Shown piece after piece: positions 1-64,000 of a DNA stretch of 64,000 nt. Each line of letters begins with the position of its first letter. Positions within the stretch are counted from its first letter, which is position 1. Source of the DNA: Streptomyces sp. NBC_00490 (GTDB lineage Bacteria > Actinomycetota > Actinomycetes > Streptomycetales > Streptomycetaceae); NCBI RefSeq assembly GCF_036013645.1, contig NZ_CP107869.1:2914001-2978000 (forward strand), in the 5' to 3' direction. The position numbers and the translations under genes are program-made. The notes beneath the pieces are model-generated. The model ran no database searches. It was not told the DNA's origin and worked only from the letters and a program-made list of their open reading frames with translations.

Positions 1-52
1 ACTCCCCGCCCCTCGCCTTCTTCCTCTCTTCCTTCCCGCCGGGGGCCTCCGC

Positions 53-2647
53 TTGTCCGTACTGTCGTCCGTGCTGCTCCGCCGCCTTCGTACCGTCTAC
101 GTCGACCAGGCCGGGCCACGCCCGGGCGACCCGTCGACGACGCCAGGGCTCGTCGCGCTCGAAGCCGAGCTGCTGGACCGGGGATTCGCACCGACGGCGG
201 AGCTGCGCGCGGCGCTCGCCTGGCTGGGACCCGCCGGCCTCGGGGACGCGGGCCGGCAGCTGGTCGGGCACATCGACGCCGAACTGGGCGCGGACCGCAC
301 CCATATGCCGATGTTCCGCAGCTTCCCGGCCTCGGTGCCGGACGACACGTTCCAGCTGTACGTCGACCGGATCTTCACCCTGCTGCTGCAGTGGCCGACC
401 CAGCCGTGTGTGCTGTGCGGCACGGTCGGCAGCGTGCACCCGGTGTCGCCGTGCGCGCATCTGGTGTGCCGGGAGTGCTGGGACGGCGCGGACTACGCGG
501 GCTGCCCGGTCTGTCATCGCCGTATCGACCGGGCCGACCCCTTCCTGAAGCCGGAGCACCCGCGCCACGAGCGCGAACTCGCCGTCGGTCCGCTGAAGTT
601 GCTCGCCCTCGGAGTGGACGCGAAGGCGGACGCGGTCCGGGCCCTGCTGAAACTGCTGGCCCGTCGTACCCCGCTGCCGCCGCAGGACCGGGACGACGTG
701 CGGATCCTGCTGGCGCACGCACCGGCCGACCTCGGCTGGTTCCCGGCGGACATCCCGGTGCGGCAGACGAAGGCGCTGGTCCTCGGCACACTGCTGCGCG
801 ACCGGAACACGCGCGTGACGGCGACCGGGCTCCTCGCCACGCATCTGACGACCGCGACGGACGTGCTGCGGTTGCTGTGCGTGTGGTCGGGCGGCGAGGC
901 CGATCTGCTCGCCCCGCCCCGTATGCGCTCCCTGCCGCGCGCGCTGCGCCGAGACCTGCTCGGCACACTCGACGGCCTGGCGGTGCCCTCGCTGGTCGAG
1001 GACGTGCTGCGGCACCCGGGCGCCTGGAAGCGCGCCGCCGAGATCCTGCACCCCTACGAACAGCACGCCCGCCATCCCCGGGCCGCGCTCGCGTTCGCCG
1101 TCCTGCGCGGCACGGACACGTCCGAGGGCGCGCTCGGCGAGGCGCTGCTGCGGACCGCCGCCGGACACCCGGACGCGGTGCGGGTCGACGGCGTCCGCGT
1201 CAGGCCGGCCACCTGGGCGGCAGGCGTCGAACAGGCGCTGCACGAGAAGGACATGACGGCCGCCCTGGAGCTGCTCGCCCAGCGGCCGGGCGAACTGCTG
1301 CGCAGGCTCGACCATCTGCTGCGGCTGCGCGAACTCGACGTACTGCCACAGGGGTTCGGGGACGTCCTGCGCCGTGTGCTGCCCAAGGCGGGGCCGGGTC
1401 CGCTGCTGGCCGCGCTCGGCCGGATGCGGATCCGTCATCTGCCGGGCGGGCGGCGGGTGTTCTTCCCCCGCGGGCAGGTCACCCACTCCTTCACGATCGA
1501 CGACACGCGCGTGCCGCTGTCGTCGGAGGTGACGGACGGGGTGTGCGCGCTGCTGGAGGCCGAGGCGCTGCGCCGCCTGGCCGACGGGCCCCGGCTCGAC
1601 CTGGCCGTGCTGGACTCGGCGCTGACCGGTCTCGCGGTGCCGGCCGCCGAGAGCGCCGCCGCGAAGGCGCTCGTGACGGTGCCGCGCGGCAGCACTCAGC
1701 CGCTGCCCGAGGGGGAGGTCCTGCGGCTCTTCCTGCACTGGATGGAGCCCGCCGGCACCCGGGTGGACCTGGACCTGTCGGTGGCGCTGTACGACGAGGA
1801 GTGGAAGTTCGCGGGTCTGTGCGACTACACCAACCTCGTGTACGAGGGCCGTTCGGCGGTCCACTCCGGTGATCTGGTCTCGGGGCCCGCGCCGGACGGG
1901 GCGACCGAGTACGTCGACCTGGACCTCGGTGCGCTCGCCGACCGCGGGGTGCGGTTCGCGCTGCCCGTCGTCTTCAGCTTCAACGACGTTCCGTTCGAGG
2001 CGCTCCTGGACGCCTTCGCCGGCTTCATGGCGCTGCCGTCCGCCGCCCTGGAGGACCGTGACGCGTCCTACGACCCGCGCACGGTCCGTCAGCGGTACGA
2101 CCTGGCGGGCGACTCGCGCATCCACGTCCCGATGCTGGTCGACCTGGACCACCGCACGTTCCTGTGGACCGATCTGCATCTGCCGGCCGCCGAGGGCTTC
2201 CATAGTCTGTACGCGCACGGGGCCGACCTGGGGCGGGTCGCCGAGGACCTGCATCAGTACTTCTCCTGCGGCCGTACGACCCTGTGGGACCTGGCCGTAT
2301 GGCGGGCGACCGCGCGGGGCGACGAGGTCGCGGTGGTACGGCGCGCGCCGCATCCGCGCGCGGTGGACGAGCTCTGGCACTACCGGCGGCACATCGGGGA
2401 ACCGGACACGGAGTTCGCGGCACGCGTGCGTGCCCTGGAGCCGCCGGAGAGCCGGCGGCCGTCCGAGGACGCCGACGCCCTCGCGGGTGAAGCGGCCGCG
2501 AAGAAGCAGGTGTTCCTCGCGTTGGTCCACGGCGCAGTGGCCCCCGAGGGTGCGGCCGGATCGGTGTACCGGCTGCTGCCGGGGCCCGTCGACGGCTGCG
2601 GTCTGGAGGCGCTGACGGCGGGGGACCTGGTCGCGGCGCTGGGGTGA
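53..2647 (+). CDS. RING-finger/TerD-like protein of the MXAN_6230/SCO0854 type
   Basis: Predicted protein of 864 aa. A C3HC4-like zinc-binding cluster lies at about residues 119-154 (C119, C122, C134, H136, C139, C142, C151, C154), which is unusual in bacteria. The middle is Leu/Arg-rich and helical, possibly HEAT-like. Residues about 543-690 resemble a TerD domain (RVDLDLSVALYDEEW, then an HSGD motif and a DLDLGAL strand). I recall this combination as the MXAN_6230/SCO0854 family; the biochemical role is unknown, and a Ter-type stress function is inference. The start shown is TTG at 53 without a clear ribosome-binding site. The frame stays open to base 2, so the true start may lie upstream of the window. 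A DEDDh exonuclease gene follows on the same strand after 179 bp. Confidence 0.75.
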   Translation: MSVLSSVLLRRLRTVYVDQAGPRPGDPSTTPGLVALEAELLDRGFAPTAELRAALAWLGPAGLGDAGRQLVGHIDAELGADRTHMPMFRSFPASVPDDTFQLYVDRIFTLLLQWPTQPCVLCGTVGSVHPVSPCAHLVCRECWDGADYAGCPVCHRRIDRADPFLKPEHPRHERELAVGPLKLLALGVDAKADAVRALLKLLARRTPLPPQDRDDVRILLAHAPADLGWFPADIPVRQTKALVLGTLLRDRNTRVTATGLLATHLTTATDVLRLLCVWSGGEADLLAPPRMRSLPRALRRDLLGTLDGLAVPSLVEDVLRHPGAWKRAAEILHPYEQHARHPRAALAFAVLRGTDTSEGALGEALLRTAAGHPDAVRVDGVRVRPATWAAGVEQALHEKDMTAALELLAQRPGELLRRLDHLLRLRELDVLPQGFGDVLRRVLPKAGPGPLLAALGRMRIRHLPGGRRVFFPRGQVTHSFTIDDTRVPLSSEVTDGVCALLEAEALRRLADGPRLDLAVLDSALTGLAVPAAESAAAKALVTVPRGSTQPLPEGEVLRLFLHWMEPAGTRVDLDLSVALYDEEWKFAGLCDYTNLVYEGRSAVHSGDLVSGPAPDGATEYVDLDLGALADRGVRFALPVVFSFNDVPFEALLDAFAGFMALPSAALEDRDASYDPRTVRQRYDLAGDSRIHVPMLVDLDHRTFLWTDLHLPAAEGFHSLYAHGADLGRVAEDLHQYFSCGRTTLWDLAVWRATARGDEVAVVRRAPHPRAVDELWHYRRHIGEPDTEFAARVRALEPPESRRPSEDADALAGEAAAKKQVFLALVHGAVAPEGAAGSVYRLLPGPVDGCGLEALTAGDLVAALG

Positions 2648-2826
2648 GCGGGCGGGCCCGGCGGACAACTGCCGGGCTTCGGTGCGAGATTGGTGGCCCT
2701 ACGCGCGCGTGCGTACGGTTCCTCACGCCTGTGTACGAACTCACGGCACCGCCCGCCGCCGCACACCGGCCCCTCTCGGCCGGGTGCGCGCGGCGCTGTC
2801 AGTGAGGGCCCGTATCCTCAGGGACC

Positions 2827-3813
2827 ATGCTCGAAGACCAGTCGACCGCAGCGTCCTCCCCCACAACGTGGCCGGCCGCGTATCCGCAGGGGTACGCGGT
2901 CGTCGACGTGGAGACCACCGGCCTCGCCCGGGACGACCGGATAATCTCCGCGGCCGTCTACCGGCTGGACGCCCACGGCGAGGTCGAGGACCACTGGTAC
3001 ACGCTGGTCAACCCGGAGCGCGACCCCGGCCCGGTGTGGATCCACGGTCTGACGAGCGATGTGCTTCAGGGCGCGCCCCTCTTCCCGGACATCGTCGAGG
3101 AGTTCTCGTCCCGGCTGGACGGCCGGGTGCTCGTCGCGCACAACGCGGTCTTCGACTGGCAGATGATCGCGCGGGAGTACGCGCGCGCGGAGCGCGAGGC
3201 TCCGGTGCGCCAGCGGCTGTGCACCATCGCGCTGTCCAAGGAGCTGGCCCTGCCGCTGCCCAACCACAAGCTGGAGTCGCTGGCCGCCCACTTCGGCGTC
3301 GTACAGCAGCGCGCGCACCACGCGCTCGACGACGCGCGCGTGCTCGCGGAGGCGTTCCGGCCGAGCCTGAGGGCCGCGGCCGAGGGCGGCGTACGGCTGC
3401 CGCTGCACGAGTGCCGGCCGCTGACCGAGTGGACGGACCGGGCCGTGCCCCGGCAGCAGCAGTCGAGCTACGGCAGCTACCGGCCCACCAGTTGGCGCCC
3501 CGCCCGCAAAAGGCCCGCATGCCCCTATCCCAACCCGGGCCGTTACGAAGAGGGCAAACCGCTCAAGCAGGGCATGCGGATCGCCTTCTCCGGAGACACC
3601 TCCACCGAGCGCGACCTCCTGGAGGACCGCGCGATCGAGGCCGGGCTGCACGTGGCCACCAGCATCTCCCGGCTGACCAGCCTGCTCGTCACCAACGACC
3701 CGGACTCGGGCACGTCCAAGGTGGTCAAGGCCCGCCAGTTCGGCACACCGGTCGTCGACGAGGCGGCCTTCGGGCAACTCCTCGGCAATGTGGCACCGGC
3801 GTCGCGGGGATGA
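2827..3813 (+). CDS. DEDDh 3'-5' exonuclease with C-terminal BRCT-like domain
   Basis: 328 aa. Residues about 20-180 form a DnaQ-like exonuclease: D27 and E29 in VVDVETTG, D110 in AHNAVFDWQ, and H164/D169 in AHHALDDA complete the DEDDh active site, which removes nucleotides from DNA 3' ends using two metal ions. Residues about 245-320 (IAFSGDTSTERDLLE, then LVTNDPDSGTSK) look like a BRCT domain of the type seen in bacterial ligase and exonuclease fusions. The linker is rich in Gln, Arg and Pro. ATG start with AGGGA about 6 nt upstream. The domain set suggests DNA proofreading, repair or end-processing rather than the replicative epsilon subunit; the substrate is unknown. Confidence 0.85.
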   Translation: MLEDQSTAASSPTTWPAAYPQGYAVVDVETTGLARDDRIISAAVYRLDAHGEVEDHWYTLVNPERDPGPVWIHGLTSDVLQGAPLFPDIVEEFSSRLDGRVLVAHNAVFDWQMIAREYARAEREAPVRQRLCTIALSKELALPLPNHKLESLAAHFGVVQQRAHHALDDARVLAEAFRPSLRAAAEGGVRLPLHECRPLTEWTDRAVPRQQQSSYGSYRPTSWRPARKRPACPYPNPGRYEEGKPLKQGMRIAFSGDTSTERDLLEDRAIEAGLHVATSISRLTSLLVTNDPDSGTSKVVKARQFGTPVVDEAAFGQLLGNVAPASRG

Positions 3814-3892
3814 CCGTACGGACGGGTGATTGCGCCGCGACTCGCCCGCCGCCGCCTCGCCCGCGCCGGACCGACGGCCCACCCTGTGGCCC

Positions 3893-4126
3893 ATGGCGAC
3901 TTGCGAAGTATGCGGAAACAACTACGGCATGACCTTCGAGGTGCACGCACAGGGAGCAGTGCACGTGTTCGACTGCTTCTCCTGTGCGATCCACCGCATG
4001 GCCCCGATCTGCGAGCACTGCCGGGTGCAGATCATCGGCCAGGGCGTCGAGGTCGAGGGCCACTGGTTCTGCGGCGCCCACTGCGCCCGCGCGGAGGGAA
4101 AGGTGGGCATCGTCGACCGCGTCTGA
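3893..4126 (+). CDS. small double zinc-knuckle protein
   Basis: 77 aa, cytosolic. Eight cysteines fall in four pairs: C4/C7, C28/C31, C40/C43 and C60/C64, with His residues near several of them. This predicts two zinc ribbons or a LIM/RING-like treble-clef module. There is no other domain. No strong ribosome-binding site precedes the ATG, but the next in-frame candidate upstream would add a low-complexity Pro/Ala extension, so this start is preferred. It sits between the exonuclease and SURF1 genes on the same strand. Function unknown; DNA, RNA or protein binding are all possible. Confidence 0.7.
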   Translation: MATCEVCGNNYGMTFEVHAQGAVHVFDCFSCAIHRMAPICEHCRVQIIGQGVEVEGHWFCGAHCARAEGKVGIVDRV

Positions 4127-4174
4127 CCACACCCCTGTGCGAACACCCCATGGCCCGAGTTGTACGGTCATGGG

Positions 4175-4966
4175 GTGTACCGCTTCCTGTTGTCCCGGCA
4201 GTGGGTGATCCTCACGCTGGTCGCCCTCGTCCTCATCCCCACGATGATCCGGCTGGGCATCTGGCAGATGCATCGCTACGACGAGCGCAGCGCCCGCAAC
4301 CAGCTGGTCTCCGACGCGCTGTCCGCCGACCCGGTGCCGGTGGAGCGGATGACGGCCGCCGGGCACACGGTCACCAGCAAGGAGCGGTACCGGTCGGTGA
4401 CCGCGACGGGTCGCTTCGACACCGATGACGAGCTCGTCGTCCGCCGCCGCACCAACTCCGACGACGAGGTCGGCTACCACGTCCTGACCCCGTTCGTCCT
4501 GAAGGACGGCAAGGTGCTCCTGGTCAACCGCGGCTGGGTCCCCACCGGTGCCACCCAGAGCGCGTTCCCGAAGGTCCCGGCACCCCCCGCGGGCGAGGTC
4601 ACCGTCACCGGGCGGCTGATGCCCGACGAGACGACCGCGGCGAGCGGCATCAAGAACCTCAAGGGTCTGCCGGGCCGCCAGATCATGCTGATCAACAGCG
4701 AGCAGGAGGCCCAGCGCCTCGGCAAGCAGGTCCTCGGCGGCTACATCGCCCTGACCACGCCCGAGCCCAAGGGCGACACCCCGGAACTGCTCGGCAGGCC
4801 GGGCAAGGAGAACGCCCCGCTGAACTACGCCTACGCCTTCCAGTGGTGGCTGTTCGCCGCGGGCGTCCCGATCGGCTGGATCGTCCTGGTCCGGCGCGAG
4901 CTGCGGGACCGCCGGGAGGCGGCGGAGAAGGAGACAGCGGAGCAGGCGGAGCCGGCGGCGGTCTGA
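4175..4966 (+). CDS. SURF1-family cytochrome oxidase assembly protein
   Basis: About 263 aa from the GTG at 4175 (MYRFLLSRQWVILTL); a TTG 15 nt upstream is an alternative. The SURF1 architecture is clear: one N-terminal transmembrane helix (about residues 7-25), an extracytoplasmic domain with the LGIWQMHR and NRGWVP signatures, and a second helix near the C-terminus (LFAAGVPIGWIVLVRREL). SURF1 proteins assist haem a insertion or assembly of aa3-type cytochrome c oxidase in the membrane. The tail is charged (Glu/Ala-rich). Family assignment is secure; the exact role in this organism is inferred. Confidence 0.9.
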   Translation: MYRFLLSRQWVILTLVALVLIPTMIRLGIWQMHRYDERSARNQLVSDALSADPVPVERMTAAGHTVTSKERYRSVTATGRFDTDDELVVRRRTNSDDEVGYHVLTPFVLKDGKVLLVNRGWVPTGATQSAFPKVPAPPAGEVTVTGRLMPDETTAASGIKNLKGLPGRQIMLINSEQEAQRLGKQVLGGYIALTTPEPKGDTPELLGRPGKENAPLNYAYAFQWWLFAAGVPIGWIVLVRRELRDRREAAEKETAEQAEPAAV

Positions 4967-5001
4967 GACGGGCGACGCCGGTCCCTGCCCCTCTCTCCTC
5001 C

Positions 5002-5937
5002 TCACACCTCCTGCCGGTCGCGCCAGTAGAGAAACGTGCGCTCCGGCGCCGGCAGCAGCTCCCACGGATGCCTCGTCATATGGCGCCCGATACGCCGGAA
5101 GACGGGTGCGGCCTCGTTCGGGCGGTGGGTGCGGACCAGGGCGAAGGCGAGGAGGTTGAGGTCGGCGACGGCCTCGGCATGCGGCGTGGCGGCGGTGCGG
5201 AACCAGCCGGCCAGCGCCGTCTCGATCTCCTCGGCGGCCCGGGCCTCGTTCCAGTGGGCGTCGGCCCCGAGCCCCGTCCGCCCCCGCAGGTTCCGGTGCG
5301 CGACCAGTTCGACGCGGGCCGCCAGGGGAAGCAGGGCCAGAGGTGATCCGTGCGGTGCGCGGGCGGCCGCGTGCGCGGCGAAGTCCGTCATGGCGGTGAC
5401 CGTGCCGGGTCCGCTCGGCGACAGATGGTGCAGCAGCCGGTGGTAGGCGCCCCGGTGCCAGGGTGCGCGCTGGACGGCCTGGGTCCACACCGGCACGGCG
5501 TCCCGGACCGGGGCGGCGTGCGCGTACATCACGTCCAGCAGGGCCAGCCACGGGGTCGGGTCCTCGGGGCAGGCGTCGGCGGCACGCAGGCACGCCTGTT
5601 CGGCCTCCCGGGCGGCGGCCCACCCCTCGGAACCGGCCCGCGCGGACCGTACGCAGGCTCGCAGCACCAGGGCGTCCCCGTCGCCGGGCCGCTCGGCGGT
5701 CCAGCGTTCGCAGACCGCGGGCGGCAGCTCGCCCGCCAGTACGGACATCCGGTGCCACCGGCGGTCCCAGTCGCGGCCCGTGTCGCGCAGCAGGTCGACC
5801 GGCTGCCACGGGGGGCGGGTGCGGCCGGCGCCCAGGCCGTGCAGCTGAGGGGTGGGGCGCAGCTCCGTCAGGGTCGTGTGCAGCGCGTCGTCGTCGAGGG
5901 CGGGGCGGACCAGCAGGGCGGGGCGGCGTCTGAACAT
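5002..5937 (-). CDS. hypothetical helical (TPR-like) protein
   Basis: 311 aa, no signal peptide or membrane span. It is Ala/Arg/Trp-rich with a regular helical pattern, e.g. ACLRAADACPEDPTPWLALLDVMY followed by VWTQAVQRAPWHRGAYHRLL, which resembles TPR/SEL1-like helical pairs, but no catalytic motif is visible. It lies downstream of the ybdD-cstA unit on the same strand and is separated from it by a strong hairpin, so it is probably transcribed separately. I do not recognise a function; it looks like a Streptomyces-type scaffold or solute-binding helical protein. Confidence 0.6.
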   Translation of the reverse strand: MFRRRPALLVRPALDDDALHTTLTELRPTPQLHGLGAGRTRPPWQPVDLLRDTGRDWDRRWHRMSVLAGELPPAVCERWTAERPGDGDALVLRACVRSARAGSEGWAAAREAEQACLRAADACPEDPTPWLALLDVMYAHAAPVRDAVPVWTQAVQRAPWHRGAYHRLLHHLSPSGPGTVTAMTDFAAHAAARAPHGSPLALLPLAARVELVAHRNLRGRTGLGADAHWNEARAAEEIETALAGWFRTAATPHAEAVADLNLLAFALVRTHRPNEAAPVFRRIGRHMTRHPWELLPAPERTFLYWRDRQEV

Positions 5938-5960
5938 CTCGGTCCCGGAGGTGAGTCGTC

Positions 5961-5997
5961 GGGGACCGCGGGGCGGTGTGCGCGCCCCGCGGTCCCC
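5961..5997 (-). terminator. strong hairpin terminating ybdD
   Basis: A perfect 15-bp stem (GGGGACCGCGGGGCG at 5961-5975 paired with 5983-5997) closes a 7-nt loop. It lies 12 bp beyond the ybdD stop on the minus strand, just upstream of the next minus-strand gene. There is no T-tract, which is common for streptomycete terminators. Confidence 0.75.
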
Positions 5998-6009
5998 CGG
6001 CGGTGGAGG

Positions 6010-6198
6010 TCAGCAGCAGCGGCCCTGCGGGTGGGCCTCCTGGTGCCGGGTGCGCAGCACCTGGTAGTCGCGCCGGGTCGGTACGGGGGCGAGCGGGTGG
6101 TGGCGGAGCCGGTGTTCGCAGTAGCGGTCGTACTCCGTCTCCCCGGTGAGCTCCCGCAGGTACCAGCGGACGGCCCGCGCCCAGCGCCGGACGCTCAT
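6010..6198 (-). CDS. YbdD/YjiX-family small protein
   Basis: 62 aa: RWYLRELTGETEYDRYCEHRLRHHP is the family signature of YbdD/YjiX (DUF466), small cytosolic proteins that nearly always accompany CstA/BtsT carbon-starvation transporters. Its ATG overlaps the cstA stop by 4 bp (ATGA), indicating translational coupling. It ends in GRCC. The family is thought to support pyruvate/peptide uptake by the CstA partner; the mechanism is not known. Confidence 0.85.
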   Translation of the reverse strand: MSVRRWARAVRWYLRELTGETEYDRYCEHRLRHHPLAPVPTRRDYQVLRTRHQEAHPQGRCC

Positions 6199-8348
6199 GA
6201 CCGCGCTCCGGCCAGCGGTGCCTCACCGGCCTGCTCGGGCATCTCGATGCGGGACTCGACGTAGGGCGCCTCGCTCGTCGGCAGGGTGCCCGGTGCACGG
6301 ACGGCCCGGACGCACACCACCGCCGCGTTGACGATCACGACCGCGACGAGCAGCAGGAACAGGGCGATCAGTACGCCGTCGACGGTGGAGTTGGTGACCA
6401 CGGTCCGCATGTCGTCGAGGGACTTGGCGGGCGGCAGCACCTGGCCGGCGTCGATGCCGTCGGCGTACTTGGCGCGCTGGGCGAAGAAGCCGACGCGCGG
6501 GTCGTCGGAGAAGATCTTCTGCCAGCCGGCGGTGAAGGTGATCGCGACCACCCAGGCCAGCGGGACGCCGGTGACCCAGGCCCAGCGCAGCCGCCCGGAC
6601 TTCACCAGGACCGTGGTGCACACCGTCAGGGCCACGGCCGCCAGCAACTGGTTCGCGATGCCGAAGAGCGGGAAGAGCTGGTTGATCCCGCCGAGCGGGT
6701 CGGTGGCGCCGCTGTGGAGGAAGTAGCCCCAGGCCGCCACGACGAGTCCGCTGCACAGCCAGATGCCCGGCTTCCAGTTGACCCGGCCGACCGGCTTCCA
6801 CACGTTGCCGAGCATGTCCTGGAGCATGAAGCGCCCGACCCGGGTGCCCGCGTCGACGGTCGTGAGGATGAACAGCGCCTCGAACATGATCGCGAAGTGG
6901 TACCAGAAGGCCTTCATGGCCGTCCCGCCGAAGACCCCGGAGAAGATCTCGGACATGCCGACCGCGAGGGTCGGGGCGCCGCCGGAGCGGGCGATCAGTG
7001 TCTGCTCCTCGACCGCCTTGGCGGCCTGTGTGAGCTGGTCGGGCGTGATGGTGAAGCCCAGGCCCGCGACCGCGTGGGACGCCGACTCGGCCGTCGTGCC
7101 GAGCAGTCCCGCCGGGGCGTTCATCGCGTAGTACAGCCCCGGTTCCAGGGTCGCCGCGGCGATCAGCGCCATGATCGCGACGAACGACTCCATCAGCATG
7201 GCGCCGTAGCCGATCATCCGGATCTGCGACTCCTTCTGGATCAGCTTCGGGGTCGTCCCGGAGGAGACCAGGGCGTGGAAGCCGGACAGGGCACCGCAGG
7301 CGATGGTGATGAAGAGGAAGGGGAACAGCGAACCGGCGAAGACCGGGCCCGCCCCCGAGGAGGCGAAGTCGGTAACCGCGTCCGCGCGCAGCACCGGGGC
7401 GGCGACCACGACCCCCACCGCGAGCAGCGCGATCGTGCCGATCTTCATGAAGGTGGAGAGATAGTCGCGGGGGGCGAGCAGCATCCAGACCGGGAGGACG
7501 GAGGCGACGAAGCCGTAGCCGATGAGGCAGAGGACGAGGGTCGTCGGGCTCAGGGTGAAGGCCGAGGCCAGTGAGGACTCCTGGACCCAGCTGCCGCCGA
7601 CGATCGCGAGCAGCAGCAGGACGACACCGATGAGGCTGGTCTCGACGACCCGGCCCGGGCGGATGCGGTGCAGCCAGAAGCCCATGAACAGGGCGATCGG
7701 GATGGTCATCGCGACGGAGAAGGTGCCCCACGGGGAGTGCGCGAGGGCGTTGACCACGACCAGGGCGAGCACCCCCAGCAGGATGATCATGATGGCGAAG
7801 ACCGCGATCAGCGCCGCCGTGCCGCCCGCCCGGCCGATCTCGTCACGGGCCATCTGCCCGAGCGATGTGCCGTCCCGGCGCATGGACAGGAACAGCACGA
7901 CCATGTCCTGCACCGCGCCCGCGAAGATCACTCCGGCGACGATCCACAGCGTGCCGGGCAGATAGCCCATCTGGGCCGCGAGGACCGGGCCCACGAGCGG
8001 TCCGGCGCCGGCGATCGCCGCGAAGTGGTGGCCGAGGAGCACCCGGCGGTCGGTGGGGTGGAAGTCGACGCCGTCCTCCAGGCGCTCGGCCGGGGTGGCC
8101 CGGCGGTCGTCCGGTTCCAGGACGCGCCGCACGATGAAGCGGGAGTAGAAGCGGTAGGCGATCGCGTACGAGCCGAGCGCGGCGACGACCAGCCAGACCG
8201 CGGAGATCTTCTCCCCGCGGGCCAGCGCGAGGACGCCCCAGGCGACCGCGCCGAGCAGTGCGACGGCGGCCCACAAGAGGATCGACCGAGGTGACATTCG
8301 TGACTTTTCAGGCGCCTCGAGGGCAGGCTGAAGGGCGGTTTCGGGCAT
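6195..8348 (-). CDS. cstA: carbon starvation protein CstA (pyruvate/peptide transporter)
   Basis: 717 aa, similar in length to E. coli CstA, with about 16-18 hydrophobic helices. Typical CstA segments are present: HFAAIAGAGPLVGPVLAAQMGYLPGTLW near residue 105, the GCGAL/GFHALVSSGTTPK region, and EIFSGVFGGTAM. CstA/BtsT proteins import pyruvate and perhaps peptides across the inner membrane. ATG start with GAGGAG 6-10 nt upstream. It is second in a minus-strand unit DUF3311-cstA-ybdD, back to back with the monocarboxylate permease gene mctP, so the locus appears dedicated to small carboxylate uptake. Confidence 0.92.
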   Translation of the reverse strand: MPETALQPALEAPEKSRMSPRSILLWAAVALLGAVAWGVLALARGEKISAVWLVVAALGSYAIAYRFYSRFIVRRVLEPDDRRATPAERLEDGVDFHPTDRRVLLGHHFAAIAGAGPLVGPVLAAQMGYLPGTLWIVAGVIFAGAVQDMVVLFLSMRRDGTSLGQMARDEIGRAGGTAALIAVFAIMIILLGVLALVVVNALAHSPWGTFSVAMTIPIALFMGFWLHRIRPGRVVETSLIGVVLLLLAIVGGSWVQESSLASAFTLSPTTLVLCLIGYGFVASVLPVWMLLAPRDYLSTFMKIGTIALLAVGVVVAAPVLRADAVTDFASSGAGPVFAGSLFPFLFITIACGALSGFHALVSSGTTPKLIQKESQIRMIGYGAMLMESFVAIMALIAAATLEPGLYYAMNAPAGLLGTTAESASHAVAGLGFTITPDQLTQAAKAVEEQTLIARSGGAPTLAVGMSEIFSGVFGGTAMKAFWYHFAIMFEALFILTTVDAGTRVGRFMLQDMLGNVWKPVGRVNWKPGIWLCSGLVVAAWGYFLHSGATDPLGGINQLFPLFGIANQLLAAVALTVCTTVLVKSGRLRWAWVTGVPLAWVVAITFTAGWQKIFSDDPRVGFFAQRAKYADGIDAGQVLPPAKSLDDMRTVVTNSTVDGVLIALFLLLVAVVIVNAAVVCVRAVRAPGTLPTSEAPYVESRIEMPEQAGEAPLAGARS

Positions 8349-8395
8349 GGCGGCTCCTCACCGGAAACGGTGGAACGGGAAAGGCGGTAAGAGAC

Positions 8396-8611
8396 TCAGC
8401 GGCGATGTCGGTCCGTCAGCGCGTACGCCGCGAGCAGACACAGACCGCACCCCGGCACCCAGGCGAGCTGGTACCAGTAGAAGAACGGCGTCCCCGCGAG
8501 CCGCGGCTCGGCACCGGCGTACAGCGGAACCCACAGCAGTCCCGCGGCGGGTGCGAGCAGCAGTACGGCGATCGCGACGCGCCGTAGCCGGTGATGACCG
8601 GTCCGTGCCAT
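8396..8611 (-). CDS. DUF3311 small membrane protein
   Basis: 71 aa from the ATG at 8611, with a GGAG motif about 10-14 nt upstream. Two hydrophobic helices are visible: VAIAVLLLAPAAGLLWVPLY, and FYWYQLAWVPGCGLCLLAAYAL, the latter carrying the DUF3311 F-Y-W-Y-Q signature. DUF3311 proteins are usually encoded immediately before sodium:solute symporters of the MctP type and are thought to be accessory subunits. Here the gene is divergent from mctP and instead heads the cstA-ybdD unit, 47 bp upstream of cstA. Confidence 0.8.
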   Translation of the reverse strand: MARTGHHRLRRVAIAVLLLAPAAGLLWVPLYAGAEPRLAGTPFFYWYQLAWVPGCGLCLLAAYALTDRHRR

Positions 8612-8646
8612 GACCTGCGCTCCTCTCCCCTTCGCTGTGGGTCTGT

Positions 8647-8748
8647 GCAAGAGTTGCCCACCCGTCGCAGACGGTTGACAGCGAATGCCCAGAAGATTTT
8701 CCGCCGGTTCCCTGTCATCCGAACCGGCCGCACGCGCAACTCTTGCGC
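8647..8748. promoter_or_regulatory. divergent control region with paired palindromes (mctP / DUF3311-cstA)
   Basis: The 179 bp between the two divergent starts contains two copies of the same interrupted palindrome: GCAAGAGTTGC at 8647-8657 and its exact reverse complement GCAACTCTTGC at 8736-8746, the latter extended to a perfect GCGCAA-N3-TTGCGC at 8734-8748. Between them lies a second inverted repeat, CCGGTTC (8704-8710) and GAACCGG (8721-8727). The two 11-mers are 89 bp apart centre to centre. The arrangement suggests a dimeric regulator controlling both transport operons. Confidence 0.6.
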
Positions 8749-8790
8749 GAGGGTCAAGCCACACCTGCGGGCACACCAAGGACGGTGACC

Positions 8791-10323
8791 ATGGCCGACA
8801 GCGCCATGACCGCGACGTTCCTCGCCGTGATCGGCGGAGCGTCGCTGCTCGCCGTGACCGCGCGCCGGCTGCACCAAAGCGACCGGCTGCCGTCCCTGGA
8901 GGGCTGGGCGCTCGCCGACCGCGGCCTCGGCCCGGTGTGGACCTGGCTGCTGCTGGGCGGCACGATCTTCACCGCGTACACCTTCACGGCCGTACCGGGA
9001 CTGGCGTACGGCAACGGCGCGGCCGCCTTCTTCGCGGTGCCGTACACGGTGATCGTCTGCCCGATCGCCTTCGTGCTGCTCAGCCGCCTCGGGGAGGTGG
9101 CCCGGCGGCACGGCTACATCACCGCCGCCGACTTCGTGCGCGGCCGCTACGGTTCGGCGCCGCTGGCCCTGGTGGTCGCGCTGACCGGGATCCTCGCGAC
9201 CATGCCGTATCTGGCGCTCCAGCTGCTCGGGATACGGGCGGTGCTGACCGCGGGCGGCGTCTATCCGCGGGGCGCGGCCGGTGATCTGGTGATGGTGGCG
9301 CTGTTCGCGGGCCTCGCGGTGGCCACCTACCGGCACGGACTGCGGGCACCCACCGTCATCTCCGCGCTCAAGGCGGTCGCCGTCTTCGTCTCGCTCACCG
9401 CCGTCACCTGGCTGGTCCTGGAACGGCTCGGCGGCCCGGGCGCCGTCTTCGACGGAGCCGCCGAACGCCTCGGCGGCCCGGCACTGCTCCTCTCCCCTGA
9501 GCAGCAGCCCTCCTACGCCACCCTCGCCCTCGGCTCCGCCCTCGCCCTGCTGATGTACCCGCACGTCCTGACCGCCGCCTTCGCCGCCGACAGCCCGCGC
9601 ACCCTGCGCAAGGTCGCCGTGGCCCTGCCCGCCTGGACCGGACTGCTCGCCCTCTTCGGGTTCCTCGGCATCGCGGCGCTCGCGGCGGGCGTGCGGGCAC
9701 CGGAGGGCGGCGCCGAGACCGCCGTACCGATGCTGGTCGACCGGCTGATGCCGGGACCGCTCGCCGGGCTGGTGTTCGGGGCGATCACCGTGGGGGCGCT
9801 CGTCCCGGCCGCGGTGATGTCGATCGCGGCGGCCACCAGCTTCGTGCGCAACGTCTACGTCGAGTACGTGCACCCCACCGCCACGCCCAAGCGCCAGGTG
9901 CGCATCGCCAAGGCGGTGTCGCTGACGGCGAAGGTCGGCGCGGTCGCGTTCGTGTTCGGACTGCGCGACCAGGACGCCGTCAACCTCCAACTCCTCGGCG
10001 GGGTCTGGATCCTGCAGATCTTCCCGGCCGTCGCCGTGGGCCTGTTCACCGGCCGGCTGCATCCACGGGCGCTGCTCGCCGGATGGGGCGCGGGGATGCT
10101 GTCCGGCACCTACCTGGTCGTCCGCGAGGGGTTCTCGTCGGTCGGCACCGGCCCCTTCCAGATCTACGCCGGCCTCACCGCCCTCCTGCTGAACCTGACC
10201 GTCGCCGCGATCGGCACCGCGGTCCTCGAACGACTCGGCGTCCCGCGCGGCGCCGACCTGACCGATCTGCCGTCGCGTCTGAGCCTCGGCCGGCGCCCGG
10301 AGACGGGAGCGAACAACCCGTGA
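8791..10323 (+). CDS. mctP: MctP-like sodium:solute symporter (monocarboxylate uptake)
   Basis: 510 aa with about 13 hydrophobic helices and the SSS-family pattern. The N-terminal GWALADRGLGPVWTWLLLGG and the loop ITAADFVRGRYGSAPLAL are typical of the MctP branch, which takes up lactate, pyruvate and related acids. ATG at 8791 is preceded by AAGGA at good spacing. The adjacent DUF3311 gene supports MctP over a proline- or pantothenate-type symporter. Its TGA overlaps the GTG of the downstream sigma-factor gene by 4 bp, so the transporter and sigma factor are translationally coupled. Substrate is inferred from family and from proximity to cstA. Confidence 0.82.
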   Translation: MADSAMTATFLAVIGGASLLAVTARRLHQSDRLPSLEGWALADRGLGPVWTWLLLGGTIFTAYTFTAVPGLAYGNGAAAFFAVPYTVIVCPIAFVLLSRLGEVARRHGYITAADFVRGRYGSAPLALVVALTGILATMPYLALQLLGIRAVLTAGGVYPRGAAGDLVMVALFAGLAVATYRHGLRAPTVISALKAVAVFVSLTAVTWLVLERLGGPGAVFDGAAERLGGPALLLSPEQQPSYATLALGSALALLMYPHVLTAAFAADSPRTLRKVAVALPAWTGLLALFGFLGIAALAAGVRAPEGGAETAVPMLVDRLMPGPLAGLVFGAITVGALVPAAVMSIAAATSFVRNVYVEYVHPTATPKRQVRIAKAVSLTAKVGAVAFVFGLRDQDAVNLQLLGGVWILQIFPAVAVGLFTGRLHPRALLAGWGAGMLSGTYLVVREGFSSVGTGPFQIYAGLTALLLNLTVAAIGTAVLERLGVPRGADLTDLPSRLSLGRRPETGANNP

Positions 10324-10889
10324 GACAGCACCTGAGACACACCACCTCCGTACCGGTACCGCTCACCCCCGCGGCAGCCGATCCGGCCGAGCGGGAACGC
10401 GAGGCGGGCGTGGCCCGGCTCTTCGAGCAGCACTACGCCTCGATGCTGCGGCTCGCCGTGCTGCTCGGCGCCGACGACCCGGAGAACGTGGTCGCCGAGG
10501 CCTACTACCAGATCTACCGCAAGTGGCGGCGGCTGCGGGACACCGAGGCGGCGGAGGCCTATCTGCGCTCCACCGTCTGCAATCTGACCCGGATGCGGAT
10601 ACGGCACCTCCAGGTCGCCCGCAGACATGTGGAGAACCCCCCGGCCCCACTGGACGAACTCGTCGCCTCCGCCGAGAGCACCGCGCTCCTCCACGACGAC
10701 CAACGCGTCCTCATCGACGCCCTCCAGCAACTGCCGCCCCGGCAGCGGGAGGCGCTGGTGCTGCGACACTGGCTCGGTCTGAAGGAGAGCGAGATCGCCT
10801 CCGCGATGGGGATCTCCTGCGGCTCCGTCAAGACGCACACGGCACGCGGCCTCGCCGCCCTGACCCAGGCGATGGAGGCCCGGCGATGA
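10320..10889 (+). CDS. ECF-type RNA polymerase sigma factor
   Basis: 189 aa. Sigma region 2 spans about residues 35-95 (LFEQHYASMLRLAVLLG, then VVAEAYYQIYRKW) and region 4 about residues 125-185 (ALQQLPPRQREALVLRHWLGLKESEIASAMGISCGSVKTHTARG, a clear helix-turn-helix). It starts with GTG overlapping the mctP stop (GTGA). The next gene, a single-span membrane protein, overlaps its stop (ATGA). A sigma factor coupled to a small membrane protein is the usual arrangement for an ECF factor and its anti-sigma, but here it is embedded downstream of a carboxylate permease. The regulon is unknown. Confidence 0.85.
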   Translation: MRQHLRHTTSVPVPLTPAAADPAEREREAGVARLFEQHYASMLRLAVLLGADDPENVVAEAYYQIYRKWRRLRDTEAAEAYLRSTVCNLTRMRIRHLQVARRHVENPPAPLDELVASAESTALLHDDQRVLIDALQQLPPRQREALVLRHWLGLKESEIASAMGISCGSVKTHTARGLAALTQAMEARR

Positions 10890-11161
10890 AGGACACGACT
10901 CCGGACCGCACCGAGCGGGAACTCGAAGAGGCGCTGGCCGCGTTGGCGGGCGGTGTGCACGCGGCCCCCGACGCCTATCGCACGGCACGCGGCGAGTGGC
11001 TGCGCCGCGAACGCCGCCGCCGGCTCGTCCTGGCCGTACTCATCGCGGTCGTCTTCGCGCTGGCGACGCTGATCGGCCTGTGGGTGCTGAACCAGGCGCC
11101 CACGGATCCGGGGGTCATCTTCTCCGACACACAGGTGTCACTCCCCCGGCCCTCCCCCTGA
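10886..11161 (+). CDS. small single-span membrane protein, possible anti-sigma factor
   Basis: 91 aa. An acidic N-terminal half (TERELEEALAALAGGVHAAPDAYRTARGEWLRRERRRR) is followed by one transmembrane helix (LVLAVLIAVVFALATLIGLWVL) and a short Pro-rich outer tail. The ATGA overlap with the sigma gene implies coupled synthesis. There is no HxxxCxxC zinc motif, so if it is an anti-sigma factor it is not a ZAS type. The assignment rests on position and topology. Confidence 0.6.
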   Translation: MKDTTPDRTERELEEALAALAGGVHAAPDAYRTARGEWLRRERRRRLVLAVLIAVVFALATLIGLWVLNQAPTDPGVIFSDTQVSLPRPSP

Positions 11162-11195
11162 TTGTCGCCGGGGTTCACCGGGAACCCGCACTCCC

Positions 11196-12980
11196 GTGCC
11201 CCGTATCGAGGATTACGCCCTGATCGGCGATGAACAGACAGCGGCCCTGGTCGGCAAGGACGGCAGCGTCGACTGGCTGTGCCTGCCACGCTTCGACTCC
11301 GCCGCCTGCTTCGCCAGACTGCTCGGCGACGAGGAGAACGGCCATTGGCGCATCGCACCCAAGGGCGCCGACGGGGAGTGCACCCGCCGCGCCTACCGCC
11401 CCGGCACCCTCGTCCTGGACACCGAATGGGAGACGGACGAGGGAGCGATACGCGTCACCGACCTGATGCCACAACGCCACCAAGCTCCCGACCTCGTACG
11501 CGTCGTGGAAGGTCTCAGCGGCCGGGTCACCGTGCGCAGCACGCTCAGGCTGCGCTTCGACTACGGCTCGGTCGTGCCGTGGGTACGCAGGTCCGACGGA
11601 CACCGGGTGGCCGTGGCGGGGCCCGACTCGACGTGGCTGCGCAGCGAGCCCCCGGTCCGCACCTGGGGCGAGCACTTCGGCACGTACTCCGAGTTCACCG
11701 TCGAGGAGGGCGAGAAGGTCGCCTTCGTGCTCACCTGGCACCCCTCGCACGAGCCGCGCCCCGCGCTGGTCGACCCGTACGAGGCGCTGGAGTCCAGCGT
11801 CGCCGACTGGCAGGCGTGGGCGGCGCGCTGCCGCTACGACGGTCCGCACCGGGACGCCGTGGTCCGTTCCCTGATCACCCTGAAGGCGCTCACCTACCGG
11901 CCGACCGGCGGCATCGTGGCCGCGGCCACCACCTCGCTGCCCGAGGAACTGGGCGGGGTACGCAACTGGGACTACCGCTACTGCTGGCTGCGCGACTCCA
12001 CGCTCGCCCTGAGCGCCCTGGCGTCGTGCGGCTACCTGGAGGAGGCCGAGGCCTGGCGGAACTGGCTGCTGCGCGCGGTCGCCGGCGACCCCGCGGACCT
12101 CCAGATCATGTACGGCCTCGCGGGCGAGCGGCGGCTGCCCGAGTACGAGCTGCCCTGGCTGTCCGGTTTCGCCGGCTCCAAGCCCGTCCGGATCGGCAAC
12201 GAGGCCGTGAAACAGCTCCAACTGGACGTCTACGGCGAGGTCATGGACTCGTTGTCGTTGGCCCGTCGTGCGGGCCTGCCCGCCAAACCGCACATGTGGT
12301 CCCTGCAGAGCGTCCTGCTGGACTTCCTCCGGTCCTCCTGGCGCCAGCCGGACGAGGGGCTGTGGGAAGTGCGCGGCGGTCGCCGCGACTTCGTCCACTC
12401 GAAGGTCATGGTGTGGGTCGCCGCCGACCGCGCGGTGCGCGCCCTGGAGGCCTACCCGGAGCTGAGCGGCGACGTGGACGCCTGGCGCGCGCTGCGCGAC
12501 GAGGTGCACGACGAGGTGTGCGAGAAGGGCTACGACGCCGAGCGGAACACGTTCACCCAGTACTACGGCTCGCGCGAGCTCGACGCGTCCCTGCTGCTGA
12601 TCCCGCGCGTCGGCTTCCTGCCGCCCGACGACCCCCGGGTCGTCGGCACCGTCGACGCGATCCGCGAGGAGCTGGACCACGGCGGTTTCGTACGGCGGTA
12701 CAGCGTCGAGGGGATGCCCGTGGACGGGCTGCCGGGCGGCGAGGGCGCGTTCCTGGCGTGTTCGTTCTGGCTCGCCGACGCCCTCCACATGACGGGCCGC
12801 ACGCAGGAGGCACGGGACCTCTTCGAACGGCTGCTGGCGCTGACCAACGACGTGGGGCTGCTGGCCGAGGAGTACGACCCGGTGGGCGGCGTGCAGCTCG
12901 GCAACTTCCCGCAGGCGTTCAGCCACATCGGTCTGGTGAACACCGCCCTCGCCCTGTTCGGGGGCGAGGAGGCAGGATAG
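11196..12980 (+). CDS. glycoside hydrolase family 15 protein (trehalase/glucoamylase-like)
   Basis: 594 aa, no signal peptide, probably cytosolic. The N-terminus (IEDYALIGDEQTAALVGKDGSVDWLC) and the motif GGVRNWDYRYCWLRDSTLAL around residues 253-272 are hallmarks of bacterial GH15. A pair E558/E559 in EEYDPVGGVQLGNFPQAFSH is the expected position of a catalytic carboxylate. GH15 enzymes are inverting (alpha/alpha)6-barrel glucosidases; in actinomycetes the group includes trehalases and glucoamylases. GTG start; the ribosome-binding site is weak. The SDR gene follows after 5 bp and is probably co-transcribed. Confidence 0.88.
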   Translation: MPRIEDYALIGDEQTAALVGKDGSVDWLCLPRFDSAACFARLLGDEENGHWRIAPKGADGECTRRAYRPGTLVLDTEWETDEGAIRVTDLMPQRHQAPDLVRVVEGLSGRVTVRSTLRLRFDYGSVVPWVRRSDGHRVAVAGPDSTWLRSEPPVRTWGEHFGTYSEFTVEEGEKVAFVLTWHPSHEPRPALVDPYEALESSVADWQAWAARCRYDGPHRDAVVRSLITLKALTYRPTGGIVAAATTSLPEELGGVRNWDYRYCWLRDSTLALSALASCGYLEEAEAWRNWLLRAVAGDPADLQIMYGLAGERRLPEYELPWLSGFAGSKPVRIGNEAVKQLQLDVYGEVMDSLSLARRAGLPAKPHMWSLQSVLLDFLRSSWRQPDEGLWEVRGGRRDFVHSKVMVWVAADRAVRALEAYPELSGDVDAWRALRDEVHDEVCEKGYDAERNTFTQYYGSRELDASLLLIPRVGFLPPDDPRVVGTVDAIREELDHGGFVRRYSVEGMPVDGLPGGEGAFLACSFWLADALHMTGRTQEARDLFERLLALTNDVGLLAEEYDPVGGVQLGNFPQAFSHIGLVNTALALFGGEEAG

Positions 12981-12985
12981 GAGCC

Positions 12986-13741
12986 ATGGATCTTGGACTG
13001 AAGGACCGCGTGTACGTCGTCACCGGGGCCACGCGTGGCCTCGGCAACGCGTCCGCGCGTGAGCTGGTCGCCGACGGGGCGAAGGTCGTTCTCACCGGGC
13101 GCGACGAGAAGCGGGCCGCCGACGCGGCCGCCGAGCTGGGACCCGGCGCGGTCGGGGTGGCCGTCGACAACGCCGATCCGGAGGCGCCCGCACGGCTGAT
13201 CGCGGCCGCCCGGGAGAGCTTCGGCGGCTTCGACGGCATCCTCATCAGCGTCGGCGGCCCCGCGCCGGGCTTCCTCGCGGACAACACGGACGAGCAGTGG
13301 GCCGCGGCCTTCGAGTCGGTGTTCCTCGGCGCGGTGCGGCTCGCCCGTGCGGCGGCGGCCGAGCTGGAGGCGGGCGGTGTCATCGGGTTCGTGCTGTCGG
13401 GCTCGGTGCACGAGCCGATCCCGGGGCTGACCATCTCGAACGGGCTGCGGCCGGGGCTCGCCGGGTTCGCGAAGTCCCTCGCGGACGAGTTGGGGCCGCG
13501 CGGGATCCGGGTCGTGGGGCTGCTGCCGTCCCGTATCGACACCGACCGGGTGCGCGAGCTGGACGGGTTGTCCGCCGATCCGGAGGCCACGCGCGCGGCC
13601 AACGAGTCGAGGATTCCGTTGCGCCGGTACGGGACGCCGGAGGAGTTCGGGCGGACGGCGGCGTTCCTGCTGTCGCCGGCCGCCTCCTACCTGACCGGGA
13701 TCATGGTGCCGGTCGACGGTGGGATGCGGCACGGGTTCTAG
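12986..13741 (+). CDS. SDR-family oxidoreductase with altered active site
   Basis: 251 aa. The Rossmann N-terminus is intact: TGATRGLG at residues 13-20 binds NAD(P), and the C-terminal FLLSPAASYLTGIMVPVDGGM is typical of FabG-like SDRs. The catalytic YxxxK motif is absent: where it should follow the active-site serine (S138/S140) the protein reads SNGLRPG. It may use another residue, bind without classic catalysis, or belong to a divergent SDR subgroup. ATG with GGAG 3-7 nt upstream, starting 5 bp after the GH15 stop. Substrate unknown. Confidence 0.85.
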   Translation: MDLGLKDRVYVVTGATRGLGNASARELVADGAKVVLTGRDEKRAADAAAELGPGAVGVAVDNADPEAPARLIAAARESFGGFDGILISVGGPAPGFLADNTDEQWAAAFESVFLGAVRLARAAAAELEAGGVIGFVLSGSVHEPIPGLTISNGLRPGLAGFAKSLADELGPRGIRVVGLLPSRIDTDRVRELDGLSADPEATRAANESRIPLRRYGTPEEFGRTAAFLLSPAASYLTGIMVPVDGGMRHGF

Positions 13742-13744
13742 ACG

Positions 13745-14332
13745 TCAACTGACCCTTTCCGCACGGTGCTTGACCGCCTTCATGCGGACCTCCGCCGGCA
13801 GTGACGCCAGCCCCGCCGAGTTCCGCGCGTGCGTCAGCGACTGCGTCGTCAGATGGCTCAGCGCCGTCCCGGGGTCCACGTGCGGTTCCAGCAGGAGCCG
13901 TACGCGGGTCTGCGGGGCGTTGCGCCTGCCGGTCAGCCGGACGTGGGCGTGGGACACGCCGTCCAGCTCGGTCGCGTCGTCGGCCAGTACGCCTTCCAGG
14001 GCGCGGCCCCGCAGCAGCGCGCCCTCGCCGTCGCCGGTGTCCACCAGGACCTCGGTCAGCCGGTGCCGGCGCAGGTTCGCGGTCAGCCACCACAGGGCGA
14101 GCAGGACGAGGACGGCCAGTACGGCGAGGACGGTCGGCCACCACCAGCCGTGGTGCTCCCAGCGGGTGCGTTCGGCGTCGTCGAGCAGGACGTCGTGGGG
14201 GCCGTCGTGGATCCACCAGGACGGCGGGTTCAGCCCAAGGCCCACTGCCAGCACCGCACCGCCGGCCACCAGCAGGACGAGTCCGGCCACCCCGAGCACG
14301 ACACGGTTGACGATCCGCAGCATCGGACTCAC
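13745..14332 (-). CDS. amaP: AmaP-like alkaline shock response membrane anchor
   Basis: 195 aa. Two N-terminal hydrophobic helices are present (VVLGVAGLVLLVAGGAVLAVGLGL, then VLAVLAVLVLLALWWL). A C-terminal alpha/beta domain (about residues 95-185) resembles the Asp23 fold (GVSHAHVRLTGRR, then RVRLLLEP). AmaP anchors Asp23-type envelope-stress proteins at the membrane in Gram-positives. Last gene of a five-gene minus-strand unit; its GTG overlaps the preceding stop (GTGA), with an ATG 9 nt further in as the alternative start. Convergent with the SDR gene, 3 bp apart. Confidence 0.75.
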   Translation of the reverse strand: MSPMLRIVNRVVLGVAGLVLLVAGGAVLAVGLGLNPPSWWIHDGPHDVLLDDAERTRWEHHGWWWPTVLAVLAVLVLLALWWLTANLRRHRLTEVLVDTGDGEGALLRGRALEGVLADDATELDGVSHAHVRLTGRRNAPQTRVRLLLEPHVDPGTALSHLTTQSLTHARNSAGLASLPAEVRMKAVKHRAERVS

Positions 14333-14991
14333 CCCTTCTTTCCCGGCCGCCGTACCCGCACCGACAGCGCGGGCGGCCTGGCCAGACCGAGCCCGCTGAT
14401 CGCCTCGGCCAGCGTGGCGTCCAGGTCGGCGCGTACGTCGTCCAGTTCACGGAAGTGCGCGATCGCGCCGACGTCGGCCTTGGCGCGGGTCAGGCGTACG
14501 CGTACCGACTGGACGCCGGCGACCTCCACCGCCCGGTCGCGCAGGACCAGGGCGGCGGCCTCGCGGTGGAGCCCGGCGCGGACGTCGGCCCCGGTGCGCC
14601 GCATCGGCAGGACGCCGCGCAGACCGGGGGTGGCGGCGAGGACGATCAGCCAGACGCCCAGGGCCGCGGCGACGCCGGCGCCGACGAGGACCCAGGTGTC
14701 GTCGAGGGGGCGTTCGGCGAGTTGTGCGGCCAGCTCCCGGCGCCAGCGCATGGCGGGCTGCTCGGCGCGGACCGCCGTGATGTCGTAGAGGAAGAATCCG
14801 GCGACCACCGCGAGCAGCAGCGCGACGATGCCCGCGGGGACGCGCCGTGCCGACCAGAAACGGCCCTCCGGCGCGCCCTCCGGTACGGGTGGGGGTTCGT
14901 ACTCCCCGATGTCGGTGTCGGCCGCCTTCTCCAGCACCGGCAGTCGTTGTGTGGTGCCTTCCGTGCCCTGTGAGCCCTGGGGCTCGCTCAT
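14329..14991 (-). CDS. DUF6286 membrane protein of the Asp23 island
   Basis: 220 aa. A Pro/Glu-rich cytosolic N-terminus (about 45 aa) is followed by two transmembrane helices (IVALLLAVVAGFFLYDITAV and WVLVGAGVAAALGVWLIVLAA). The C-terminal domain (VEVAGVQSVRVRLTRAKADVGA, ending ALSVRVRRPGKKG) has the strand pattern of Asp23-like proteins. It matches what I recall as DUF6286. ATGA/GTGA overlaps on both sides show it is translated with its neighbours. Likely a membrane component of the envelope-stress complex; direct function unknown. Confidence 0.72.
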   Translation of the reverse strand: MSEPQGSQGTEGTTQRLPVLEKAADTDIGEYEPPPVPEGAPEGRFWSARRVPAGIVALLLAVVAGFFLYDITAVRAEQPAMRWRRELAAQLAERPLDDTWVLVGAGVAAALGVWLIVLAATPGLRGVLPMRRTGADVRAGLHREAAALVLRDRAVEVAGVQSVRVRLTRAKADVGAIAHFRELDDVRADLDATLAEAISGLGLARPPALSVRVRRPGKKG

Positions 14992-15371
14992 CGCGTCCTC
15001 CCCTGTGCCGGACCGTGCGCCGGGGTCAGGTGCAGTCGTTCCACGTGGACGACGACCTCCGACACCTCCATTCCCACCAACGCGACTACCCGCTCCCCCA
15101 CATGACGACGCACCCGCGCACAGCGGGCCCCGATGTCGGCGGGGTAACCGAGTTCGAGGTGGACCCGCACGCGGGCGGTCTCGCGGTGGACGACCACGGT
15201 GGCGTGCGGGCGTGCGGACCCCGCGGGGAGGTCGCCGACCGCCTCGCCCGCCGCCTGGGAGGCGATCTTCGCCACGACCCGGTCGGTGATCCGGGTCGCA
15301 CCGCGCTCTCCGGGCGGGACGACGGTCAGCGGTCTGCGGAGCTCACCGGAGCCGGTGCTCACCAAGGTCAC
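14988..15371 (-). CDS. Asp23/Gls24-family envelope stress protein
   Basis: 127 aa, soluble. GATRITDRVVAKIASQAAGEAVGDLPAG at residues about 24-51 and VVVHRETARVRVHLELGYPADIGARCARVRRHVGERV form the Asp23/Gls24 domain: an N-terminal helix leading into a strand, then a long helix and a final strand (MEVSEVVVHVERLHL). One of two single-domain Asp23 proteins in this operon. It overlaps both neighbours by 4 bp. Confidence 0.85.
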   Translation of the reverse strand: MTLVSTGSGELRRPLTVVPPGERGATRITDRVVAKIASQAAGEAVGDLPAGSARPHATVVVHRETARVRVHLELGYPADIGARCARVRRHVGERVVALVGMEVSEVVVHVERLHLTPAHGPAQGRTR

Positions 15372-15559
15372 CGCCGGTCACGGCGGCTGTCGCGGGTACG
15401 GAAGAAGTCACCGAGCTCCAGGTCGCCCTCCAGAAACCGCCCGACGACGAAACCGACGGCGCCCAGCGCCGCCACCAGGAGGAAGGCACCGAAGCCGCCG
15501 AAGTACCCGGCGAAGCCCAGCGCCATGCCGGCGATCAAGCCGACCACGGCCATGCTCAT
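15368..15559 (-). CDS. small membrane protein of the Asp23 operon (DUF2273-like)
   Basis: 63 aa: two close hydrophobic segments rich in Gly/Ala (VVGLIAGMALGFAGYFGG and FGAFLLVAALGAVGFVVGRFLEG) and a charged tail ending RTRDSRRDRR. Small two-helix proteins of this kind (DUF2273-like) are regular members of asp23/amaP operons. The ATGA overlap with the downstream Asp23 gene supports co-translation. Confidence 0.7.
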   Translation of the reverse strand: MSMAVVGLIAGMALGFAGYFGGFGAFLLVAALGAVGFVVGRFLEGDLELGDFFRTRDSRRDRR

Positions 15560-15587
15560 CCTGCGCTCCCCTCAGCTCTCGGCGGAC

Positions 15588-16052
15588 TCACTGGAGCCGG
15601 GACTCCGGCTCTTCGTCCTCTTCCTCGGGCAGCTTCACATCGCTCACCGCGATGTTGACCTCGACGACCTCGAGGCCGGTCATCCGCTCCACCGCCGCGA
15701 TCACGTTCTCCCGTACGGCGTGGGCCACCTCGTTGATGGACACGCCGTAGTCGACGACGATCTCCAGGTCGAGCGCGGTCTGCACCTCGCCGACCTCGAC
15801 CTTCACGCCCCGGGTCACGGACTTCGCCCCGCCCGGCACCCGGTCTCGTACGGCCCCGAAGGTACGGCTCAGCCCGCTGCCCATAGCGTGCACGCCGACC
15901 ACGTCCCGGGCGGCCAGTCCGGCGATCTTCTCCACGACCCCGTCGGCGATGGTGGTGCGCCCGCGTGTCGCCGGGTCCCCGCCGCCGCGCTTGGTGGGCT
16001 TGCGCGGCTGCACGCCGGTCTCCACCTCGGGAGTCTGCGTCATGTCAGTCAT
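15588..16052 (-). CDS. Asp23/Gls24-family envelope stress protein (first gene of the unit)
   Basis: 154 aa. A complete Asp23 domain follows a short linker: GRTTIADGVVEKIAGLAARDVVGVHAMGSG, a long beta/alpha section (VEVGEVQTALDLEIVVDYGVSINEVAHAVRENVIAAVERMTGLEVVEVNIAVSDV) and an acidic tail (EEEDEEPESRLQ). Asp23 proteins are abundant, membrane-associated through AmaP and linked to cell-envelope stress. It leads the minus-strand operon and is divergent from the P10-annotated protein, 85 bp away. A second in-frame ATG lies 9 nt downstream. Confidence 0.88.
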   Translation of the reverse strand: MTDMTQTPEVETGVQPRKPTKRGGGDPATRGRTTIADGVVEKIAGLAARDVVGVHAMGSGLSRTFGAVRDRVPGGAKSVTRGVKVEVGEVQTALDLEIVVDYGVSINEVAHAVRENVIAAVERMTGLEVVEVNIAVSDVKLPEEEDEEPESRLQ

Positions 16053-16137
16053 CGCGGTACATCCCTTCGATCGTCTCCTTCGACCACCGTAAGCGGGGTT
16101 GCGCCGTCGCGCGCCTGTGATGCGGCAGGCTGGGGGT

Positions 16138-16836
16138 ATGACGGCGGACCGGTGGGCGCAGACAGTGCGGCATCAACTGGGGCTCGGCAGGCTGCTGCCG
16201 CTGGGCGGCGCGCACGAGGGCGCGTGGATCGCGGAGGAGGCGGCCGAGGCGGTGCTGCGGCGTGCGGTACGGGAGGTGCGCGGCGTACGGCTGGACCGGG
16301 CGCGGATCTCCCTCGCAGACCCGGAGGACGTGCACGACCCCGTCGTACCGCCTCCGCCCAGTGCGCTGCCGCCGGGCCCGCTGCGGGTGACGGCGGAGTT
16401 CGCGGCGACGGCGGACGAGCCGCTGCCGATCACGGCGGCCCTGCTGCGCACCGCCCTGGCGACGGCGGCGACGGAGCGGCTGGGGCTGACGGTGACCGAG
16501 GTCGACCTGCGGGTGACGTCCCTGCTGGACGAGGCACCGCAAGCCGGTCCCGTACGGCGGCCGGAACCGCCGTCGGCCGAGGCGGCCGGCGATCCCGTGG
16601 CCGCCGCGGCGCTGTCGGTGCCCGGTGTCACCGGGCTGACCGCCGCGCTGGGCCGTGCGGTGCACGTCGAGGAGCGGCAGGGCGAGGCGGCCCTGCCGCG
16701 GCCCCATGTCCGGGTGGAGGTGGCGGTGGACGCGGAGCACCGGGCGGTGGATGTCGCCCGGGAGGTCCGCCGAGAGGTGGGGAAGGCGCTCCCCGGTCAC
16801 CCGACGGTGGCGGTGCTGGTCACCGCCGTCGGGTGA
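16138..16836 (+). CDS. tandem Asp23-like protein (usually named 'P10 family')
   Basis: 232 aa. Proteins of this kind are commonly labelled nucleopolyhedrovirus P10 family in Streptomyces, a name unlikely to reflect function. Each half repeats an Asp23-like pattern. Half one runs from AAEAVLRRAVREVRGVRLDRARI to LRVTAEFAATADEPLPITAALLRTALATAATERLGLTVTEVDLRV. Half two runs from AAALSVPGVTGLTAALGRAVHV to VRVEVAVDAEHRAVDVAREVRREVGKALPGHPTVAVLVTAV. No signal peptide or membrane span. ATG at 16138 in a divergent arrangement with the asp23 operon, so probably part of the same system. Confidence 0.65.
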   Translation: MTADRWAQTVRHQLGLGRLLPLGGAHEGAWIAEEAAEAVLRRAVREVRGVRLDRARISLADPEDVHDPVVPPPPSALPPGPLRVTAEFAATADEPLPITAALLRTALATAATERLGLTVTEVDLRVTSLLDEAPQAGPVRRPEPPSAEAAGDPVAAAALSVPGVTGLTAALGRAVHVEERQGEAALPRPHVRVEVAVDAEHRAVDVAREVRREVGKALPGHPTVAVLVTAVG

Positions 16837-16840
16837 GGGT

Positions 16841-17635
16841 TCACTCGCCCACGCCGGCCAGGTCCCGCAGACGGCGCGTCTGAGCGGCGCGCTCGGCGGC
16901 GCGCTGCTCGTCGTAGGTGCGGTCCTGCGCACCGCGCAGCAGGGCCTTGGTCTCGATGACGGCGTCCCTGGGGGCGGCCAGAAGGGCCGCGGCCAGGTCC
17001 TGGACCGCGCCGTCGAGTTGGTCGAGCGGTACGGCGATGTTGGCGAGGCCGGTGTTCACCGCTTCCTCGGCCGGCACGAAGCGCCCGGTGGCGCAGATCT
17101 CCAGCGCCCGGGCGTAGCCGACCAGCGAGACGAGCGGATGCGTGCCCGTGAGGTCCGGGACCAGGCCCAGGCTGGTCTCGCGCATGGCGAACTGCACGTC
17201 GTCGGCGACGACGCGGAAGTCGCAGGCCAGCGCGAGCTGGAAGCCCGCCCCGATGGCATGCCCCTGGACGGCGGCGATGGACACGACGTCACTACGCCGC
17301 CACCAGGTGAAGCCCTCCTGGAACTCCGCGATGGCAGCGTCGAGTTCGGCGTCACCACTGCGGGCGAGGTCGATGAACGACGGCTCGCCCTCGATCCCCT
17401 CCGGCGTGAACATCTGCCGGTCGAGCCCCGCGGAGAAGGACTTGCCCTCTCCACGCAGCACGACGACACGGACGGAGCCGGGCACGAGCCGACCGGCCTC
17501 GGCGAGCGCGCGCCACAGAGCGGGGCTCTGCGCGTTGCGCTTGGCGGGGTTGGTCAGCGTCACCGTGGCGAGCGCGTTGTCGACGGTGAGCCGTACGCCG
17601 TCCTTGTCGAGCAGGGGAACGAGTTCCTGGCCCAT
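16841..17635 (-). CDS. enoyl-CoA hydratase/isomerase family protein
   Basis: 264 aa from the ATG at 17635. Crotonase fold: the first oxyanion-hole segment is SFSAGLD (residues 66-72), the second QGHAIGAGFQLALACDFRV with G125-G131. E153 in RETSLGLVP is the expected acid/base glutamate; the position usually holding a second Glu reads Asp (PDLTG), as in some isomerases. Likely acts on a CoA-thioester in fatty-acid or amino-acid catabolism; the substrate cannot be read from the sequence. It stands alone between the Asp23 island and gbn, convergent with the P10-type gene (4 bp apart). Confidence 0.88.
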   Translation of the reverse strand: MGQELVPLLDKDGVRLTVDNALATVTLTNPAKRNAQSPALWRALAEAGRLVPGSVRVVVLRGEGKSFSAGLDRQMFTPEGIEGEPSFIDLARSGDAELDAAIAEFQEGFTWWRRSDVVSIAAVQGHAIGAGFQLALACDFRVVADDVQFAMRETSLGLVPDLTGTHPLVSLVGYARALEICATGRFVPAEEAVNTGLANIAVPLDQLDGAVQDLAAALLAAPRDAVIETKALLRGAQDRTYDEQRAAERAAQTRRLRDLAGVGE

Positions 17636-17764
17636 GGGGCGCCTCCGATGAGTGCGGTCATCCTCCGTGCCACATGGCACGGCTAAGTGACTGCACAGTA
17701 ACCACCCGGACGATCGGAAGACCGACCGGGTGGCCACCATCGAAAGCCGAGGGGCCGCCCGGAA

Positions 17765-17986
17765 TCAGGACGACGCGGCCTTCTTGCCCCGGGTCGCGCC
17801 GCCACGCCCACGGAGCGTGACGCCGGACTCGCTGAGCATCCGGTGGACGAAGCCATACGAGCGGCCGGTTTCCTCGGCCAGCGCTCGGATGCTCGCACCG
17901 GAGTCGTACTTCTTCTTCAGGTCTGCCGCGAGCTTGTCGCGCGCGGCGCCGGTTACCCGGCTGCCCTTCTTCAGAGTCTCGGCCAC
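17765..17986 (-). CDS. gbn: Gbn-like small HTH nucleoid-associated protein
   Basis: 73 aa from the GTG at 17986, which has a GAGGAGG site 7 nt upstream. Basic N-terminus (ETLKKGSRVTGAARDKLAADLKKKY), then an Lsr2-C-terminal-like helix-turn-helix (GASIRALAEETGRSYGFVHRMLSESGV) and a basic RGRGGATRGKK tail. Size, sequence type and context match what I recall as the streptomycete GATC-binding nucleoid protein Gbn (SCO1839 in S. coelicolor), which influences development and sporulation timing. An in-frame ATG at 18025 with its own GGAGG would give 86 aa and cannot be excluded. Five GATC sites lie in the upstream region. Confidence 0.85.
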   Translation of the reverse strand: MAETLKKGSRVTGAARDKLAADLKKKYDSGASIRALAEETGRSYGFVHRMLSESGVTLRGRGGATRGKKAASS

Positions 17987-18025
17987 CCGTGCCTCCTCAT
18001 GGGAAGTGCGCTCTGGTCCCCTCAT

Positions 18026-18324
18026 GATCACCCCTCCGGGGCTTCATGGCCACCCATTCGGCAAGGTCCGTAAGACAAGGTTGTGACGACAGGAGCGCGT
18101 CCCCACATACGGAATCCATGATTCCGCGGCGAGCCGTTCGTACCGCCGAACGGGTTCTTTTGTGAAGTGCCTGGTCAGAGACGCGGCGCGGCCGAGCCCT
18201 TGTCGATAAAGGGCTCGGCCGCGAATTGGATGTAGGACACACCTCGGTACGAGGAGATCTCACACAGATGATGGATCACCGGTAGGCCGAATGATCCATA
18301 CCTAGTTGATCAACGAGTTCGATC
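18026..18324. promoter_or_regulatory. gbn upstream region with clustered GATC sites
   Basis: The 336 bp between the gbn start and the ABC-F stop contain no gene. GATC occurs at 18026 and then five times in 69 bp at 18256, 18274, 18293, 18308 and 18321; two sites (18025-18030 and 18307-18312) are TGATCA. At roughly 72% G+C one GATC per about 400 bp would be expected. The remainder is the hairpin at 18187-18223 and moderately AT-rich sequence. The cluster may be a binding region for Gbn itself. Confidence 0.5.
18187..18223 (-). terminator. strong hairpin downstream of the ABC-F gene
   Basis: A perfect 15-bp stem (CGCGGCCGAGCCCTT at 18187-18201 with its complement at 18209-18223) around a 7-nt loop, about 100 bp beyond the ABC-F stop on the minus strand. 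There is no T-run. It would separate ABC-F transcription from gbn. Confidence 0.7.
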
Positions 18325-19921
18325 AAGCGAGGGCGACGAGGTCCGCGTAGTCGGAACCCCACAGATCCTCGACCCCGTCCGGCAGCAGAATGATCCGCTC
18401 CGGCTGGAGCGCCTCGACGGCGCCCTCGTCGTGGGTGACCAGGACGACAGCGCCCTTGTAGGTGCGCAGCGCGCCGAGGATCTCCTCGCGGCTGGCCGGG
18501 TCGAGGTTGTTGGTGGGCTCGTCCAGAAGCAGCACGTTCGCCGAGGAGACGACCAGGGTGGCGAGGGCCAGACGGGTCTTCTCACCGCCGGAGAGGACCC
18601 CGGCGGGCTTGTCCACGTCGTCGCCGGAGAACAGGAAGGAGCCCAGCACCTTGCGGACCTCGACCAGGTCCAGGTCGGGGGCGGAGGAGCGCATGTTCTC
18701 CAGGACCGAGCGCTCCGGGTCGAGGGTCTCGTGCTCCTGGGCGTAGTAGCCGATCTTGAGCCCGTGGCCGGGGACGACCGCGCCGGTGTCCGGCTGCTCG
18801 GCACCGGCGAGGAGCCGGAGCAGGGTCGTCTTGCCGGCGCCGTTCAGCCCGAGGATGACGACCCTGGAGCCCTTGTCGATGGCCAGGTCGACATCGGTGA
18901 AGATCTCGAGCGAGCCGTAGGACTTCGACAGTCCCTCGGCCGTCAGCGGGGTCTTGCCGCAGGGCGCGGGGTCGGGGAAGCGGAGCTTGGCGACCTTGTC
19001 GGAGACCCGCACCGCGTCGAGCCCGGCGAGCAGCCGGTCGGCGCGCTTGGCCATGTTCTGCGCGGCGACCGTCTTGGTGGCCTTGGCGCGCATCTTGTCG
19101 GCCTGGGAGTGCAGTGCGGCGGCCTTCTTCTCGGCGTTCTGCCGCTCGCGCTTGCGACGCTTCTCGTCCGCCTCGCGCTGCTGCTGGTAGAGCTTCCAGC
19201 CCATGTTGTAGACGTCGATCTGGGCGCGGTTGGCGTCCAGGTAGAAGACCTTGTTGACAACCGTCTCGACCAGGTCGACGTCGTGGGAGATCACGATGAA
19301 GCCGCCGCGGTAGGTCTTGAGGTAGTCGCGCAGCCAGACGATCGAGTCGGCGTCGAGGTGGTTCGTGGGCTCGTCGAGGAGCAGGGTGTCCGCGTCCGAG
19401 AACAGGATCCGCGCCAGCTCGATACGGCGGCGCTGACCGCCGGAGAGCGTGTGCAGCGGCTGGCCGAGCACCCGGTCGGGCAGGTTCAGCGCGGCGGCGA
19501 TGGTGGCGGCCTCGGCCTCGGCGGAGTACCCGCCCTTGGTGAGGAACTCGGTCTCCTGGCGCTCGTACTGGCGCAGGGCCTTCTCACGGGTGGCGCCGGA
19601 GCCGTTGGCGATCCGCTGCTCGTTGTCGCGCATCTTGCGGATCAGTACGTCGAGACCGCGCGCGGAGAGGATCCGGTCACGGGCGAGGACGTCGAGGTCG
19701 CCGGTGCGGGGGTCCTGCGGGAGGTAGCCGACCTCGCCGGAGCGGGTGATGGTGCCGCCGGCCGGCTGGCCCTCGCCTGCGAGGCACTTGGTGAGGGTGG
19801 TCTTCCCCGCGCCGTTGCGGCCGACCAGACCGATGCGGTCGCCCTTGGCGACACGGAAGGTGGCGGACTCGATGAGTACTCGGGCGCCGGCGCGCAGCTC
19901 GATACCGGAGGCGGAGATCAC
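18323..19921 (-). CDS. ABC-F family ATPase (translation/ribosome protection type)
   Basis: 532 aa, no membrane spans. Two nucleotide-binding domains: Walker A GRNGAGKTT (residues 34-42) with signature LSGGQRRR and Walker B LLLDEPTNHLD, then GLNGAGKTT with LSGGEKTR and LLLDEPTNNLD. Between them is the long charged linker (YQQQREADEKRRKRERQNAEKK) characteristic of ABC-F proteins, which act on ribosomes rather than in transport. GTG start preceded by GGAG. It could be a housekeeping EttA/Uup-type factor or an antibiotic-resistance ABC-F; motifs alone do not separate these. A 7-codon ORF lies 57 bp upstream. Confidence 0.9.
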   Translation of the reverse strand: MISASGIELRAGARVLIESATFRVAKGDRIGLVGRNGAGKTTLTKCLAGEGQPAGGTITRSGEVGYLPQDPRTGDLDVLARDRILSARGLDVLIRKMRDNEQRIANGSGATREKALRQYERQETEFLTKGGYSAEAEAATIAAALNLPDRVLGQPLHTLSGGQRRRIELARILFSDADTLLLDEPTNHLDADSIVWLRDYLKTYRGGFIVISHDVDLVETVVNKVFYLDANRAQIDVYNMGWKLYQQQREADEKRRKRERQNAEKKAAALHSQADKMRAKATKTVAAQNMAKRADRLLAGLDAVRVSDKVAKLRFPDPAPCGKTPLTAEGLSKSYGSLEIFTDVDLAIDKGSRVVILGLNGAGKTTLLRLLAGAEQPDTGAVVPGHGLKIGYYAQEHETLDPERSVLENMRSSAPDLDLVEVRKVLGSFLFSGDDVDKPAGVLSGGEKTRLALATLVVSSANVLLLDEPTNNLDPASREEILGALRTYKGAVVLVTHDEGAVEALQPERIILLPDGVEDLWGSDYADLVALA

Positions 19922-19978
19922 GGACAGACTCCAGGGCAGGTTGTTTGGCGGTTGGGCGGCTGAGGACGTTCCCGCCGT

Positions 19979-20002
19979 CTAATGCGCGAGGAGAATGGCC
20001 AT
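19979..20002 (-). CDS. possible 7-aa upstream ORF (MAILLAH) of the ABC-F gene
   Basis: On the minus strand, ATG-GCC-ATT-CTC-CTC-GCG-CAT-TAG starts at 20002. A -10-like TAGACT lies 6 nt before the ATG, so a transcript could begin at or very near the start codon (leaderless). Downstream, GGCGG and CCGCC can form a small stem before the ABC-F start. Short leader ORFs of this kind often control ABC-F resistance genes by ribosome stalling. Expression here is unproven and the -35 is not obvious. Confidence 0.35.
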   Translation of the reverse strand: MAILLAH

Positions 20003-20129
20003 GGGCCAAGTCTAACGGGGCCGTGCAACCACTTTTCTGAGTTCGGGTGTTCGATGGCACACGGTGCGGTGTCCCCCGTTCGGGTGAACGCCCGCGGCCG
20101 TGCCCCCGACACCGGGCGAGGATGGCCGC

Positions 20130-21023
20130 ATGCAGTTCGACGACGACGCCCCGCTGGACACCTCCGAGGTCCAGGACGTGCGCGGCAGCCGCATCCCCGG
20201 GGGCAGGGCGACCGTGGGCGGCGGCATCGCCGGGCTGATCGCGCTGCTGCTGGGGCTGTTCTTCGGGGTCGGTCCCGACCAGCTCGGGCTCAGCGACGAA
20301 GGAGGCGACCGTCCCGTCGCCACGGCTTCCGGCCTCGCCGAGGTCCAGGAGTCCTGCCGCACCGGCCAGGACGCCAACACCAGGGACGACTGCCGCATGG
20401 TGGCCGTGGTCAACAGCGTCCAGGACTACTGGGACCAGGAGTTCCAGCGGCGCGGCGGGACGTACACCCGCTCCCCCACCGTCTTCTTCAGCGAGCGGGT
20501 CGGCACCGCGTGCGGCGCGGCCACCTCGGCGGTCGGGCCGTTCTACTGCCCCGGTGACCGCAAGGTCTATCTGGACCTGGGCTTCTTCGACGAGCTGCGC
20601 TCCACCTTCGGCGCGAGCGGCGGCGCCTTCGCCCAGGCCTATGTCGTCGCGCACGAGTACGGGCATCACGTGCAGGACCTGATGGGCACGCTGAGCCGGT
20701 CGCAGGACGGGCGCACCGGCGAGAACAGCAACGCGGTGAAGGTGGAACTGCAGGCCGACTGCTACGCGGGCGTGTGGGCGCACCACGCGACCACGACGAA
20801 GGACGAGTCGACGGGGCGGCCGCTGATCACCAGCCTCACCGAGGCGGACATCGCCGACGGTCTGGACGCGGCGGCGGCCGTGGGGGACGACCGGATCCAG
20901 GAGCGGTTCCAGGGACGGGTGACGCCGGAGTCGTGGACGCACGGATCGGCGGCGCAGCGGCAGCAGTGGTTCCACCAGGGCTTCGAGACCGGCGACATGG
21001 CCCGGTGCAACACCTTCCGCTGA
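20130..21023 (+). CDS. neutral zinc metallopeptidase (YpfJ-like)
   Basis: 297 aa. One transmembrane helix near the N-terminus ([17 protein letters not shown]) places the rest outside the membrane. The catalytic HExxH is H175-E-Y-G-H179 in [15 protein letters not shown], followed by [14 protein letters not shown], which supplies the third ligand region. This is the predicted neutral zinc metallopeptidase family of YpfJ. ATG at 20130; ribosome-binding site weak. It diverges from the ABC-F gene with about 200 bp between. Substrate unknown. Confidence 0.88.
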
Positions 21024-21129
21024 GCCGTCCTGACGGTGTTCCGGCTGGTCGGACCGTGTTGTCAGTGGTTGCTGCGAGACTGGCGGCAGGTTCGGATTCG
21101 CGGCATTTGATCACAAGGGAGTGATCGGC

Positions 21130-21543
21130 ATGGCAGGCACGAGCAATGGGCGGCCCAGCGTCTTTCCCACGTTGCTGTACGCGGACGCCAAGGCCGCGGT
21201 CAGGCAGCTCACGGAGGCTTTCGGTTTCTCCGAACTGGCGGTCTTCGAGGGCGAGGACGGCAAGGTGGCGCACGCCGAGCTGGCGCAGGGCAACGGCGTG
21301 ATCATGCTGGGCTCGAAGGGCACCGGCAGCAAGTTCGACACCGCCATGAAGGACGCCGGCACCACCGGGGTGTACGTCGTCGTGGACGACGTCGACGCAC
21401 ACCACCGACGGGCGGTGGAGCAGGGCGCGGAGATCCTGATGCCCCCGACCGACCAGGACTACGGATCGCGCGACTACATGGCCCGCGACCTCGAGGGCAA
21501 CGTGTGGAGCTTCGGGACGTACGCCCCCGAGATCACGGCCTGA
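21130..21543 (+). CDS. VOC-superfamily (glyoxalase/bleomycin-resistance fold) protein
   Basis: 137 aa, single VOC domain made of paired beta-alpha-beta modules (PTLLYADAKAAVRQLTEAFGFSEL, then GVYVVVDDVDAHHRRAVEQGAEILMPPTD). The C-terminal YGSRDYMARDLEGNVWSFGTY is a very common VOC ending. Metal-binding residues are not certain, so lyase, dioxygenase or drug-binding roles are all possible. The ATG at 21130 has AGGGAG 9 nt upstream and is preferred over the GTG at 21121. Confidence 0.85.
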   Translation: MAGTSNGRPSVFPTLLYADAKAAVRQLTEAFGFSELAVFEGEDGKVAHAELAQGNGVIMLGSKGTGSKFDTAMKDAGTTGVYVVVDDVDAHHRRAVEQGAEILMPPTDQDYGSRDYMARDLEGNVWSFGTYAPEITA

Positions 21544-21550
21544 CCCGCTG

Positions 21551-22948
21551 TCAGCTGCTCCCCGTGTGCACCTGGAAGGCCGCCCGGCGGACCGCCTTGG
21601 CGAGGGCGGGGTCGGGGTGGGCGGCGGCGAGCGCGACCAGGACCTGCACCGTGCGGGGGTGACCGACGGCGCGCACCTCGTCGAGCAGCATGGGGATCGT
21701 GGGTTGCACCGCGGACTCCAGATGCCGCACCAGCAGCGGGGCCTCCCCGTGGTCGGCGACGGCGGCGGCGGTGTCGACCCACAGCCACGTGGCCTCCTCC
21801 CGGGTGAGCACCTCGTGGGCGTCCTCCGGGTCGGCACCGTCGTGCACGGCGAGCCACAGCAGGGCGTACGGCCGCAGGGTCGGCTCGTCGACGACCGCGC
21901 GCACATCGGGCTCGGCGGGGGCGCCGACGACGCGCAGCGCCTCGAAGGCGAGACCGCGCAGCAGGGCGTCCTCACCGCGGGCGGCGCCGAGGAGTTCGGT
22001 GACGGCGCTGCCGACCGGGCGGGCGGCGAGCCAGGCCCGGTACTCGTCGCGGGCCGCCTGGGGGCGGAGCTGGGCGCAGCCGCGGAGCATCTCCTCGGCG
22101 ACGGCCTCGATGTTGCCGGCGGGGCTCTGCGCGGCGACGCAGATCTGCTCCAGCTTGACCCAGACCGCCCAGCTGCCGAGCGGGGTCAGCGTGGCCTGCC
22201 CGTCGCCGTAGGTGAGGGCGCCGACGGAGGCGAGGGCGTGCAGGGCCCAGTCGAGGAGGGGGCCGAGCGGGGTGTCCCGGGGCGGTGTCTGGTCCGGGTC
22301 GGGCTGCGGGCCGTAGGGGATCTCGCAGCGTTCGGTGCGCAGTTCGGTGACCCGCTGCTCCAGGAGGTCCAGCAGCTGTTCCACGGGCACGGGCCCGGCG
22401 GAGAGCTGGAGGAAGGAGAGCACCTGCGGCATGGCGGAGACGACCTCGGCGACCGTGGCGGCCTCGTGCTCCGCGGGTTCCGGGTGGGCGAGCGACCAGG
22501 CGTCGAAGAGGGCGACCCAGCCGCGCAGGACGGCGCTGTCGTCGCGGTCCCAGGCGCGCAGGCGCCAGCCGGGGCGGGCGCTGTCGCCGTGCACCTCGAC
22601 GAGGCCGGCGAGCCGGGCGGTGTCCCACTCGGCACGCACCTGAGCCGGGCTCAGGCCCAGCGAGGCCGCGGCCTGTTCGGCGCTGGCGTCGGACAGGGTG
22701 GCCTTGGCGTCGTGCTGCCCGGCGTCCCGGTCGGGGCCCAGGGCGGCGTCGGCCCAGTGGGCGACGCGGGCGGCGCCGGCCAGGAGGAAGCGCGCCATTC
22801 TGGCCAGCTCGGCCCGGGCCGGGGTGCCCTCCGGGGGGCGGGGTGCGGGGCGGCGCGAGGGCCGCTGGGTCATCGCTCGGGGGGCGGCGGCCAGGGGTCG
22901 CGGTCGGACGAGTCGAAGCCTGGAGTCGCGCGGGATACGGGACGTCAC
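21551..22948 (-). CDS. hypothetical protein, Ala/Leu-rich helical repeats
   Basis: 465 aa from the GTG at 22948, which has GGAAG upstream; TTG 22984 and ATG 22873 are alternatives. A basic Pro/Arg-rich N-terminus (about 55 aa) is followed by winged-helix-like helical segments (SAEQAAASLGLSPAQVRAEWDTARLAGLVEV). Then comes a long Ala/Leu/Trp-rich series resembling HEAT or armadillo repeats (RPYALLWLAVHDGADPEDAHEVLTREEATWLWVDTAAA). No signal peptide, membrane span or catalytic motif. It converges with the VOC gene, 7 bp apart. I do not recognise a function. Confidence 0.6.
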   Translation of the reverse strand: MTSRIPRDSRLRLVRPRPLAAAPRAMTQRPSRRPAPRPPEGTPARAELARMARFLLAGAARVAHWADAALGPDRDAGQHDAKATLSDASAEQAAASLGLSPAQVRAEWDTARLAGLVEVHGDSARPGWRLRAWDRDDSAVLRGWVALFDAWSLAHPEPAEHEAATVAEVVSAMPQVLSFLQLSAGPVPVEQLLDLLEQRVTELRTERCEIPYGPQPDPDQTPPRDTPLGPLLDWALHALASVGALTYGDGQATLTPLGSWAVWVKLEQICVAAQSPAGNIEAVAEEMLRGCAQLRPQAARDEYRAWLAARPVGSAVTELLGAARGEDALLRGLAFEALRVVGAPAEPDVRAVVDEPTLRPYALLWLAVHDGADPEDAHEVLTREEATWLWVDTAAAVADHGEAPLLVRHLESAVQPTIPMLLDEVRAVGHPRTVQVLVALAAAHPDPALAKAVRRAAFQVHTGSS

Positions 22949-23117
22949 GGGTGCAGTCTTCCGGTTGACGGTCCGAAAACCCAAACGGAATGTAACGGCG
23001 GGCTACGGAGAGGGCCAACGCAGGGGTCCCGGCGGGCGGCCGAGGGCCGGGAACCAGCCAGTGGTACGCCCTTAAACGGAACCGGTGGGCAGGTTCGCCG
23101 GGTGCCGTCGGCGGCCG

Positions 23118-24245
23118 TTACATCAGCGGGGTCAGAAAGCGGCGGAGCGCCTCTTCGTACCCCGCAGGGTCGGCGTTCCACATGGCTCCGTGCGGGGCGT
23201 GCGCGACGGTGTGGAGGGCGATCAGGTTGGGGCGGGCGGCGGCGAGGCGGCACGAGTGGTCCCAGGGGGCGATCGTGTCGTCGGGGCCGTGGACGATCAG
23301 GGTGGGCACCTTGAGGAGGTCCGGGTCGGCGGCCTCGGCGGCGGCGTCGGCGTGCAGTCCGGTGCGGCCCTGGGCGGCGCGGACGGCGAGCGGCAGCAGG
23401 GCGCCGGGGGTGCGGCGGGCGGTGGCGAGGGCGCGCAGGGTGGTCTGCCAGCTGAGCACCGGGGAGTCCAGGATCAGCCCGGAGACGCGGTCGCGGACCC
23501 CGGAGTGGGCGGCGGCGCGCAGCGCCATGGTGGCGCCGGTGGACCAGCCGTGCAGGATGACCTTCCTGGCGCCGTGGCGGACGGCGTAGCGGATCGCCGC
23601 GTCCAGGTCGCGCCACTCGGTCTCGCCGAGGTGGTTGAGGCCGTCCGGCGGGCGGGGCGCGCCGAGGTCGCCGCGGTAGGCGGGGGCGAGTACCGGGAAG
23701 CGGCGGTTCGTGAGGAGCTCCATGCCGTTCAGGGAGAGTTCGCGGGTGGTGCCGAGGCCGTGCACGCAGATGACCCACGTGCTCCGTACGCCGGGGACGA
23801 ACCAGGCGGGCAGGGTGCCGAGTTCGCCCGGGATCTCGACGTCCTCGTGGTCGAGGCCCAGGGCGGATCCGGGGTCGCCGATGTGGGTGTTGGGGGTGAA
23901 CCACACCGTGTCGCCGGGTCGCAGGGTGCCGTGGGTGACGCGTTCCAGGCGGCGTACGACGGTGTCGGCGGAGTGGGACGCGGAGTCGAGGACGGGGCCG
24001 ACGACCGCGTGGGTGGTGTCGCCGGAGAGGCCGTAGGTGCCGGGGCGCAGGGCGGCCAGGTCCCGGGTGAGCGCGACCTGGCCGGCGGCCGTGGCGTGCA
24101 CGGTGAGCCGGGGTTCGTTGGGCAGCGGACGGCCCGGGGGCGCCTTCAGCGCGGCGTCGCTGGCGAGTCGTCCGGCGGCGACGCTCGCGGCGCCGGCGGC
24201 CAGGGCCATGGTGACGGCTGCTGCCGTCGCTTTGACTGTGCGCAC
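23118..24245 (-). CDS. secreted or membrane-anchored alpha/beta hydrolase
   Basis: 375 aa. A hydrophobic N-terminus (VKATAAAVTMALAAGAASVAAG) acts as signal or anchor, so the enzyme is probably extracytoplasmic. The hydrolase core (about residues 130-370) has the oxyanion-hole HG motif (CVHGLGTTREL), nucleophile elbow GWSTG, catalytic-acid region HGPDDTIAPWD and catalytic His in HAPHGAMWN. Esterase or lipase activity is likely; substrate unknown. No transporter or regulator in the immediate context narrows it further. Confidence 0.85.
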   Translation of the reverse strand: MRTVKATAAAVTMALAAGAASVAAGRLASDAALKAPPGRPLPNEPRLTVHATAAGQVALTRDLAALRPGTYGLSGDTTHAVVGPVLDSASHSADTVVRRLERVTHGTLRPGDTVWFTPNTHIGDPGSALGLDHEDVEIPGELGTLPAWFVPGVRSTWVICVHGLGTTRELSLNGMELLTNRRFPVLAPAYRGDLGAPRPPDGLNHLGETEWRDLDAAIRYAVRHGARKVILHGWSTGATMALRAAAHSGVRDRVSGLILDSPVLSWQTTLRALATARRTPGALLPLAVRAAQGRTGLHADAAAEAADPDLLKVPTLIVHGPDDTIAPWDHSCRLAAARPNLIALHTVAHAPHGAMWNADPAGYEEALRRFLTPLM

Positions 24246-24364
24246 CCGTCCAGTGTCCTGGCGGACCCGGTCACGGGCCAGTGGGAGGACGATTCGGAGT
24301 GATGCGGGACAGTTCGCCGCCGCCGGGACCGGTCATCGCGAGGACGGCCGGGCGCTCGGCCGTG

Positions 24365-25096
24365 TCACTCGCGCTGCCCGTACCCCCGTAGCCGCTCCCC
24401 CGCCTCGGCCACCTGTTCCGGCGACAGCAGGGTCGGGGCCAGGCCCGGCACGGAGGACGCCGTCAGCCACAGGCGGCACATCCATTCCAGCTGGGCGGTG
24501 CGGCCGTAGGCCTGGTCCAGGGTGGTGCCGTAGGTGATCGTGCCGTGGTTCCGCAGGAGGCAGGCGGTGCGGTCGGCGAGGGCGTGGAGCATGTTCTCGG
24601 CCAACTCCTCGGTGCCGTATGCCGCATATGAGGCAACTCGGACTGCGCCGCCGAGGGCGCCGGACATGTAGTGGATCGCCGGGAGCTCCGGGACGAGCGT
24701 CGAGACGGCCGTCGCGTGGACGGCGTGGGTGTGGACGACGGCGCCGGCGTCGGTGGTGCGGTAGATCGCGAGGTGCATGGGGAGTTCGCTGGTCGGGACA
24801 AGTGAGCCCAGGACCCGGCGGCCGTCGAGGTCGACGCCGGTCACGTCGTCCGGTGTCAGCCGGTCGTACGGCACACCCGAGGGTGTGACCAGCACGGTGT
24901 CGCCGACGCGCACGGAGACGTTGCCGGAGGTGCCGACGACGAGTCCGTCGGAGACGGTGCGGCGCGCGGTGGCGACCAGTTCCCCCCAGGCGGGCACCTC
25001 CTCGGCGCGCACACTCCGCCGCCACGGCTCCGGCACATCCGGTGCGCCCTCTCCGGCGCCCCGTCCGTCCCGCCGGTCGCGTCGCTGCTCAGCCAT
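24365..25096 (-). CDS. class II aldolase/adducin-family protein (fuculose-phosphate aldolase-like)
   Basis: 243 aa. After a charged N-terminus, GTSGNVSVRVGDTVLVTPSGVPYDRL is the class II aldolase signature. The catalytic acid is E104 (SELPMH), and zinc ligands are H122 and H124 in VVHTHA and H184 in LRNHGTITYG. Such enzymes cleave sugar phosphates (L-fuculose-, L-rhamnulose- or methylthioribulose-phosphate); the exact substrate is not determinable here. ATG start at 25096; 196 bp separate it from the divergent lysozyme gene. Confidence 0.88.
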   Translation of the reverse strand: MAEQRRDRRDGRGAGEGAPDVPEPWRRSVRAEEVPAWGELVATARRTVSDGLVVGTSGNVSVRVGDTVLVTPSGVPYDRLTPDDVTGVDLDGRRVLGSLVPTSELPMHLAIYRTTDAGAVVHTHAVHATAVSTLVPELPAIHYMSGALGGAVRVASYAAYGTEELAENMLHALADRTACLLRNHGTITYGTTLDQAYGRTAQLEWMCRLWLTASSVPGLAPTLLSPEQVAEAGERLRGYGQRE

Positions 25097-25292
25097 GCCG
25101 CGATCCTGTCAGGTGGGGCCGCCGAACGCGGCCGGGCGGGGGCACTTTAGGACGGAGGCCAGGCGTCCGGAAGGTCGCAAATGCGGACACTTCCCCCTCT
25201 GTGACGGCTTGGCCGTAGAGCGCCGGGCAGGCGCGGAGCTTCCAGTAATCTCTGCCTGTTTTGTCGTGCACGTCGCCATTCCGGGGGGAAAT

Positions 25293-26042
25293 ATGGCTCG
25301 TGATCGCAAACCGTCCCGCCACCGCGGCCGCGTCCTCGCCGCGTCCGTGGCGGCGCTCACCCTCGCGGGGACCGCGCTGGCCGAGTCTCCGGCGTCCGCG
25401 GCCGGTAAACCCAAGGGGCACGACGTCTCCTCGCATCAGAAGAACGTCGACTGGCAGAAGGCGAAGTCCAAGGGAGCGAGGTTCGTCTACGTCAAGGCGA
25501 CCGAGTCCCACTCCTACCGCAACCCGTACTTCGACCAGCAGTACAACGGGGCGCGCGACGCGGGCCTGATCCGCGGGGCCTACCACTTCGCCCTGCCGGA
25601 CAAGTCGTCGGGCAGGACACAGGCGGCGCACTTCGTACGCAACGGCGGCGGCTGGAGCGCGGACGGCTGGACGCTGCCGCCGGCGCTCGACATCGAGTAC
25701 AACCCGTACGACAGGAAGCACAAGTGCTACGGCCTCAAGAAGGCGAAGATGGTCAGCTGGATCAAGTCCTTCAGCAACGAGGTGAAGCGACTGACCGGGC
25801 GCCGCCCGGTGATCTACACGACCGCCCACTGGTGGAACACCTGCACCGGCGGCAGCGGGGCCTTCGCCTCGAACCACGCGCTGTGGGTGGCCCGCTACAA
25901 CGCGGCGGACGCCGGGGCGCTGCCGGCCGGGTGGGGGTACTGGACCATCTGGCAGTACGACAACGGCGGCAGCCTGCCGGGTGATCAGAATCTCTTCAAC
26001 GGGTCCCCGGCACAGCTGAAGAAGTTCGCCCGGGGCGCGTAA
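25293..26042 (+). CDS. secreted GH25 lysozyme (muramidase)
   Basis: 249 aa. A signal peptide is clear: RHRGRVLAASVAALTLAGTALA followed by a likely cut near ASA (about residue 36). The GH25 domain has the catalytic Asp region GHDVSSHQKNVDW (D44) and the D133-x-E135 pair in PALDIEYN, plus the ending WQYDNGGSLPGDQNLFNG. These (beta/alpha)-barrel muramidases cleave the MurNAc-GlcNAc bond in peptidoglycan, often including O-acetylated walls. ATG preceded by GGGGGGA. Likely involved in wall turnover or lysis of other bacteria. Confidence 0.92.
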   Translation: MARDRKPSRHRGRVLAASVAALTLAGTALAESPASAAGKPKGHDVSSHQKNVDWQKAKSKGARFVYVKATESHSYRNPYFDQQYNGARDAGLIRGAYHFALPDKSSGRTQAAHFVRNGGGWSADGWTLPPALDIEYNPYDRKHKCYGLKKAKMVSWIKSFSNEVKRLTGRRPVIYTTAHWWNTCTGGSGAFASNHALWVARYNAADAGALPAGWGYWTIWQYDNGGSLPGDQNLFNGSPAQLKKFARGA

Positions 26043-26063
26043 TCGGGCGGCGGTCGGGCCGCG

Positions 26064-26096
26064 CTGGAGGATCGGAGGGGAATCCCTCGGTTCCAG
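26064..26096 (+). terminator. imperfect hairpin after the lysozyme gene
   Basis: CTGGA (26064-26068) pairs with TCCAG (26092-26096) and GAGGG (26075-26079) with CCCTC (26084-26088), with an internal loop between. It begins about 22 bp after the stop. No T-run. Confidence 0.4.
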
Positions 26097-26116
26097 ACAC
26101 CGTGCGGCCCGCCTCA

Positions 26117-26144
26117 GTTCATCTTCCGTTCACCCTGGTTACCT
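26117..26144 (+). promoter_or_regulatory. PHO-box-like direct repeats upstream of pit
   Basis: GTTCATC (26117-26123) and GTTCACC (26128-26134) are repeated with an exact 11-bp period, followed by a degenerate third unit (GTTACCT, about 26138-26144). This matches the streptomycete PhoP binding repeat GTTCACC-N4. The site ends about 40 bp before the pit start codon, fitting phosphate control. Confidence 0.7.
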
Positions 26145-26186
26145 ACGTTCGACGAGCCAATGACGCTCGAACGATTGCCTGGGTAA

Positions 26187-27434
26187 ATGGAAAACTTCTC
26201 GCTGATCCTCGCGATTGTGGTGGTAACCGCACTTGCGTTCGATTTCACGAACGGTTTTCACGACACCGCCAACGCGATGGCCACCACCATCTCGACCGGT
26301 GCACTCAAGCCCAAGGTCGCGGTGGCCATGTCCGCCGTGCTGAACCTTGTGGGCGCCTTCCTTTCCGTGGAGGTCGCCAACACGATCTCCAAGGGTCTCG
26401 TCGACGAGAGCGGCATACGTCCCGAGGTCATCTTCGCCGCCCTGGTCGGCGCGATCCTCTGGAACCTGCTGACCTGGCTGGTCGGACTCCCCTCCAGCTC
26501 CTCGCACGCCCTCATGGGCGGTCTGATCGGTGCCACCATCGCCTCCGCGGGCATGGGCGCGGTCCACGGTGACGTCCTGGTCACCAAGGTCCTGATCCCG
26601 GCAATCGCGGCGCCCATCGTCGCGGGCCTCGCCGCGATGCTCGCGACCCGCCTCTCCTACTCCATGGGCAAGAAGGCCGACGGCAAGGCCGCCGCGAAGG
26701 GCTTCCGCGCCGGCCAGATCGCCTCGGCGGGCCTGGTCTCGCTGGCCCACGGCACCAACGACGCGCAGAAGACGATGGGCATCATCACCCTGGCCCTGGT
26801 CGCCGGCGGCGCCGTCGCTCCCGACTCCGACCCGCCCACCTGGGTCATCCTCTCCGCGGGTCTCGCCATCGCGCTCGGCACCTACCTCGGCGGCTGGCGC
26901 ATCATCCGCACGATGGGCAAGGGCCTGACCGACCTCCAGCCGCAGCAGGGCTTCGCCGCCCAGACCAGCGCGGCCACGGTCATCCTCGCCTCCTCGCACC
27001 TCGGTTTCTCCCTCTCCACCACGCACTCGGTCTCCGGTTCGGTGATGGGCGCGGGCCTCGGCCGCAAGGGCGGCGTCGTCCGCTGGTCCACGGCGACGCG
27101 GATGTTCGTGGCGTGGGGCCTGACCCTGCCGGCCGCGGCCATGGTGGGCGCGCTGGCGGAGTGGGTCACCGGCTTCGGCGACTGGGGCACGGCGGTCGTG
27201 GCGGTCTTCCTCATCGCCTCCAGCGCGGCGATCTGGAAGCTCTCGCGCCGCGAGGTCATCGACCACACGAACGTCAACGACAGCGACGAGGAGCCGGCCG
27301 GCGTGGTGACGACGGCGATCGCCGCGGTCACCCCTCCCCCGGCGGGCACGGTGACCGAGGACCTCACGGCCACGATCCCGGCCCCGGTCCCGACCGTCGC
27401 CCCGGAGCCCGCCGCTCCGCCGGCCGCCGTCTGA
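26187..27434 (+). CDS. pit: Pit-family inorganic phosphate transporter
   Basis: 415 aa with about 10 hydrophobic helices and the two Pit/PiT signature segments: FDFTNGFHDTANAMATTISTGAL near the N-terminus and SLAHGTNDAQKTMGIITLAL in the second half, where the Asp residues carry the phosphate/cation symport function. A Pro/Ala/Thr-rich tail (about 55 aa) extends into the cytosol. Pit proteins are low-affinity, proton-coupled transporters of metal-phosphate. In S. coelicolor a homologue in this position is, from memory, pitH2. The PHO-box-like repeat upstream suggests PhoR-PhoP control. ATG at 26187; the ribosome-binding site is not obvious. Confidence 0.92.
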   Translation: MENFSLILAIVVVTALAFDFTNGFHDTANAMATTISTGALKPKVAVAMSAVLNLVGAFLSVEVANTISKGLVDESGIRPEVIFAALVGAILWNLLTWLVGLPSSSSHALMGGLIGATIASAGMGAVHGDVLVTKVLIPAIAAPIVAGLAAMLATRLSYSMGKKADGKAAAKGFRAGQIASAGLVSLAHGTNDAQKTMGIITLALVAGGAVAPDSDPPTWVILSAGLAIALGTYLGGWRIIRTMGKGLTDLQPQQGFAAQTSAATVILASSHLGFSLSTTHSVSGSVMGAGLGRKGGVVRWSTATRMFVAWGLTLPAAAMVGALAEWVTGFGDWGTAVVAVFLIASSAAIWKLSRREVIDHTNVNDSDEEPAGVVTTAIAAVTPPPAGTVTEDLTATIPAPVPTVAPEPAAPPAAV

Positions 27435-27468
27435 GCCCGCCGCACCCAGGAACGAAGGAATCACCGAC

Positions 27469-27690
27469 ATGAAGATCGACTGGGAAGCGCTGAGTTCCGT
27501 CTTCGGCGTCAGCCTCGTGGTCACCGTGGCCCTCGTGGCCCTGTTCACCCTCGGCATCATGGGCCTGTCCCGCCAGGAGCGGGCCACCGCCCAGGGCGGA
27601 TCCGCGGCCCTCGCGGTCACCGGCGCCTACGCCTGCTTCGCGGCGTGCGCGGCGGCGGTGACGTACGGGATCTATCTGATCGTCGCCTGA
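27469..27690 (+). CDS. small membrane protein partnered with pit
   Basis: 73 aa: two transmembrane helices (VFGVSLVVTVALVALFTLGIMGL and ALAVTGAYACFAACAAAVTYGIYLIV) joined by a short basic loop (RQERATAQGG). ATG with AAGGAA at good distance, 34 bp after the pit stop and before the shared terminator, so it is co-transcribed with pit. It may be an accessory subunit; no motif shows a function. Confidence 0.75.
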   Translation: MKIDWEALSSVFGVSLVVTVALVALFTLGIMGLSRQERATAQGGSAALAVTGAYACFAACAAAVTYGIYLIVA

Positions 27691-27708
27691 CGCGACGAGC
27701 GGACACCC

Positions 27709-27751
27709 CGTGGGGTGCGGGACGGTTCACCGTCCCGCACCCCACGTTTTT
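27709..27751 (+). terminator. intrinsic terminator of the pit operon
   Basis: A 17-bp perfect stem (27709-27725 with 27730-27746) closes a TTCA loop and is followed by TTTTT at 27747-27751. One of the few classic Rho-independent terminators in the window; it isolates pit from the riboswitch-controlled cobalamin genes. Confidence 0.92.
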
Positions 27752-27814
27752 GTCGCGCCCGCAACCCCCCGTGTGTGGGCCTCAGCACACTCTCCCGTCC
27801 CAGGTCAACGGCAA

Positions 27815-27965
27815 GTTGACGGCCCTTCCGGGCCCGTGGTGGACTGCCGGGGCCATGTACGACGGCAGAAGAGGAAGCCGGTGGAAGTCCGGCGCGGTCC
27901 CGCCACTGTGACCGGGGTAGGTAGCCCCGGGAGCCAGGAACTCTCGTCGTCGGTCTCGTCGAACC
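27815..27965 (+). promoter_or_regulatory. cobalamin (B12) riboswitch
   Basis: Class signatures are present in order: the core AGGAAGCCGGTGGAAGTCC with GCGCGG (about 27872-27897), the B12 box GCCACTG at 27902-27908, and the closing CCAGGAACTC at about 27934-27943. Coenzyme B12 binding normally shuts off downstream expression. Boundaries are approximate. It precedes cobD, the first gene of the cobalamin locus, with a 19-codon ORF between. A small stem (CAGGG with CCCTG, 27965-27982) precedes that ORF's ribosome-binding site and may be part of the expression platform. Confidence 0.9.
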
Positions 27966-27999
27966 AGGGCGTGGACACCCTGAGTGAGGACATATCGCC

Positions 28000-28059
28000 A
28001 TGCTCGCCTGCCGTTTGAGATACCGCACCAGGTCGCTGTCCGACGCCACGGCCGGCTGA
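28000..28059 (+). CDS. possible 19-aa leader peptide between riboswitch and cobD
   Basis: ATG at 28000 has GAGGA 9 nt upstream, better than the cobD start, and encodes MLACRLRYRTRSLSDATAG before TGA. The cobD ATG follows 4 nt after the stop, an arrangement that favours translational coupling. The peptide is basic at its N-terminus. It may be the element whose ribosome-binding site the riboswitch occludes. No protein evidence. Confidence 0.45.
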   Translation: MLACRLRYRTRSLSDATAG

Positions 28060-28063
28060 GCCG

Positions 28064-29005
28064 ATGCGTGCCGATCGCGTCTTCGCGTACGGCGCCGCCG
28101 CCGGACTTCTCGGTGACCTGCTGCTCGGTGATCCACGCCGGGGGCATCCGGTCGCCGTGTTCGGGCGGGCCGCGGGTGCCGTGGAGCGGGTGTTGTGGCG
28201 GGACCACCGGGGGTGGGGGGCCCTGCACACCGCGGTGTGCGCCGGGGGCTCCGTCGCGCTCGGAGCCGTGGCGCAGAAGGCCGTACGTCCCTCCCCCGCC
28301 GCCTCCGTCGCGCTGACCGGTGCCGCCACCTGGGCCGTCGTGGGCGGCACTTCGCTCGTGCGCGAGGCACGCGCCATCGGGCGGGCCCTGGAAGCCGGGG
28401 ACGTCGAGGCGGCGCGGGAGCGGCTGCCTCATCTGTGCGGGCGGGATCCGCAGGCCCTCGACGCCGACGGGATCGCCCGGGCCGTGGTCGAGTCCGTCGC
28501 CGAGAACACCTCCGACGCCGTCGTGGGGGCCCTGGTGTGGGGGGCCGTGGGTGGCGTGCCCGGGCTGCTCGGGTTCCGCGCCGTCAACACCCTTGACGCC
28601 ATGGTCGGGCACAAGTCGCCGCGGCACCGGCGGTACGGCTGGGCCTCGGCGCGGCTCGACGACGTCGCCGGGTGGCCGGGGGCCCGGCTGACCGCCGTAC
28701 TGGCCGCTGTCGCCGGGAGCGATCCACGGGGGGCGCTGCGGGCCTGGCGCGCCGACGCGGGCAAGCATCCGAGCCCCAACGCCGGGCCCGTGGAGGCCTC
28801 GTTCGCCGGGGCCCTGGGTGTGCGGCTCGGCGGGACCTTGTCGTACGCGGGGCGTGTCGAGCACCGGCCCGTGCTGAATCAGGAGGGGCGTTCCGTGGAG
28901 GTCCAGGACATCGAGCGGGCCGTACGGCTGTCCCGTCGCGTCGGTCTGCTCGCGCTCGGCGCCAGTGTCGCCGCGCGGGCCGCTCTCAAGGCGCGTGCGT
29001 CATGA
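28064..29005 (+). CDS. cobD: CobD/CbiB adenosylcobinamide-phosphate synthase
   Basis: 313 aa, multi-pass membrane protein. The start DLLLGDPRRGHPVAVFGR is the CobD/CbiB signature. NTLDAMVGHKSPRHRRYGWASARLDDVAGWPGARLTA in the middle and GGTLSYAGRVEHRPVLNQEGRSVEVQDIERAVRL near the end are diagnostic. It amidates adenosylcobyric acid with (R)-1-aminopropan-2-ol phosphate. First gene of the riboswitch-controlled operon; its TGA overlaps the cobQ start (ATGA). Confidence 0.95.
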   Translation: MRADRVFAYGAAAGLLGDLLLGDPRRGHPVAVFGRAAGAVERVLWRDHRGWGALHTAVCAGGSVALGAVAQKAVRPSPAASVALTGAATWAVVGGTSLVREARAIGRALEAGDVEAARERLPHLCGRDPQALDADGIARAVVESVAENTSDAVVGALVWGAVGGVPGLLGFRAVNTLDAMVGHKSPRHRRYGWASARLDDVAGWPGARLTAVLAAVAGSDPRGALRAWRADAGKHPSPNAGPVEASFAGALGVRLGGTLSYAGRVEHRPVLNQEGRSVEVQDIERAVRLSRRVGLLALGASVAARAALKARAS

Positions 29006-30513
29006 GCGGCGGTGGGCTGCTCGTCGCCGGCACCACCTCCGACGCGGGCAAGAGTGTCGTCACCGCCGGGATCTGCCGGTGGCTGGTACGGCAGGGGGTC
29101 AAGGTCGCGCCCTTCAAGGCGCAGAACATGTCCCTCAATTCGTTCGTGACCCGCGAGGGTGCCGAGATCGGGCGGGCGCAGGCCATGCAGGCCCAGGCCT
29201 GCCGTGTCGAGCCGACCGCGCTCATGAATCCCGTGCTGCTGAAGCCGGGTGGCGAGCAGAGCAGTCAGGTCGTGCTGCTCGGCAAGCCGGTCGGTGAGCT
29301 CAGTGCGCGCGGCTACCACGGGGGCCGCCAGCAGCAGTTGCTCGGCACCGTGCTGGACTGCCTCGCCGAACTGCGGGGCACGTATGACGCGGTGATCTGT
29401 GAGGGGGCCGGCAGTCCTGCCGAGATCAATCTGCGGCGGACCGACATCGTCAACATGGGCATCGCCAGGAATGCCCGGCTCCCTGTCCTCGTCGTCGGCG
29501 ACATCGACCGCGGGGGCGTCTTCGCCTCCTTCTTCGGGACCGTCGCGCTGCTCTCGCCGGAGGACCAGGCCCTCGTCGCCGGGTTCCTCGTGAACAAGTT
29601 CCGCGGCGATGTCAGCCTCCTGGAGCCCGGGCTCGACATGCTCCACGGCCTCACCAGACGCCATACGTACGGCGTGCTGCCCTTTCAGCACGGGCTCGGC
29701 ATCGACGAGGAGGACGGGCTCCGGGTCTCCCTGCGAGGGACCGTACGGGAGTCGAACACGGCCCCGCCCGTCGGCGAGGACGTGCTGCGGGTCGCCGTCT
29801 GCGCGATCCCGCTCATGTCCAACTTCACCGACGTGGACGCCCTCGCCGCCGAACCGGGCGTCGTCGTACGGTTCGTGGACCGGCCGGAGGAACTGGCCGA
29901 CGCCGACCTCGTGGTGATCCCCGGGACCCGGGGGACGGTCCGGGCCCTGGAGTGGCTGCGGGAGCGGGGACTGGCGCGGGCCATCGAGCGCAGGGTCGCC
30001 GAACAGCGGCCCGTCCTCGGCATCTGCGGCGGCTTCCAGATCCTCGGTGAACACATCGAGGACGAGGTCGAGAGCCGGCGGGGGCATGTCGAAGGGCTCG
30101 GCGTACTGCCCGTGCGGGTGCGGTTCGCCCGCGAGAAGACCCTCACCCGGCCGGAAGGCGAAGCCCTCGGCGAGCACGTCGCCGGGTACGAGATCCATCA
30201 CGGGGTCGCCGACGTCAGTGGCGGCGAACCGTTCCTGGACGGCTGCCGGGTCGGCCAGACCTGGGGCACCCACTGGCACGGCTCGCTGGAGTCGGACGGC
30301 TTCCGGCGGGCCTTCCTGCGCGAGGTGGCCGCCGCCGCGGGCCGCCGCTTCGTACCGGCCCCCGACACGTCGTTCGCCGCGCTGCGCGAGGAGCAGCTCG
30401 ACCGGCTCGGCGACCTCATCGAACAGCACGCGGACACCGACGCGCTGTGGCGGCTCATCGAGTCCGGCGCGCCGCAAGGACTGCCTTTCATTCCACCGGG
30501 AGCGCCTGCATGA
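29002..30513 (+). CDS. cobQ: CobQ cobyric acid synthase
   Basis: 503 aa. The N-terminal P-loop synthetase domain opens with LLVAGTTSDAGKSVVTAGICRWL; the middle contains VICEGAGSPAEINLR. The C-terminal class I glutamine amidotransferase domain carries the nucleophile C342 in LGICGGFQILG and the His pair H424/H426 in HWHGSLESDGF. CobQ makes the b, d, e and g amides of adenosylcobyrinic acid a,c-diamide using glutamine and ATP. Four-base overlaps with both neighbours show a tightly coupled operon. Confidence 0.95.
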   Translation: MSGGGLLVAGTTSDAGKSVVTAGICRWLVRQGVKVAPFKAQNMSLNSFVTREGAEIGRAQAMQAQACRVEPTALMNPVLLKPGGEQSSQVVLLGKPVGELSARGYHGGRQQQLLGTVLDCLAELRGTYDAVICEGAGSPAEINLRRTDIVNMGIARNARLPVLVVGDIDRGGVFASFFGTVALLSPEDQALVAGFLVNKFRGDVSLLEPGLDMLHGLTRRHTYGVLPFQHGLGIDEEDGLRVSLRGTVRESNTAPPVGEDVLRVAVCAIPLMSNFTDVDALAAEPGVVVRFVDRPEELADADLVVIPGTRGTVRALEWLRERGLARAIERRVAEQRPVLGICGGFQILGEHIEDEVESRRGHVEGLGVLPVRVRFAREKTLTRPEGEALGEHVAGYEIHHGVADVSGGEPFLDGCRVGQTWGTHWHGSLESDGFRRAFLREVAAAAGRRFVPAPDTSFAALREEQLDRLGDLIEQHADTDALWRLIESGAPQGLPFIPPGAPA

Positions 30514-33500
30514 GCACTGTGTTGTTGTTGTCGACCGCCGACACGGACCTGCTGGCGGCCCGTGCCGCTTCCGGTGCCGACTACCGGATCGGCAACCCGA
30601 CCCGCGTGGACGTCGCCGAGGAGCTGCCCGCGCTCGTCGAGGGCGCCGACATCGCCGTCGTACGGCTGCTCGGCGGCAAGCGCGCCTGGGAGGACGGGCT
30701 GGCCGCGCTGAAGGCCGCCGGGATCCCGACCGTGCTGCTGGGCGGCGAGACCGTTCCGGACGCCGAGTTGATGGCCGAGTCCTCGGTGCCGGCCGGTGTC
30801 GTGGCCGAGGCGCTCCGATACCTCGTCGAGGGCGGGCCCGCCAACCTGACCGAGCTGGCCCGGTTCCTGTCCGACACCGTCCTGCTGACCGGCGAGGGGT
30901 TCGACGAGCCGCAGAAGATGCCGGAGTACGGCGTCCACGGCGAACGGACCTACGTGGAAGGCCGCCCGACCATCGGCGTGCTCTTCTACCGGGCCCATGA
31001 ACTCAGCGGCAACACCGCCTTCGTGGACACCCTCTGCGACGCCGTCGAGGCACGCGGCGCCAACGCCCTTCCCGTGTACTGCGGTTCGCTGCGCGGCGCC
31101 GACGCGGAGTTCTACGAACTGCTGACCAAGGCCGACGCCCTCGTCGCCACCGTCCTCGCCGCCGGCGGCACCCACGCCTCGCAGGCCTCGGCCGGCGGTG
31201 ACGAGGAGGCCTGGGACATCGGGGCGCTCGCCGACCTGGACGTGCCGGTGCTGCAAGGACTCTGCCTCACCTCGTCGAAGGCCGCCTGGGACGAGTCCGA
31301 CGCCGCCCTCTCCCCCATGGACGCGGCGATGCAGGTCGCGATCCCCGAGTTCGACGGGCGGCTGATCACGGTTCCCTTCTCCTTCAAGGAGCAGGGTCCG
31401 GACGATGTCCCGGTCTATGTCGCCGACCCCGAGCGGGCCGCGCGCGTCGCCGGGATCGCCGTACGGCACGCCCGGTTGAAGCACAAGCCGAACGCCGAGA
31501 AGAAGCTCGCGCTCGTCTTCACCGCGTACCCGACCAAGCACTCCCGCGTCGGCAACGCGGTGGGACTGGACACGCCCGTGTCGGCGGTGCGGGTGCTGGA
31601 CGCGCTCCGGGACGCCGGTTACGTCGTCGAAGGGCACCCCGACAACGGTGACGAGCTGATCCACCGGCTCATCAACGCCGGTGGCCACGACGTGGAGTGG
31701 CTCACCGAGGAGCAGCTGGCCGCCGCGCCCGCGCGCGTGCCGCTGGCCGACTACCGGGCATGGTTCGACAAGCTCGACCCGGAGCTGCGCAGCGGCATGC
31801 TGGAGGCCTGGGGCGAACCGCCGGGCAACCTGTACGTCGACGGCGACGACATCGTGCTCGCCTCCCTCCAGTTCGGGAACGTCGTCGTGATGATCCAGCC
31901 GCCGCGCGGCTTCGGTGAGAACCCGATCGCGATCTACCACGACCCGGACATGCCGCCGTCGCACCACTACATGGCCGCCTACCGGTGGCTGGACAACAGC
32001 TTCGGCGCCGACGCCGTCGTCCACATGGGCAAGCACGGCACGATGGAGTGGCTGCCCGGCAAGGGCCTCGGCCTCAGCGGGGGCTGCGCGCCGGACGCCG
32101 TCCTCGGTGAGCTGCCGCTCATCTACCCCTTCATCGTCAACGACCCCGGTGAGGGCACCCAGGCCAAGCGCCGCGGGCACGCCACCGTCGTCGACCACCT
32201 GGTCCCGCCCATGGCGCGTGCGGACACCTACGGCGACCTGGCCAAACTGGAGCAGCTCCTCGACGAGTACGCGCTCGTCTCCGACCTGGACCCGACGAAG
32301 GCACCGGCCGTGCGGGCGCAGATCTGGACGCTGGTGAAGGCCGCCGAGCTCCACCACGACCTGCATGTCGAGGACCAGCCGGACGACGACGCCTTCGACG
32401 AGTTCGTCATGCACATCGACGGCTATCTGTGCGAGATCAAGGACGTGCAGATCCGCGACGGGCTGCACATCCTCGGCGGGGGCCCGGTCGACGAGGCACG
32501 GGTCAACCTCGTGCTCGCCGTGCTGCGCGCCTCACAGGTGTGGGGCGGGCAGGCGAACGCGCTGCCGGGACTGCGGGCCTCCTTCGCGGCCCATTTCGGG
32601 CTGGTCGAGAAGGAGTTGCTCGCCGAACCCGGGGCGCCGCTGAAGGTGCCGGTGGAGCTCTCCGACCTCGTCAAGGGCCCGTCGCGTACGGCCGCCGACG
32701 CGATCGACCTGCTGGAGCAGCTGTGCCGGCGGGTCGCGGAGGGGATGGAGGCGCGGGGCTGGGACGCCGCGCTCGTCCCGGCTCTCGTCCGTGATGTGCT
32801 CGGCACCGAACTGCCCGACGCGGTCGCGGTGCTGGAGTTCGCCTGCGACGAGGTCGTACCGCGGCTCGCGAGGACCACCGACGAGATCGGCCACATCCTC
32901 AAGGCGCTGAACGGCGGTTACGTCCCCGCCGGACCGTCCGGCTCCCCCACCCGCGGTCTCGTCAACGTGCTCCCGACCGGCCGCAACTTCTACTCGGTCG
33001 ACCCCAAGGCCATTCCGTCCCGGCTCAGTTGGGAGGTCGGGCAGTCGCTCGCCGACTCGCTGGTGCAGCGGTATCTCCAGGACACCGGCGAGTACCCGAA
33101 GTCCGTCGGTCTGACGGTCTGGGGTACCTCCGCGATGCGCACCCAGGGCGACGACATCGCCGAGATCCTCGCGCTGCTGGGCTGCCGTCCGGTGTGGGAC
33201 GACGCCTCGCGACGGGTGACCGGCTTCGAGATCATCGGCCTGGAGGAGCTGGGCCGTCCCCGTATCGACGTGACGGTCCGCATCTCCGGCTTCTTCCGGG
33301 ACGCGTTCCCGCACGTCGTCGCGCTGATCGACGACGCCGTGCGCAAGGTCGCCGAGCTGGCCGAGCCCGCCGACCGGAACTTCGTCAAGGCCCACGCCGA
33401 CGAGGACACCGCCGAGCACGGTGACCGGCGGCGCGCGACGGCCCGTATCTTCGGCTCCAAGCCGGGTGCGTACGGCGCGGGTCTGCTGCCGCTGATCGAC

Positions 33501-34166
33501 GCGCGCAACTGGCGCTCGGACGCGGACCTCGCCGAGGTGTACGCCGTCTGGGGCGGTTACGCCTACGGGCGCGGGCTCGAGGGACGGGCGGCGCGCGGGG
33601 ACATGGAGACCGCGTTCAAGCGGATCAACATCGCCGCGAAGAACGTGGACACCCGCGAGCACGACCTCGTCGACGCCGACGACTACTTCCAGTACCACGG
33701 CGGCATGGTCGCCATGGTCCGCCACCTCACGGGCGCCAACCCCGAGGCGTACGTGGGCGATTCGGCCACCCCCGACCAGGTGAAGACCCGCACCCTCGGC
33801 GAGGAGACCCACCGCGTCTTCCGCGCCCGCGTGGTCAACCCGCGCTGGATGGCGGCCATGCGCCGGCACGGCTACAAGGGCGCCTTCGAGATGGCGGCGA
33901 CCGTCGACTACCTCTTCGGCTACGACGCCACGGCGGGCGTGGTCGACGACTGGATGTACGAGAAGCTCAGCGCCGAGTACGTCTTCGACCCGGAGAACCG
34001 GGACTTCATGAAGAAGTCCAACCCGTGGGCGCTGCGCGGCATCACCGAGCGGCTTCTGGAGGCCGCCGACCGTGGCCTGTGGGCCGAGCCGGACGCGGAG
34101 ACGCTGGAGCGGCTGCGCGCCACCTACCTGGAGCTCGAAGGCGACCTGGAGGGCGACGACCAGTGA
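30510..34166 (+). CDS. cobN: CobN cobaltochelatase large subunit
   Basis: 1218 aa, the usual CobN/ChlH length. Characteristic blocks include FTAYPTKHSRVGNAVGLDTP, the highly conserved HMGKHGTMEWLPGKGLGLS, and NLLPTGRNFYS-like VNVLPTGRNFYSVDP. CobN is the catalytic subunit that inserts Co(II) into hydrogenobyrinic acid a,c-diamide in the oxygen-dependent pathway, with ATP used by partner AAA+ proteins. Its ATG overlaps the cobQ stop and its TGA overlaps the GTG of the ChlI/ChlD-like gene, the natural partner. Confidence 0.95.
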   Translation: MSTVLLLSTADTDLLAARAASGADYRIGNPTRVDVAEELPALVEGADIAVVRLLGGKRAWEDGLAALKAAGIPTVLLGGETVPDAELMAESSVPAGVVAEALRYLVEGGPANLTELARFLSDTVLLTGEGFDEPQKMPEYGVHGERTYVEGRPTIGVLFYRAHELSGNTAFVDTLCDAVEARGANALPVYCGSLRGADAEFYELLTKADALVATVLAAGGTHASQASAGGDEEAWDIGALADLDVPVLQGLCLTSSKAAWDESDAALSPMDAAMQVAIPEFDGRLITVPFSFKEQGPDDVPVYVADPERAARVAGIAVRHARLKHKPNAEKKLALVFTAYPTKHSRVGNAVGLDTPVSAVRVLDALRDAGYVVEGHPDNGDELIHRLINAGGHDVEWLTEEQLAAAPARVPLADYRAWFDKLDPELRSGMLEAWGEPPGNLYVDGDDIVLASLQFGNVVVMIQPPRGFGENPIAIYHDPDMPPSHHYMAAYRWLDNSFGADAVVHMGKHGTMEWLPGKGLGLSGGCAPDAVLGELPLIYPFIVNDPGEGTQAKRRGHATVVDHLVPPMARADTYGDLAKLEQLLDEYALVSDLDPTKAPAVRAQIWTLVKAAELHHDLHVEDQPDDDAFDEFVMHIDGYLCEIKDVQIRDGLHILGGGPVDEARVNLVLAVLRASQVWGGQANALPGLRASFAAHFGLVEKELLAEPGAPLKVPVELSDLVKGPSRTAADAIDLLEQLCRRVAEGMEARGWDAALVPALVRDVLGTELPDAVAVLEFACDEVVPRLARTTDEIGHILKALNGGYVPAGPSGSPTRGLVNVLPTGRNFYSVDPKAIPSRLSWEVGQSLADSLVQRYLQDTGEYPKSVGLTVWGTSAMRTQGDDIAEILALLGCRPVWDDASRRVTGFEIIGLEELGRPRIDVTVRISGFFRDAFPHVVALIDDAVRKVAELAEPADRNFVKAHADEDTAEHGDRRRATARIFGSKPGAYGAGLLPLIDARNWRSDADLAEVYAVWGGYAYGRGLEGRAARGDMETAFKRINIAAKNVDTREHDLVDADDYFQYHGGMVAMVRHLTGANPEAYVGDSATPDQVKTRTLGEETHRVFRARVVNPRWMAAMRRHGYKGAFEMAATVDYLFGYDATAGVVDDWMYEKLSAEYVFDPENRDFMKKSNPWALRGITERLLEAADRGLWAEPDAETLERLRATYLELEGDLEGDDQ

Positions 34167-36157
34167 CCACCCCCTTTCCCTTTACGGCCCTCGTCGGACA
34201 GGACGATCTGCGGCTCGCGCTGCTGCTGAACGCCGTGTCGCCGGCGGTCGGCGGTGTGCTGGTGCGTGGTGAGAAGGGCACGGCCAAGTCCACGGCCGTA
34301 CGGGCGCTTTCGGCGTTGCTGCCGGAGGTGCCGGTCGTCGCCGGGTGCCGTTTCTCCTGCGACCCGGCCAAGCCGGACCCGGCGTGCCCGGACGGGCCGC
34401 ACGAGGCCGGTAACGGCGTCGAGCGCCCCGCCCGCATGGTCGAACTCCCGGTCGGTGCCTCCGAGGACCGGCTCGTCGGATCGCTCGACATCGAGCGGGC
34501 GCTCGCCGAGGGCGTGAAGTCCTTCGAGCCGGGCCTCCTCGCGGACGCGCACCGCGGCATCCTTTACGTCGACGAGGTCAACCTGCTCCACGACCACTTG
34601 GTCGACCTGCTGCTGGACGCGGCGGCGATGGGCGCGTCGTACGTCGAACGCGAGGGCGTCTCCGTACGGCACGCCTCGAAGTTCCTGCTCGTCGGCACCA
34701 TGAACCCCGAAGAGGGCGAGCTGCGACCGCAGTTGCTCGACCGGTTCGGGCTGACCGTCGAGGTCGCGGCCTCGCGGGAGCCGGACCAGCGGGTGGAGGT
34801 CGTACGGCGGCGGCTGGCGTACGACGACGATCCGGGCGGGTTCACGGCGCGTTGGGCGGACGAGGAAGCTGCTGTACGGCAACGGATCGTCGGCGCGCGG
34901 GAGTTGTTGCCGTCGGTGCGGCTGGGCGACGGTGCGCTGCGGCAGATCGCGGCGACCTGCGCGGCGTTCGAGGTGGACGGCATGCGGGCCGACATCGTGA
35001 TGGCCCGGACGGCCACCGCGCTGGCGGCCTGGGCGGGGCGGACCGAGGTGCTCGCGGAGGACGTGCGGCAGGCCGCGCTGCTCGCGCTGCCGCATCGGCG
35101 CCGCCGCAACCCCTTTGACGCGCCGGGCCTTGACGAGGACAAGCTCGACGAGACGCTGGAGGAGTTCTCCGGTGATGGCGAGGGCGACGAGGATCCCGAT
35201 CCGGACGGGCCCGGTGGGGGTGGCGGTCAGCCGCCCTCCGAGGGGCCGCAGGACGACGGTTCCTCCGGCGCTCAGCCCGAGGCCGGTGACGGCGGTGAGC
35301 CGCAGGCCGGTGGTGCCGGTGCGGGTGAGCAGTCCGCCGTACGGGCTGCCGAGCCCTTTCGTACCAAGGTGCTCAGCGTGCCGGGGCTCGGGGACGGGGT
35401 CGCCGGGCGGCGTTCGCGGGCGCGGACCGAGCACGGCCGGACGACCGGTGCGCGACGGCCGCGGGGGGCGCTGACCAAGCTGCACCTGGCGGCGACCATG
35501 CAGGCTGCCGCCCCGCATCAACGGGCGCGCGGGCGGTCCGGGCCCGGCCTCGTGGTGCGCCGGGACGATCTGCGGCAGGCGACGCGGGAGGGGCGCGAGG
35601 GAAACCTCGTGCTGTTCGTCGTGGACGCCTCCGGTTCGATGGCGGCGCGGCAGCGGATGAGCGCGGTGAAGGGTGCCGTGTTGTCACTGCTGCTGGACGC
35701 GTACCAGCGGCGGGACAAGGTGGGGCTGGTGACGTTCCGGGGTTCGGCGGCGGATGTGGCGTTGCCGCCGACGTCGTCCGTGGACGCGGCCGCGGCGCGG
35801 CTGGAGACGTTGCCCACCGGTGGGCGGACGCCGCTTGCCGCCGGGCTGCTGAAGGCCCATGACGTGCTGCGGGTCGAGCGGCTGCGGGATCCCGCGCGGC
35901 GGGCGCTCGTCGTGGTCGTGACCGACGGTCGGGCCACCGGCGGGCCCGAGCCCGTCGCGCTGGCCTCGCGGGCGGCCCGGCTGTTCGCCGCCGAGGGGGT
36001 CGCCTCCGTGGTCGTCGACTGTGAGTCGGGGCCGGTGCGGCTGGGGCTGGCGGGGCAGCTCGCCGGTGAACTGGGCGGTACCGCGGTCACATTGGACGAG
36101 CTGCGGGCGGACTCCATCGCCGGGCTCGTGAAGGACGTACAGAGGAGGGCCGCGTAA
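34163..36157 (+). CDS. fused ChlI/ChlD-type AAA+/VWA subunit of the metal chelatase
   Basis: 664 aa. The N-terminal AAA+ domain carries Walker A GEKGTAKST (residues 36-44), Walker B ILYVDEVNLL and the chelatase-type TMNPEEGELRPQLLDRFG. A long acidic, Pro/Gly/Ser-rich linker (about residues 335-400) leads to a VWA domain with a MIDAS motif VDASGSMA (D488, S490, S492). ChlI and ChlD are normally separate; here one polypeptide probably replaces the CobS/CobT pair to energise CobN. GTG start overlaps the cobN stop; TAA/ATG overlap with cobO. Confidence 0.9.
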   Translation: MTTPFPFTALVGQDDLRLALLLNAVSPAVGGVLVRGEKGTAKSTAVRALSALLPEVPVVAGCRFSCDPAKPDPACPDGPHEAGNGVERPARMVELPVGASEDRLVGSLDIERALAEGVKSFEPGLLADAHRGILYVDEVNLLHDHLVDLLLDAAAMGASYVEREGVSVRHASKFLLVGTMNPEEGELRPQLLDRFGLTVEVAASREPDQRVEVVRRRLAYDDDPGGFTARWADEEAAVRQRIVGARELLPSVRLGDGALRQIAATCAAFEVDGMRADIVMARTATALAAWAGRTEVLAEDVRQAALLALPHRRRRNPFDAPGLDEDKLDETLEEFSGDGEGDEDPDPDGPGGGGGQPPSEGPQDDGSSGAQPEAGDGGEPQAGGAGAGEQSAVRAAEPFRTKVLSVPGLGDGVAGRRSRARTEHGRTTGARRPRGALTKLHLAATMQAAAPHQRARGRSGPGLVVRRDDLRQATREGREGNLVLFVVDASGSMAARQRMSAVKGAVLSLLLDAYQRRDKVGLVTFRGSAADVALPPTSSVDAAAARLETLPTGGRTPLAAGLLKAHDVLRVERLRDPARRALVVVVTDGRATGGPEPVALASRAARLFAAEGVASVVVDCESGPVRLGLAGQLAGELGGTAVTLDELRADSIAGLVKDVQRRAA

Positions 36158-36756
36158 TGCCTCAGGGGCAGCCGAGTGTGGTGCCGGACGACGGTCTGAC
36201 CACGCGTCAGCGTCGTAACCGGCCTTTGGTGGTCGTGCACACGGGGATCGGCAAGGGGAAGTCGACCGCCGCCTTCGGGCTCGCGCTGCGGGCCTGGAAC
36301 CAGGGGTGGCCCATCGGGGTGTTCCAGTTCGTCAAGTCGGCGAAGTGGAAGGTCGGCGAGGAGAACGCGCTGCGGGTTCTCGGCGCCAGTGGCGAGGGTG
36401 GCTCCGTCGACTGGCACAAGATGGGTGAGGGCTGGTCCTGGGTCCAGCGCGACCAGCAGATGGACAACGAGGAGAAGGCCCGGGAGGGCTGGGAGCAGGT
36501 CAAGCGGGACCTGGCCGCCGAGACGTACCAGCTGTACGTGCTCGACGAGTTCGCCTATCCCATGCACTGGGGGTGGGTGGACACCGATGAGGTGATCTCC
36601 GTGCTGCGGGACCGGCCGGGCACCCAGCACGTCGTCATCACCGGGCGGAACGCTCCCGAGAAGCTGGTCGACTTCGCCGATCTCGTGACCGACATGTCCA
36701 AGGTCAAGCACCCCATGGACGCCGGGCAGAAGGGCCAGCGGGGTATCGAGTGGTGA
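36157..36756 (+). CDS. cobO: CobO corrinoid adenosyltransferase
   Basis: 199 aa. P-loop GIGKGKST at residues 30-37 in the BtuR/CobO context (VVVHTGIGKGKSTAAFGLALRAWNQGW), then VLDEFAYPMHWGWVD and HVVITGRNAPEKLVDFADLVTDM. CobO transfers the 5'-deoxyadenosyl group of ATP to cob(I)yrinic acid a,c-diamide. Start codon ATG overlaps the previous stop by one base. Confidence 0.95.
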   Translation: MPQGQPSVVPDDGLTTRQRRNRPLVVVHTGIGKGKSTAAFGLALRAWNQGWPIGVFQFVKSAKWKVGEENALRVLGASGEGGSVDWHKMGEGWSWVQRDQQMDNEEKAREGWEQVKRDLAAETYQLYVLDEFAYPMHWGWVDTDEVISVLRDRPGTQHVVITGRNAPEKLVDFADLVTDMSKVKHPMDAGQKGQRGIEW

Positions 36757-38210
36757 TGTCCTCGTCCGTTTCCGTTCCTCGGCTGGTCATCGCCGCGCCC
36801 TCGTCGGGCAGCGGCAAGACCACCGTTGCCACGGGGTTGATGGCCGCGTTCGCCGCGCGGGGGCTTGCCGTGTCTCCGCACAAGGTGGGTCCCGACTACA
36901 TCGACCCCGGGTATCACGCGCTCGCCACCGGGCGGGTGGGGCGGAATCTCGACGCGTATCTGTGCGGGGCCGAGTTGGTCGGGCCGCTGTTCGCGCACGG
37001 GGCGCGCGGGTGTGACATCGCCGTCGTCGAGGGCGTGATGGGGCTGTACGACGGGGCCGCGGGGGAAGGTGAGCTGGCGTCCACGGCGCATGTGGCGAAG
37101 CTGCTGCGGGCGCCGGTGGTACTGGTCGTGGACGCGTCGTCGCAGTCGCGGTCGGTGGCGGCGCTGGTGCACGGGTTCGCCTCCTGGGATCCCGAGGTGC
37201 GGGTCGGGGGCGTGATCCTCAACAAGGTCGCTTCGGATCGGCACGAGGAGTTGTTGCGGGAGGCGTTGGACTCGGCCGGGGTGCCGGTGCTCGGGGTGTT
37301 GCGGCGGGTGGCTCAGGTGGATACGCCGTCGCGGCATCTGGGGTTGGTGCCGGTCGCCGAGCGGCGGGCGGAGGCGGTGGACGCGGTGGCGGCGATGGCC
37401 GCACAGGTTTCCGCCGGGTGCGATCTCGAGGCGCTGGTGGGGTTGGCTCGGGGTGCGGGCGTGTTGTCCTGTGCGGCTTGGGATGCGGCTGAGGTCCTGG
37501 CTTCTTCGCCCCCGCCGCCCCTTCCCGTCCCGACCCTGGGGGCTGCGCCCCCAGACCCCCGCTTTCGGCCCGAAGGGCCTCGTCCTCAAGCGCCGGACGG
37601 GCTGAAGGCACCGGTGGTCGCCGTCGCCGGTGGGTCCGCGTTCACCTTTTCCTACGCCGAGCATGCCGAGTTGCTCGGCGCTGCCGGGGCCGTCGTCGTG
37701 CCGTTCGATCCGCTCCGGGACGAGCAACTGCCTGACGGTACCCGTGGGTTGGTCATCGGGGGTGGGTTTCCCGAGGTGTATGCGTCTGAGTTGTCGGCCA
37801 ACGAGCCGCTGCGTAAAGCCATCGGGGAGCTCGCTCTCAGCGGTGCTCCCGTGGCCGCCGAGTGTGCCGGGCTGCTCTATCTGTGCCGGGAGCTCGACGG
37901 GCTGCCGATGTGCGGGGTGCTCGACGCCTCCGCACGGATGAGCGAGCGGCTGACGCTCGGGTACCGGGATGCCGTGGCCGTGAGCGACAGTGCGCTCGCC
38001 GTCGCGGGGACCCGGATGCGCGGGCACGAGTTTCACCGGACCGTCGTCGAGCCGGGCTCGGGGGCGGCTCCCGCCTGGGGTGTGCGCGCCCCTCAACGGC
38101 GGGTCGAAGGTTTCGTACAACAAGGGGTGCACGCGAGTTATGTGCACACGCACTGGGCCTCGCAGCCCGGTGTCGCCCGTCGGTTCGTGGAGAGGTGCCG
38201 GACGTCATGA
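36756..38210 (+). CDS. cobB: CobB/CbiA cobyrinate a,c-diamide synthase with repeat-derived linker
   Basis: 484 aa. The N-terminal synthetase domain begins RLVIAAPSSGSGKTTVATGLMAAF (P-loop K21). The C-terminal glutamine amidotransferase domain has C370 in AAECAGLLYLCREL and ends HTHWASQPGVARRF. The enzyme amidates the a and c side chains of (hydrogeno)byrinic acid with glutamine and ATP. Between the domains, residues about 248-286 (SSPPPPLPVPTLGAAPPDP, then RFRPEGPRPQAPDGLK) are encoded by a dispersed streptomycete repeat also present at 58821-58960. GTG 36753 is an alternative start; it overlaps the cobO stop. Confidence 0.92.
   Translation: MSSSVSVPRLVIAAPSSGSGKTTVATGLMAAFAARGLAVSPHKVGPDYIDPGYHALATGRVGRNLDAYLCGAELVGPLFAHGARGCDIAVVEGVMGLYDGAAGEGELASTAHVAKLLRAPVVLVVDASSQSRSVAALVHGFASWDPEVRVGGVILNKVASDRHEELLREALDSAGVPVLGVLRRVAQVDTPSRHLGLVPVAERRAEAVDAVAAMAAQVSAGCDLEALVGLARGAGVLSCAAWDAAEVLASSPPPPLPVPTLGAAPPDPRFRPEGPRPQAPDGLKAPVVAVAGGSAFTFSYAEHAELLGAAGAVVVPFDPLRDEQLPDGTRGLVIGGGFPEVYASELSANEPLRKAIGELALSGAPVAAECAGLLYLCRELDGLPMCGVLDASARMSERLTLGYRDAVAVSDSALAVAGTRMRGHEFHRTVVEPGSGAAPAWGVRAPQRRVEGFVQQGVHASYVHTHWASQPGVARRFVERCRTS
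37501..37610 (+). repeat. dispersed intergenic repeat inserted in frame in cobB
   Basis: Blocks GCCCCCGCCGCCCC and CCCGTCCC, then CTGGGGGCTGCGCCCCCAG with AGACCCCCG, and GGCCTCGTCCTCAA plus CGCCGGACGGGCTGAAGGCA, match the noncoding repeat at 58821-58960 in the same order and orientation. The copy here lacks the internal segment of about 34 bp present at 58.8 kb and stays open in the cobB frame. Confidence 0.8.
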
Positions 38211-38938
38211 GCAGCAAGCTGGTCGGGGTCGGGGTAGGGCCCGGTGATCCGGAGCTGGTGACCGTCAAGGGCGTCAACGCTCTGCGGGCCGCCGATGTCG
38301 TCGTCGTGCCGGTGATGGACACCGGGGAGCGTGGGCGGGCCGAGGCCACGGTCCTGCACTACGTGGGTCAGGAGAAGGTCGTACGGGTCGTGTTCGCGCT
38401 CAACGAGCGGACCGACCGGGCCCGGCGCGAGACCGCCTGGGACGCCGCCGGGGATCGGGTCGCCCAGCTGCTCGCCGAGCACTCCTGTGTCGCCTTCGCC
38501 ACCATCGGCGATCCGAACGTGTACTCCACCTTCACCTATCTCGCGCAGACCATCGCCGAGCTCGTGCCGGGGACCGTCGTGGAGACCGTGCCGGGCATCA
38601 CCGCCATGCAGGATCTCGCCGCCCGTTCCGGTGCCGTGCTCACCGAGGGGACCGAGCCGCTGACGCTCGTGCCGGTGACCGCCGGGGCCGCGGCACTCAA
38701 GGAGGCCCTCGCCGGGCCCGGGACCGTGGTGGCGTACAAGTTCGGGCGGCAGGCCCAGGAGGTCGCCGAGGCGCTGCGGGAGACCGGGCGGATCGACGAC
38801 GCCGTATGGGGGTCCGCGCTCGGGCTGCCGGAGGAGTCGGTGCGGCCCGCCTCCGAGCTCGGCGAGGCCGCGCTGCCCTATCTCTCCACTCTCATCGCGC
38901 CCGCCCCGCGCGGCGGCGGTCGGGGCGGCAAGCTGTGA
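38207..38938 (+). CDS. cobI: CobI precorrin-2 C20-methyltransferase
   Basis: 243 aa, tetrapyrrole-methylase fold. LVGVGVGPGDPELVTVKGVNAL is the SAM-binding opening; FATIGDPNVYSTFTYL and VETVPGITAMQDLAARSG are CobI/CbiL signatures. It methylates C20 of precorrin-2 (or its cobalt form) to precorrin-3A. ATG overlaps the cobB stop (ATGA), with GAGAGG upstream. The converging ZIP transporter gene begins its stop 26 bp beyond. Confidence 0.93.
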   Translation: MSSKLVGVGVGPGDPELVTVKGVNALRAADVVVVPVMDTGERGRAEATVLHYVGQEKVVRVVFALNERTDRARRETAWDAAGDRVAQLLAEHSCVAFATIGDPNVYSTFTYLAQTIAELVPGTVVETVPGITAMQDLAARSGAVLTEGTEPLTLVPVTAGAAALKEALAGPGTVVAYKFGRQAQEVAEALRETGRIDDAVWGSALGLPEESVRPASELGEAALPYLSTLIAPAPRGGGRGGKL

Positions 38939-38964
38939 CACCCCCCGGTCCGCCCGCCAGAGGC

Positions 38965-39693
38965 TCAGTCGGCGACGCCGACCACCAGCCAGATGAACGC
39001 CGCACCCGCGACCGTGCACAGCAGGGTCGAGCGGGCGGGGTGTTCGTGGTGCGCCTCGGGGAGGATCTCGGCCGCCGCCAGGTAGAGGAGCGCGCCGCCG
39101 AAGAAGCCCAGATAGGCGCCGAGCAGCTGCTCCGGGATGGTGAGGAACAGGGTGGACGCGGCTCCCGCCACCGGGGCCACCGCGTCCGCGAACAGCATCG
39201 CGAGGGCTTTGCGGCGGGCGTTCCCGTACAGGCTCGTGATCGTGTACGTGTTGAAGCCGTCCGCGAAGTCGTGGGCGATCACCGCCAGGGCGACGGCCGT
39301 GCCCATGCCGCCGCCGACCTGGAAGGCCGCGCCGATCGCCACGCCGTCCATCGCGCTGTGACCGACCATCGCGGCCGCGGCCGTCAGGCCCACCTCGGGG
39401 ACCCGGCCGTCGTGCTCCTCACCGCCGTGGGCCGCCTGGCGGACCGCCAGCAGACGTTCCACCAGATGGGCCAACAGGAAGCCGGCCACGAACAGCAGGA
39501 GTGCCGCCGGTACGCCGAACACCTCGGTGCCCGCCGCCTCCAGCGCCTCCGGCAGCAGGTCCAGGCCCACCACGCCCAGCATCAGGCCGCCGGCCAGGCC
39601 GAGGACGAGGTGACGGCGGTCGGTGACGCGTTGTGCCGTCCAGCCGCCGGCCAACGTCATCAGGAACGCGCCGAGCGCGACGAACACCGCCAT
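38965..39693 (-). CDS. ZIP-family divalent metal transporter
   Basis: 242 aa with about 8 transmembrane helices. The two metal-site helices are present: MVGHSAMDGVAIGAAF and VIAHDFADGFNTYTI, and EILPEAHHEHP near the C-terminus. ZIP proteins import Zn, Fe, Mn or related metals. It is the only gene on the opposite strand inside the cobalamin locus, flanked by cobI and cobM, so a cobalt-related role is tempting but the family rarely specifies metal from sequence. ATG at 39693; 89 bp from the divergent cobM start. Confidence 0.87.
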   Translation of the reverse strand: MAVFVALGAFLMTLAGGWTAQRVTDRRHLVLGLAGGLMLGVVGLDLLPEALEAAGTEVFGVPAALLLFVAGFLLAHLVERLLAVRQAAHGGEEHDGRVPEVGLTAAAAMVGHSAMDGVAIGAAFQVGGGMGTAVALAVIAHDFADGFNTYTITSLYGNARRKALAMLFADAVAPVAGAASTLFLTIPEQLLGAYLGFFGGALLYLAAAEILPEAHHEHPARSTLLCTVAGAAFIWLVVGVAD

Positions 39694-39782
39694 GGGCCCT
39701 TCGTATCCGATCAGGCCCTGTGCGCGCACATCCAGCTGCCCTGTGAAGCTCCGTGAATCTTCGTTCGAGAGGACCCGAAACC

Positions 39783-40601
39783 ATGGCCGACGCCCCTGCC
39801 GGCAAGGTGACCTTCGTCGGTGCCGGCCCCGGCGCCGCCGACCTGCTGACGTTCCGTGCCGCGCGCGCGATCGCCGAGGCCGACGTCGTGATCTGGGCGG
39901 CCAGCCTGGTCCAGGCGGAGGTTCTGGAGCACGCGCGGGAGGACGCGGAGATCCTCGACTCGGCGACCATGTCCCTGGAGGACGTCGTCGCCGTGTACGA
40001 GCGGGCCGCCGCCGAGGGCCTGCGCGTCGCCCGTATCCACTCCGGCGACCCCGCCCTGTGGGGCGGCACCCAGGAGCAGCTCGACCGGTGCGACCGGATC
40101 GGGATCGCCACCGAGGTGATCCCCGGCGTCTCCGCGTTCTCCGCCGTCGCCGCGCTCGCCCGGCGCGAGCTGACCATCCCGGAGGTCGCACAGTCCGTCG
40201 TCCTCACCCGGCTCGGCGGCGGCAAGACGCCGATGCCGCCCGGCGAGGAGGTACGGGAGTTCGCCAAGCACGGGACCACCATGGCGATCTTCCTGTCGGC
40301 GGCCCGTAGCGGGCAACTCGTGCGGGAGCTGCTCGAGGGCGGCTATCCGACCTCCACCCCCGTCGTCGTCGCCTACCAGGCCACCTGGCCCGAGGAGCTC
40401 ATCGTGCGGTGCACGATCGAGACGCTGGAGGAGACCGTCAAGGAGCACAAGCTCTGGAAGCACACCCTCTTCCTCGTCGGCCCGGCGCTCGACGCCGAGG
40501 GCACCCGCTCGCACCTCTACCACCCCGGCCACTTCCACGGGTACCGCAAGGCCGACCCGGAGGCCCGCCGGGCGTTGCGGCAGCGGGGTGCGAGTACGTG
40601 A
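39783..40601 (+). CDS. cobM: CobM precorrin-4 C11-methyltransferase
   Basis: 272 aa. KVTFVGAGPGAADLLTFRAARAI and IHSGDPALWGGTQEQLDRCDRIGIATEVIPGVSAFSAVAALARREL define the precorrin-4 methylase. It adds the methyl at C11 to give precorrin-5. ATG with GAGAGGA about 8 nt upstream; the gene starts the second block of the locus after the ZIP gene. Stop overlaps the cobL GTG (GTGA). Confidence 0.93.
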   Translation: MADAPAGKVTFVGAGPGAADLLTFRAARAIAEADVVIWAASLVQAEVLEHAREDAEILDSATMSLEDVVAVYERAAAEGLRVARIHSGDPALWGGTQEQLDRCDRIGIATEVIPGVSAFSAVAALARRELTIPEVAQSVVLTRLGGGKTPMPPGEEVREFAKHGTTMAIFLSAARSGQLVRELLEGGYPTSTPVVVAYQATWPEELIVRCTIETLEETVKEHKLWKHTLFLVGPALDAEGTRSHLYHPGHFHGYRKADPEARRALRQRGAST

Positions 40602-41830
40602 TCACGGTCTTCGGTACGGGCACGGGGACGCCGGTTCCCGCCGAGGTGCTGGCCGGGGCCCGGCTGGTCGTGGGCGGCCGGCGTCATCTGGCGGCCGCGG
40701 CCGTCCCCGGGGACGTCGAGCAGGTCGTCCTCGGGCCGCTCGCGCCCGCGCTGGACGTCATCGAGCGGCATCTGGACAAGCAGGACCGGGTGGTCGTGCT
40801 GGCCTCCGGCGACCCCGGGTTCTTCGGGATCGTCCGGGTGCTGGCCGAGCGGTTCGGGGCCGAGCGGCTCGATGTCCGTGCCGGGGTCTCCTCCGTCGCC
40901 GCCGCGTTCGCGCGCGCCGGGCTGCCGTGGGACGACGCCGTGGTGGTCAGCGCACACGGCAGGGACCTTCGTACGGCCGTCAACGTGTGCCGGGCGCGGC
41001 CCAAGGTCGCCGTGCTGACCGGGCCGGGGGCCGGGCCCGCGGAGATCGGGGCCGCGCTCAGGTCCGACGACCGGGTCCTCGTCGTGGCGTCCGCGCTCGG
41101 GTCTCCGGAGGAGCGCGTCGAGCGGGTCACGCCCTCCGAGGCCGCCGCCCGGGACTGGGGGACGGCGGTGAGCGTGGTGCTGTGCCTGGACGAGGCGCGG
41201 GCGCTCGGTGCCGTGCGGACGGTCGCCGGGGCCACGCCCGGGCCCGCGCAATGGGCCCTGCACGAGGGCGAGTTCACCCATCGCGACTCGATGATCACCA
41301 AGTTCGAGGTGCGGGCGCTGGCACTGGCCCGGCTCGGTCCCCGGCTCGGTGAGCTGGTCTGGGACATCGGCGCGGGCTCCGGGTCCGTGGCCGTGGAGTG
41401 CGCGCGGTTCGGGGCCGCCGTCGTCGCGGTCGAGAAGACCCGGGACGGCGTGGAGCGGATCCGCGCCAACGCGGCGGCGCACGGTGTCGACGTCCGGGCC
41501 GTGCACGGGGCCGCGCCGACCGTGCTGTCCGATCTCGACGACCCGGACGCCGTGTTCATCGGCGGTGGGGGGCGCGAGCTGCCCGCCATCGTCACGGCGT
41601 GTGCGCGACGGGCCCGGCGCACGGTCGTGGTCGCGATGGCGGCGCTCGACCGGGTGCCAAGAGTGCGTGAGGCGCTCACCGGGGCCGGGTTCACCTGTGA
41701 CGGAGTGCTGTTGCAGTCCTCGCGGCTCGCGCCGCTGCCGGGTGAGGTGACCCGGCTGGCGGCCACCAATCCTGTTTTTCTGTTGTGGGGGGTCCGAATC
41801 CCCGACCCTGAAGAAGGAGTTGCTCAGTGA
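40598..41830 (+). CDS. cobL: CobL (CbiE-CbiT) precorrin-6Y C5,15-methyltransferase (decarboxylating)
   Basis: 410 aa, a fusion of CbiE-like (residues about 1-200: VLASGDPGFFGIVRVLAERFG) and CbiT-like (about 215-400) domains. The second contains the SAM motif WDIGAGSGSVAVECARFG and IGGGGRELPAIV. The first methylates C5, the second methylates C15 and decarboxylates the C12 acetate, yielding precorrin-8. GTGA overlaps at both ends. Confidence 0.93.
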   Translation: MITVFGTGTGTPVPAEVLAGARLVVGGRRHLAAAAVPGDVEQVVLGPLAPALDVIERHLDKQDRVVVLASGDPGFFGIVRVLAERFGAERLDVRAGVSSVAAAFARAGLPWDDAVVVSAHGRDLRTAVNVCRARPKVAVLTGPGAGPAEIGAALRSDDRVLVVASALGSPEERVERVTPSEAAARDWGTAVSVVLCLDEARALGAVRTVAGATPGPAQWALHEGEFTHRDSMITKFEVRALALARLGPRLGELVWDIGAGSGSVAVECARFGAAVVAVEKTRDGVERIRANAAAHGVDVRAVHGAAPTVLSDLDDPDAVFIGGGGRELPAIVTACARRARRTVVVAMAALDRVPRVREALTGAGFTCDGVLLQSSRLAPLPGEVTRLAATNPVFLLWGVRIPDPEEGVAQ

Positions 41831-43527
41831 TCGGCCTCATTTCCGCCACCTCGGCGGGGGCGGCTGCGCGGGACCGGCTGGCCGCGGCGTGGCCGGAGCG
41901 GACGCGTGTGTACGAGGGTCCCGTCGGGGATGCCGTACGGGCCGCGTTCGCGGAGTGCGAGCAGCTCGTGTGTTTCCTCGCCACGGGGGCCGTGGTGCGG
42001 CTGGTCGCGCCGCTGCTCGGCGACAAGTCGTCGGACCCGGGTGTGGTGTGTGTCGACGAGGGCGGGCGGTTCGCCGTGTCGCTCGTCGGCGGGCATGGCG
42101 GCGGCGCCAATGAACTCGCCCGTGAGGTCGGGGAGTTGCTGGGCGCGGAACCGGTGGTGACGACGGCCACGGACGCCGTCGGGCTGCCGGGCCTGGACAC
42201 GCTCGGGTTCCCGGTGGAGGGCGATGTCGCCGCGGTGTCGCGGGCGCTGCTCGACGGTGAACCGGTGGCTCTCAGGGCGGACTTCGCGTGGCCGCTGCCC
42301 GCGCTGAAGGTCACGGAGGAGGGCGAGTACCGCGTCCGTCTCACCGACCGTCTCGTGAAGGCGGCCGAGCGCGAGGTCGTGCTGCGGCCGCCGTCCCTCG
42401 TGGTCGGGGTCGGTGCCTCGAAGGGGGCGCCGGTGGACGAGGTGCTGGGCCTGATCGAGGGTGCGCTGCGGGACGCCGGGCTGTCGGCCGCGTCGGTCGC
42501 CGAACTGGCCACCGTGGACGCCAAGTCCGAGGAGCCCGGCATCGTCGGGGCGGCTCAGCGGCTCGGCGTGCCCCTGGTGACGTACTCCGCCGGGGAGTTG
42601 GCGTCCGTCGAGGTCCCGAACCCCTCCGGCGCGCCCCTCGCCGCCGTGGGCACGCCGTCGGTGGCGGAGGCCGCCGCGCTCGTCCGGGGCGGCGAACTCC
42701 TCGTCCCCAAGCGGAAGTCGGAGCGTGCGGACGGGCTGCCGGCCATGGCGACCTGCGCCGTCGTACGGCGTCCCGCGCGCGGCCGGCTCGCGGTCGTCGG
42801 GCTCGGCCCCGGCGCCCGTGACCTGCTCACGCCCCGCGCGAAGGCGGAGTTGCGGCGGGCTTCGGTGCTCGTCGGCCTTGACCAGTACGTCGACCAGATC
42901 CGCGATCTGCTGCGGCCCGGCACCCGGATCCTGGAGTCGGGGCTCGGGGCCGAGGAGGAGCGGGCGCGGACCGCCGTGGCGGAGGCCCGCCAAGGGCAGG
43001 CCGTCGCGCTGATCGGCAGCGGGGACGCGGGCGTGTACGCCATGGCCTCCCCCGCGCTCGCCGAGGCGTCCGACGACATCGACGTGATCGGCGTACCGGG
43101 GGTGACCGCCGCCCTCGCCGCGGCGGCCCTTCTCGGCGCGCCCCTGGGCCACGACCACGTGTCCATCAGCCTCTCCGACCTGCACACTCCGTGGGAGGTC
43201 ATCGAGCGGCGGGTGCGTGCGGCGGCCGAGGCGGACATCGTGGTCACCTTCTACAACCCCCGCTCGCGCGGCCGGGACTGGCAGCTGCCGAAGGCGCTCG
43301 CGATCCTCTCCGAGCACCGGGAGCCGACGACGCCGGTCGGTGTCGTACGGAACGCGTCGCGGCCGGACGAGTCCAGTCGTCTCACGTCACTGGGCTCCCT
43401 GGATCCGGCGACGGTCGACATGATGACGGTGGTGACCGTGGGCAACACGGCTACCCGTGACATCGCGGGGCGCATGGTGACGCCGCGCGGCTACCGCTGG
43501 CAGACGGCAGAGGAGGGCGCCCGGTGA
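41827..43527 (+). CDS. cobJ: CbiG-CobJ fusion (precorrin-3B C17-methyltransferase)
   Basis: 566 aa. Residues about 1-310 are CbiG-like (LISATSAGAAARDRLAAAWP, FLATGAVVRLVAPLL, VGVGASKGAPVDEVL), the lactone-opening module associated with the anaerobic pathway. Residues about 320-566 are CobJ (RLAVVGLGPGARDLLTPRAKAEL, SGDAGVYAMASPALAEASDDIDVIGVPGVTAAL, FYNPRSRGRDWQL). CobJ contracts the macrocycle and methylates C17. GTG start in a GTGA overlap with cobL, and again with cobH downstream. Confidence 0.92.
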   Translation: MIGLISATSAGAAARDRLAAAWPERTRVYEGPVGDAVRAAFAECEQLVCFLATGAVVRLVAPLLGDKSSDPGVVCVDEGGRFAVSLVGGHGGGANELAREVGELLGAEPVVTTATDAVGLPGLDTLGFPVEGDVAAVSRALLDGEPVALRADFAWPLPALKVTEEGEYRVRLTDRLVKAAEREVVLRPPSLVVGVGASKGAPVDEVLGLIEGALRDAGLSAASVAELATVDAKSEEPGIVGAAQRLGVPLVTYSAGELASVEVPNPSGAPLAAVGTPSVAEAAALVRGGELLVPKRKSERADGLPAMATCAVVRRPARGRLAVVGLGPGARDLLTPRAKAELRRASVLVGLDQYVDQIRDLLRPGTRILESGLGAEEERARTAVAEARQGQAVALIGSGDAGVYAMASPALAEASDDIDVIGVPGVTAALAAAALLGAPLGHDHVSISLSDLHTPWEVIERRVRAAAEADIVVTFYNPRSRGRDWQLPKALAILSEHREPTTPVGVVRNASRPDESSRLTSLGSLDPATVDMMTVVTVGNTATRDIAGRMVTPRGYRWQTAEEGAR

Positions 43528-44114
43528 TCCGTGAGGTCCATCCGATCGAGGTGGAGTCCTACCGGCGGCTGCGCGCCCGCCTGGACACCTCGCACTTCCC
43601 GCCACTGACCCGGTCAGTGGTCGAGAGGGTCATCCACTCCGCCGCCGACCTGGAGTACGCGAGCGATCTCGTCATGGACGAGGGCGAGCTGGAGAAGGCG
43701 CACGCGGCCCTGCACGGCGGTGCGCCCGTCGTCGTGGACGTGGAGATGGTCGCGGCCGGCATCACCCGGCGCGAGACCGTCTGCCGGCTGCGGGACGCCG
43801 TGGCCGGGGCGGGGCTGACCCGTTCCGCGCACGCCGTCCGGCTCGCCTACGAGCAGGTCGGACCCGGCGCCCTGTGGGTCATCGGCAACGCGCCCACCGC
43901 GCTGGAGGAGCTGCTGACCCTGGACGCCGCCCCGGCGCTCGTCATCGGTCTGCCCGTCGGCTTCGTCGGCGCGGTCGAGTCCAAGGCCGCGCTGCGCGAG
44001 AGCGGGCTGCCCGCCGTGAGCAACGTGTCCGAGAAGGGCGGCTCGGCGGTCGCCTCGGCCGCGCTCAACGCCCTGCTGTACCACCCCGTTCCGTCTTCCG
44101 AGGAGACATCGTGA
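43524..44114 (+). CDS. cobH: CobH precorrin-8X methylmutase
   Basis: 196 aa. H38 in RVIHSAAD is the expected catalytic histidine that moves the methyl from C11 to C12. VDVEMVAAGITRRE, IGNAPTALEELL and LPVGFVGAVESKAALRES are family signatures. Product is hydrogenobyrinic acid. GTG start overlaps the cobJ stop, and its own stop overlaps the cbiX GTG. Confidence 0.94.
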   Translation: MIREVHPIEVESYRRLRARLDTSHFPPLTRSVVERVIHSAADLEYASDLVMDEGELEKAHAALHGGAPVVVDVEMVAAGITRRETVCRLRDAVAGAGLTRSAHAVRLAYEQVGPGALWVIGNAPTALEELLTLDAAPALVIGLPVGFVGAVESKAALRESGLPAVSNVSEKGGSAVASAALNALLYHPVPSSEETS

Positions 44115-45037
44115 CCACCCCCCAGCCCGCCCTGCTCATCGCCGGCCATGGCACCCGGGACGAGGCCGGCGCCGAGGCGTTCCGCGACTTCGTACGGGAG
44201 CTGGGGCGCCGCAACCCCGAACTGCCCGTCGCGGGCGGCTTCATCGAGCTGTCCCCACCGCCGCTGGGCGAGGCCGTCGCCGAGCTGGTGGAGCGGGGTG
44301 TACGGCGGTTCGCCGCCGTACCGCTGATGCTGGTGTCCGCCGGGCACGCCAAGGGTGACATCCCGGCGGCGCTGGCCCGCGAGAAGGAGCGGCACACCGG
44401 GATCTCGTACGCCTACGGCCGTCCGCTGGGACCGCACCCGGCGCTGCTGTCGGTGCTGGAGCGGCGGCTGGACGAGGCCCTCGGCTCCGCCGAGCGCTCC
44501 CCCGGTGACCGTTCGGACGTGACCGTGCTGCTCGTCGGGCGCGGCTCGACCGACCCGGACGCCAACGCCGAGGTGTACAAGGCGGCCCGGCTGCTGTGGG
44601 AGGGGCGTGGGTACGCGGGGGTGGAGACGGCGTTCGTGTCGCTGGCCGCGCCGGACGTGCCGAGCGGGCTCGACCGGTGTGTGAAGCTGGGCGCGCGGCG
44701 GATCGTCGTACTCCCCTACTTCCTGTTCACCGGCATCCTCCCGGAGCGGGTCCGGCAGCAGACCGAGGGCTGGGCGGCCGCCCACCCGGAGGTCGAGGTG
44801 CGCTCGGCGGACGTCATCGGTCCGGAGCCGGAGCTGCTCGACCTGGTGATGGAGCGGTACCGGGAGGCCGTCGCGGGCGATCTGCGGATGAACTGCGACT
44901 CGTGCGTGTACCGCATCGCGCTGCCGGGCTTCGAGGACAAGGTCGGTCTGCCGCAGCAGCCGCACTTCCACCCCGACGACGACGGCCACCATCACCACCA
45001 CGGACACCACCATGGCGCCCCCTCCCATGCGCACTGA
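44111..45037 (+). CDS. cbiX: CbiX-type sirohydrochlorin chelatase with CxxC and His-rich tail
   Basis: 308 aa, two CbiX-like halves. Active-site histidines are H13 in LLIAGHGTRDEAG and H79 in MLVSAGHAKGD; the second half contains VLLVGRGSTDPDAN. Chelatases of this family insert Co2+ (or Fe2+ for sirohaem) into sirohydrochlorin. The C-terminus adds MNCDSCVYR and a run HHHHHGHHHGAPSHAH, which would bind metal. The presence of both CbiX and CobN means early- and late-insertion chelatases share one locus. GTGA overlap with cobH; the end overlaps the next gene by up to 26 bp. Confidence 0.9.
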   Translation: MTTPQPALLIAGHGTRDEAGAEAFRDFVRELGRRNPELPVAGGFIELSPPPLGEAVAELVERGVRRFAAVPLMLVSAGHAKGDIPAALAREKERHTGISYAYGRPLGPHPALLSVLERRLDEALGSAERSPGDRSDVTVLLVGRGSTDPDANAEVYKAARLLWEGRGYAGVETAFVSLAAPDVPSGLDRCVKLGARRIVVLPYFLFTGILPERVRQQTEGWAAAHPEVEVRSADVIGPEPELLDLVMERYREAVAGDLRMNCDSCVYRIALPGFEDKVGLPQQPHFHPDDDGHHHHHGHHHGAPSHAH

Positions 45038-46103
45038 CGCGGAGGGGGCGGCGGCGCACGACCTCCGCCACCACGGCGACGCGGAGGTCCGCGACGACGG
45101 GGCCCGGCTCACCGACCTCGCCGTGAACGTCCGCGCGAACACGCCCCCGGCGTGGCTGCGGGAGCGGATCGCCGAGTCGCTGACCGGCCTGGCCGCCTAC
45201 CCGGACGGCCGGGACGCGCGGGCTGCGGTCGCGGCACGGCACGGTCTCCCGGCGGAACGCGTCCTGCTGACGGCGGGCGCGGCGGAGGCCTTCGTGCTCC
45301 TCGCCCGTGCCCTGGATGTCCGCCGGCCGCTCGTCGTGCACCCGCAGTTCACGGAGCCGGAGGCGGCGCTGCGGGACGCGGGCCACACGGTCGAGCGGCT
45401 GCTGCTGAGCCAGGAGGACGGCTTCCGCCTGGACCCGGCGGCCGTCCCGGAAGACGCGGACCTGGTGGTGATCGGCAACCCGACCAACCCCACCTCCGTC
45501 CTGCACCCGGCCGACACCCTCGCCCGACTGGCCCGTCCGGGGCGGACCTTGGTGGTGGACGAGGCGTTCATGGACGCGGTGCCGGGCGAGCGCGAGGCGC
45601 TGGCGGGCCGCACGGACATCCCCGGTCTGGTCGTCCTGCGCAGCCTGACGAAGACCTGGGGTCTGGCGGGCCTGCGCATCGGCTACGTCCTGGCCGCCCC
45701 GGAGACCGTCGCGGAACTGGAGCGCGCCCAGCCCCTGTGGCCGGTGTCCACCCCGGCGCTCGCCGCGGCCCAGGCGTGCGTCGAGCCGCAGGCCCTGGCC
45801 GAGGCGGCCCACGCCGCCCACCGCATCGCCGCCGACCGCGCCCATCTCGTCGCGGGGCTACGGGAGTTCGCCCCGGACGGACTGACGGTGGCCGAACCGG
45901 CGGAGGGCCCCTTCGTCCTCGTACGGCTGCCTCGTGCGGCAGGCGTACGCCGGCATCTGCGCGACCTCGGTTTCGCGGTGCGGCGCGGGGACACGTTCCC
46001 GGGTCTGGACGAGGAGTGGCTGCGGCTGGCGGTGCGGGACCGGCAGACGGTCAACTCGTTCCTCCAGGCGCTGGATCAGGCGATGGTCCTGGCGAAGTAC
46101 TGA
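45012..46103 (+). CDS. cobC: CobC-like PLP-dependent L-threonine-phosphate decarboxylase
   Basis: 363 aa, fold-type I aminotransferase-like. VNVRANTPPAWLRERIAESL and GLAAYPDGRDARAAVAARHGL at the N-terminus, NPTNPTSVL, and the PLP lysine K214 in SLTKTWGLAGLRIGY are typical of CobC/CobD(Salmonella) enzymes and of the Rv2231c type. The product (R)-1-aminopropan-2-ol phosphate is used by CobD. ATG at 45012 lies inside cbiX; ATG 45027 is a shorter alternative. The last 53 bp overlap the convergent DUF2264 gene. Confidence 0.87.
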   Translation: MAPPPMRTDAEGAAAHDLRHHGDAEVRDDGARLTDLAVNVRANTPPAWLRERIAESLTGLAAYPDGRDARAAVAARHGLPAERVLLTAGAAEAFVLLARALDVRRPLVVHPQFTEPEAALRDAGHTVERLLLSQEDGFRLDPAAVPEDADLVVIGNPTNPTSVLHPADTLARLARPGRTLVVDEAFMDAVPGEREALAGRTDIPGLVVLRSLTKTWGLAGLRIGYVLAAPETVAELERAQPLWPVSTPALAAAQACVEPQALAEAAHAAHRIAADRAHLVAGLREFAPDGLTVAEPAEGPFVLVRLPRAAGVRRHLRDLGFAVRRGDTFPGLDEEWLRLAVRDRQTVNSFLQALDQAMVLAKY

Positions 46104-47949
46104 CCCGCTCCCGGGTTCCGTCCGGGAAGCGGATGTCGACGGCGCCCTCGTCGTCGACCGCGGCGCTCGCTCCGGTGGTGCGGGCGTCACCCTTGGTCAG
46201 GACGACGAGGGTGACCAGGAGCGGGCCGGTGCCTTCGAGGACCGGGGTCGCGGAGTGGCGTCCGTAGGCGTTGGCGTCGAGGGTGCGGACGACCGTCCCC
46301 TCGGCGTCGCCCCAGCCGTACAGGGCGACGAGGGCGCTCGTGAGGCCGTCCGTGCGGCGGGCTAGGGCGCGGCCGGGGCCGGTCTGCGCGTGGGGTGCCG
46401 CGGTGTCGTCGGCGACGGCCCAACCCCCTTCGCGTACCCGTGAGTTGCCCGGGACCCGGTGGACCCGTACCTCCCACGGTCCGTGGACGACGCTCACCGT
46501 CTCGATCCCAGCGGTCTGGCGGGAGGCGGCGCGTCGGCTCTCGACGCCCAGGGGGTGGATGCGTCCCCGTTCGGACGGTGTCCCGTCCGGGCCGAGGAGG
46601 GCGATGTGGTTGTCGGGCCCGGTCGGTGTGTCCGGAGCGGTGGCGCTGGAGTAGGCGAGCTTGGCGTAGTGCGGGCTGTCCCCGTCCGTGGCCGGTGGGG
46701 GCGGGAGGCGGTCGCTGCCGTGGTTGACGAGCCGGACGATCCCGTCGGCCGCCGTGGAGTGCAGCAGCCAGCCCGGGGCGGGCAGGGCGAGGGTGGAGTC
46801 GGCGGTGTCGACGGGGCCGGGTTCCTCGGTGGCCGTCCACACGGGGTGGGTCCCGGGCAGGAGGAGGCCGAGGAAGGCCTTGCTGGCCCAGTACGGGGAG
46901 GCGGGGCCCGAGTAGCGCTGGGTGACGGGGAGGAAGGGCCGGTACCAGCCGAGGCTGAGCAGACCGTGTTCGTCGGGCGCGCCCCGCTCGGCGAAGTGCT
47001 TCAGGGTGCCGGAGGCCAGCCGCCGGGTGCGGCCGGGCGGCAGCGGGGTGGCGTCCGCGAGGGCGCCGGCCCACAGGGGGGCGGCCGCGGCGAAACGGTA
47101 GGTGAGGGAGCGGCCCTGGTGGACGGGGGCGCCGTCGGAACCGAAGAAGTACTGGTGGGCGGCGAGGAACTCCCGCAGTCGGGCCCGGTGCCGGGCGACG
47201 GTGCCGACGTCCGCACGGGGGCCGGCGATCCGCGCCCACAGCACCGGGTACAGGTGCAGCGCCCAGGCGTTGTAGTAGTCGAACTTCTTGCCGTCGCCGT
47301 CCGTGTACCAGCCCCCGCCCCGGTACCAGTCGTCCAGCCTGGCGAGCCCGGCGTCGATCTCGCCACGACTATGGGGGGCGCCGACGGAGGCGAGGAACTC
47401 CTCCGTGATGACCTGGAAGAGCCGCCAGTTGGAGTCATTGGCGACGGCCCCGACGAAGTGGCCCAGCCACTCGGTGACTTGACCTCGTACGGTGTCATCC
47501 AGTTGATCCCAGAGCCAGGGCCGCGACTCGTGCAGCGCGATGGCGATCGAGGCCGCCTCGACCATCGGCTGCCCCCGGTCGGTGATGGGCGGCCACCGCT
47601 CCTCACCGTACGGATCGGTACCGGCGGCCAGCCCTGCCGCGTACCGCTCGACGAGGGCGGGGTCGACCCGACCCTCGGCACCCGCGATACGGAACGCGGC
47701 GAGCAGAAAGGACCGGGCGAACCCTTCGAGCCCGTCGGACCAAGGGCCGGAGTGGCTGGGAGGCCCGGGGAGCCGGTACTGGGCGTAGTTCGGAGAGGCG
47801 TAAGGGAGCAGGCCCCCGAGAAGCCGGTCGGCGAGAGCTTCCCAGTGGACGCGGGTCCAGCCGGTGAGGGGCGAGGTCTCCAGGTCCTGGGGTGGAAGGT
47901 CGGGAAGATGCGTCGGGTCGTCAGGGGGCGACACATACGGCGCGGTCAT
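46051..47949 (-). CDS. DUF2264 domain protein (putative glycan-degradation enzyme)
   Basis: 632 aa from the ATG at 47949. The N-terminal LTGWTRVHWEALADRLLGGLLPYASPNYAQYRLPG and the helix pairs with GPWSDGLEGFARSFLLAAFRIAG, WRLFQVITEEF, YYNAWALHLYPVLWARI are the DUF2264 barrel; a beta-rich C-terminal half (GTRERVSTSPG at the end) follows. No signal peptide, so it acts inside the cell. The family is usually linked to import and breakdown of pectin-like oligosaccharides, fitting the ABC and LacI genes next door. Its tail overlaps cobC by 53 bp on the other strand. Confidence 0.8.
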   Translation of the reverse strand: MTAPYVSPPDDPTHLPDLPPQDLETSPLTGWTRVHWEALADRLLGGLLPYASPNYAQYRLPGPPSHSGPWSDGLEGFARSFLLAAFRIAGAEGRVDPALVERYAAGLAAGTDPYGEERWPPITDRGQPMVEAASIAIALHESRPWLWDQLDDTVRGQVTEWLGHFVGAVANDSNWRLFQVITEEFLASVGAPHSRGEIDAGLARLDDWYRGGGWYTDGDGKKFDYYNAWALHLYPVLWARIAGPRADVGTVARHRARLREFLAAHQYFFGSDGAPVHQGRSLTYRFAAAAPLWAGALADATPLPPGRTRRLASGTLKHFAERGAPDEHGLLSLGWYRPFLPVTQRYSGPASPYWASKAFLGLLLPGTHPVWTATEEPGPVDTADSTLALPAPGWLLHSTAADGIVRLVNHGSDRLPPPPATDGDSPHYAKLAYSSATAPDTPTGPDNHIALLGPDGTPSERGRIHPLGVESRRAASRQTAGIETVSVVHGPWEVRVHRVPGNSRVREGGWAVADDTAAPHAQTGPGRALARRTDGLTSALVALYGWGDAEGTVVRTLDANAYGRHSATPVLEGTGPLLVTLVVLTKGDARTTGASAAVDDEGAVDIRFPDGTRERVSTSPGPSPDPAPGGTS

Positions 47950-47995
47950 ACGGGACTGAGCCCTCCGGTTCTGTTCAAGGGGCGGTCGGTCAACG

Positions 47996-48045
47996 TACCT
48001 AGGGGCGCGGGGAACTGCGCGACCAGCCACGACGCACCGGCAGCC
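47996..48045. repeat. Streptomyces intergenic repeat (GGGGCGCGGGGAACTGCGCGA type)
   Basis: TAGGGGCGCGGGGAACTGCG followed by CGACCAGCCACGAC is a motif I recall in very many streptomycete intergenic regions, often as one arm of a hairpin near gene ends. Here it fills the gap between the LacI-type gene stop and the DUF2264 gene start. A single arm is present; no perfect partner is visible within 100 bp. Confidence 0.6.
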
Positions 48046-49107
48046 TCACGACGGCCGATCCAGCGGTGCGACACTGCCGCGAACGACGATGTGCGTGCCC
48101 AGCAGATGGTGGCTCCCGGCCGCACTGTTCGGATCCCGCAGGGCGATCCGCACGGCAGCCCGCCCCAGTTCCTCGGCAGGCGTACGGACAGTGGTCAGCG
48201 GCGGATTGAAGTCCTCGGCGAGCGGGATGTCGTTGTAACCCACGACGGAAACGTCATCCGGCACCCTCAGCCCCGCATCCGCTATCGCGCGGAGCGCCCC
48301 CGCCGCGACCATGTCGTCACCGGCCACCACCGCGGTGAACTCCCGCGTCTCCTTGAGCAGTTCGGTCATCGCCCGCAACCCGGCCGCCCGCCCGAGCCCG
48401 CAGTCGACGACACGCGCGTCCTCAACAGGCAACCCATGCTCGGCAAGCGCCGCACGGTAACCGGCGACACGAGCGTCCAGAGCCGTGTTCCCGGGGAGCC
48501 CGCCGAGGAAGACGATCCGCCGATGCCCCGCCGACAGCAGGTACCCCGTGATCGCCCGCGCCCCCGCCTCGTTGTCGAACTCCACGACCAGCGCCGGGAT
48601 CTCCGGGTCCGGCGCCGGACGCCCGCACAGCACGAGCCGCGCCCCCGACGAGTCCAGCGCCTGCGCGTAGTGAGCCACCCGCGACCGGTACGCGTCGTCC
48701 TCGACCACGCCGCCCACCAGGATCACCAGCCGCGCCCCCTCCTCCCGCATGAGCTGCACGAACTCCATCTCCCGCTGCGGATCCCCGCCGGTGGCGCCCA
48801 CGACGCACAGCCAGCCCCGGTCGGCGGCCTCGGCCTCGACGCCCTCGGCGACCTGGGCGTAGAAGGGGCTGGTGACCTGCCGGACGACGACCGCGGCCAT
48901 CTTCCGGCCGCCTCCGACCAGTGCCCGGGCGTGCGCGTTGGCGACGTAGTCGAGGTCACGCGCGGCACGCAGCACGCGGGCCCGGGTCGCGGGGGGCACG
49001 GGATGGTTCCCGGTGAGCGCGCGCGACGCCGTCGCCGTCGAGACACCCGCCCGCTCGGCGACCTCGCGGATCGTGACCCGTCCCTTGCCTGTCATACCGT
49101 TCCCCAT
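48046..49107 (-). CDS. LacI-family transcriptional regulator
   Basis: 353 aa from ATG 49107; ATG 49095, with GGGGA upstream, is an alternative. The N-terminal helix-turn-helix VTIREVAERAGVSTATASRALTG and hinge (ARDLDYVANAHARALVGG) are followed by a periplasmic-binding-protein-like effector domain (MAAVVVRQVTSPFYAQVAEGVEAEA, VVAGDDMVAAGALRAIADAG, VSVVGYNDIPLAEDFNPPLTTVR). It most likely represses the neighbouring permease operon through the palindrome at 52717-52730, released by an imported sugar. Located between the solute-binding protein and DUF2264 genes, same strand. Confidence 0.93.
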   Translation of the reverse strand: MGNGMTGKGRVTIREVAERAGVSTATASRALTGNHPVPPATRARVLRAARDLDYVANAHARALVGGGRKMAAVVVRQVTSPFYAQVAEGVEAEAADRGWLCVVGATGGDPQREMEFVQLMREEGARLVILVGGVVEDDAYRSRVAHYAQALDSSGARLVLCGRPAPDPEIPALVVEFDNEAGARAITGYLLSAGHRRIVFLGGLPGNTALDARVAGYRAALAEHGLPVEDARVVDCGLGRAAGLRAMTELLKETREFTAVVAGDDMVAAGALRAIADAGLRVPDDVSVVGYNDIPLAEDFNPPLTTVRTPAEELGRAAVRIALRDPNSAAGSHHLLGTHIVVRGSVAPLDRPS

Positions 49108-49138
49108 CCCCCGCGCCTCGCGCTCCACCGGCGAAGCG

Positions 49139-50776
49139 TCACGTGTTGGCCGCATAGTCCTTCGCGAACTCCTCGGCCATTCTGTCGCCGCCCCGCGATC
49201 GCCACTTCTTCACGGCCGCGTCCCACTCCGACAGCGGGATCCGTCCGGCGACGATCCCGGTGACCGTGTCGTCGAGCATCGCCTTGAGTGTGGTCCCCTG
49301 AGCGTTCTTCGTGCGGGACTGGAGTCCGTACGAGGCGTTGCGGACGGCGTGCGGCACCGTCTGCTGCTGCCAGGCGTGCAGGGCCCGTACGGCGTCCGGC
49401 ATCCCCGGTACGAACAGGACCTGCGGGCCCTCGGCGAGGTACTTCAGCGGCAGGTTGGTGTTGTTCTCGACCTCGCCGAGCTTGGTGGGCTGCGGGGAGC
49501 CGTCCTTGCCGCGGGTGAAGTGGGTGCCCTCGACGCCGTAGTGGACGAGCTCCCACTCCTTGCTGCCGAAGGGGGCGGCGAGGTAGTCGAGGATGCGCAG
49601 GAGCAGCTCGACGCGTTCCTTCTTCGCCTTCTTCAGGACGGTGTAGCCGAAGGAGCGGCGGGCGGCGACGATGCCGCCGGGGGTGCCGTCGACGCTGTAC
49701 GGGAGGGCGGCGGCCGGGGTCAACTTGCCCTGCGTCTCGCGGTACTTGGGGAGGTAGGCGCCGAAGCCGTCCTGCATGGAGCCGACGGTGCCGTTGTAGA
49801 AGAGGGTCGTCAGGTCGATCTGGGAGATGGAGGTCGCGTCCGGGTGGTACGCGCCGCCCTTGCGCAGTCCGGCCTGGAAGGCGATCGCGGCCTTGAAGCG
49901 CTCGTCGGCCCAACCCGGCCGGAAGGCACCGGACTTGGTGACGGCCCACTCCTGGGGCGCGTTGTGCGCGGCGGAGTGCACGGCGTTGCCGAACAGGGAC
50001 CCCTGGGCGGCGCCGAGTGCGTAGGTACGGCCGCTCGTGGCCTTCTTGGCGACGGCCGCGAAGTCCTGGGAGGTCCAGCCCTCCGTCATGCCGGCGTCGG
50101 TGAACATCCCCTGGTTGAGCCAGAGGGTGGAGCCGGGCAGCGGGCGTTCCAGGGGGATGCCGTAGACGCGGCCGCCGATGCGGCCCATGTCCCGCCAGGC
50201 GTGGGTGGGGATGTTGGCGAGGTTGGGGTAGTCGGCGACGGCCGCGCCCGACAGGAACGGGGTGAGGTCCTCGGCCCTGCGCTGCACGAACTCGGCCTCG
50301 CGGGGCAGGACGAACCCGGAGAACATGTTGATGATGTCCGGCAGGCTGTCGGGGTCGCCCGCCATCACCGTCGCCATCTTCTTCTGGTAGTCGGCCTGGG
50401 AGATGATCGTGTACTCGATCTTCACGCCGAGGGCCTTCTCGACCGCCGCCCAGAACCGGTTGGCGGAGGCCGGCTTGGGCGGGGTGCCGAAGGACACCGA
50501 CATGACCTTGACGGTGGAGCCGTCGCCGGGGGTGCGGGCGACGGACTTCACCAGCTCGGCGGGGTAGGCGGTGTATCCGGCCTGGACACCGGCGTCGGTG
50601 GGGGCCAGATCGGGCTTGGGGCCGGTGGCGGGCCGGTAGGACGGCCAGGGGGCGAGCTTCTTGCCGGCGTTGGAGACGTCGCTGTCGCCGGAGCCGGTGG
50701 AACAGGCCGTCAGTACGCCCGGGACGGCGACGGCGGCCATGGAGCCGAGCAGGGTGCGACGGGACATGCGGGGCAT
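49139..50776 (-). CDS. ABC-transporter solute-binding lipoprotein (LplA-like)
   Basis: 545 aa. A Tat-like RR motif (SRRTLLGSMAAVAVPGVLTAC) ends in a lipobox whose Cys would be acylated, so it is anchored outside the membrane. The mature protein resembles large family-1 extracellular binding proteins of the LplA/YtcQ type (GTPGGIVAARRSFGYTVLKKAKKERVELLLRILDYLAAPFGSKEWELVHYG). Such proteins deliver oligosaccharides to the paired permeases encoded just upstream. ATG start; 37 bp from the permease stop. Confidence 0.9.
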   Translation of the reverse strand: MPRMSRRTLLGSMAAVAVPGVLTACSTGSGDSDVSNAGKKLAPWPSYRPATGPKPDLAPTDAGVQAGYTAYPAELVKSVARTPGDGSTVKVMSVSFGTPPKPASANRFWAAVEKALGVKIEYTIISQADYQKKMATVMAGDPDSLPDIINMFSGFVLPREAEFVQRRAEDLTPFLSGAAVADYPNLANIPTHAWRDMGRIGGRVYGIPLERPLPGSTLWLNQGMFTDAGMTEGWTSQDFAAVAKKATSGRTYALGAAQGSLFGNAVHSAAHNAPQEWAVTKSGAFRPGWADERFKAAIAFQAGLRKGGAYHPDATSISQIDLTTLFYNGTVGSMQDGFGAYLPKYRETQGKLTPAAALPYSVDGTPGGIVAARRSFGYTVLKKAKKERVELLLRILDYLAAPFGSKEWELVHYGVEGTHFTRGKDGSPQPTKLGEVENNTNLPLKYLAEGPQVLFVPGMPDAVRALHAWQQQTVPHAVRNASYGLQSRTKNAQGTTLKAMLDDTVTGIVAGRIPLSEWDAAVKKWRSRGGDRMAEEFAKDYAANT

Positions 50777-50813
50777 GGGTGAATCACCTCGTGTCAGCTG
50801 GTGGGAGCTTGCG

Positions 50814-51701
50814 TCAGCTCTTGATGGCGCCGGTGAGCACGCCCTTGGTGAAGTACTTCTGCAGGAAGGGGTAGACCAGCAGGATCGGCACGGTGGCGAT
50901 CACCAGGACCGCCATCTGCACGGTCTGCGGAGCGGTGACCGTGCCCTCGCCGGTGGTCGCGTCGGTGAGTCCGGAGCCGGCCACCACATAGGTGCGCAGC
51001 ACCTGCTGGAGCGGCCAGTGATCGCTCTCCAGATACAGCGAGGCGTAGAACCAGGAGTTCCAGTAGGCCACCGCGTAGAACAGTCCCACGACCGCCAGCG
51101 CGGCCTTGGACAGCGGCAGTACGACGGAGAACAGCACCCGCCAGTCCCCCGCCCCGTCGAGCCGTGCGGCCTCGTACAGCTCCTCGGGGATGCCCTGGAA
51201 GAAGCCGCGCAGGACGACGAGGTTGAAGACGTTCACGAGGACCGGCAGAACGAGCGAGGCGTAACTGTCCAGCAGGCCGAGCTCCTTGACCAGCAGGAAG
51301 CTCGGGATCATGCCGGGCGGGAACAGGAACGTGAACAGGACCAGCAACAGAACGGGCCTGCCGCCGAAGACGCCGGGGCGGGAAAGGGCATAGGCGAGGG
51401 TGACCGTGCAGGCGAGGCTGAGCAGGGTGCCGATGACGGTGACGCCTGCGCTGACGCCGAGGGCGTGGGTGACGATGCCGCCGTCGAGGATGTCGCGGTA
51501 GGCGTCCAGCGAGGGTTCGGTCGGCCAGAGCACCCAGCCGCCGTTGGCCACGACCTCGTCGGTGGAGGCGAGTGAGGTCGAGACGATGACGAGGAACGGG
51601 ACGCAGACCAGGAGGACGACCGCCACGAGGGCGAGGCCCTTGGCTGCCTGGGTCAGCGGCTTCGGCTTCTCCATCCAGCCGGGCCGTGCGGGGCTGCTCA
51701 C
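50814..51701 (-). CDS. carbohydrate ABC transporter permease (YtcP/AraQ-type)
   Basis: 295 aa. GTG at 51701 overlaps the upstream permease stop (GTGA). Six transmembrane helices are evident, and the EAA loop reads EELYEAARLDGAGDWRVLFSVVLPLSKAAL, the site that contacts the ATPase. LVLRGFFQGIPEELYEAARLDGA places it in the LplC/YtcP type. No ATPase gene is present in this cluster; a shared MsiK-like ATPase encoded elsewhere is the likely partner. Confidence 0.9.
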   Translation of the reverse strand: MSSPARPGWMEKPKPLTQAAKGLALVAVVLLVCVPFLVIVSTSLASTDEVVANGGWVLWPTEPSLDAYRDILDGGIVTHALGVSAGVTVIGTLLSLACTVTLAYALSRPGVFGGRPVLLLVLFTFLFPPGMIPSFLLVKELGLLDSYASLVLPVLVNVFNLVVLRGFFQGIPEELYEAARLDGAGDWRVLFSVVLPLSKAALAVVGLFYAVAYWNSWFYASLYLESDHWPLQQVLRTYVVAGSGLTDATTGEGTVTAPQTVQMAVLVIATVPILLVYPFLQKYFTKGVLTGAIKS

Positions 51702-52678
51702 TTGTAGACCCCCTGTTCGCCGAGGCGGTGGGCGACCTTGTTGGCGGCGTAGACGAGGAGGGCGCCGATGACGCCCTTGAACAGGCCCGCGGCGGCGGCG
51801 AATCCGTAGTCGCCGCCGACGATGCCCTGGTAGTAGACGAAGGTGTCGATGATCTCGGCGGCCTCCGGGCCGACCGCGTCGCGCTGGAGCAGCATCTGCT
51901 CGAAGCCGACGGAGAGGATCTCGCCGAGCCGCATGATCAGCAGCAGCACGATCACCGGGCGGATGGCGGGCAGCGTGACGTGCCAGAAGCGCCGCCAGGG
52001 TCCGGCGCCGTCGATCGCGGCGGCCTCGTACTGCTGTTCGTCGACCTGGGCGAGGGCGGCGAGGAAGATGATCGTGCCCCAGCCGGCGTCCTTCCAGACC
52101 ACCTGGGCGACGACGAGCGGCTTGAAGGCGTCGGGGTTGCCGATGATGTCGACGGTGTGCAGGCCCATGCCGTCCAGGCCTGAGTTGAGCAGCCCGGTGT
52201 CGCCGAGGAGCTGCTGGAAGAGGGCGACGACGATCACCCACGAGATGAAGTGCGGGAGATACGCCACCGACTGCACGAACCGGCGGACGCTGCTCCAGGT
52301 GAGGCTGTGCAGGAGCAGGGCCAGGGCGAGCGGCACCGGGAAGAAGAAGACCAGCTGGAGGACGGAGATCCAGAGGGTGTTGAGGACGGAGTCCCAGAAG
52401 GCCGCGTCCTCGAACATCCGCTGGAAGTTGCCGACTCCGACCCAGGGGCTGCCCCAGATGCCGTCGAAGGGGACGTACTCCTTGAAGGCGATGACGTTGC
52501 CGACGAGGGCGCCGTAGTGGAAGAGCAGGAAGTAGGCGAGGCCGGGCAGCATGAGCAGGACCAGGGATCGTGAGCCCCTGTTCTGAAAACCTTTTCGCCG
52601 TCGGGGCGCACCGCCGGATCGACGGCGCGCCTCCTTCACCTCCTCGGTACCTGCACGTTCCCGTAGTACAGCGGCCAC
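51698..52678 (-). CDS. sugar ABC transporter permease (LplB/UgpA-type)
   Basis: 326 aa, GTG start at 52678 with GAGGGGG upstream. A charged N-terminus (about 35 aa) leads into six helices; the EAA loop is EQQYEAAAIDGAGPWRRFWHVTLPAIRPVIVL. Its VIAFKEYVPFDGIWGSPWVGVGNF and YYQGIVGGDYGFAAAAGLFKGVIG segments are typical of LplB-like permeases that co-occur with DUF2264. First gene of the operon, about 40 bp downstream of a LacI-type operator. Confidence 0.9.
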   Translation of the reverse strand: MAAVLRERAGTEEVKEARRRSGGAPRRRKGFQNRGSRSLVLLMLPGLAYFLLFHYGALVGNVIAFKEYVPFDGIWGSPWVGVGNFQRMFEDAAFWDSVLNTLWISVLQLVFFFPVPLALALLLHSLTWSSVRRFVQSVAYLPHFISWVIVVALFQQLLGDTGLLNSGLDGMGLHTVDIIGNPDAFKPLVVAQVVWKDAGWGTIIFLAALAQVDEQQYEAAAIDGAGPWRRFWHVTLPAIRPVIVLLLIMRLGEILSVGFEQMLLQRDAVGPEAAEIIDTFVYYQGIVGGDYGFAAAAGLFKGVIGALLVYAANKVAHRLGEQGVYK

Positions 52679-52716
52679 GGGTCCCCCTCACGTCTCGAAG
52701 TCGGAGCGAGAGGAAG

Positions 52717-52730
52717 TTAAAACGTTTTCA
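52717..52730. promoter_or_regulatory. LacI-type operator upstream of the permease operon
   Basis: AAAACGTTTT at 52719-52728 is a perfect palindrome with the central CG of LacI-family operators, flanked by T at 52717 and A at 52730, which also match. It stands out in this G+C-rich region and lies about 40 bp before the permease start. The regulator encoded at 48046-49107 is the obvious candidate. Confidence 0.78.
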
Positions 52731-52736
52731 TTGGTC

Positions 52737-52770
52737 GGTCAACAGCCCTGACAGAGAAAGGCTGTTGACC
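52737..52770 (-). terminator. hairpin after the LAETG-anchored protein gene
   Basis: GGTCAACAGCC (52737-52747) pairs perfectly with GGCTGTTGACC (52760-52770) around a 12-nt loop, 16 bp beyond the surface-protein stop on the minus strand. Confidence 0.7.
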
Positions 52771-52785
52771 TTCGGGACCCCGGGA

Positions 52786-53682
52786 TCAGTTCCTGGCGCG
52801 GCGGGCGAGGACGAACGCTCCTGCGCCGGCGACGAGCAGGGCGAGGGCTCCGCCCACGATGTACGGGGTGGTCGAGCTGCCGCCGGTCTCGGCCAACCCC
52901 GCTTCGGCGGGGGCGCCTTGGGGCTTCACGTCCTTCGCGGGAGTGGTCGCGGGGGCGGGTGCGGCCGGGGCCTCGCAGGTGGCTTTCGCCAGCGTCAGGG
53001 TTCCCTCTACCTCGGCCACGTTGAGCTTCAACGGGTTGATGGAGACGGTGAGTTCGAGGGCGGTCGCGGCTGCCGTGTCCGTGGTGGTCTCGGCTTTGGA
53101 GAGGTCGAGACGGACCTCGCCGACGCCGGGCACCTCGACGTCGGTCGGGCCGCCGGCGGTGAGCGTGACCTTCTTGCCGAGGACGGTGACCGAGCCCAGC
53201 AGGTTGGAGGTGGCGGTCGGGGCCTTGCCGGCCTCGCACGTCGCCTTGGAGGTGACCGTGCCGAGCTCGATGAGCGAGAGCAGGGGCAGGCCGGGGACAT
53301 GGAGCTTGGCGTGGGCGAGGGTGGTGGAGGCCTCGGCCCTGGTGTCGGTCACGTCCGCCTTCGCCGACGCCACCTGCGCGTCGAGCACACTGAAGGCCTT
53401 TCCGCCGTCGACGCCGTCCAACCGGGCGCTCAACGCGGTCTTCTCGGCGCTCTGCGGCGCCCGCACTTCGTTGAGGGAGACCGCGAGCGGGACGTTCACG
53501 GTCTTGTTGAGCAGGGACACGTCGAGCCCGGTGCGCAGGACGACGGCGCTCGCGCGCCCTTCGTCACCGGTCGCGTGCGCGGAGCCGGCGCCGGCCAGGA
53601 CCGCGGGACCTGCGGCCAGGGCCGTGGCCGTCGCGACGGTCGCGAGACGGCGTGCGGGCATGCGGAAATTCTTGCCGTTCAA
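52786..53682 (-). CDS. SCO1860-type LAETG-anchored cell-wall protein
   Basis: 298 aa. A signal peptide (RLATVATATALAAGPAVLAGAGSAHA) is followed by a beta-rich region (ASAVVLRTGLDVSLLNKTVNVPLAVSLNEV, then KATCEAGKAPTATSNLLGSVTVLGKKVTLTAGGPT) and an Ala/Pro linker. The C-terminus is a sortase signal: LAETG at residues 263-267, the hydrophobic helix YIVGGALALLVAGAGAFVLA, and RRARN. It is thus likely covalently linked to peptidoglycan by a sortase. TTG start with GAGGGG upstream is preferred over the internal ATG at 53661. Function of the mature domain unknown. Confidence 0.85.
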   Translation of the reverse strand: MNGKNFRMPARRLATVATATALAAGPAVLAGAGSAHATGDEGRASAVVLRTGLDVSLLNKTVNVPLAVSLNEVRAPQSAEKTALSARLDGVDGGKAFSVLDAQVASAKADVTDTRAEASTTLAHAKLHVPGLPLLSLIELGTVTSKATCEAGKAPTATSNLLGSVTVLGKKVTLTAGGPTDVEVPGVGEVRLDLSKAETTTDTAAATALELTVSINPLKLNVAEVEGTLTLAKATCEAPAAPAPATTPAKDVKPQGAPAEAGLAETGGSSTTPYIVGGALALLVAGAGAFVLARRARN

Positions 53683-53916
53683 GGTGGGGACCCCTCAGAG
53701 GAGACTTGCTCGGGACCCGGCAAGAATTACGCACTCAGAGTGAACAGTCAGCACTCCGGCGGGACTTCACCCCAACGTGGTGTTTCCGTGAACCTTTTCG
53801 AATCGTGCGGCACGGGTGTTCCTCGAAGTCACCCCTGGGTCCCCATGTGTGCGAACGCTCCCGTTGACGCGCCGGTTCGAGAGCCGGGGTGCACAACGAC
53901 GTGGGGCGATTTTCGG

Positions 53917-55014
53917 TCACGCTCCGTCAACGACGCGCCCGTTCAGCACGACCCGTCGCGGCGCCGCCAGTACACGTACATCGGCCCGTGGGTCCTCGTC
54001 GTACACCACGAGGTCGGCCGTGGCGCCCTCCTCCAGGCCGGGGCGTCCCAGCCACTCGCGGGCCGCCCAGGTCGTCGCCGCGAGGGCCTCGGTCGGGGGG
54101 ATGCCCGCCTTGGTCAGTTCCGCGACCTCGGCCGCGACGAGGCCGTGCGGCAGGGTGCCGCCGGCGTCGGTGCCGACGTAGACCGGGATACCGGCGTCGT
54201 AGGCGCCCCGGACCGTGTCGTAGCGGCGTTCGTGGAGGCGGCGGATGTGGGCCGACCAGCGGGGGAACTTGGACTCGCCGCCCTCGGCCAGTTTCGGGAA
54301 CGTGGCGATGTTGACCAGGGTCGGCACGATCGCCACACCGCGGTCGGCGAAGAGGGGGATCAGGTCGTCGGTGAGGCCCGTGGCGTGTTCGATGCAGTCG
54401 ATGCCGGACTCCACGAGGTCGCGGAGGGACGAGGTCGCGAAGCAGTGGGCCGTGACCCTCGCGCCCAGGCGGTGGGCCTCGGCGATCGCCGCCCGCGCCG
54501 CGTCGCGCGGCCAGCTGGGGGCCAGGTCGCCGAGGTCGCGGTCGATCCAGTCACCGACCAGCTTGACCCAGCCGTCGCCCCGGCGGGCTTCCTGGGCGAC
54601 GTACGCGACCAGGTCCTCCGGTTCGATCTCGTGGGCGTAGCCGCGGAGGTAGCGGCGGGTGCGGGCGATGTGGCGGCCGGCGCGGATGATCTTCGGGAGG
54701 TCCTCGCGGGTGTCGGTCCAGCGGGTGTCCGAAGGCGAACCGGCGTCGCGGATCAGCAGGGTGCCGGCCTCCCGGTCGGTGAGGGCCTGCTGCTCGGCGA
54801 CGTCCTGCGGAACGGGACCGTGGGGGCCGAGGCCCACGTGGCAGTGCGCGTCGACCAGACCGGGCAGGGTCCAGCCCACGACGGTACGGACGTCCTGGAC
54901 GCCGACGGGACGGTCGTAGGAGATCCGGCCGTCGACGACCCACAGTTCGTCGCGGACGTCGTCGGGTCCGACCAGGACCCTGCCCTTCACGTGCAGCACC
55001 GGGTGATCGCTCAT
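53917..55014 (-). CDS. amidohydrolase-superfamily enzyme (imidazolonepropionase-like)
   Basis: 365 aa from ATG 55014. Metal-binding elements in order: DAHCHVGLG (HxH), a carboxylatable Lys candidate in VKLVGDWIDRD, TAHCFATS, EHATGLTDD and GTDAGGTLPHG (catalytic Asp). The C-terminal WAAREWLGRPGLEEGATADLVVYDEDPRAD is standard for the family. Such enzymes hydrolyse cyclic amides, imides or related bonds; substrate not evident. It ends the amino-acid transporter group: the ATPase gene lies 14 bp away on the same strand. Confidence 0.88.
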   Translation of the reverse strand: MSDHPVLHVKGRVLVGPDDVRDELWVVDGRISYDRPVGVQDVRTVVGWTLPGLVDAHCHVGLGPHGPVPQDVAEQQALTDREAGTLLIRDAGSPSDTRWTDTREDLPKIIRAGRHIARTRRYLRGYAHEIEPEDLVAYVAQEARRGDGWVKLVGDWIDRDLGDLAPSWPRDAARAAIAEAHRLGARVTAHCFATSSLRDLVESGIDCIEHATGLTDDLIPLFADRGVAIVPTLVNIATFPKLAEGGESKFPRWSAHIRRLHERRYDTVRGAYDAGIPVYVGTDAGGTLPHGLVAAEVAELTKAGIPPTEALAATTWAAREWLGRPGLEEGATADLVVYDEDPRADVRVLAAPRRVVLNGRVVDGA

Positions 55015-55028
55015 GCCCAGGAGCTTAA

Positions 55029-55820
55029 TCAGCCACCGTCGCCGACCTGGTCGGACGTCTCCTCCTCGACTTCGGCCATCGCCGGGTCCAGCAGCCGCGA
55101 CAGGAAGTGGCGCGTGCGTTCGTGGGCCGGATTGGTGATGACCTGGGCCGGGGTGCCGTCCTCCACGATCACTCCGCCGTCCATGAAGACCACCCGGTCG
55201 GCGACCTCCTTCGCGAACGTCATCTCGTGGGTGACGACCATCATCGTCATGCCCTCCCGCGCCAGCATCCGCATCACCGCGAGCACGTCCCCCACCAGCT
55301 CCGGGTCCAATGCCGAGGTCGGCTCGTCGAAGAGCATCACCTCGGGGCCCATCGACAGCGAGCGGGCGATCGCGACCCGCTGCTGCTGGCCGCCGGAGAG
55401 GGAGGCCGGGTAGGCGTTCGCCTTCTCGGACAGGCCCACCCGCTCCAGGTTCTCGGCGGCCACCTTCGCCGCCTGCGCCTTGTCCCGCTTGAGCACCCTG
55501 CGCTGGGGCAGCGTGAGGTTCTCGGTCACGGTGAGGTGCGGGAAGAGGTTGAACTGCTGGAAGACCATGCCGATACGGCGGCGTACGGCGTCGATGTCGA
55601 CATCGGGGTCGGTGAGTTCGGTACCGCCGACGAAGACCCGGCCCTCGGTGGGTTCCTCCAGGAGGTTCACGCACCGCAGCAGCGTGGACTTGCCGGAGCC
55701 GGAGGGGCCGATGACACAGACGACGTCACCCTGGCCGATCTCCAGGTCGATGCCCTTGAGGACCTCGTTGTCGCCGAACGACTTGTGCAGTTGGCGGACT
55801 TCGATTTCCGGTCGGCTCAT
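55029..55820 (-). CDS. polar amino-acid ABC transporter ATPase (GlnQ-like)
   Basis: 263 aa. Walker [11 protein letters not shown]-loop [19 protein letters not shown], signature [15 protein letters not shown], Walker [16 protein letters not shown] and the H-loop VVTHEMTF are complete. FQQFNLFPH is characteristic of the GlnQ/HisP amino-acid subfamily. The ATG overlaps the permease stop (ATGA). Energises uptake by the permease and binding protein encoded immediately upstream. Confidence 0.95.
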
Positions 55821-56650
55821 TTCACGGCCTCCTGGGCCTTCGCCTCCATACGGCGCACGACGAAGCCGAGCGGGATCGTCACCAGCAGGTAGCACAGACC
55901 GGCGACGAGGATCGGCGTGGAGTTGGCGGTCGTACTGGCCAGGTCGCGGCCGTACTTGGACAGTTCGCGCTCCTCCAGGGTGACGCCGAGGAAGAGGACC
56001 AGCGAGGAGTCCTTGAAGAGCAGGACGAGTTCGTTGGTCAGCGGCGGGAGGATGATCCGGAACGCCTGCGGGATGATGATCGAGACCATGGCCCGCGCGG
56101 GCGAGAAGCCCAGCGAACGGGCCGCCTCCAGCTGCCCCTTGGGCACCGCCTGGATGCCCGCGCGGATCGTCTCGGCCATGTACGCGGCCGCCACCAGACC
56201 GAGCGCGAGCGCGACCTTGCCGTAGGTGCCGCCGGGGATCTCGGTCCCCGGGAAGGCCAGCGGTACGGCCACACCGATGAAGATGAAGATCAGCAGCGCG
56301 GGCAGGCCGCGGAAGATCTCGATGTACACACCGGCGAACCAGCGGTACGGGCCCACCGACGACAGCCGCATCAGCGCGATGACCATGCCGAGGACGAGTC
56401 CGAACACAAAGCCGGACAGCGTGTAGAGCACGGTGTTCTTCAGCGCGAGCGTGATGACGTCGGGGAACATCTGCTCGGCGATGTCCCACTGCGCGAACTG
56501 GTTCTTGAGCCGGTCCCAGTCGGCCGACGCCGCGAAGGCGACGACGGCCGCGACGAACACGACGTACTGGGCGCCGCGCGACAGGCGGCGCTTCTGACTC
56601 CGGGTCAGGCCCTTCTTGCGAGGCTGGAGTTGTGCGTCGGAGCTCGTCAT
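55817..56650 (-). CDS. polar amino-acid ABC transporter permease
   Basis: 277 aa. A basic cytosolic N-terminus ([19 protein letters not shown]) precedes about five or six helices. The His/Glu permease signature includes [36 protein letters not shown] and the EAA loop [36 protein letters not shown] single permease gene implies a homodimer in the membrane. ATGA overlaps with both neighbours. Confidence 0.93.
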
Positions 56651-57504
56651 GAGGCGGACGGGGACGCGGAGGCCGCGGACTCGTCGTAGGGGCCGATCCA
56701 CTTCTCGTACAGCGTCTTGTACGTGCCGTCGGACTTGGCCTCGGCGAGGGCCTTGTTGATGGCGGCGAGGAGCTTGGTGTTGCCCTTCTTGACCGTGAAG
56801 CCGTACTGCTCCCCGGTGTTGATCTGCTCGGCGACCTGGAAGGCGTCGGCGTTGGCCTTGGTCTTCAGCCAGCCCTGGACGACCGGGTAGTCGATGACGA
56901 CGGCCTTGACCTGGCCGGAGCGCAGACCGTTGAGGACGGCGTCGGAGGACTCGAAGGAGACCGGGTCGAAGCCCTGGCTCTTGGCGTAGTCCTCGCCGGT
57001 GGTCTGCGCCTGGGCGCCGATCGCGACCTTCTTGGACTTGGCGTCGGCGAGGGACGTGATGCCGCTGCCCTTGTCGACGAGGAGGGCCTGGGTGGCGTCG
57101 AAGTACGGGTCCGAGAAGTCGACGTTCTTCTTGCGCTCGTCGGTGATGGTCATGCCGGCGGCCGCGAGGTCGCACTCGCCGGAGTTGAGGAACGCACCGG
57201 TCTTGAAGTTCTCGAACGGTGTGTCGAGGATCTCCTGCTTCACGCCGAGGTCCTTGGCGGCGAGGTCGATCAGCGCCACGTCGAAGCCCTGCACCTTGCC
57301 GTCGATCTCGGACTGGAAGGGCGGGTACGGAAGGTGGGTGCAGGTGGTGAGCTGCCCCGCCTTGACGAGCTCGACACCGCCGGCGGCGGTCTTGGTGCCG
57401 CTGCCGCCGTCGTCGTCCGAGGAGCAGCCGGCCACGAGCACGAGCCCGGCCGTCGCGGTGATGGCGGCCAGGACGCGGGTCCGACGCCCGAGGATCGTCT
57501 TCAC
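56647..57504 (-). CDS. amino-acid ABC transporter substrate-binding lipoprotein
   Basis: 285 aa. Signal peptide with lipobox ([18 protein letters not shown]) predicts a Cys-anchored extracellular lipoprotein. The SBP_bac_3 fold is evident: [68 protein letters not shown], and the ending [12 protein letters not shown]. It should bind a polar amino acid such as glutamine, glutamate or a cystine-like ligand; not resolved. GTG start with AGGAGG upstream, first gene of the SBP-permease-ATPase operon. Confidence 0.92.
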
Positions 57505-57552
57505 GGGGAAGCCTCCTGTGAGGGAACTGTCTGTTCCGGATATCGGGTTCCG

Positions 57553-57581
57553 ATTATAAGGAGAAGTTTGAGACCCTCAAA
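57553..57581 (-). promoter_or_regulatory. promoter of the amino-acid ABC operon with overlapping inverted repeat
   Basis: On the minus strand TTGAGG (57575-57580) and TATAAT (57553-57558) are separated by 16 bp, a good sigma70/HrdB-type promoter about 50 bp before the start codon. The -35 lies inside a perfect inverted repeat TTTGAG-N3-CTCAAA (57567-57581), a plausible repressor site. Confidence 0.7.
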
Positions 57582-57693
57582 TCAAACCGATGGTTATACA
57601 GCCGTCTGACCTAAGAAGTCGGTGGCGGGCCGGGGTGCCCAGGGTGCCGGTTACCCTCGATTCGTTGATCCCGTGAGTGAAGAGAGCACCACT

Positions 57694-58794
57694 GTGACGC
57701 ACCCCTTCCTGGACCTGCCCCCGCTCAGCGCGGCGCACTTCGCGACGATCGAGGACCGCGTGGCGCGGCTGCTGAACACCTCGCAGGATGTCGTGATCAT
57801 GCAGGGGGAGGCGTTGCTGCCGCTGGAGGGGGCGATCCGGGCGACCGCGGGGCCCGGCACCGTGGCGCTGAACGTGATCACCGGGCCGTACGGGCAGACC
57901 TTCGGCGACTGGCTGCGGGACTGCGGGGCCACCGTGATCGATCTGGCGGTGCCGTTCCACACGGCGGTGACCGCGGAGCAGATCCGGCAGGCCTTCGCCG
58001 AGCATCCGTCGATCGACTTCGTCTCACTGGTGCACGCGGAGGCGGCGACGGGCAACACCAACCCGGTCGCGGAGATCGGGGAGGTGGTGCGGTCGCACGG
58101 AGCACTGTTCTACCTGGACGCCGTCGCCTCGATCGGGGCGGAACCCGTGCTGCCGGACGCGTGGGGTGTCGACCTGTGTGTGATCGGGGCGCAGAAGGCG
58201 ATGGGCGGGCCGGCGGGTGTCTCGGCGGTTTCGGTGAGCTCGCGGGCGTGGGCTCGGATGGCGGCGAATCCGCAGGCGCCTCGGCGGTCGTACCTCTCCC
58301 TGCTGGACTGGAAGGAGCGGTGGGTCGACGGCGGGCGCAAGGCGCTGCTGCACGCGCCGGCGCAGCTGGAGATGCTGGCGCTGGAGGCCTGCGTCGAGCG
58401 GATCGAGGCGGTCGGGCTCGATGCGGTGATGGCTCGCCACGCGTCCGCGGCCGCGGCGGTGCGGGCGGGGGTCGTGGCGCTGGGGGGCGGGCTCGAGCCG
58501 TATGTGTACGAGGCGCGGGACGCGGCGCCGGTGGCCACGACGCTGCGGGCGCCGGCGGGGGTGGTGGCGTCGGAGCTGGTGGCTCGGGCGCTGGGGTCGG
58601 ATCCGGCGCTGCCGGTGGCTGCGGGTGGGGGTGCGTTGGCCAAGGAGATGATCCGGGTCAACCACTACGGGGCGGACGCGACGCCGGGGGCTGTGCGGGC
58701 GAGTCTCGCGGCGCTGGGGGCCGCGTTGGGTGAGCGGGGGCTGGATGTGGATGTGGAGGGGGCGCTGCGGGCTGTGGAGGACAGCTGGCGGTAG
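57694..58794 (+). CDS. PLP-dependent aminotransferase (alanine-glyoxylate/serine-pyruvate type)
   Basis: 366 aa from GTG 57694 with GAAGAGAG upstream; GTG 57673 would add 7 residues. Class V aminotransferase pattern: FATIEDRVARLLNTSQDVVIMQGEALLPLEGAIRA, VSLVHAEAATGNTNPVAEIG, and the PLP lysine in VIGAQKAMGGPAGVSAVSVS. Serine-glyoxylate, serine-pyruvate or alanine-glyoxylate aminotransferase activity is the likely range. It diverges from the amino-acid ABC operon (190 bp shared upstream region), so the two may be co-regulated. Confidence 0.87.
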   Translation: MTHPFLDLPPLSAAHFATIEDRVARLLNTSQDVVIMQGEALLPLEGAIRATAGPGTVALNVITGPYGQTFGDWLRDCGATVIDLAVPFHTAVTAEQIRQAFAEHPSIDFVSLVHAEAATGNTNPVAEIGEVVRSHGALFYLDAVASIGAEPVLPDAWGVDLCVIGAQKAMGGPAGVSAVSVSSRAWARMAANPQAPRRSYLSLLDWKERWVDGGRKALLHAPAQLEMLALEACVERIEAVGLDAVMARHASAAAAVRAGVVALGGGLEPYVYEARDAAPVATTLRAPAGVVASELVARALGSDPALPVAAGGGALAKEMIRVNHYGADATPGAVRASLAALGAALGERGLDVDVEGALRAVEDSWR

Positions 58795-58820
58795 GTGCGT
58801 GGTTCGGGCGGGGGCCGGTT

Positions 58821-58960
58821 TTCTCGCCCCCGCCGCCCCTACCCGTCCCATCCTCCAGGGGCGCCGCCCCTTCGACCCCGATCCCTGGGGGCTCCGCCCC
58901 CAGACCCCCGTCGGCCCTTTGAGGGGCCTCGTCCTCAAACGCCGGACGGGCTGGAAGGCA
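58821..58960. repeat. dispersed intergenic repeat (second copy of the cobB insert)
   Basis: Ordered blocks TCGCCCCCGCCGCCCCT, CCCGTCCC, then CTGGGGGCTCCGCCCCCAG with AGACCCCCG, and GGGGCCTCGTCCTCAAACGC with CGGACGGGCTG followed by AAGGCA. CTGGGGGCTCCGCCCCCAG can form a hairpin. It lies 26 bp after the aminotransferase stop. Common in streptomycete intergenic regions from memory. Confidence 0.8.
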
Positions 58961-59054
58961 AGCTCTCGGTCTCGGGTGCCGGGCGGGTCCGATGGTGCGG
59001 GCGGGGCTGAAATGTACGTTTCGGCGTGGTGTGGTGCCGTGCCATGCTCGCCGC

Positions 59055-59582
59055 ATGAGCACCGACACTCCCCACATCCTCCCCGACGGGCGCCCCATCC
59101 CCCTCGTCACCGGCGGTGAACTCCCCACGCTGGAGAGCTGGTTGGACTTTCATCGGGCCACGTTGGAGCTGAAGTGTGCGGGGCTGGACGACGAGCAGGT
59201 GCGGCGGGCGTCGGCCGAGCCGTCCGGGCTGACGTTGCTCGGGCTGGTGCAGCATCTTGCGGAGGTCGAGCGGAACTGGTTCCAGCGGGTGGTCGCGGGG
59301 CTCGATGTGCCGCCCGTGTTCGGTGAGGCGACCGGGTACCGACTCGATCCCGCCCGCACGCTCGAGGACGCGCTCGGTGTCTGGCGGCGGGAGATCGCGC
59401 GGGGCCGCGAGATCGTCGCCGGGCGGTCGCTGGACGACACCGGGCGGGTCATGGAGGGGCCCGTTCCCGGGATGGAGGTGAGTCTGCGGTGGGTGTTTAT
59501 CCACATGATTGAGGAGTACGCCCGGCACAACGGACATGCCGACATCTTGCGGGAACGAATCGACGGGGTAACCGGAACCTAA
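59055..59582 (+). CDS. DinB/DUF664-family protein
   Basis: 175 aa, four-helix bundle. [18 protein letters not shown] and [24 protein letters not shown] supply the His triad typical of DinB/DUF664 proteins, which bind a divalent metal and include mycothiol- or bacillithiol-dependent transferases. [24 protein letters not shown] segments match streptomycete DUF664 members. ATG at 59055; weak ribosome-binding site. Substrate unknown. Confidence 0.82.
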
Positions 59583-59887
59583 TTCAGGGATAATTCTGGA
59601 ATTCATTCCAGAGCAGCTTCCCGTATTCTTCTGCCCGCTTTCTCTCGTCCTAAACGCAAAGATTTTGCGAACGCCAACCGGATGAATTCGGGCAGATCTC
59701 ATGGGGGTTACATGGTTGTGACGCGTTACACATCGCGGGTGATTTGCCCCCTTTGATGTGGTCAAAACCGGCCATACCTCGCACCTTTCACGCGTCCGCC
59801 CGCGCCCGCGTGATAACACATGCACCGCCGACCCGTAACCCCATCCGGCGATGCAATTTTGAATTTCCCTGGGTAAATTCAATTCGC
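59583..59887. promoter_or_regulatory. AT-rich control region upstream of ectA
   Basis: 305 bp without a gene and clearly richer in A+T than its surroundings. It contains a perfect inverted repeat TCTGGAAT-N2-ATTCCAGA (59595-59612), a pair of GTTACA repeats 18 bp apart (59707 and 59725), and runs such as AATTTTGAATTTCCC just before ectA. The ect promoter probably lies here; I cannot fix -35/-10 boxes with confidence. Confidence 0.5.
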
Positions 59888-60406
59888 ATGACTGCCGCAC
59901 CAGCAGACACGACAGCAGAACTGAAAATCGACCGACCCACCGTCGCGGACGGCGCCGCGTTGTGGCGGATTGCGAGGGACTCCAAGGTCCTCGACCTGAA
60001 CTCGTCGTACAGCTATCTGCTGTGGTGTCGCGACTTCGCCGCGACGTCGGCCGTCGCGCGGGACGGGAGCGGCGAGCCGGTCGGCTTCGTCACCGGGTAC
60101 CTGCGGCCGGACCGTCCGCGCACCCTGCTCGTCTGGCAGGTGGCCGTGGACGAGGCGTACCGCGGGCGCGGACTCGCCGCGGCGCTGCTCGACGCCCTGG
60201 CCGTGCGGGCCTCGGCGGAGCAGCGGATCACCGCCGTCGAGACCACCATCACGCCCGGCAACACCGCTTCCGAGCGGCTGTTCGGCGCCTTCGCCGAGCG
60301 TCATGACGCCGACCTGGAGCGTGAGGTGCTCTTCGACGCGGGCCTGTTCCCCGACGGGCCGCACGAACCCGAAGTCCTGTACCGCATCGGCCCCCTCTCC
60401 CTCTGA
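59888..60406 (+). CDS. ectA: EctA L-2,4-diaminobutyrate acetyltransferase
   Basis: 172 aa, GNAT fold. LDLNSSYSYLLWCRDFAATSAVA and GFVTGYLRPDRPRTLLVWQVAVDEAYRGRGLAAALLDAL (acetyl-CoA-binding RGRGLA) are EctA signatures, as is TITPGNTASERLF. It N-acetylates diaminobutyrate in the second step of ectoine synthesis, the pathway for osmotic and heat protection. ATG at 59888 with poor ribosome-binding site. First gene of ectABCD. Confidence 0.95.
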   Translation: MTAAPADTTAELKIDRPTVADGAALWRIARDSKVLDLNSSYSYLLWCRDFAATSAVARDGSGEPVGFVTGYLRPDRPRTLLVWQVAVDEAYRGRGLAAALLDALAVRASAEQRITAVETTITPGNTASERLFGAFAERHDADLEREVLFDAGLFPDGPHEPEVLYRIGPLSL

Positions 60407-60458
60407 CGACCCGCGACGACCCGAACGCACTCCCCCACGCACCGAGGAGCGATTCTTC

Positions 60459-61730
60459 GTGACCATCACCCAGCCCGACCTCAGTGTCTTCGAGACCGTC
60501 GAGTCCGAAGTGCGCAGCTACTGCCGCGGCTGGCCCACCGTCTTCGACCGCGCGCAGGGCAGCCGCATGGTCGACGAGGACGGCCACGAGTACCTGGACT
60601 TCTTCGCGGGCGCCGGTTCCCTGAACTACGGGCACAACAACCCCGTCCTGAAACGGGCGTTGATCGACTACCTGGAGCGGGACGGCGTCACGCACGGGCT
60701 CGACATGTCCACCACCGCGAAGCGGGCCTTCCTGCAGACCTTCCAGGACATCGTCCTGCGGCCGCGCGACCTGCCGTACAAGGTCATGTTCCCCGGCCCG
60801 ACCGGCACCAACGCCGTCGAGTCCGCGCTCAAGCTGGCGCGGAAGGTCAAGGGACGCGAGGCCATCGTCTCGTTCACCAACGCCTTCCACGGGATGTCCC
60901 TCGGGTCGCTCGCCGTCACCGGCAACGCCTTCAAGCGGGCCGGCGCCGGCATCCCGCTCGTGCACGGCACACCGATGCCGTTCGACAACTACTTCGACGG
61001 CACGGTCGAGGACTTCCTGTGGTTCGAGCGGCTCCTGGAGGACCAGGGCTCCGGACTGAACAAGCCGGCCGCCGTGATCGTCGAGACCGTGCAGGGCGAG
61101 GGCGGCATCAACGTGGCCCGCAAGGAGTGGCTGCAGGCGCTCGCCGAGCTGTGCGAGCGGCAGGACATGCTGCTCATCGTCGACGACATCCAGATGGGGT
61201 GTGGACGTACGGGGGCCTTCTTCTCGTTCGAGGAGGCCGGCATCACGCCCGACATCGTCACCGTGTCCAAGTCGATCAGCGGCTACGGCCTCCCCATGTC
61301 CCTCTGCCTGTTCAAGCCGGAGCTGGACATCTGGGAGCCGGGTGAGCACAACGGCACCTTCCGCGGCAACAACCCCGCCTTCGTCACCGCCACCGCCGCC
61401 CTGGAGACGTACTGGGCGGACGGCTCCGCGATGGAGAAGCAGACCCGCAAGCGCGGTGAGCAGATCGAGCAGGCCCTCATCTCCATCACCGAGGAGAACC
61501 TCGCCGATGTGAAGGAGTACCGCGGGCGCGGGCTGGTGTGGGGCCTGGAGTTCCACGACAAGGAGCGCGCCGGGCGGGTGGCGCACCGCGCCTTCGAGCT
61601 CGGGCTGCTCATCGAGACCTCGGGCCCGGAGAGCGAGGTCGTGAAGCTGCTTCCGGCGCTCACGATCACCCCGGAGGAGCTGGACGAGGGACTGAGCGTC
61701 CTGGCCCGCTCCGTACGGGAAACCGTCTGA
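60459..61730 (+). CDS. ectB: EctB diaminobutyrate-2-oxoglutarate transaminase
   Basis: 423 aa, class III PLP transaminase. EVRSYCRGWPTVFDRAQGSRMVDEDGHEYLDFFAGAGSLNYGHN is the EctB opening; the PLP lysine is K271 in VTVSKSISGYGLPMS; VDDIQMGCGRTGAFFSFE precedes it. It converts aspartate semialdehyde to diaminobutyrate. GTG start with GAGGAG upstream, 52 bp after ectA. Confidence 0.96.
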   Translation: MTITQPDLSVFETVESEVRSYCRGWPTVFDRAQGSRMVDEDGHEYLDFFAGAGSLNYGHNNPVLKRALIDYLERDGVTHGLDMSTTAKRAFLQTFQDIVLRPRDLPYKVMFPGPTGTNAVESALKLARKVKGREAIVSFTNAFHGMSLGSLAVTGNAFKRAGAGIPLVHGTPMPFDNYFDGTVEDFLWFERLLEDQGSGLNKPAAVIVETVQGEGGINVARKEWLQALAELCERQDMLLIVDDIQMGCGRTGAFFSFEEAGITPDIVTVSKSISGYGLPMSLCLFKPELDIWEPGEHNGTFRGNNPAFVTATAALETYWADGSAMEKQTRKRGEQIEQALISITEENLADVKEYRGRGLVWGLEFHDKERAGRVAHRAFELGLLIETSGPESEVVKLLPALTITPEELDEGLSVLARSVRETV

Positions 61731-61775
61731 ACCACCCTCTGCACCAACCGTCTACATAGGAGGCATCGCAGCACC

Positions 61776-62186
61776 GTGATCGTCCGTTCGTTCAAGGACA
61801 TCGAAGGCACCGACCGCCATGTGAAGGCCGCGTCCGGCACCTGGGAGAGCAAACGCATCGTCCTCGCCAAGGAGCGGGTCGGCTTCTCGCTGCACGAGAC
61901 GATCCTGTACGCGGGTACGGAGACGTCGATGTGGTACGCGAACCACGTCGAGGCCGTCGTCTGCGTCGAGGGCGAGGCCGAGCTGACCGACCACGAGAGC
62001 GGGCTGACCCACTCGATCACGCCCGGGACCATGTACCTCCTGGACGGACACGAGCGGCACACGCTGCGCGTCAAGGAGGACTTCCGCTGCCTGTGCGTGT
62101 TCAACCCGCCCGTCACCGGCCGGGAGGACCACGACGAGAACGGCGTCTACCCGCTGCTCACCGAACCCGAATCCGAGGAGGTGTGA
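61776..62186 (+). CDS. ectC: EctC ectoine synthase
   Basis: 136 aa, single cupin. [27 protein letters not shown] is the EctC start; the cupin core [20 protein letters not shown] and [16 protein letters not shown] supply the metal site. It cyclises N-gamma-acetyl-diaminobutyrate to ectoine. GTG start with AGGAGG about 12 nt upstream, 45 bp after ectB. Confidence 0.96.
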
Positions 62187-62194
62187 CCGCACCC

Positions 62195-63085
62195 ATGACC
62201 ACCACCGTCACCGATCTCTATCCCAGCCGCGGCGCCACCGAGGTGTCGACGCCCCGCAAGGACCCGGTCGTCTGGTCGGCCCCCGGCGCGCCGGGACCGA
62301 TCGCCACGGGCGAGCTGGAGGCGTTCGAGCGCGACGGCTTCCTCGCCGTCGACCAGATCATCGGCCCCGACGAAGTCCCCGTCTACCAGCGCGAGTTGGA
62401 GCGGCTCGTCACCGACCCGGACATCCGCGCGGACGAGCGCTCGATCATCGAGCCGAAGTCCAAGGAGATCCGCTCGGTCTTCGAGGTGCACAAGATCAGC
62501 GAGGTGTTCGCGAATCTGGTGCGCGACGAGCGGGTCGTGGGCCGGGCCCGGCAGATCCTCGGCTCGGACGTGTACGTCCACCAGTCGCGGATCAACGTCA
62601 AGCCCGGATTCGGTGCCTCCGGCTTCTACTGGCACTCGGACTTCGAGACCTGGCACGCCGAGGACGGGCTGCCGAACATGCGGACGGTGTCCGTCTCCAT
62701 CGCCCTGACGGAGAACTACGACACCAACGGCGGGCTCATGATCATGCCGGGCTCGCACCGTACGTTCCTCGGCTGCGCGGGGGCCACGCCGAAGGACAAC
62801 TACAAGGAGTCGCTGCAGATGCAGGACGCGGGCACGCCCTCGGACGAGGCGCTCACCGCGATGGCCGGTGAGTACGGCATCAAGCTGTTCACCGGCAAGG
62901 CCGGTTCGGCGACCTGGTTCGACTGCAACTGCATGCACGGGTCCGGCGACAACATCACGCCGTTCCCGCGCAGCAACGTGTTCATCGTGTTCAACAGTGT
63001 GGAGAACGCGGCCGTGGAGCCGTTCGCGGCACCGATCCGCCGGCCCGAGTTCATCGGCGCGCGGGACTTCACTCCCGTCCGCTGA
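62195..63085 (+). CDS. ectD: EctD ectoine 5-hydroxylase
   Basis: 296 aa, Fe(II)/2-oxoglutarate dioxygenase. The iron ligands are H147-x-D149 in FYWHSDFETWH and H248 in CNCMHGSGDNITPFPRSN, with the following Arg for 2-oxoglutarate. FEVHKISEVFANLVRDERVVGRARQILGSDVYVHQSRIN is the EctD signature. It hydroxylates ectoine to 5-hydroxyectoine. GAGGAGG at the end of ectC serves as ribosome-binding site. Confidence 0.96.
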   Translation: MTTTVTDLYPSRGATEVSTPRKDPVVWSAPGAPGPIATGELEAFERDGFLAVDQIIGPDEVPVYQRELERLVTDPDIRADERSIIEPKSKEIRSVFEVHKISEVFANLVRDERVVGRARQILGSDVYVHQSRINVKPGFGASGFYWHSDFETWHAEDGLPNMRTVSVSIALTENYDTNGGLMIMPGSHRTFLGCAGATPKDNYKESLQMQDAGTPSDEALTAMAGEYGIKLFTGKAGSATWFDCNCMHGSGDNITPFPRSNVFIVFNSVENAAVEPFAAPIRRPEFIGARDFTPVR

Positions 63086-63105
63086 GCACCGGGCACTCCG
63101 TCCGG

Positions 63106-63156
63106 CCTTTCGACGCCCCCGCCGTAGCACGTCTTGCGGTCGGGGGCTTCGAAGGT
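63106..63156. terminator. hairpin between ectD and the convergent gene
   Basis: GCCCCCG at 63115-63121 pairs with CGGGGGC at 63141-63147, extended by near-complementary flanks (CCTTTCGA against TTCGAAGG). It lies 30-70 bp past the ectD stop and 20 bp from the converging gene's stop, so it may work in both directions. Confidence 0.6.
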
Positions 63157-63173
63157 TCCGCGAAGAAGACCGC

Positions 63174-64000
63174 TCAGAGCCAGGCCAGCCGGGACGCCCG
63201 GTCCAGTACGTTCCGGGCGGCATCCTCGTCGCCCGAGGTGCCGCGCGGTACCTCGTCGGGGGTGTGGCGGCCGCCCACCAGCAGGCAGAAGTCGACGGGA
63301 TCCAGGGTGAGTTCGGCCCGTACGGGATCGTCCTGCGAACCCAGTACCCACTGCTCGCCGCCGGTGACCGAGAACAGCACCGGCGCGGCGTCCCGGCCCA
63401 GGGCCAGGCCGAGGATGCGGACGGCCAGACGGACCAGTTGCCACAGGTGCGCCTCGGGCGGCGGCGGGACGGCGAGTCCGAGGGCGCGGCCGATGTCGTC
63501 GGTGTGGATCCATGCTTCGAAGGCGCGCACCACGTAGTGGTCGGCGACCGGCAGCCGTACGCCCGTCAACGTCACCGCGCGGGCGGCCGGTTCGGGATCG
63601 AGGGCCTCGGGCGCGGTGAGCAGGTCGTCCGCCTGCGCCGCCCAGTCCGCGACGGTCTCCTCGGGCGTACGGCCGTACTCGTGGGCGATGACCTCGGCGG
63701 TCCGCGCGTTCCAGGCCTCCCCCCAGTGGGTGTCGGGCGGGATCCGGGAGAGCGGCAGACGGGTGCCCAGGCCGAGCAGCCGCGCCAGGTGCTCGTCGGC
63801 GGCGAGGAGATGGGCGAGGGTCGCGTGCACGTCCCAGTCGTGCACGACCGGGGTGGACCAGCGGCCCTCGATCTCGGGCAGCAGCGCCTTGAGGCCGGTT
63901 ACCGCCGCGGCGTACGGGGCGGCGTGCGGCGCGACCAGGGGTGCGGCGGGGCGGGTGCGCAGGGCGCCGGAGAGGATGCCGGCGGCAGGGCGGTCCGGGC
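63174..64000 (-). CDS. maleylpyruvate-isomerase-family mycothiol-dependent enzyme (5' truncated)
   Basis: Incomplete: the frame stays open to the window edge, giving at least 274 residues. GRWSTPVVHDWDVHATLAHLLAADEHLARLLG contains the His-rich metal-binding helices of the DinB-like mycothiol enzyme domain; HTDDIGRALGLAVP and the C-terminal SCP2-like part (ELTLDPVDFCLLVGGRHTPDEV) complete the family architecture. Such proteins include maleylpyruvate isomerase and other mycothiol S-transferases; several act in detoxification. An internal GTG at 63845 is a weaker start, so the true N-terminus is outside the window. Confidence 0.85.
   Translation of the reverse strand, partial: PDRPAAGILSGALRTRPAAPLVAPHAAPYAAAVTGLKALLPEIEGRWSTPVVHDWDVHATLAHLLAADEHLARLLGLGTRLPLSRIPPDTHWGEAWNARTAEVIAHEYGRTPEETVADWAAQADDLLTAPEALDPEPAARAVTLTGVRLPVADHYVVRAFEAWIHTDDIGRALGLAVPPPPEAHLWQLVRLAVRILGLALGRDAAPVLFSVTGGEQWVLGSQDDPVRAELTLDPVDFCLLVGGRHTPDEVPRGTSGDEDAARNVLDRASRLAWL

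Follow-up and report, generated by a model that had tools for sequence, protein, structure and literature searches.

How does a short repeat that usually lies between genes come to encode part of an enzyme? The question is posed by cobB in a window of 64,000 nucleotides from Streptomyces sp. NBC_00490, where the first-pass annotation noticed that the segment joining the two domains of CobB shares ordered blocks with a noncoding repeat near 58.8 kb. Our analysis indicates that a repeat of ~102 bp very probably inserted into this linker in a clade ancestor and was kept there as tolerated coding sequence.

An In-Frame Repeat Copy at the CobB Domain Boundary

The features of the window to which we refer are listed below.

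36157–36756, + strand: upstream neighbour, ATP:corrinoid adenosyltransferase (CobO type; Pfam PF02572), overlapping the cobB start
36750–38210, + strand: cobB, cobyrinate a,c-diamide synthase, GTG start, 486 aa (from the ORF, Pfam, and the names of homologues)
37505–37606, + strand: full-length short-form repeat copy, in frame, codons 252–286 (35 aa) (from the panel score)
37536–37554, + strand: first hairpin of the repeat, CTGGGGGCTGCGCCCCCAG, retained in the coding copy (from sequence and predicted fold)
37581–37599, + strand: second hairpin of the cobB copy, with a CC-TCAAnCGCC-GG core whose outer pairs covary (from complementarity counts)
38207–38938, + strand: downstream neighbour, tetrapyrrole methylase (Pfam PF00590), overlapping the cobB end
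58823–58955, + strand: long-form intergenic copy, 28 bp past a stop codon at 58792–58794 (from alignment and classification)

Pfam places the CbiA domain at residues 12–197 and the GATase_3 domain at residues 290–472 of CobB, and the repeat-coded insert sits between the two. The 486-codon reading frame is unbroken across 37505–37606, in agreement with the earlier claim of no stop and no frameshift, and this open frame suggests that the copy is translated. The stretch from SSPPPP to APDGLK is in frame as described, with a length of 35 residues rather than about 38.

Local alignment of 37501–37620 with 58801–58980 gives a score of 132, compared to a mean of 23 and a maximum of 53 for 2000 dinucleotide-shuffle pairs. 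The shared blocks are therefore real, and the similarity, once aligned formally as the first-pass annotation had advised, lies far above chance. Both stretches are about 76–77% G+C (76.5% in the cobB copy), and two GC-rich stretches might look alike by chance; the shuffle test refutes this explanation, as do the absence of control matches and the covariation described below, and we consider it exceedingly improbable. Against a panel of 170 other repeat copies, the cobB linker copy scores 174, where the null (243 tiles from the N-terminal half of cobB) reaches a maximum of 44. Its nearest relative in the same genome is 94.3% identical over 105 columns.

In the AlphaFold model of CobB the insert is coil, with pLDDT below 50 at residues 260–270 and 272–283; residues 1–3, 99–109, and 189–201, outside the insert, are likewise modeled with low confidence. 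A search of the PDB by sequence returned no match, nor did Rfam over 37300–37800 of the window. We infer that the encoded peptide is disordered and is tolerated rather than selected. Such tolerance would be explained by the element itself, which is GC-rich and free of stops in four of six frames, and by a Pro/Ala/Gly/Arg-rich peptide in a little constrained linker.

A Dispersed, Mostly Noncoding Repeat Family

The view of the insert as one copy of a dispersed, mostly noncoding repeat at a domain boundary is borne out by the Pfam boundaries and by copies throughout the genome. The genome search that had been recommended yielded at least 61 matches to a 151-bp segment, the query's own place included, from the 40 of 156 first-look candidates that were scored. 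A 28-base core, allowing ≤3 mismatches, occurs at 57 sites, and the same pattern read backwards at 0. Full-length copies start about TTCGCCCCCGCC and finish about CGGACGGGCTGAA. The 42 that we classified divide into 21 short copies, among them the one in cobB, and 21 long ones, the latter carrying one more hairpin; none of the 41 besides cobB scored as clearly coding in that classification. The proposal that the coding copy had been trimmed by ~34 bp to keep frame does not hold, since the short form is an ordinary subfamily (20 of the 41 other full-length copies). We accordingly reject an origin of the cobB insert from a trimmed long copy; its length difference from the 58.8-kb copy is a subfamily difference.

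By a home-made heuristic that scores gene context, 37 copies have a clear upstream neighbour. Twenty-four of these lie in sense orientation 13–103 bases past its stop codon, and the other 13 lie behind a gene on the opposite strand. In the tested part of the coding stretch that precedes the 58.8-kb repeat (58201–58788), nothing matched Pfam at 1e-5. The short consensus is open in four of six frames, and among 63 segments from the window genome four frames are open in 47–56.

At E 0.001, 151 of the 199 genomes surveyed from the genus contain the repeat; the survey scored four candidates per genome and so does not give copy numbers. In Streptomyces sp. AP-93 (G199), the exact 13-base core occurs 320 times (control matches, 0), and many of 100 core places listed are facing pairs. 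The base pairs flanking the core covary in this genome, being complementary in 95 of 97 copies with four pair combinations; at the cobB loci, the outer pairs are complementary in 22 of 24 cores. Position and covariation together would fit a stem-loop role on the 3' side of genes. As a separate observation, the 3' hairpin unit forms a tandem array beside an intergenic copy near 4615 kb of the window genome (L147).

One intergenic copy lies whole at a gene end in 2 of 13 genomes (the window's and G049), which indicates that the family turns over; in the 11 other relatives, ~160 bases after the same gene contain no full copy, with a reversed fragment in L333 and a hairpin-like remnant in L335. 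The site orthologous to 58.8 kb holds a long copy in G049 and in G007, a short copy in G067, and a fragment in G040, and it lacks a copy in G009, G013, and G014. The suggested mobility of the family is thus supported as turnover, both by the copy found whole in so few genomes and by the three relatives missing the 58.8-kb copy. No target duplication was evident on viewing two intergenic sites with and without a copy. The window genome contains two Y1_Tnp genes (C1:560071 and C1:4799493), and Y1-type (REP-type) transposases are possible mobilisers of the repeat.

Recurrence in CobB Linkers across Streptomyces

We examined 81 cobB genes, comprising the window and 80 loci. Close relatives are over-represented, because the 80 loci were the best of 571 in the search. 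The compared linker stretch spans 45 to 130 residues. As the first-pass annotation had anticipated, most homologues lack the stretch: 52 of the 81 linkers score ≤60 against the panel of other copies. The remaining 29 score >60, 16 inside the window's clade and 13 outside it, the latter with scores of 63–126 that are mostly weaker than those inside. Three linkers slightly over the null (L042, L066, and L106; 51–53) were left out of this count. Removing coding carboxylase copies from the panel, which reduced it to 167, left 29 carriers with scores unchanged. All 24 core-motif matches in the 80 cobB loci (348,863 bases) fall within the linker.

Inserts of the SPPPP type occur only within a supported clade of 19 rows (96/97), in which we read 15 rows with the insert, 2 with an eroded form, and 2 without it by eye. 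Across the cobB tree there are 11 changes of state at a threshold of 60, and 12, 12, and 8 at thresholds of 45, 70, and 100. The tree counts changes without direction, and losses may figure among the 11. A single carrier clade is rejected (p_AU 7e-48). Insert subfamily, frame, and orientation vary between clades: L069 has a minus copy alone, L059 and L073 have plus-and-minus pairs, and L070 has a plus copy where the linker of its sister L089 is empty. These differences argue against one early insertion in the common ancestor of the genus that was later lost many times. That history would account for the linker position shared by the inserts of all carrier clades, and the change count is undirected; even so, we regard it as quite improbable.

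The preferred reading, then, is that a ~102-bp stem-loop repeat usually located on the 3' side of genes would have entered the CobB linker in sense orientation in the ancestor of one Streptomyces clade, to be retained afterwards as coding sequence. In other clades, this linker would have taken up related elements, which lie in different frames and some of which are inverted.

In two genomes, G007 (L288) and G027 (L289), cobB is split into two frames at a point within the repeat: the frame of the N-domain continues to a stop, and the C-domain lies in a different one. The break reflects either genuine instability or an error in sequencing through a GC hairpin; in the former case, the insert may carry a cost.

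Three further observations concern these loci. The linkers of L087, L053, and L068 hold another palindrome-like sequence (peptide like PVVPT...CPQP). In the L048 linker and in L289, the 3' hairpin unit of the repeat has multiplied in tandem. L098, whose record bears the title Microtetraspora glauca, falls among the Streptomyces sequences of the cobB tree and is mislabelled or transferred.

Synonymous Sites in the Insert

Among the window, L033, L034, L259, and L260, five sequences chosen for sharing the insert peptide, the insert differs at 0 of 23–24 fourfold sites, compared to 24–32% in the remainder of the sequence (pairwise Fisher p of 2.5e-4 to 2.1e-3, the pairs not being independent). 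In nine sequences, third positions vary in 6 of 8 codons before the element, 1–2 of 8 within its first 24 codons, and 7 of 8 after it, and the stretch of low divergence has its edges at the element ends. A 72-nt variant (≤3 mismatches) occurs in 5 of 199 genomes, with one copy each and every time in cobB; the 72 nt are identical in G000, G067, and G063, which differ by 11–13% elsewhere. This freeze in part of the clade exceeds what mere tolerance predicts and counts against our preferred reading. Gene conversion from an identical copy in the same genome was rejected as a source of the identity, there being none in the five genomes with the variant.

The freeze could reflect constraint or recent spread, and both are possible. 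Under constraint, the RNA or DNA stem-loops of the coding copy would act in the cobB message, for example in ribosome pausing at the domain boundary or in mRNA processing, with the nucleotides themselves selected. The silent fourfold sites, the fall in third-position variation inside the element, the occurrence of the 72-nt variant in cobB only, and the stem complementarity retained in coding cores are consistent with such a role. On the other side, the five frozen sequences were selected by peptide, and the contrast is less clear with the nearest relatives of the window (L044, p 0.17; L031, p 0.014). The inserts of L035, L038, and L047 are overall roughly as divergent from that of the window as the rest, or more so, although third positions in L038 are still more alike in the insert (82 vs 70%). 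The element is eroded or lost in some clade members, and the copies between SoxD and SoxA described below are not generally frozen. Predicted folding of the short form also does not exceed that of shuffled sequences (z of −0.65 for the consensus and −0.74 for the whole cobB copy), whereas the long 58.8-kb copy folds better (z −2.40). We hold this role to be a tentative possibility, short of an even chance.

Under recent spread, the frozen insert would be young, carried between species by recombination or placed at the site by repeated insertion of one variant. The identity of the 72 nt in genomes that otherwise differ so widely suggests such a history, as does the intergenic copy of G067 at the 58.8-kb orthologous site, which holds part of the cobB variant. 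Two observations speak against it: the low-divergence stretch matches the element ends, unlike ordinary recombination tracts, and the variant was not found outside cobB in the 199 genomes, which are a sample of the genus. We judge recent spread somewhat unlikely.

Repeats in Other Proteins

We searched for proteins resembling the linkers. The window linker matched 175 proteins at E 0.01 or better, and 119 of the 120 listed matches carried CobB Pfam domains, the other being a PucR regulator. With the L073 linker and E up to 10, the 26 matches (12 at E 0.01 or better) comprised 10 CobB proteins, 13 acyl-CoA carboxylase alpha subunits, and SMC-like, ABC, and MFS proteins. Eleven of the 13 carboxylase alpha subunits were inspected, and each contains two repeat pieces; the window genome's own carboxylase has no repeat piece. 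The L087 linker found CobB alone (2 matches of 552 candidates, one weak). In AP-93, five of a sample of 96 repeat sites lie within cobB, carboxylase, and HrpB helicase; these were found by a relaxed coding filter with six ORFs read, so that further coding copies may be missed. Repeat-bearing open frames thus include cobB, the carboxylase alpha subunit, HrpB, ABC, SMC-like, PucR, and SoxD-SoxA, as open frames only. This list is a minimum, since only proteins comparable in length and with short words in common could be detected.

In the last of these cases (L152, C1 about 9416.9 kb of the window genome), SoxD and SoxA are separated by an antisense copy but by no stop. Of 13 relatives searched, 6 likewise keep this stretch open as a single frame. 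A repeat-coded peptide could be read in five of the six, three of which have the strict core pattern, and the remnant in L372 is doubtful. Five relatives have a second sox locus, where a stop codon ends SoxD ahead of SoxA. SoxA may instead use an internal start within the joined frame. The SoxD-SoxA copies mostly diverge like the rest or faster.

Relation to Known Elements

Rickettsia palindromic elements (RPEs; Ogata et al. 2000, 2002, as related in PMC10969869 and PMC3733652) are described as lying in frame in Rickettsia genes (PMC10969869). In-frame palindromic repeats are known chiefly from Rickettsia, and protein change driven by MITEs and similar to that by RPEs is called conceivable in other prokaryotes (PMC10969869). 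Cod-2, a small in-gene repeat family, has been likened to RPEs (PMC2267715). The Streptomyces repeat resembles RPEs, as they are described, in being a stem-loop repeat dispersed between genes and in frame within unrelated proteins. It differs in its host, a high-GC free-living actinomycete, in its usual site on the 3' side of genes, and in having repeatedly entered the same linker. By analogy, it appears to work like RPEs in an unrelated high-GC genus.

Like REP elements (GTAG/CGTC-tagged; PMC3733652), the copies are short, high-copy, mostly intergenic stem-loops, often paired. Unlike REP elements as described there, they are longer (about 102 or 130 bp), with several hairpins and a conserved loop on a covarying stem. 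A constant tetranucleotide at the stem base was not found, the dinucleotides flanking the core in 97 copies being CG, CT, GT, and GC, and the word Streptomyces has no occurrence in the text of that paper. The repeat shares with the MITEs that fuse ORFs in frame (PMC10969869) the ability of short dispersed elements to extend or alter proteins. No clear MITE-like terminal inverted repeats or target duplications were seen at the ends and sites viewed; the ends TTCGCCCCCG and CGGGCTGAAA have no clear inverted match by eye. The 3' ends read from the copy listing (GGGCTGAAA or similar) lack the hairpin followed by a T run of an intrinsic terminator. Among the open-literature matches listed, with subscription papers mostly outside, there was no account of the repeat or of in-frame copies.

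Beyond the first-pass annotation, the new elements are the recurrence in cobB, the other host proteins, and the synonymous freeze in part of the clade. As related repeats entered the same spot and other proteins repeatedly, noncoding DNA appears to have been turned into protein linkers again and again. More speculatively, and with a probability that we put below one half, the repeat could have a dual use in part of the clade, coding a linker while its RNA or DNA structure forbids synonymous change, and the superfamily could be a genus-wide supplier of linkers that inserts at domain boundaries and joins subunits (SoxD-SoxA). A high-GC genus with very many genomes, a repeatedly invaded linker, and empty sites makes the conversion of noncoding sequence into protein measurable. 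The Streptomyces repeat lets one ask which reading frames are retained and whether a role at the RNA level persists in a coding copy, and these questions are testable in culturable strains.
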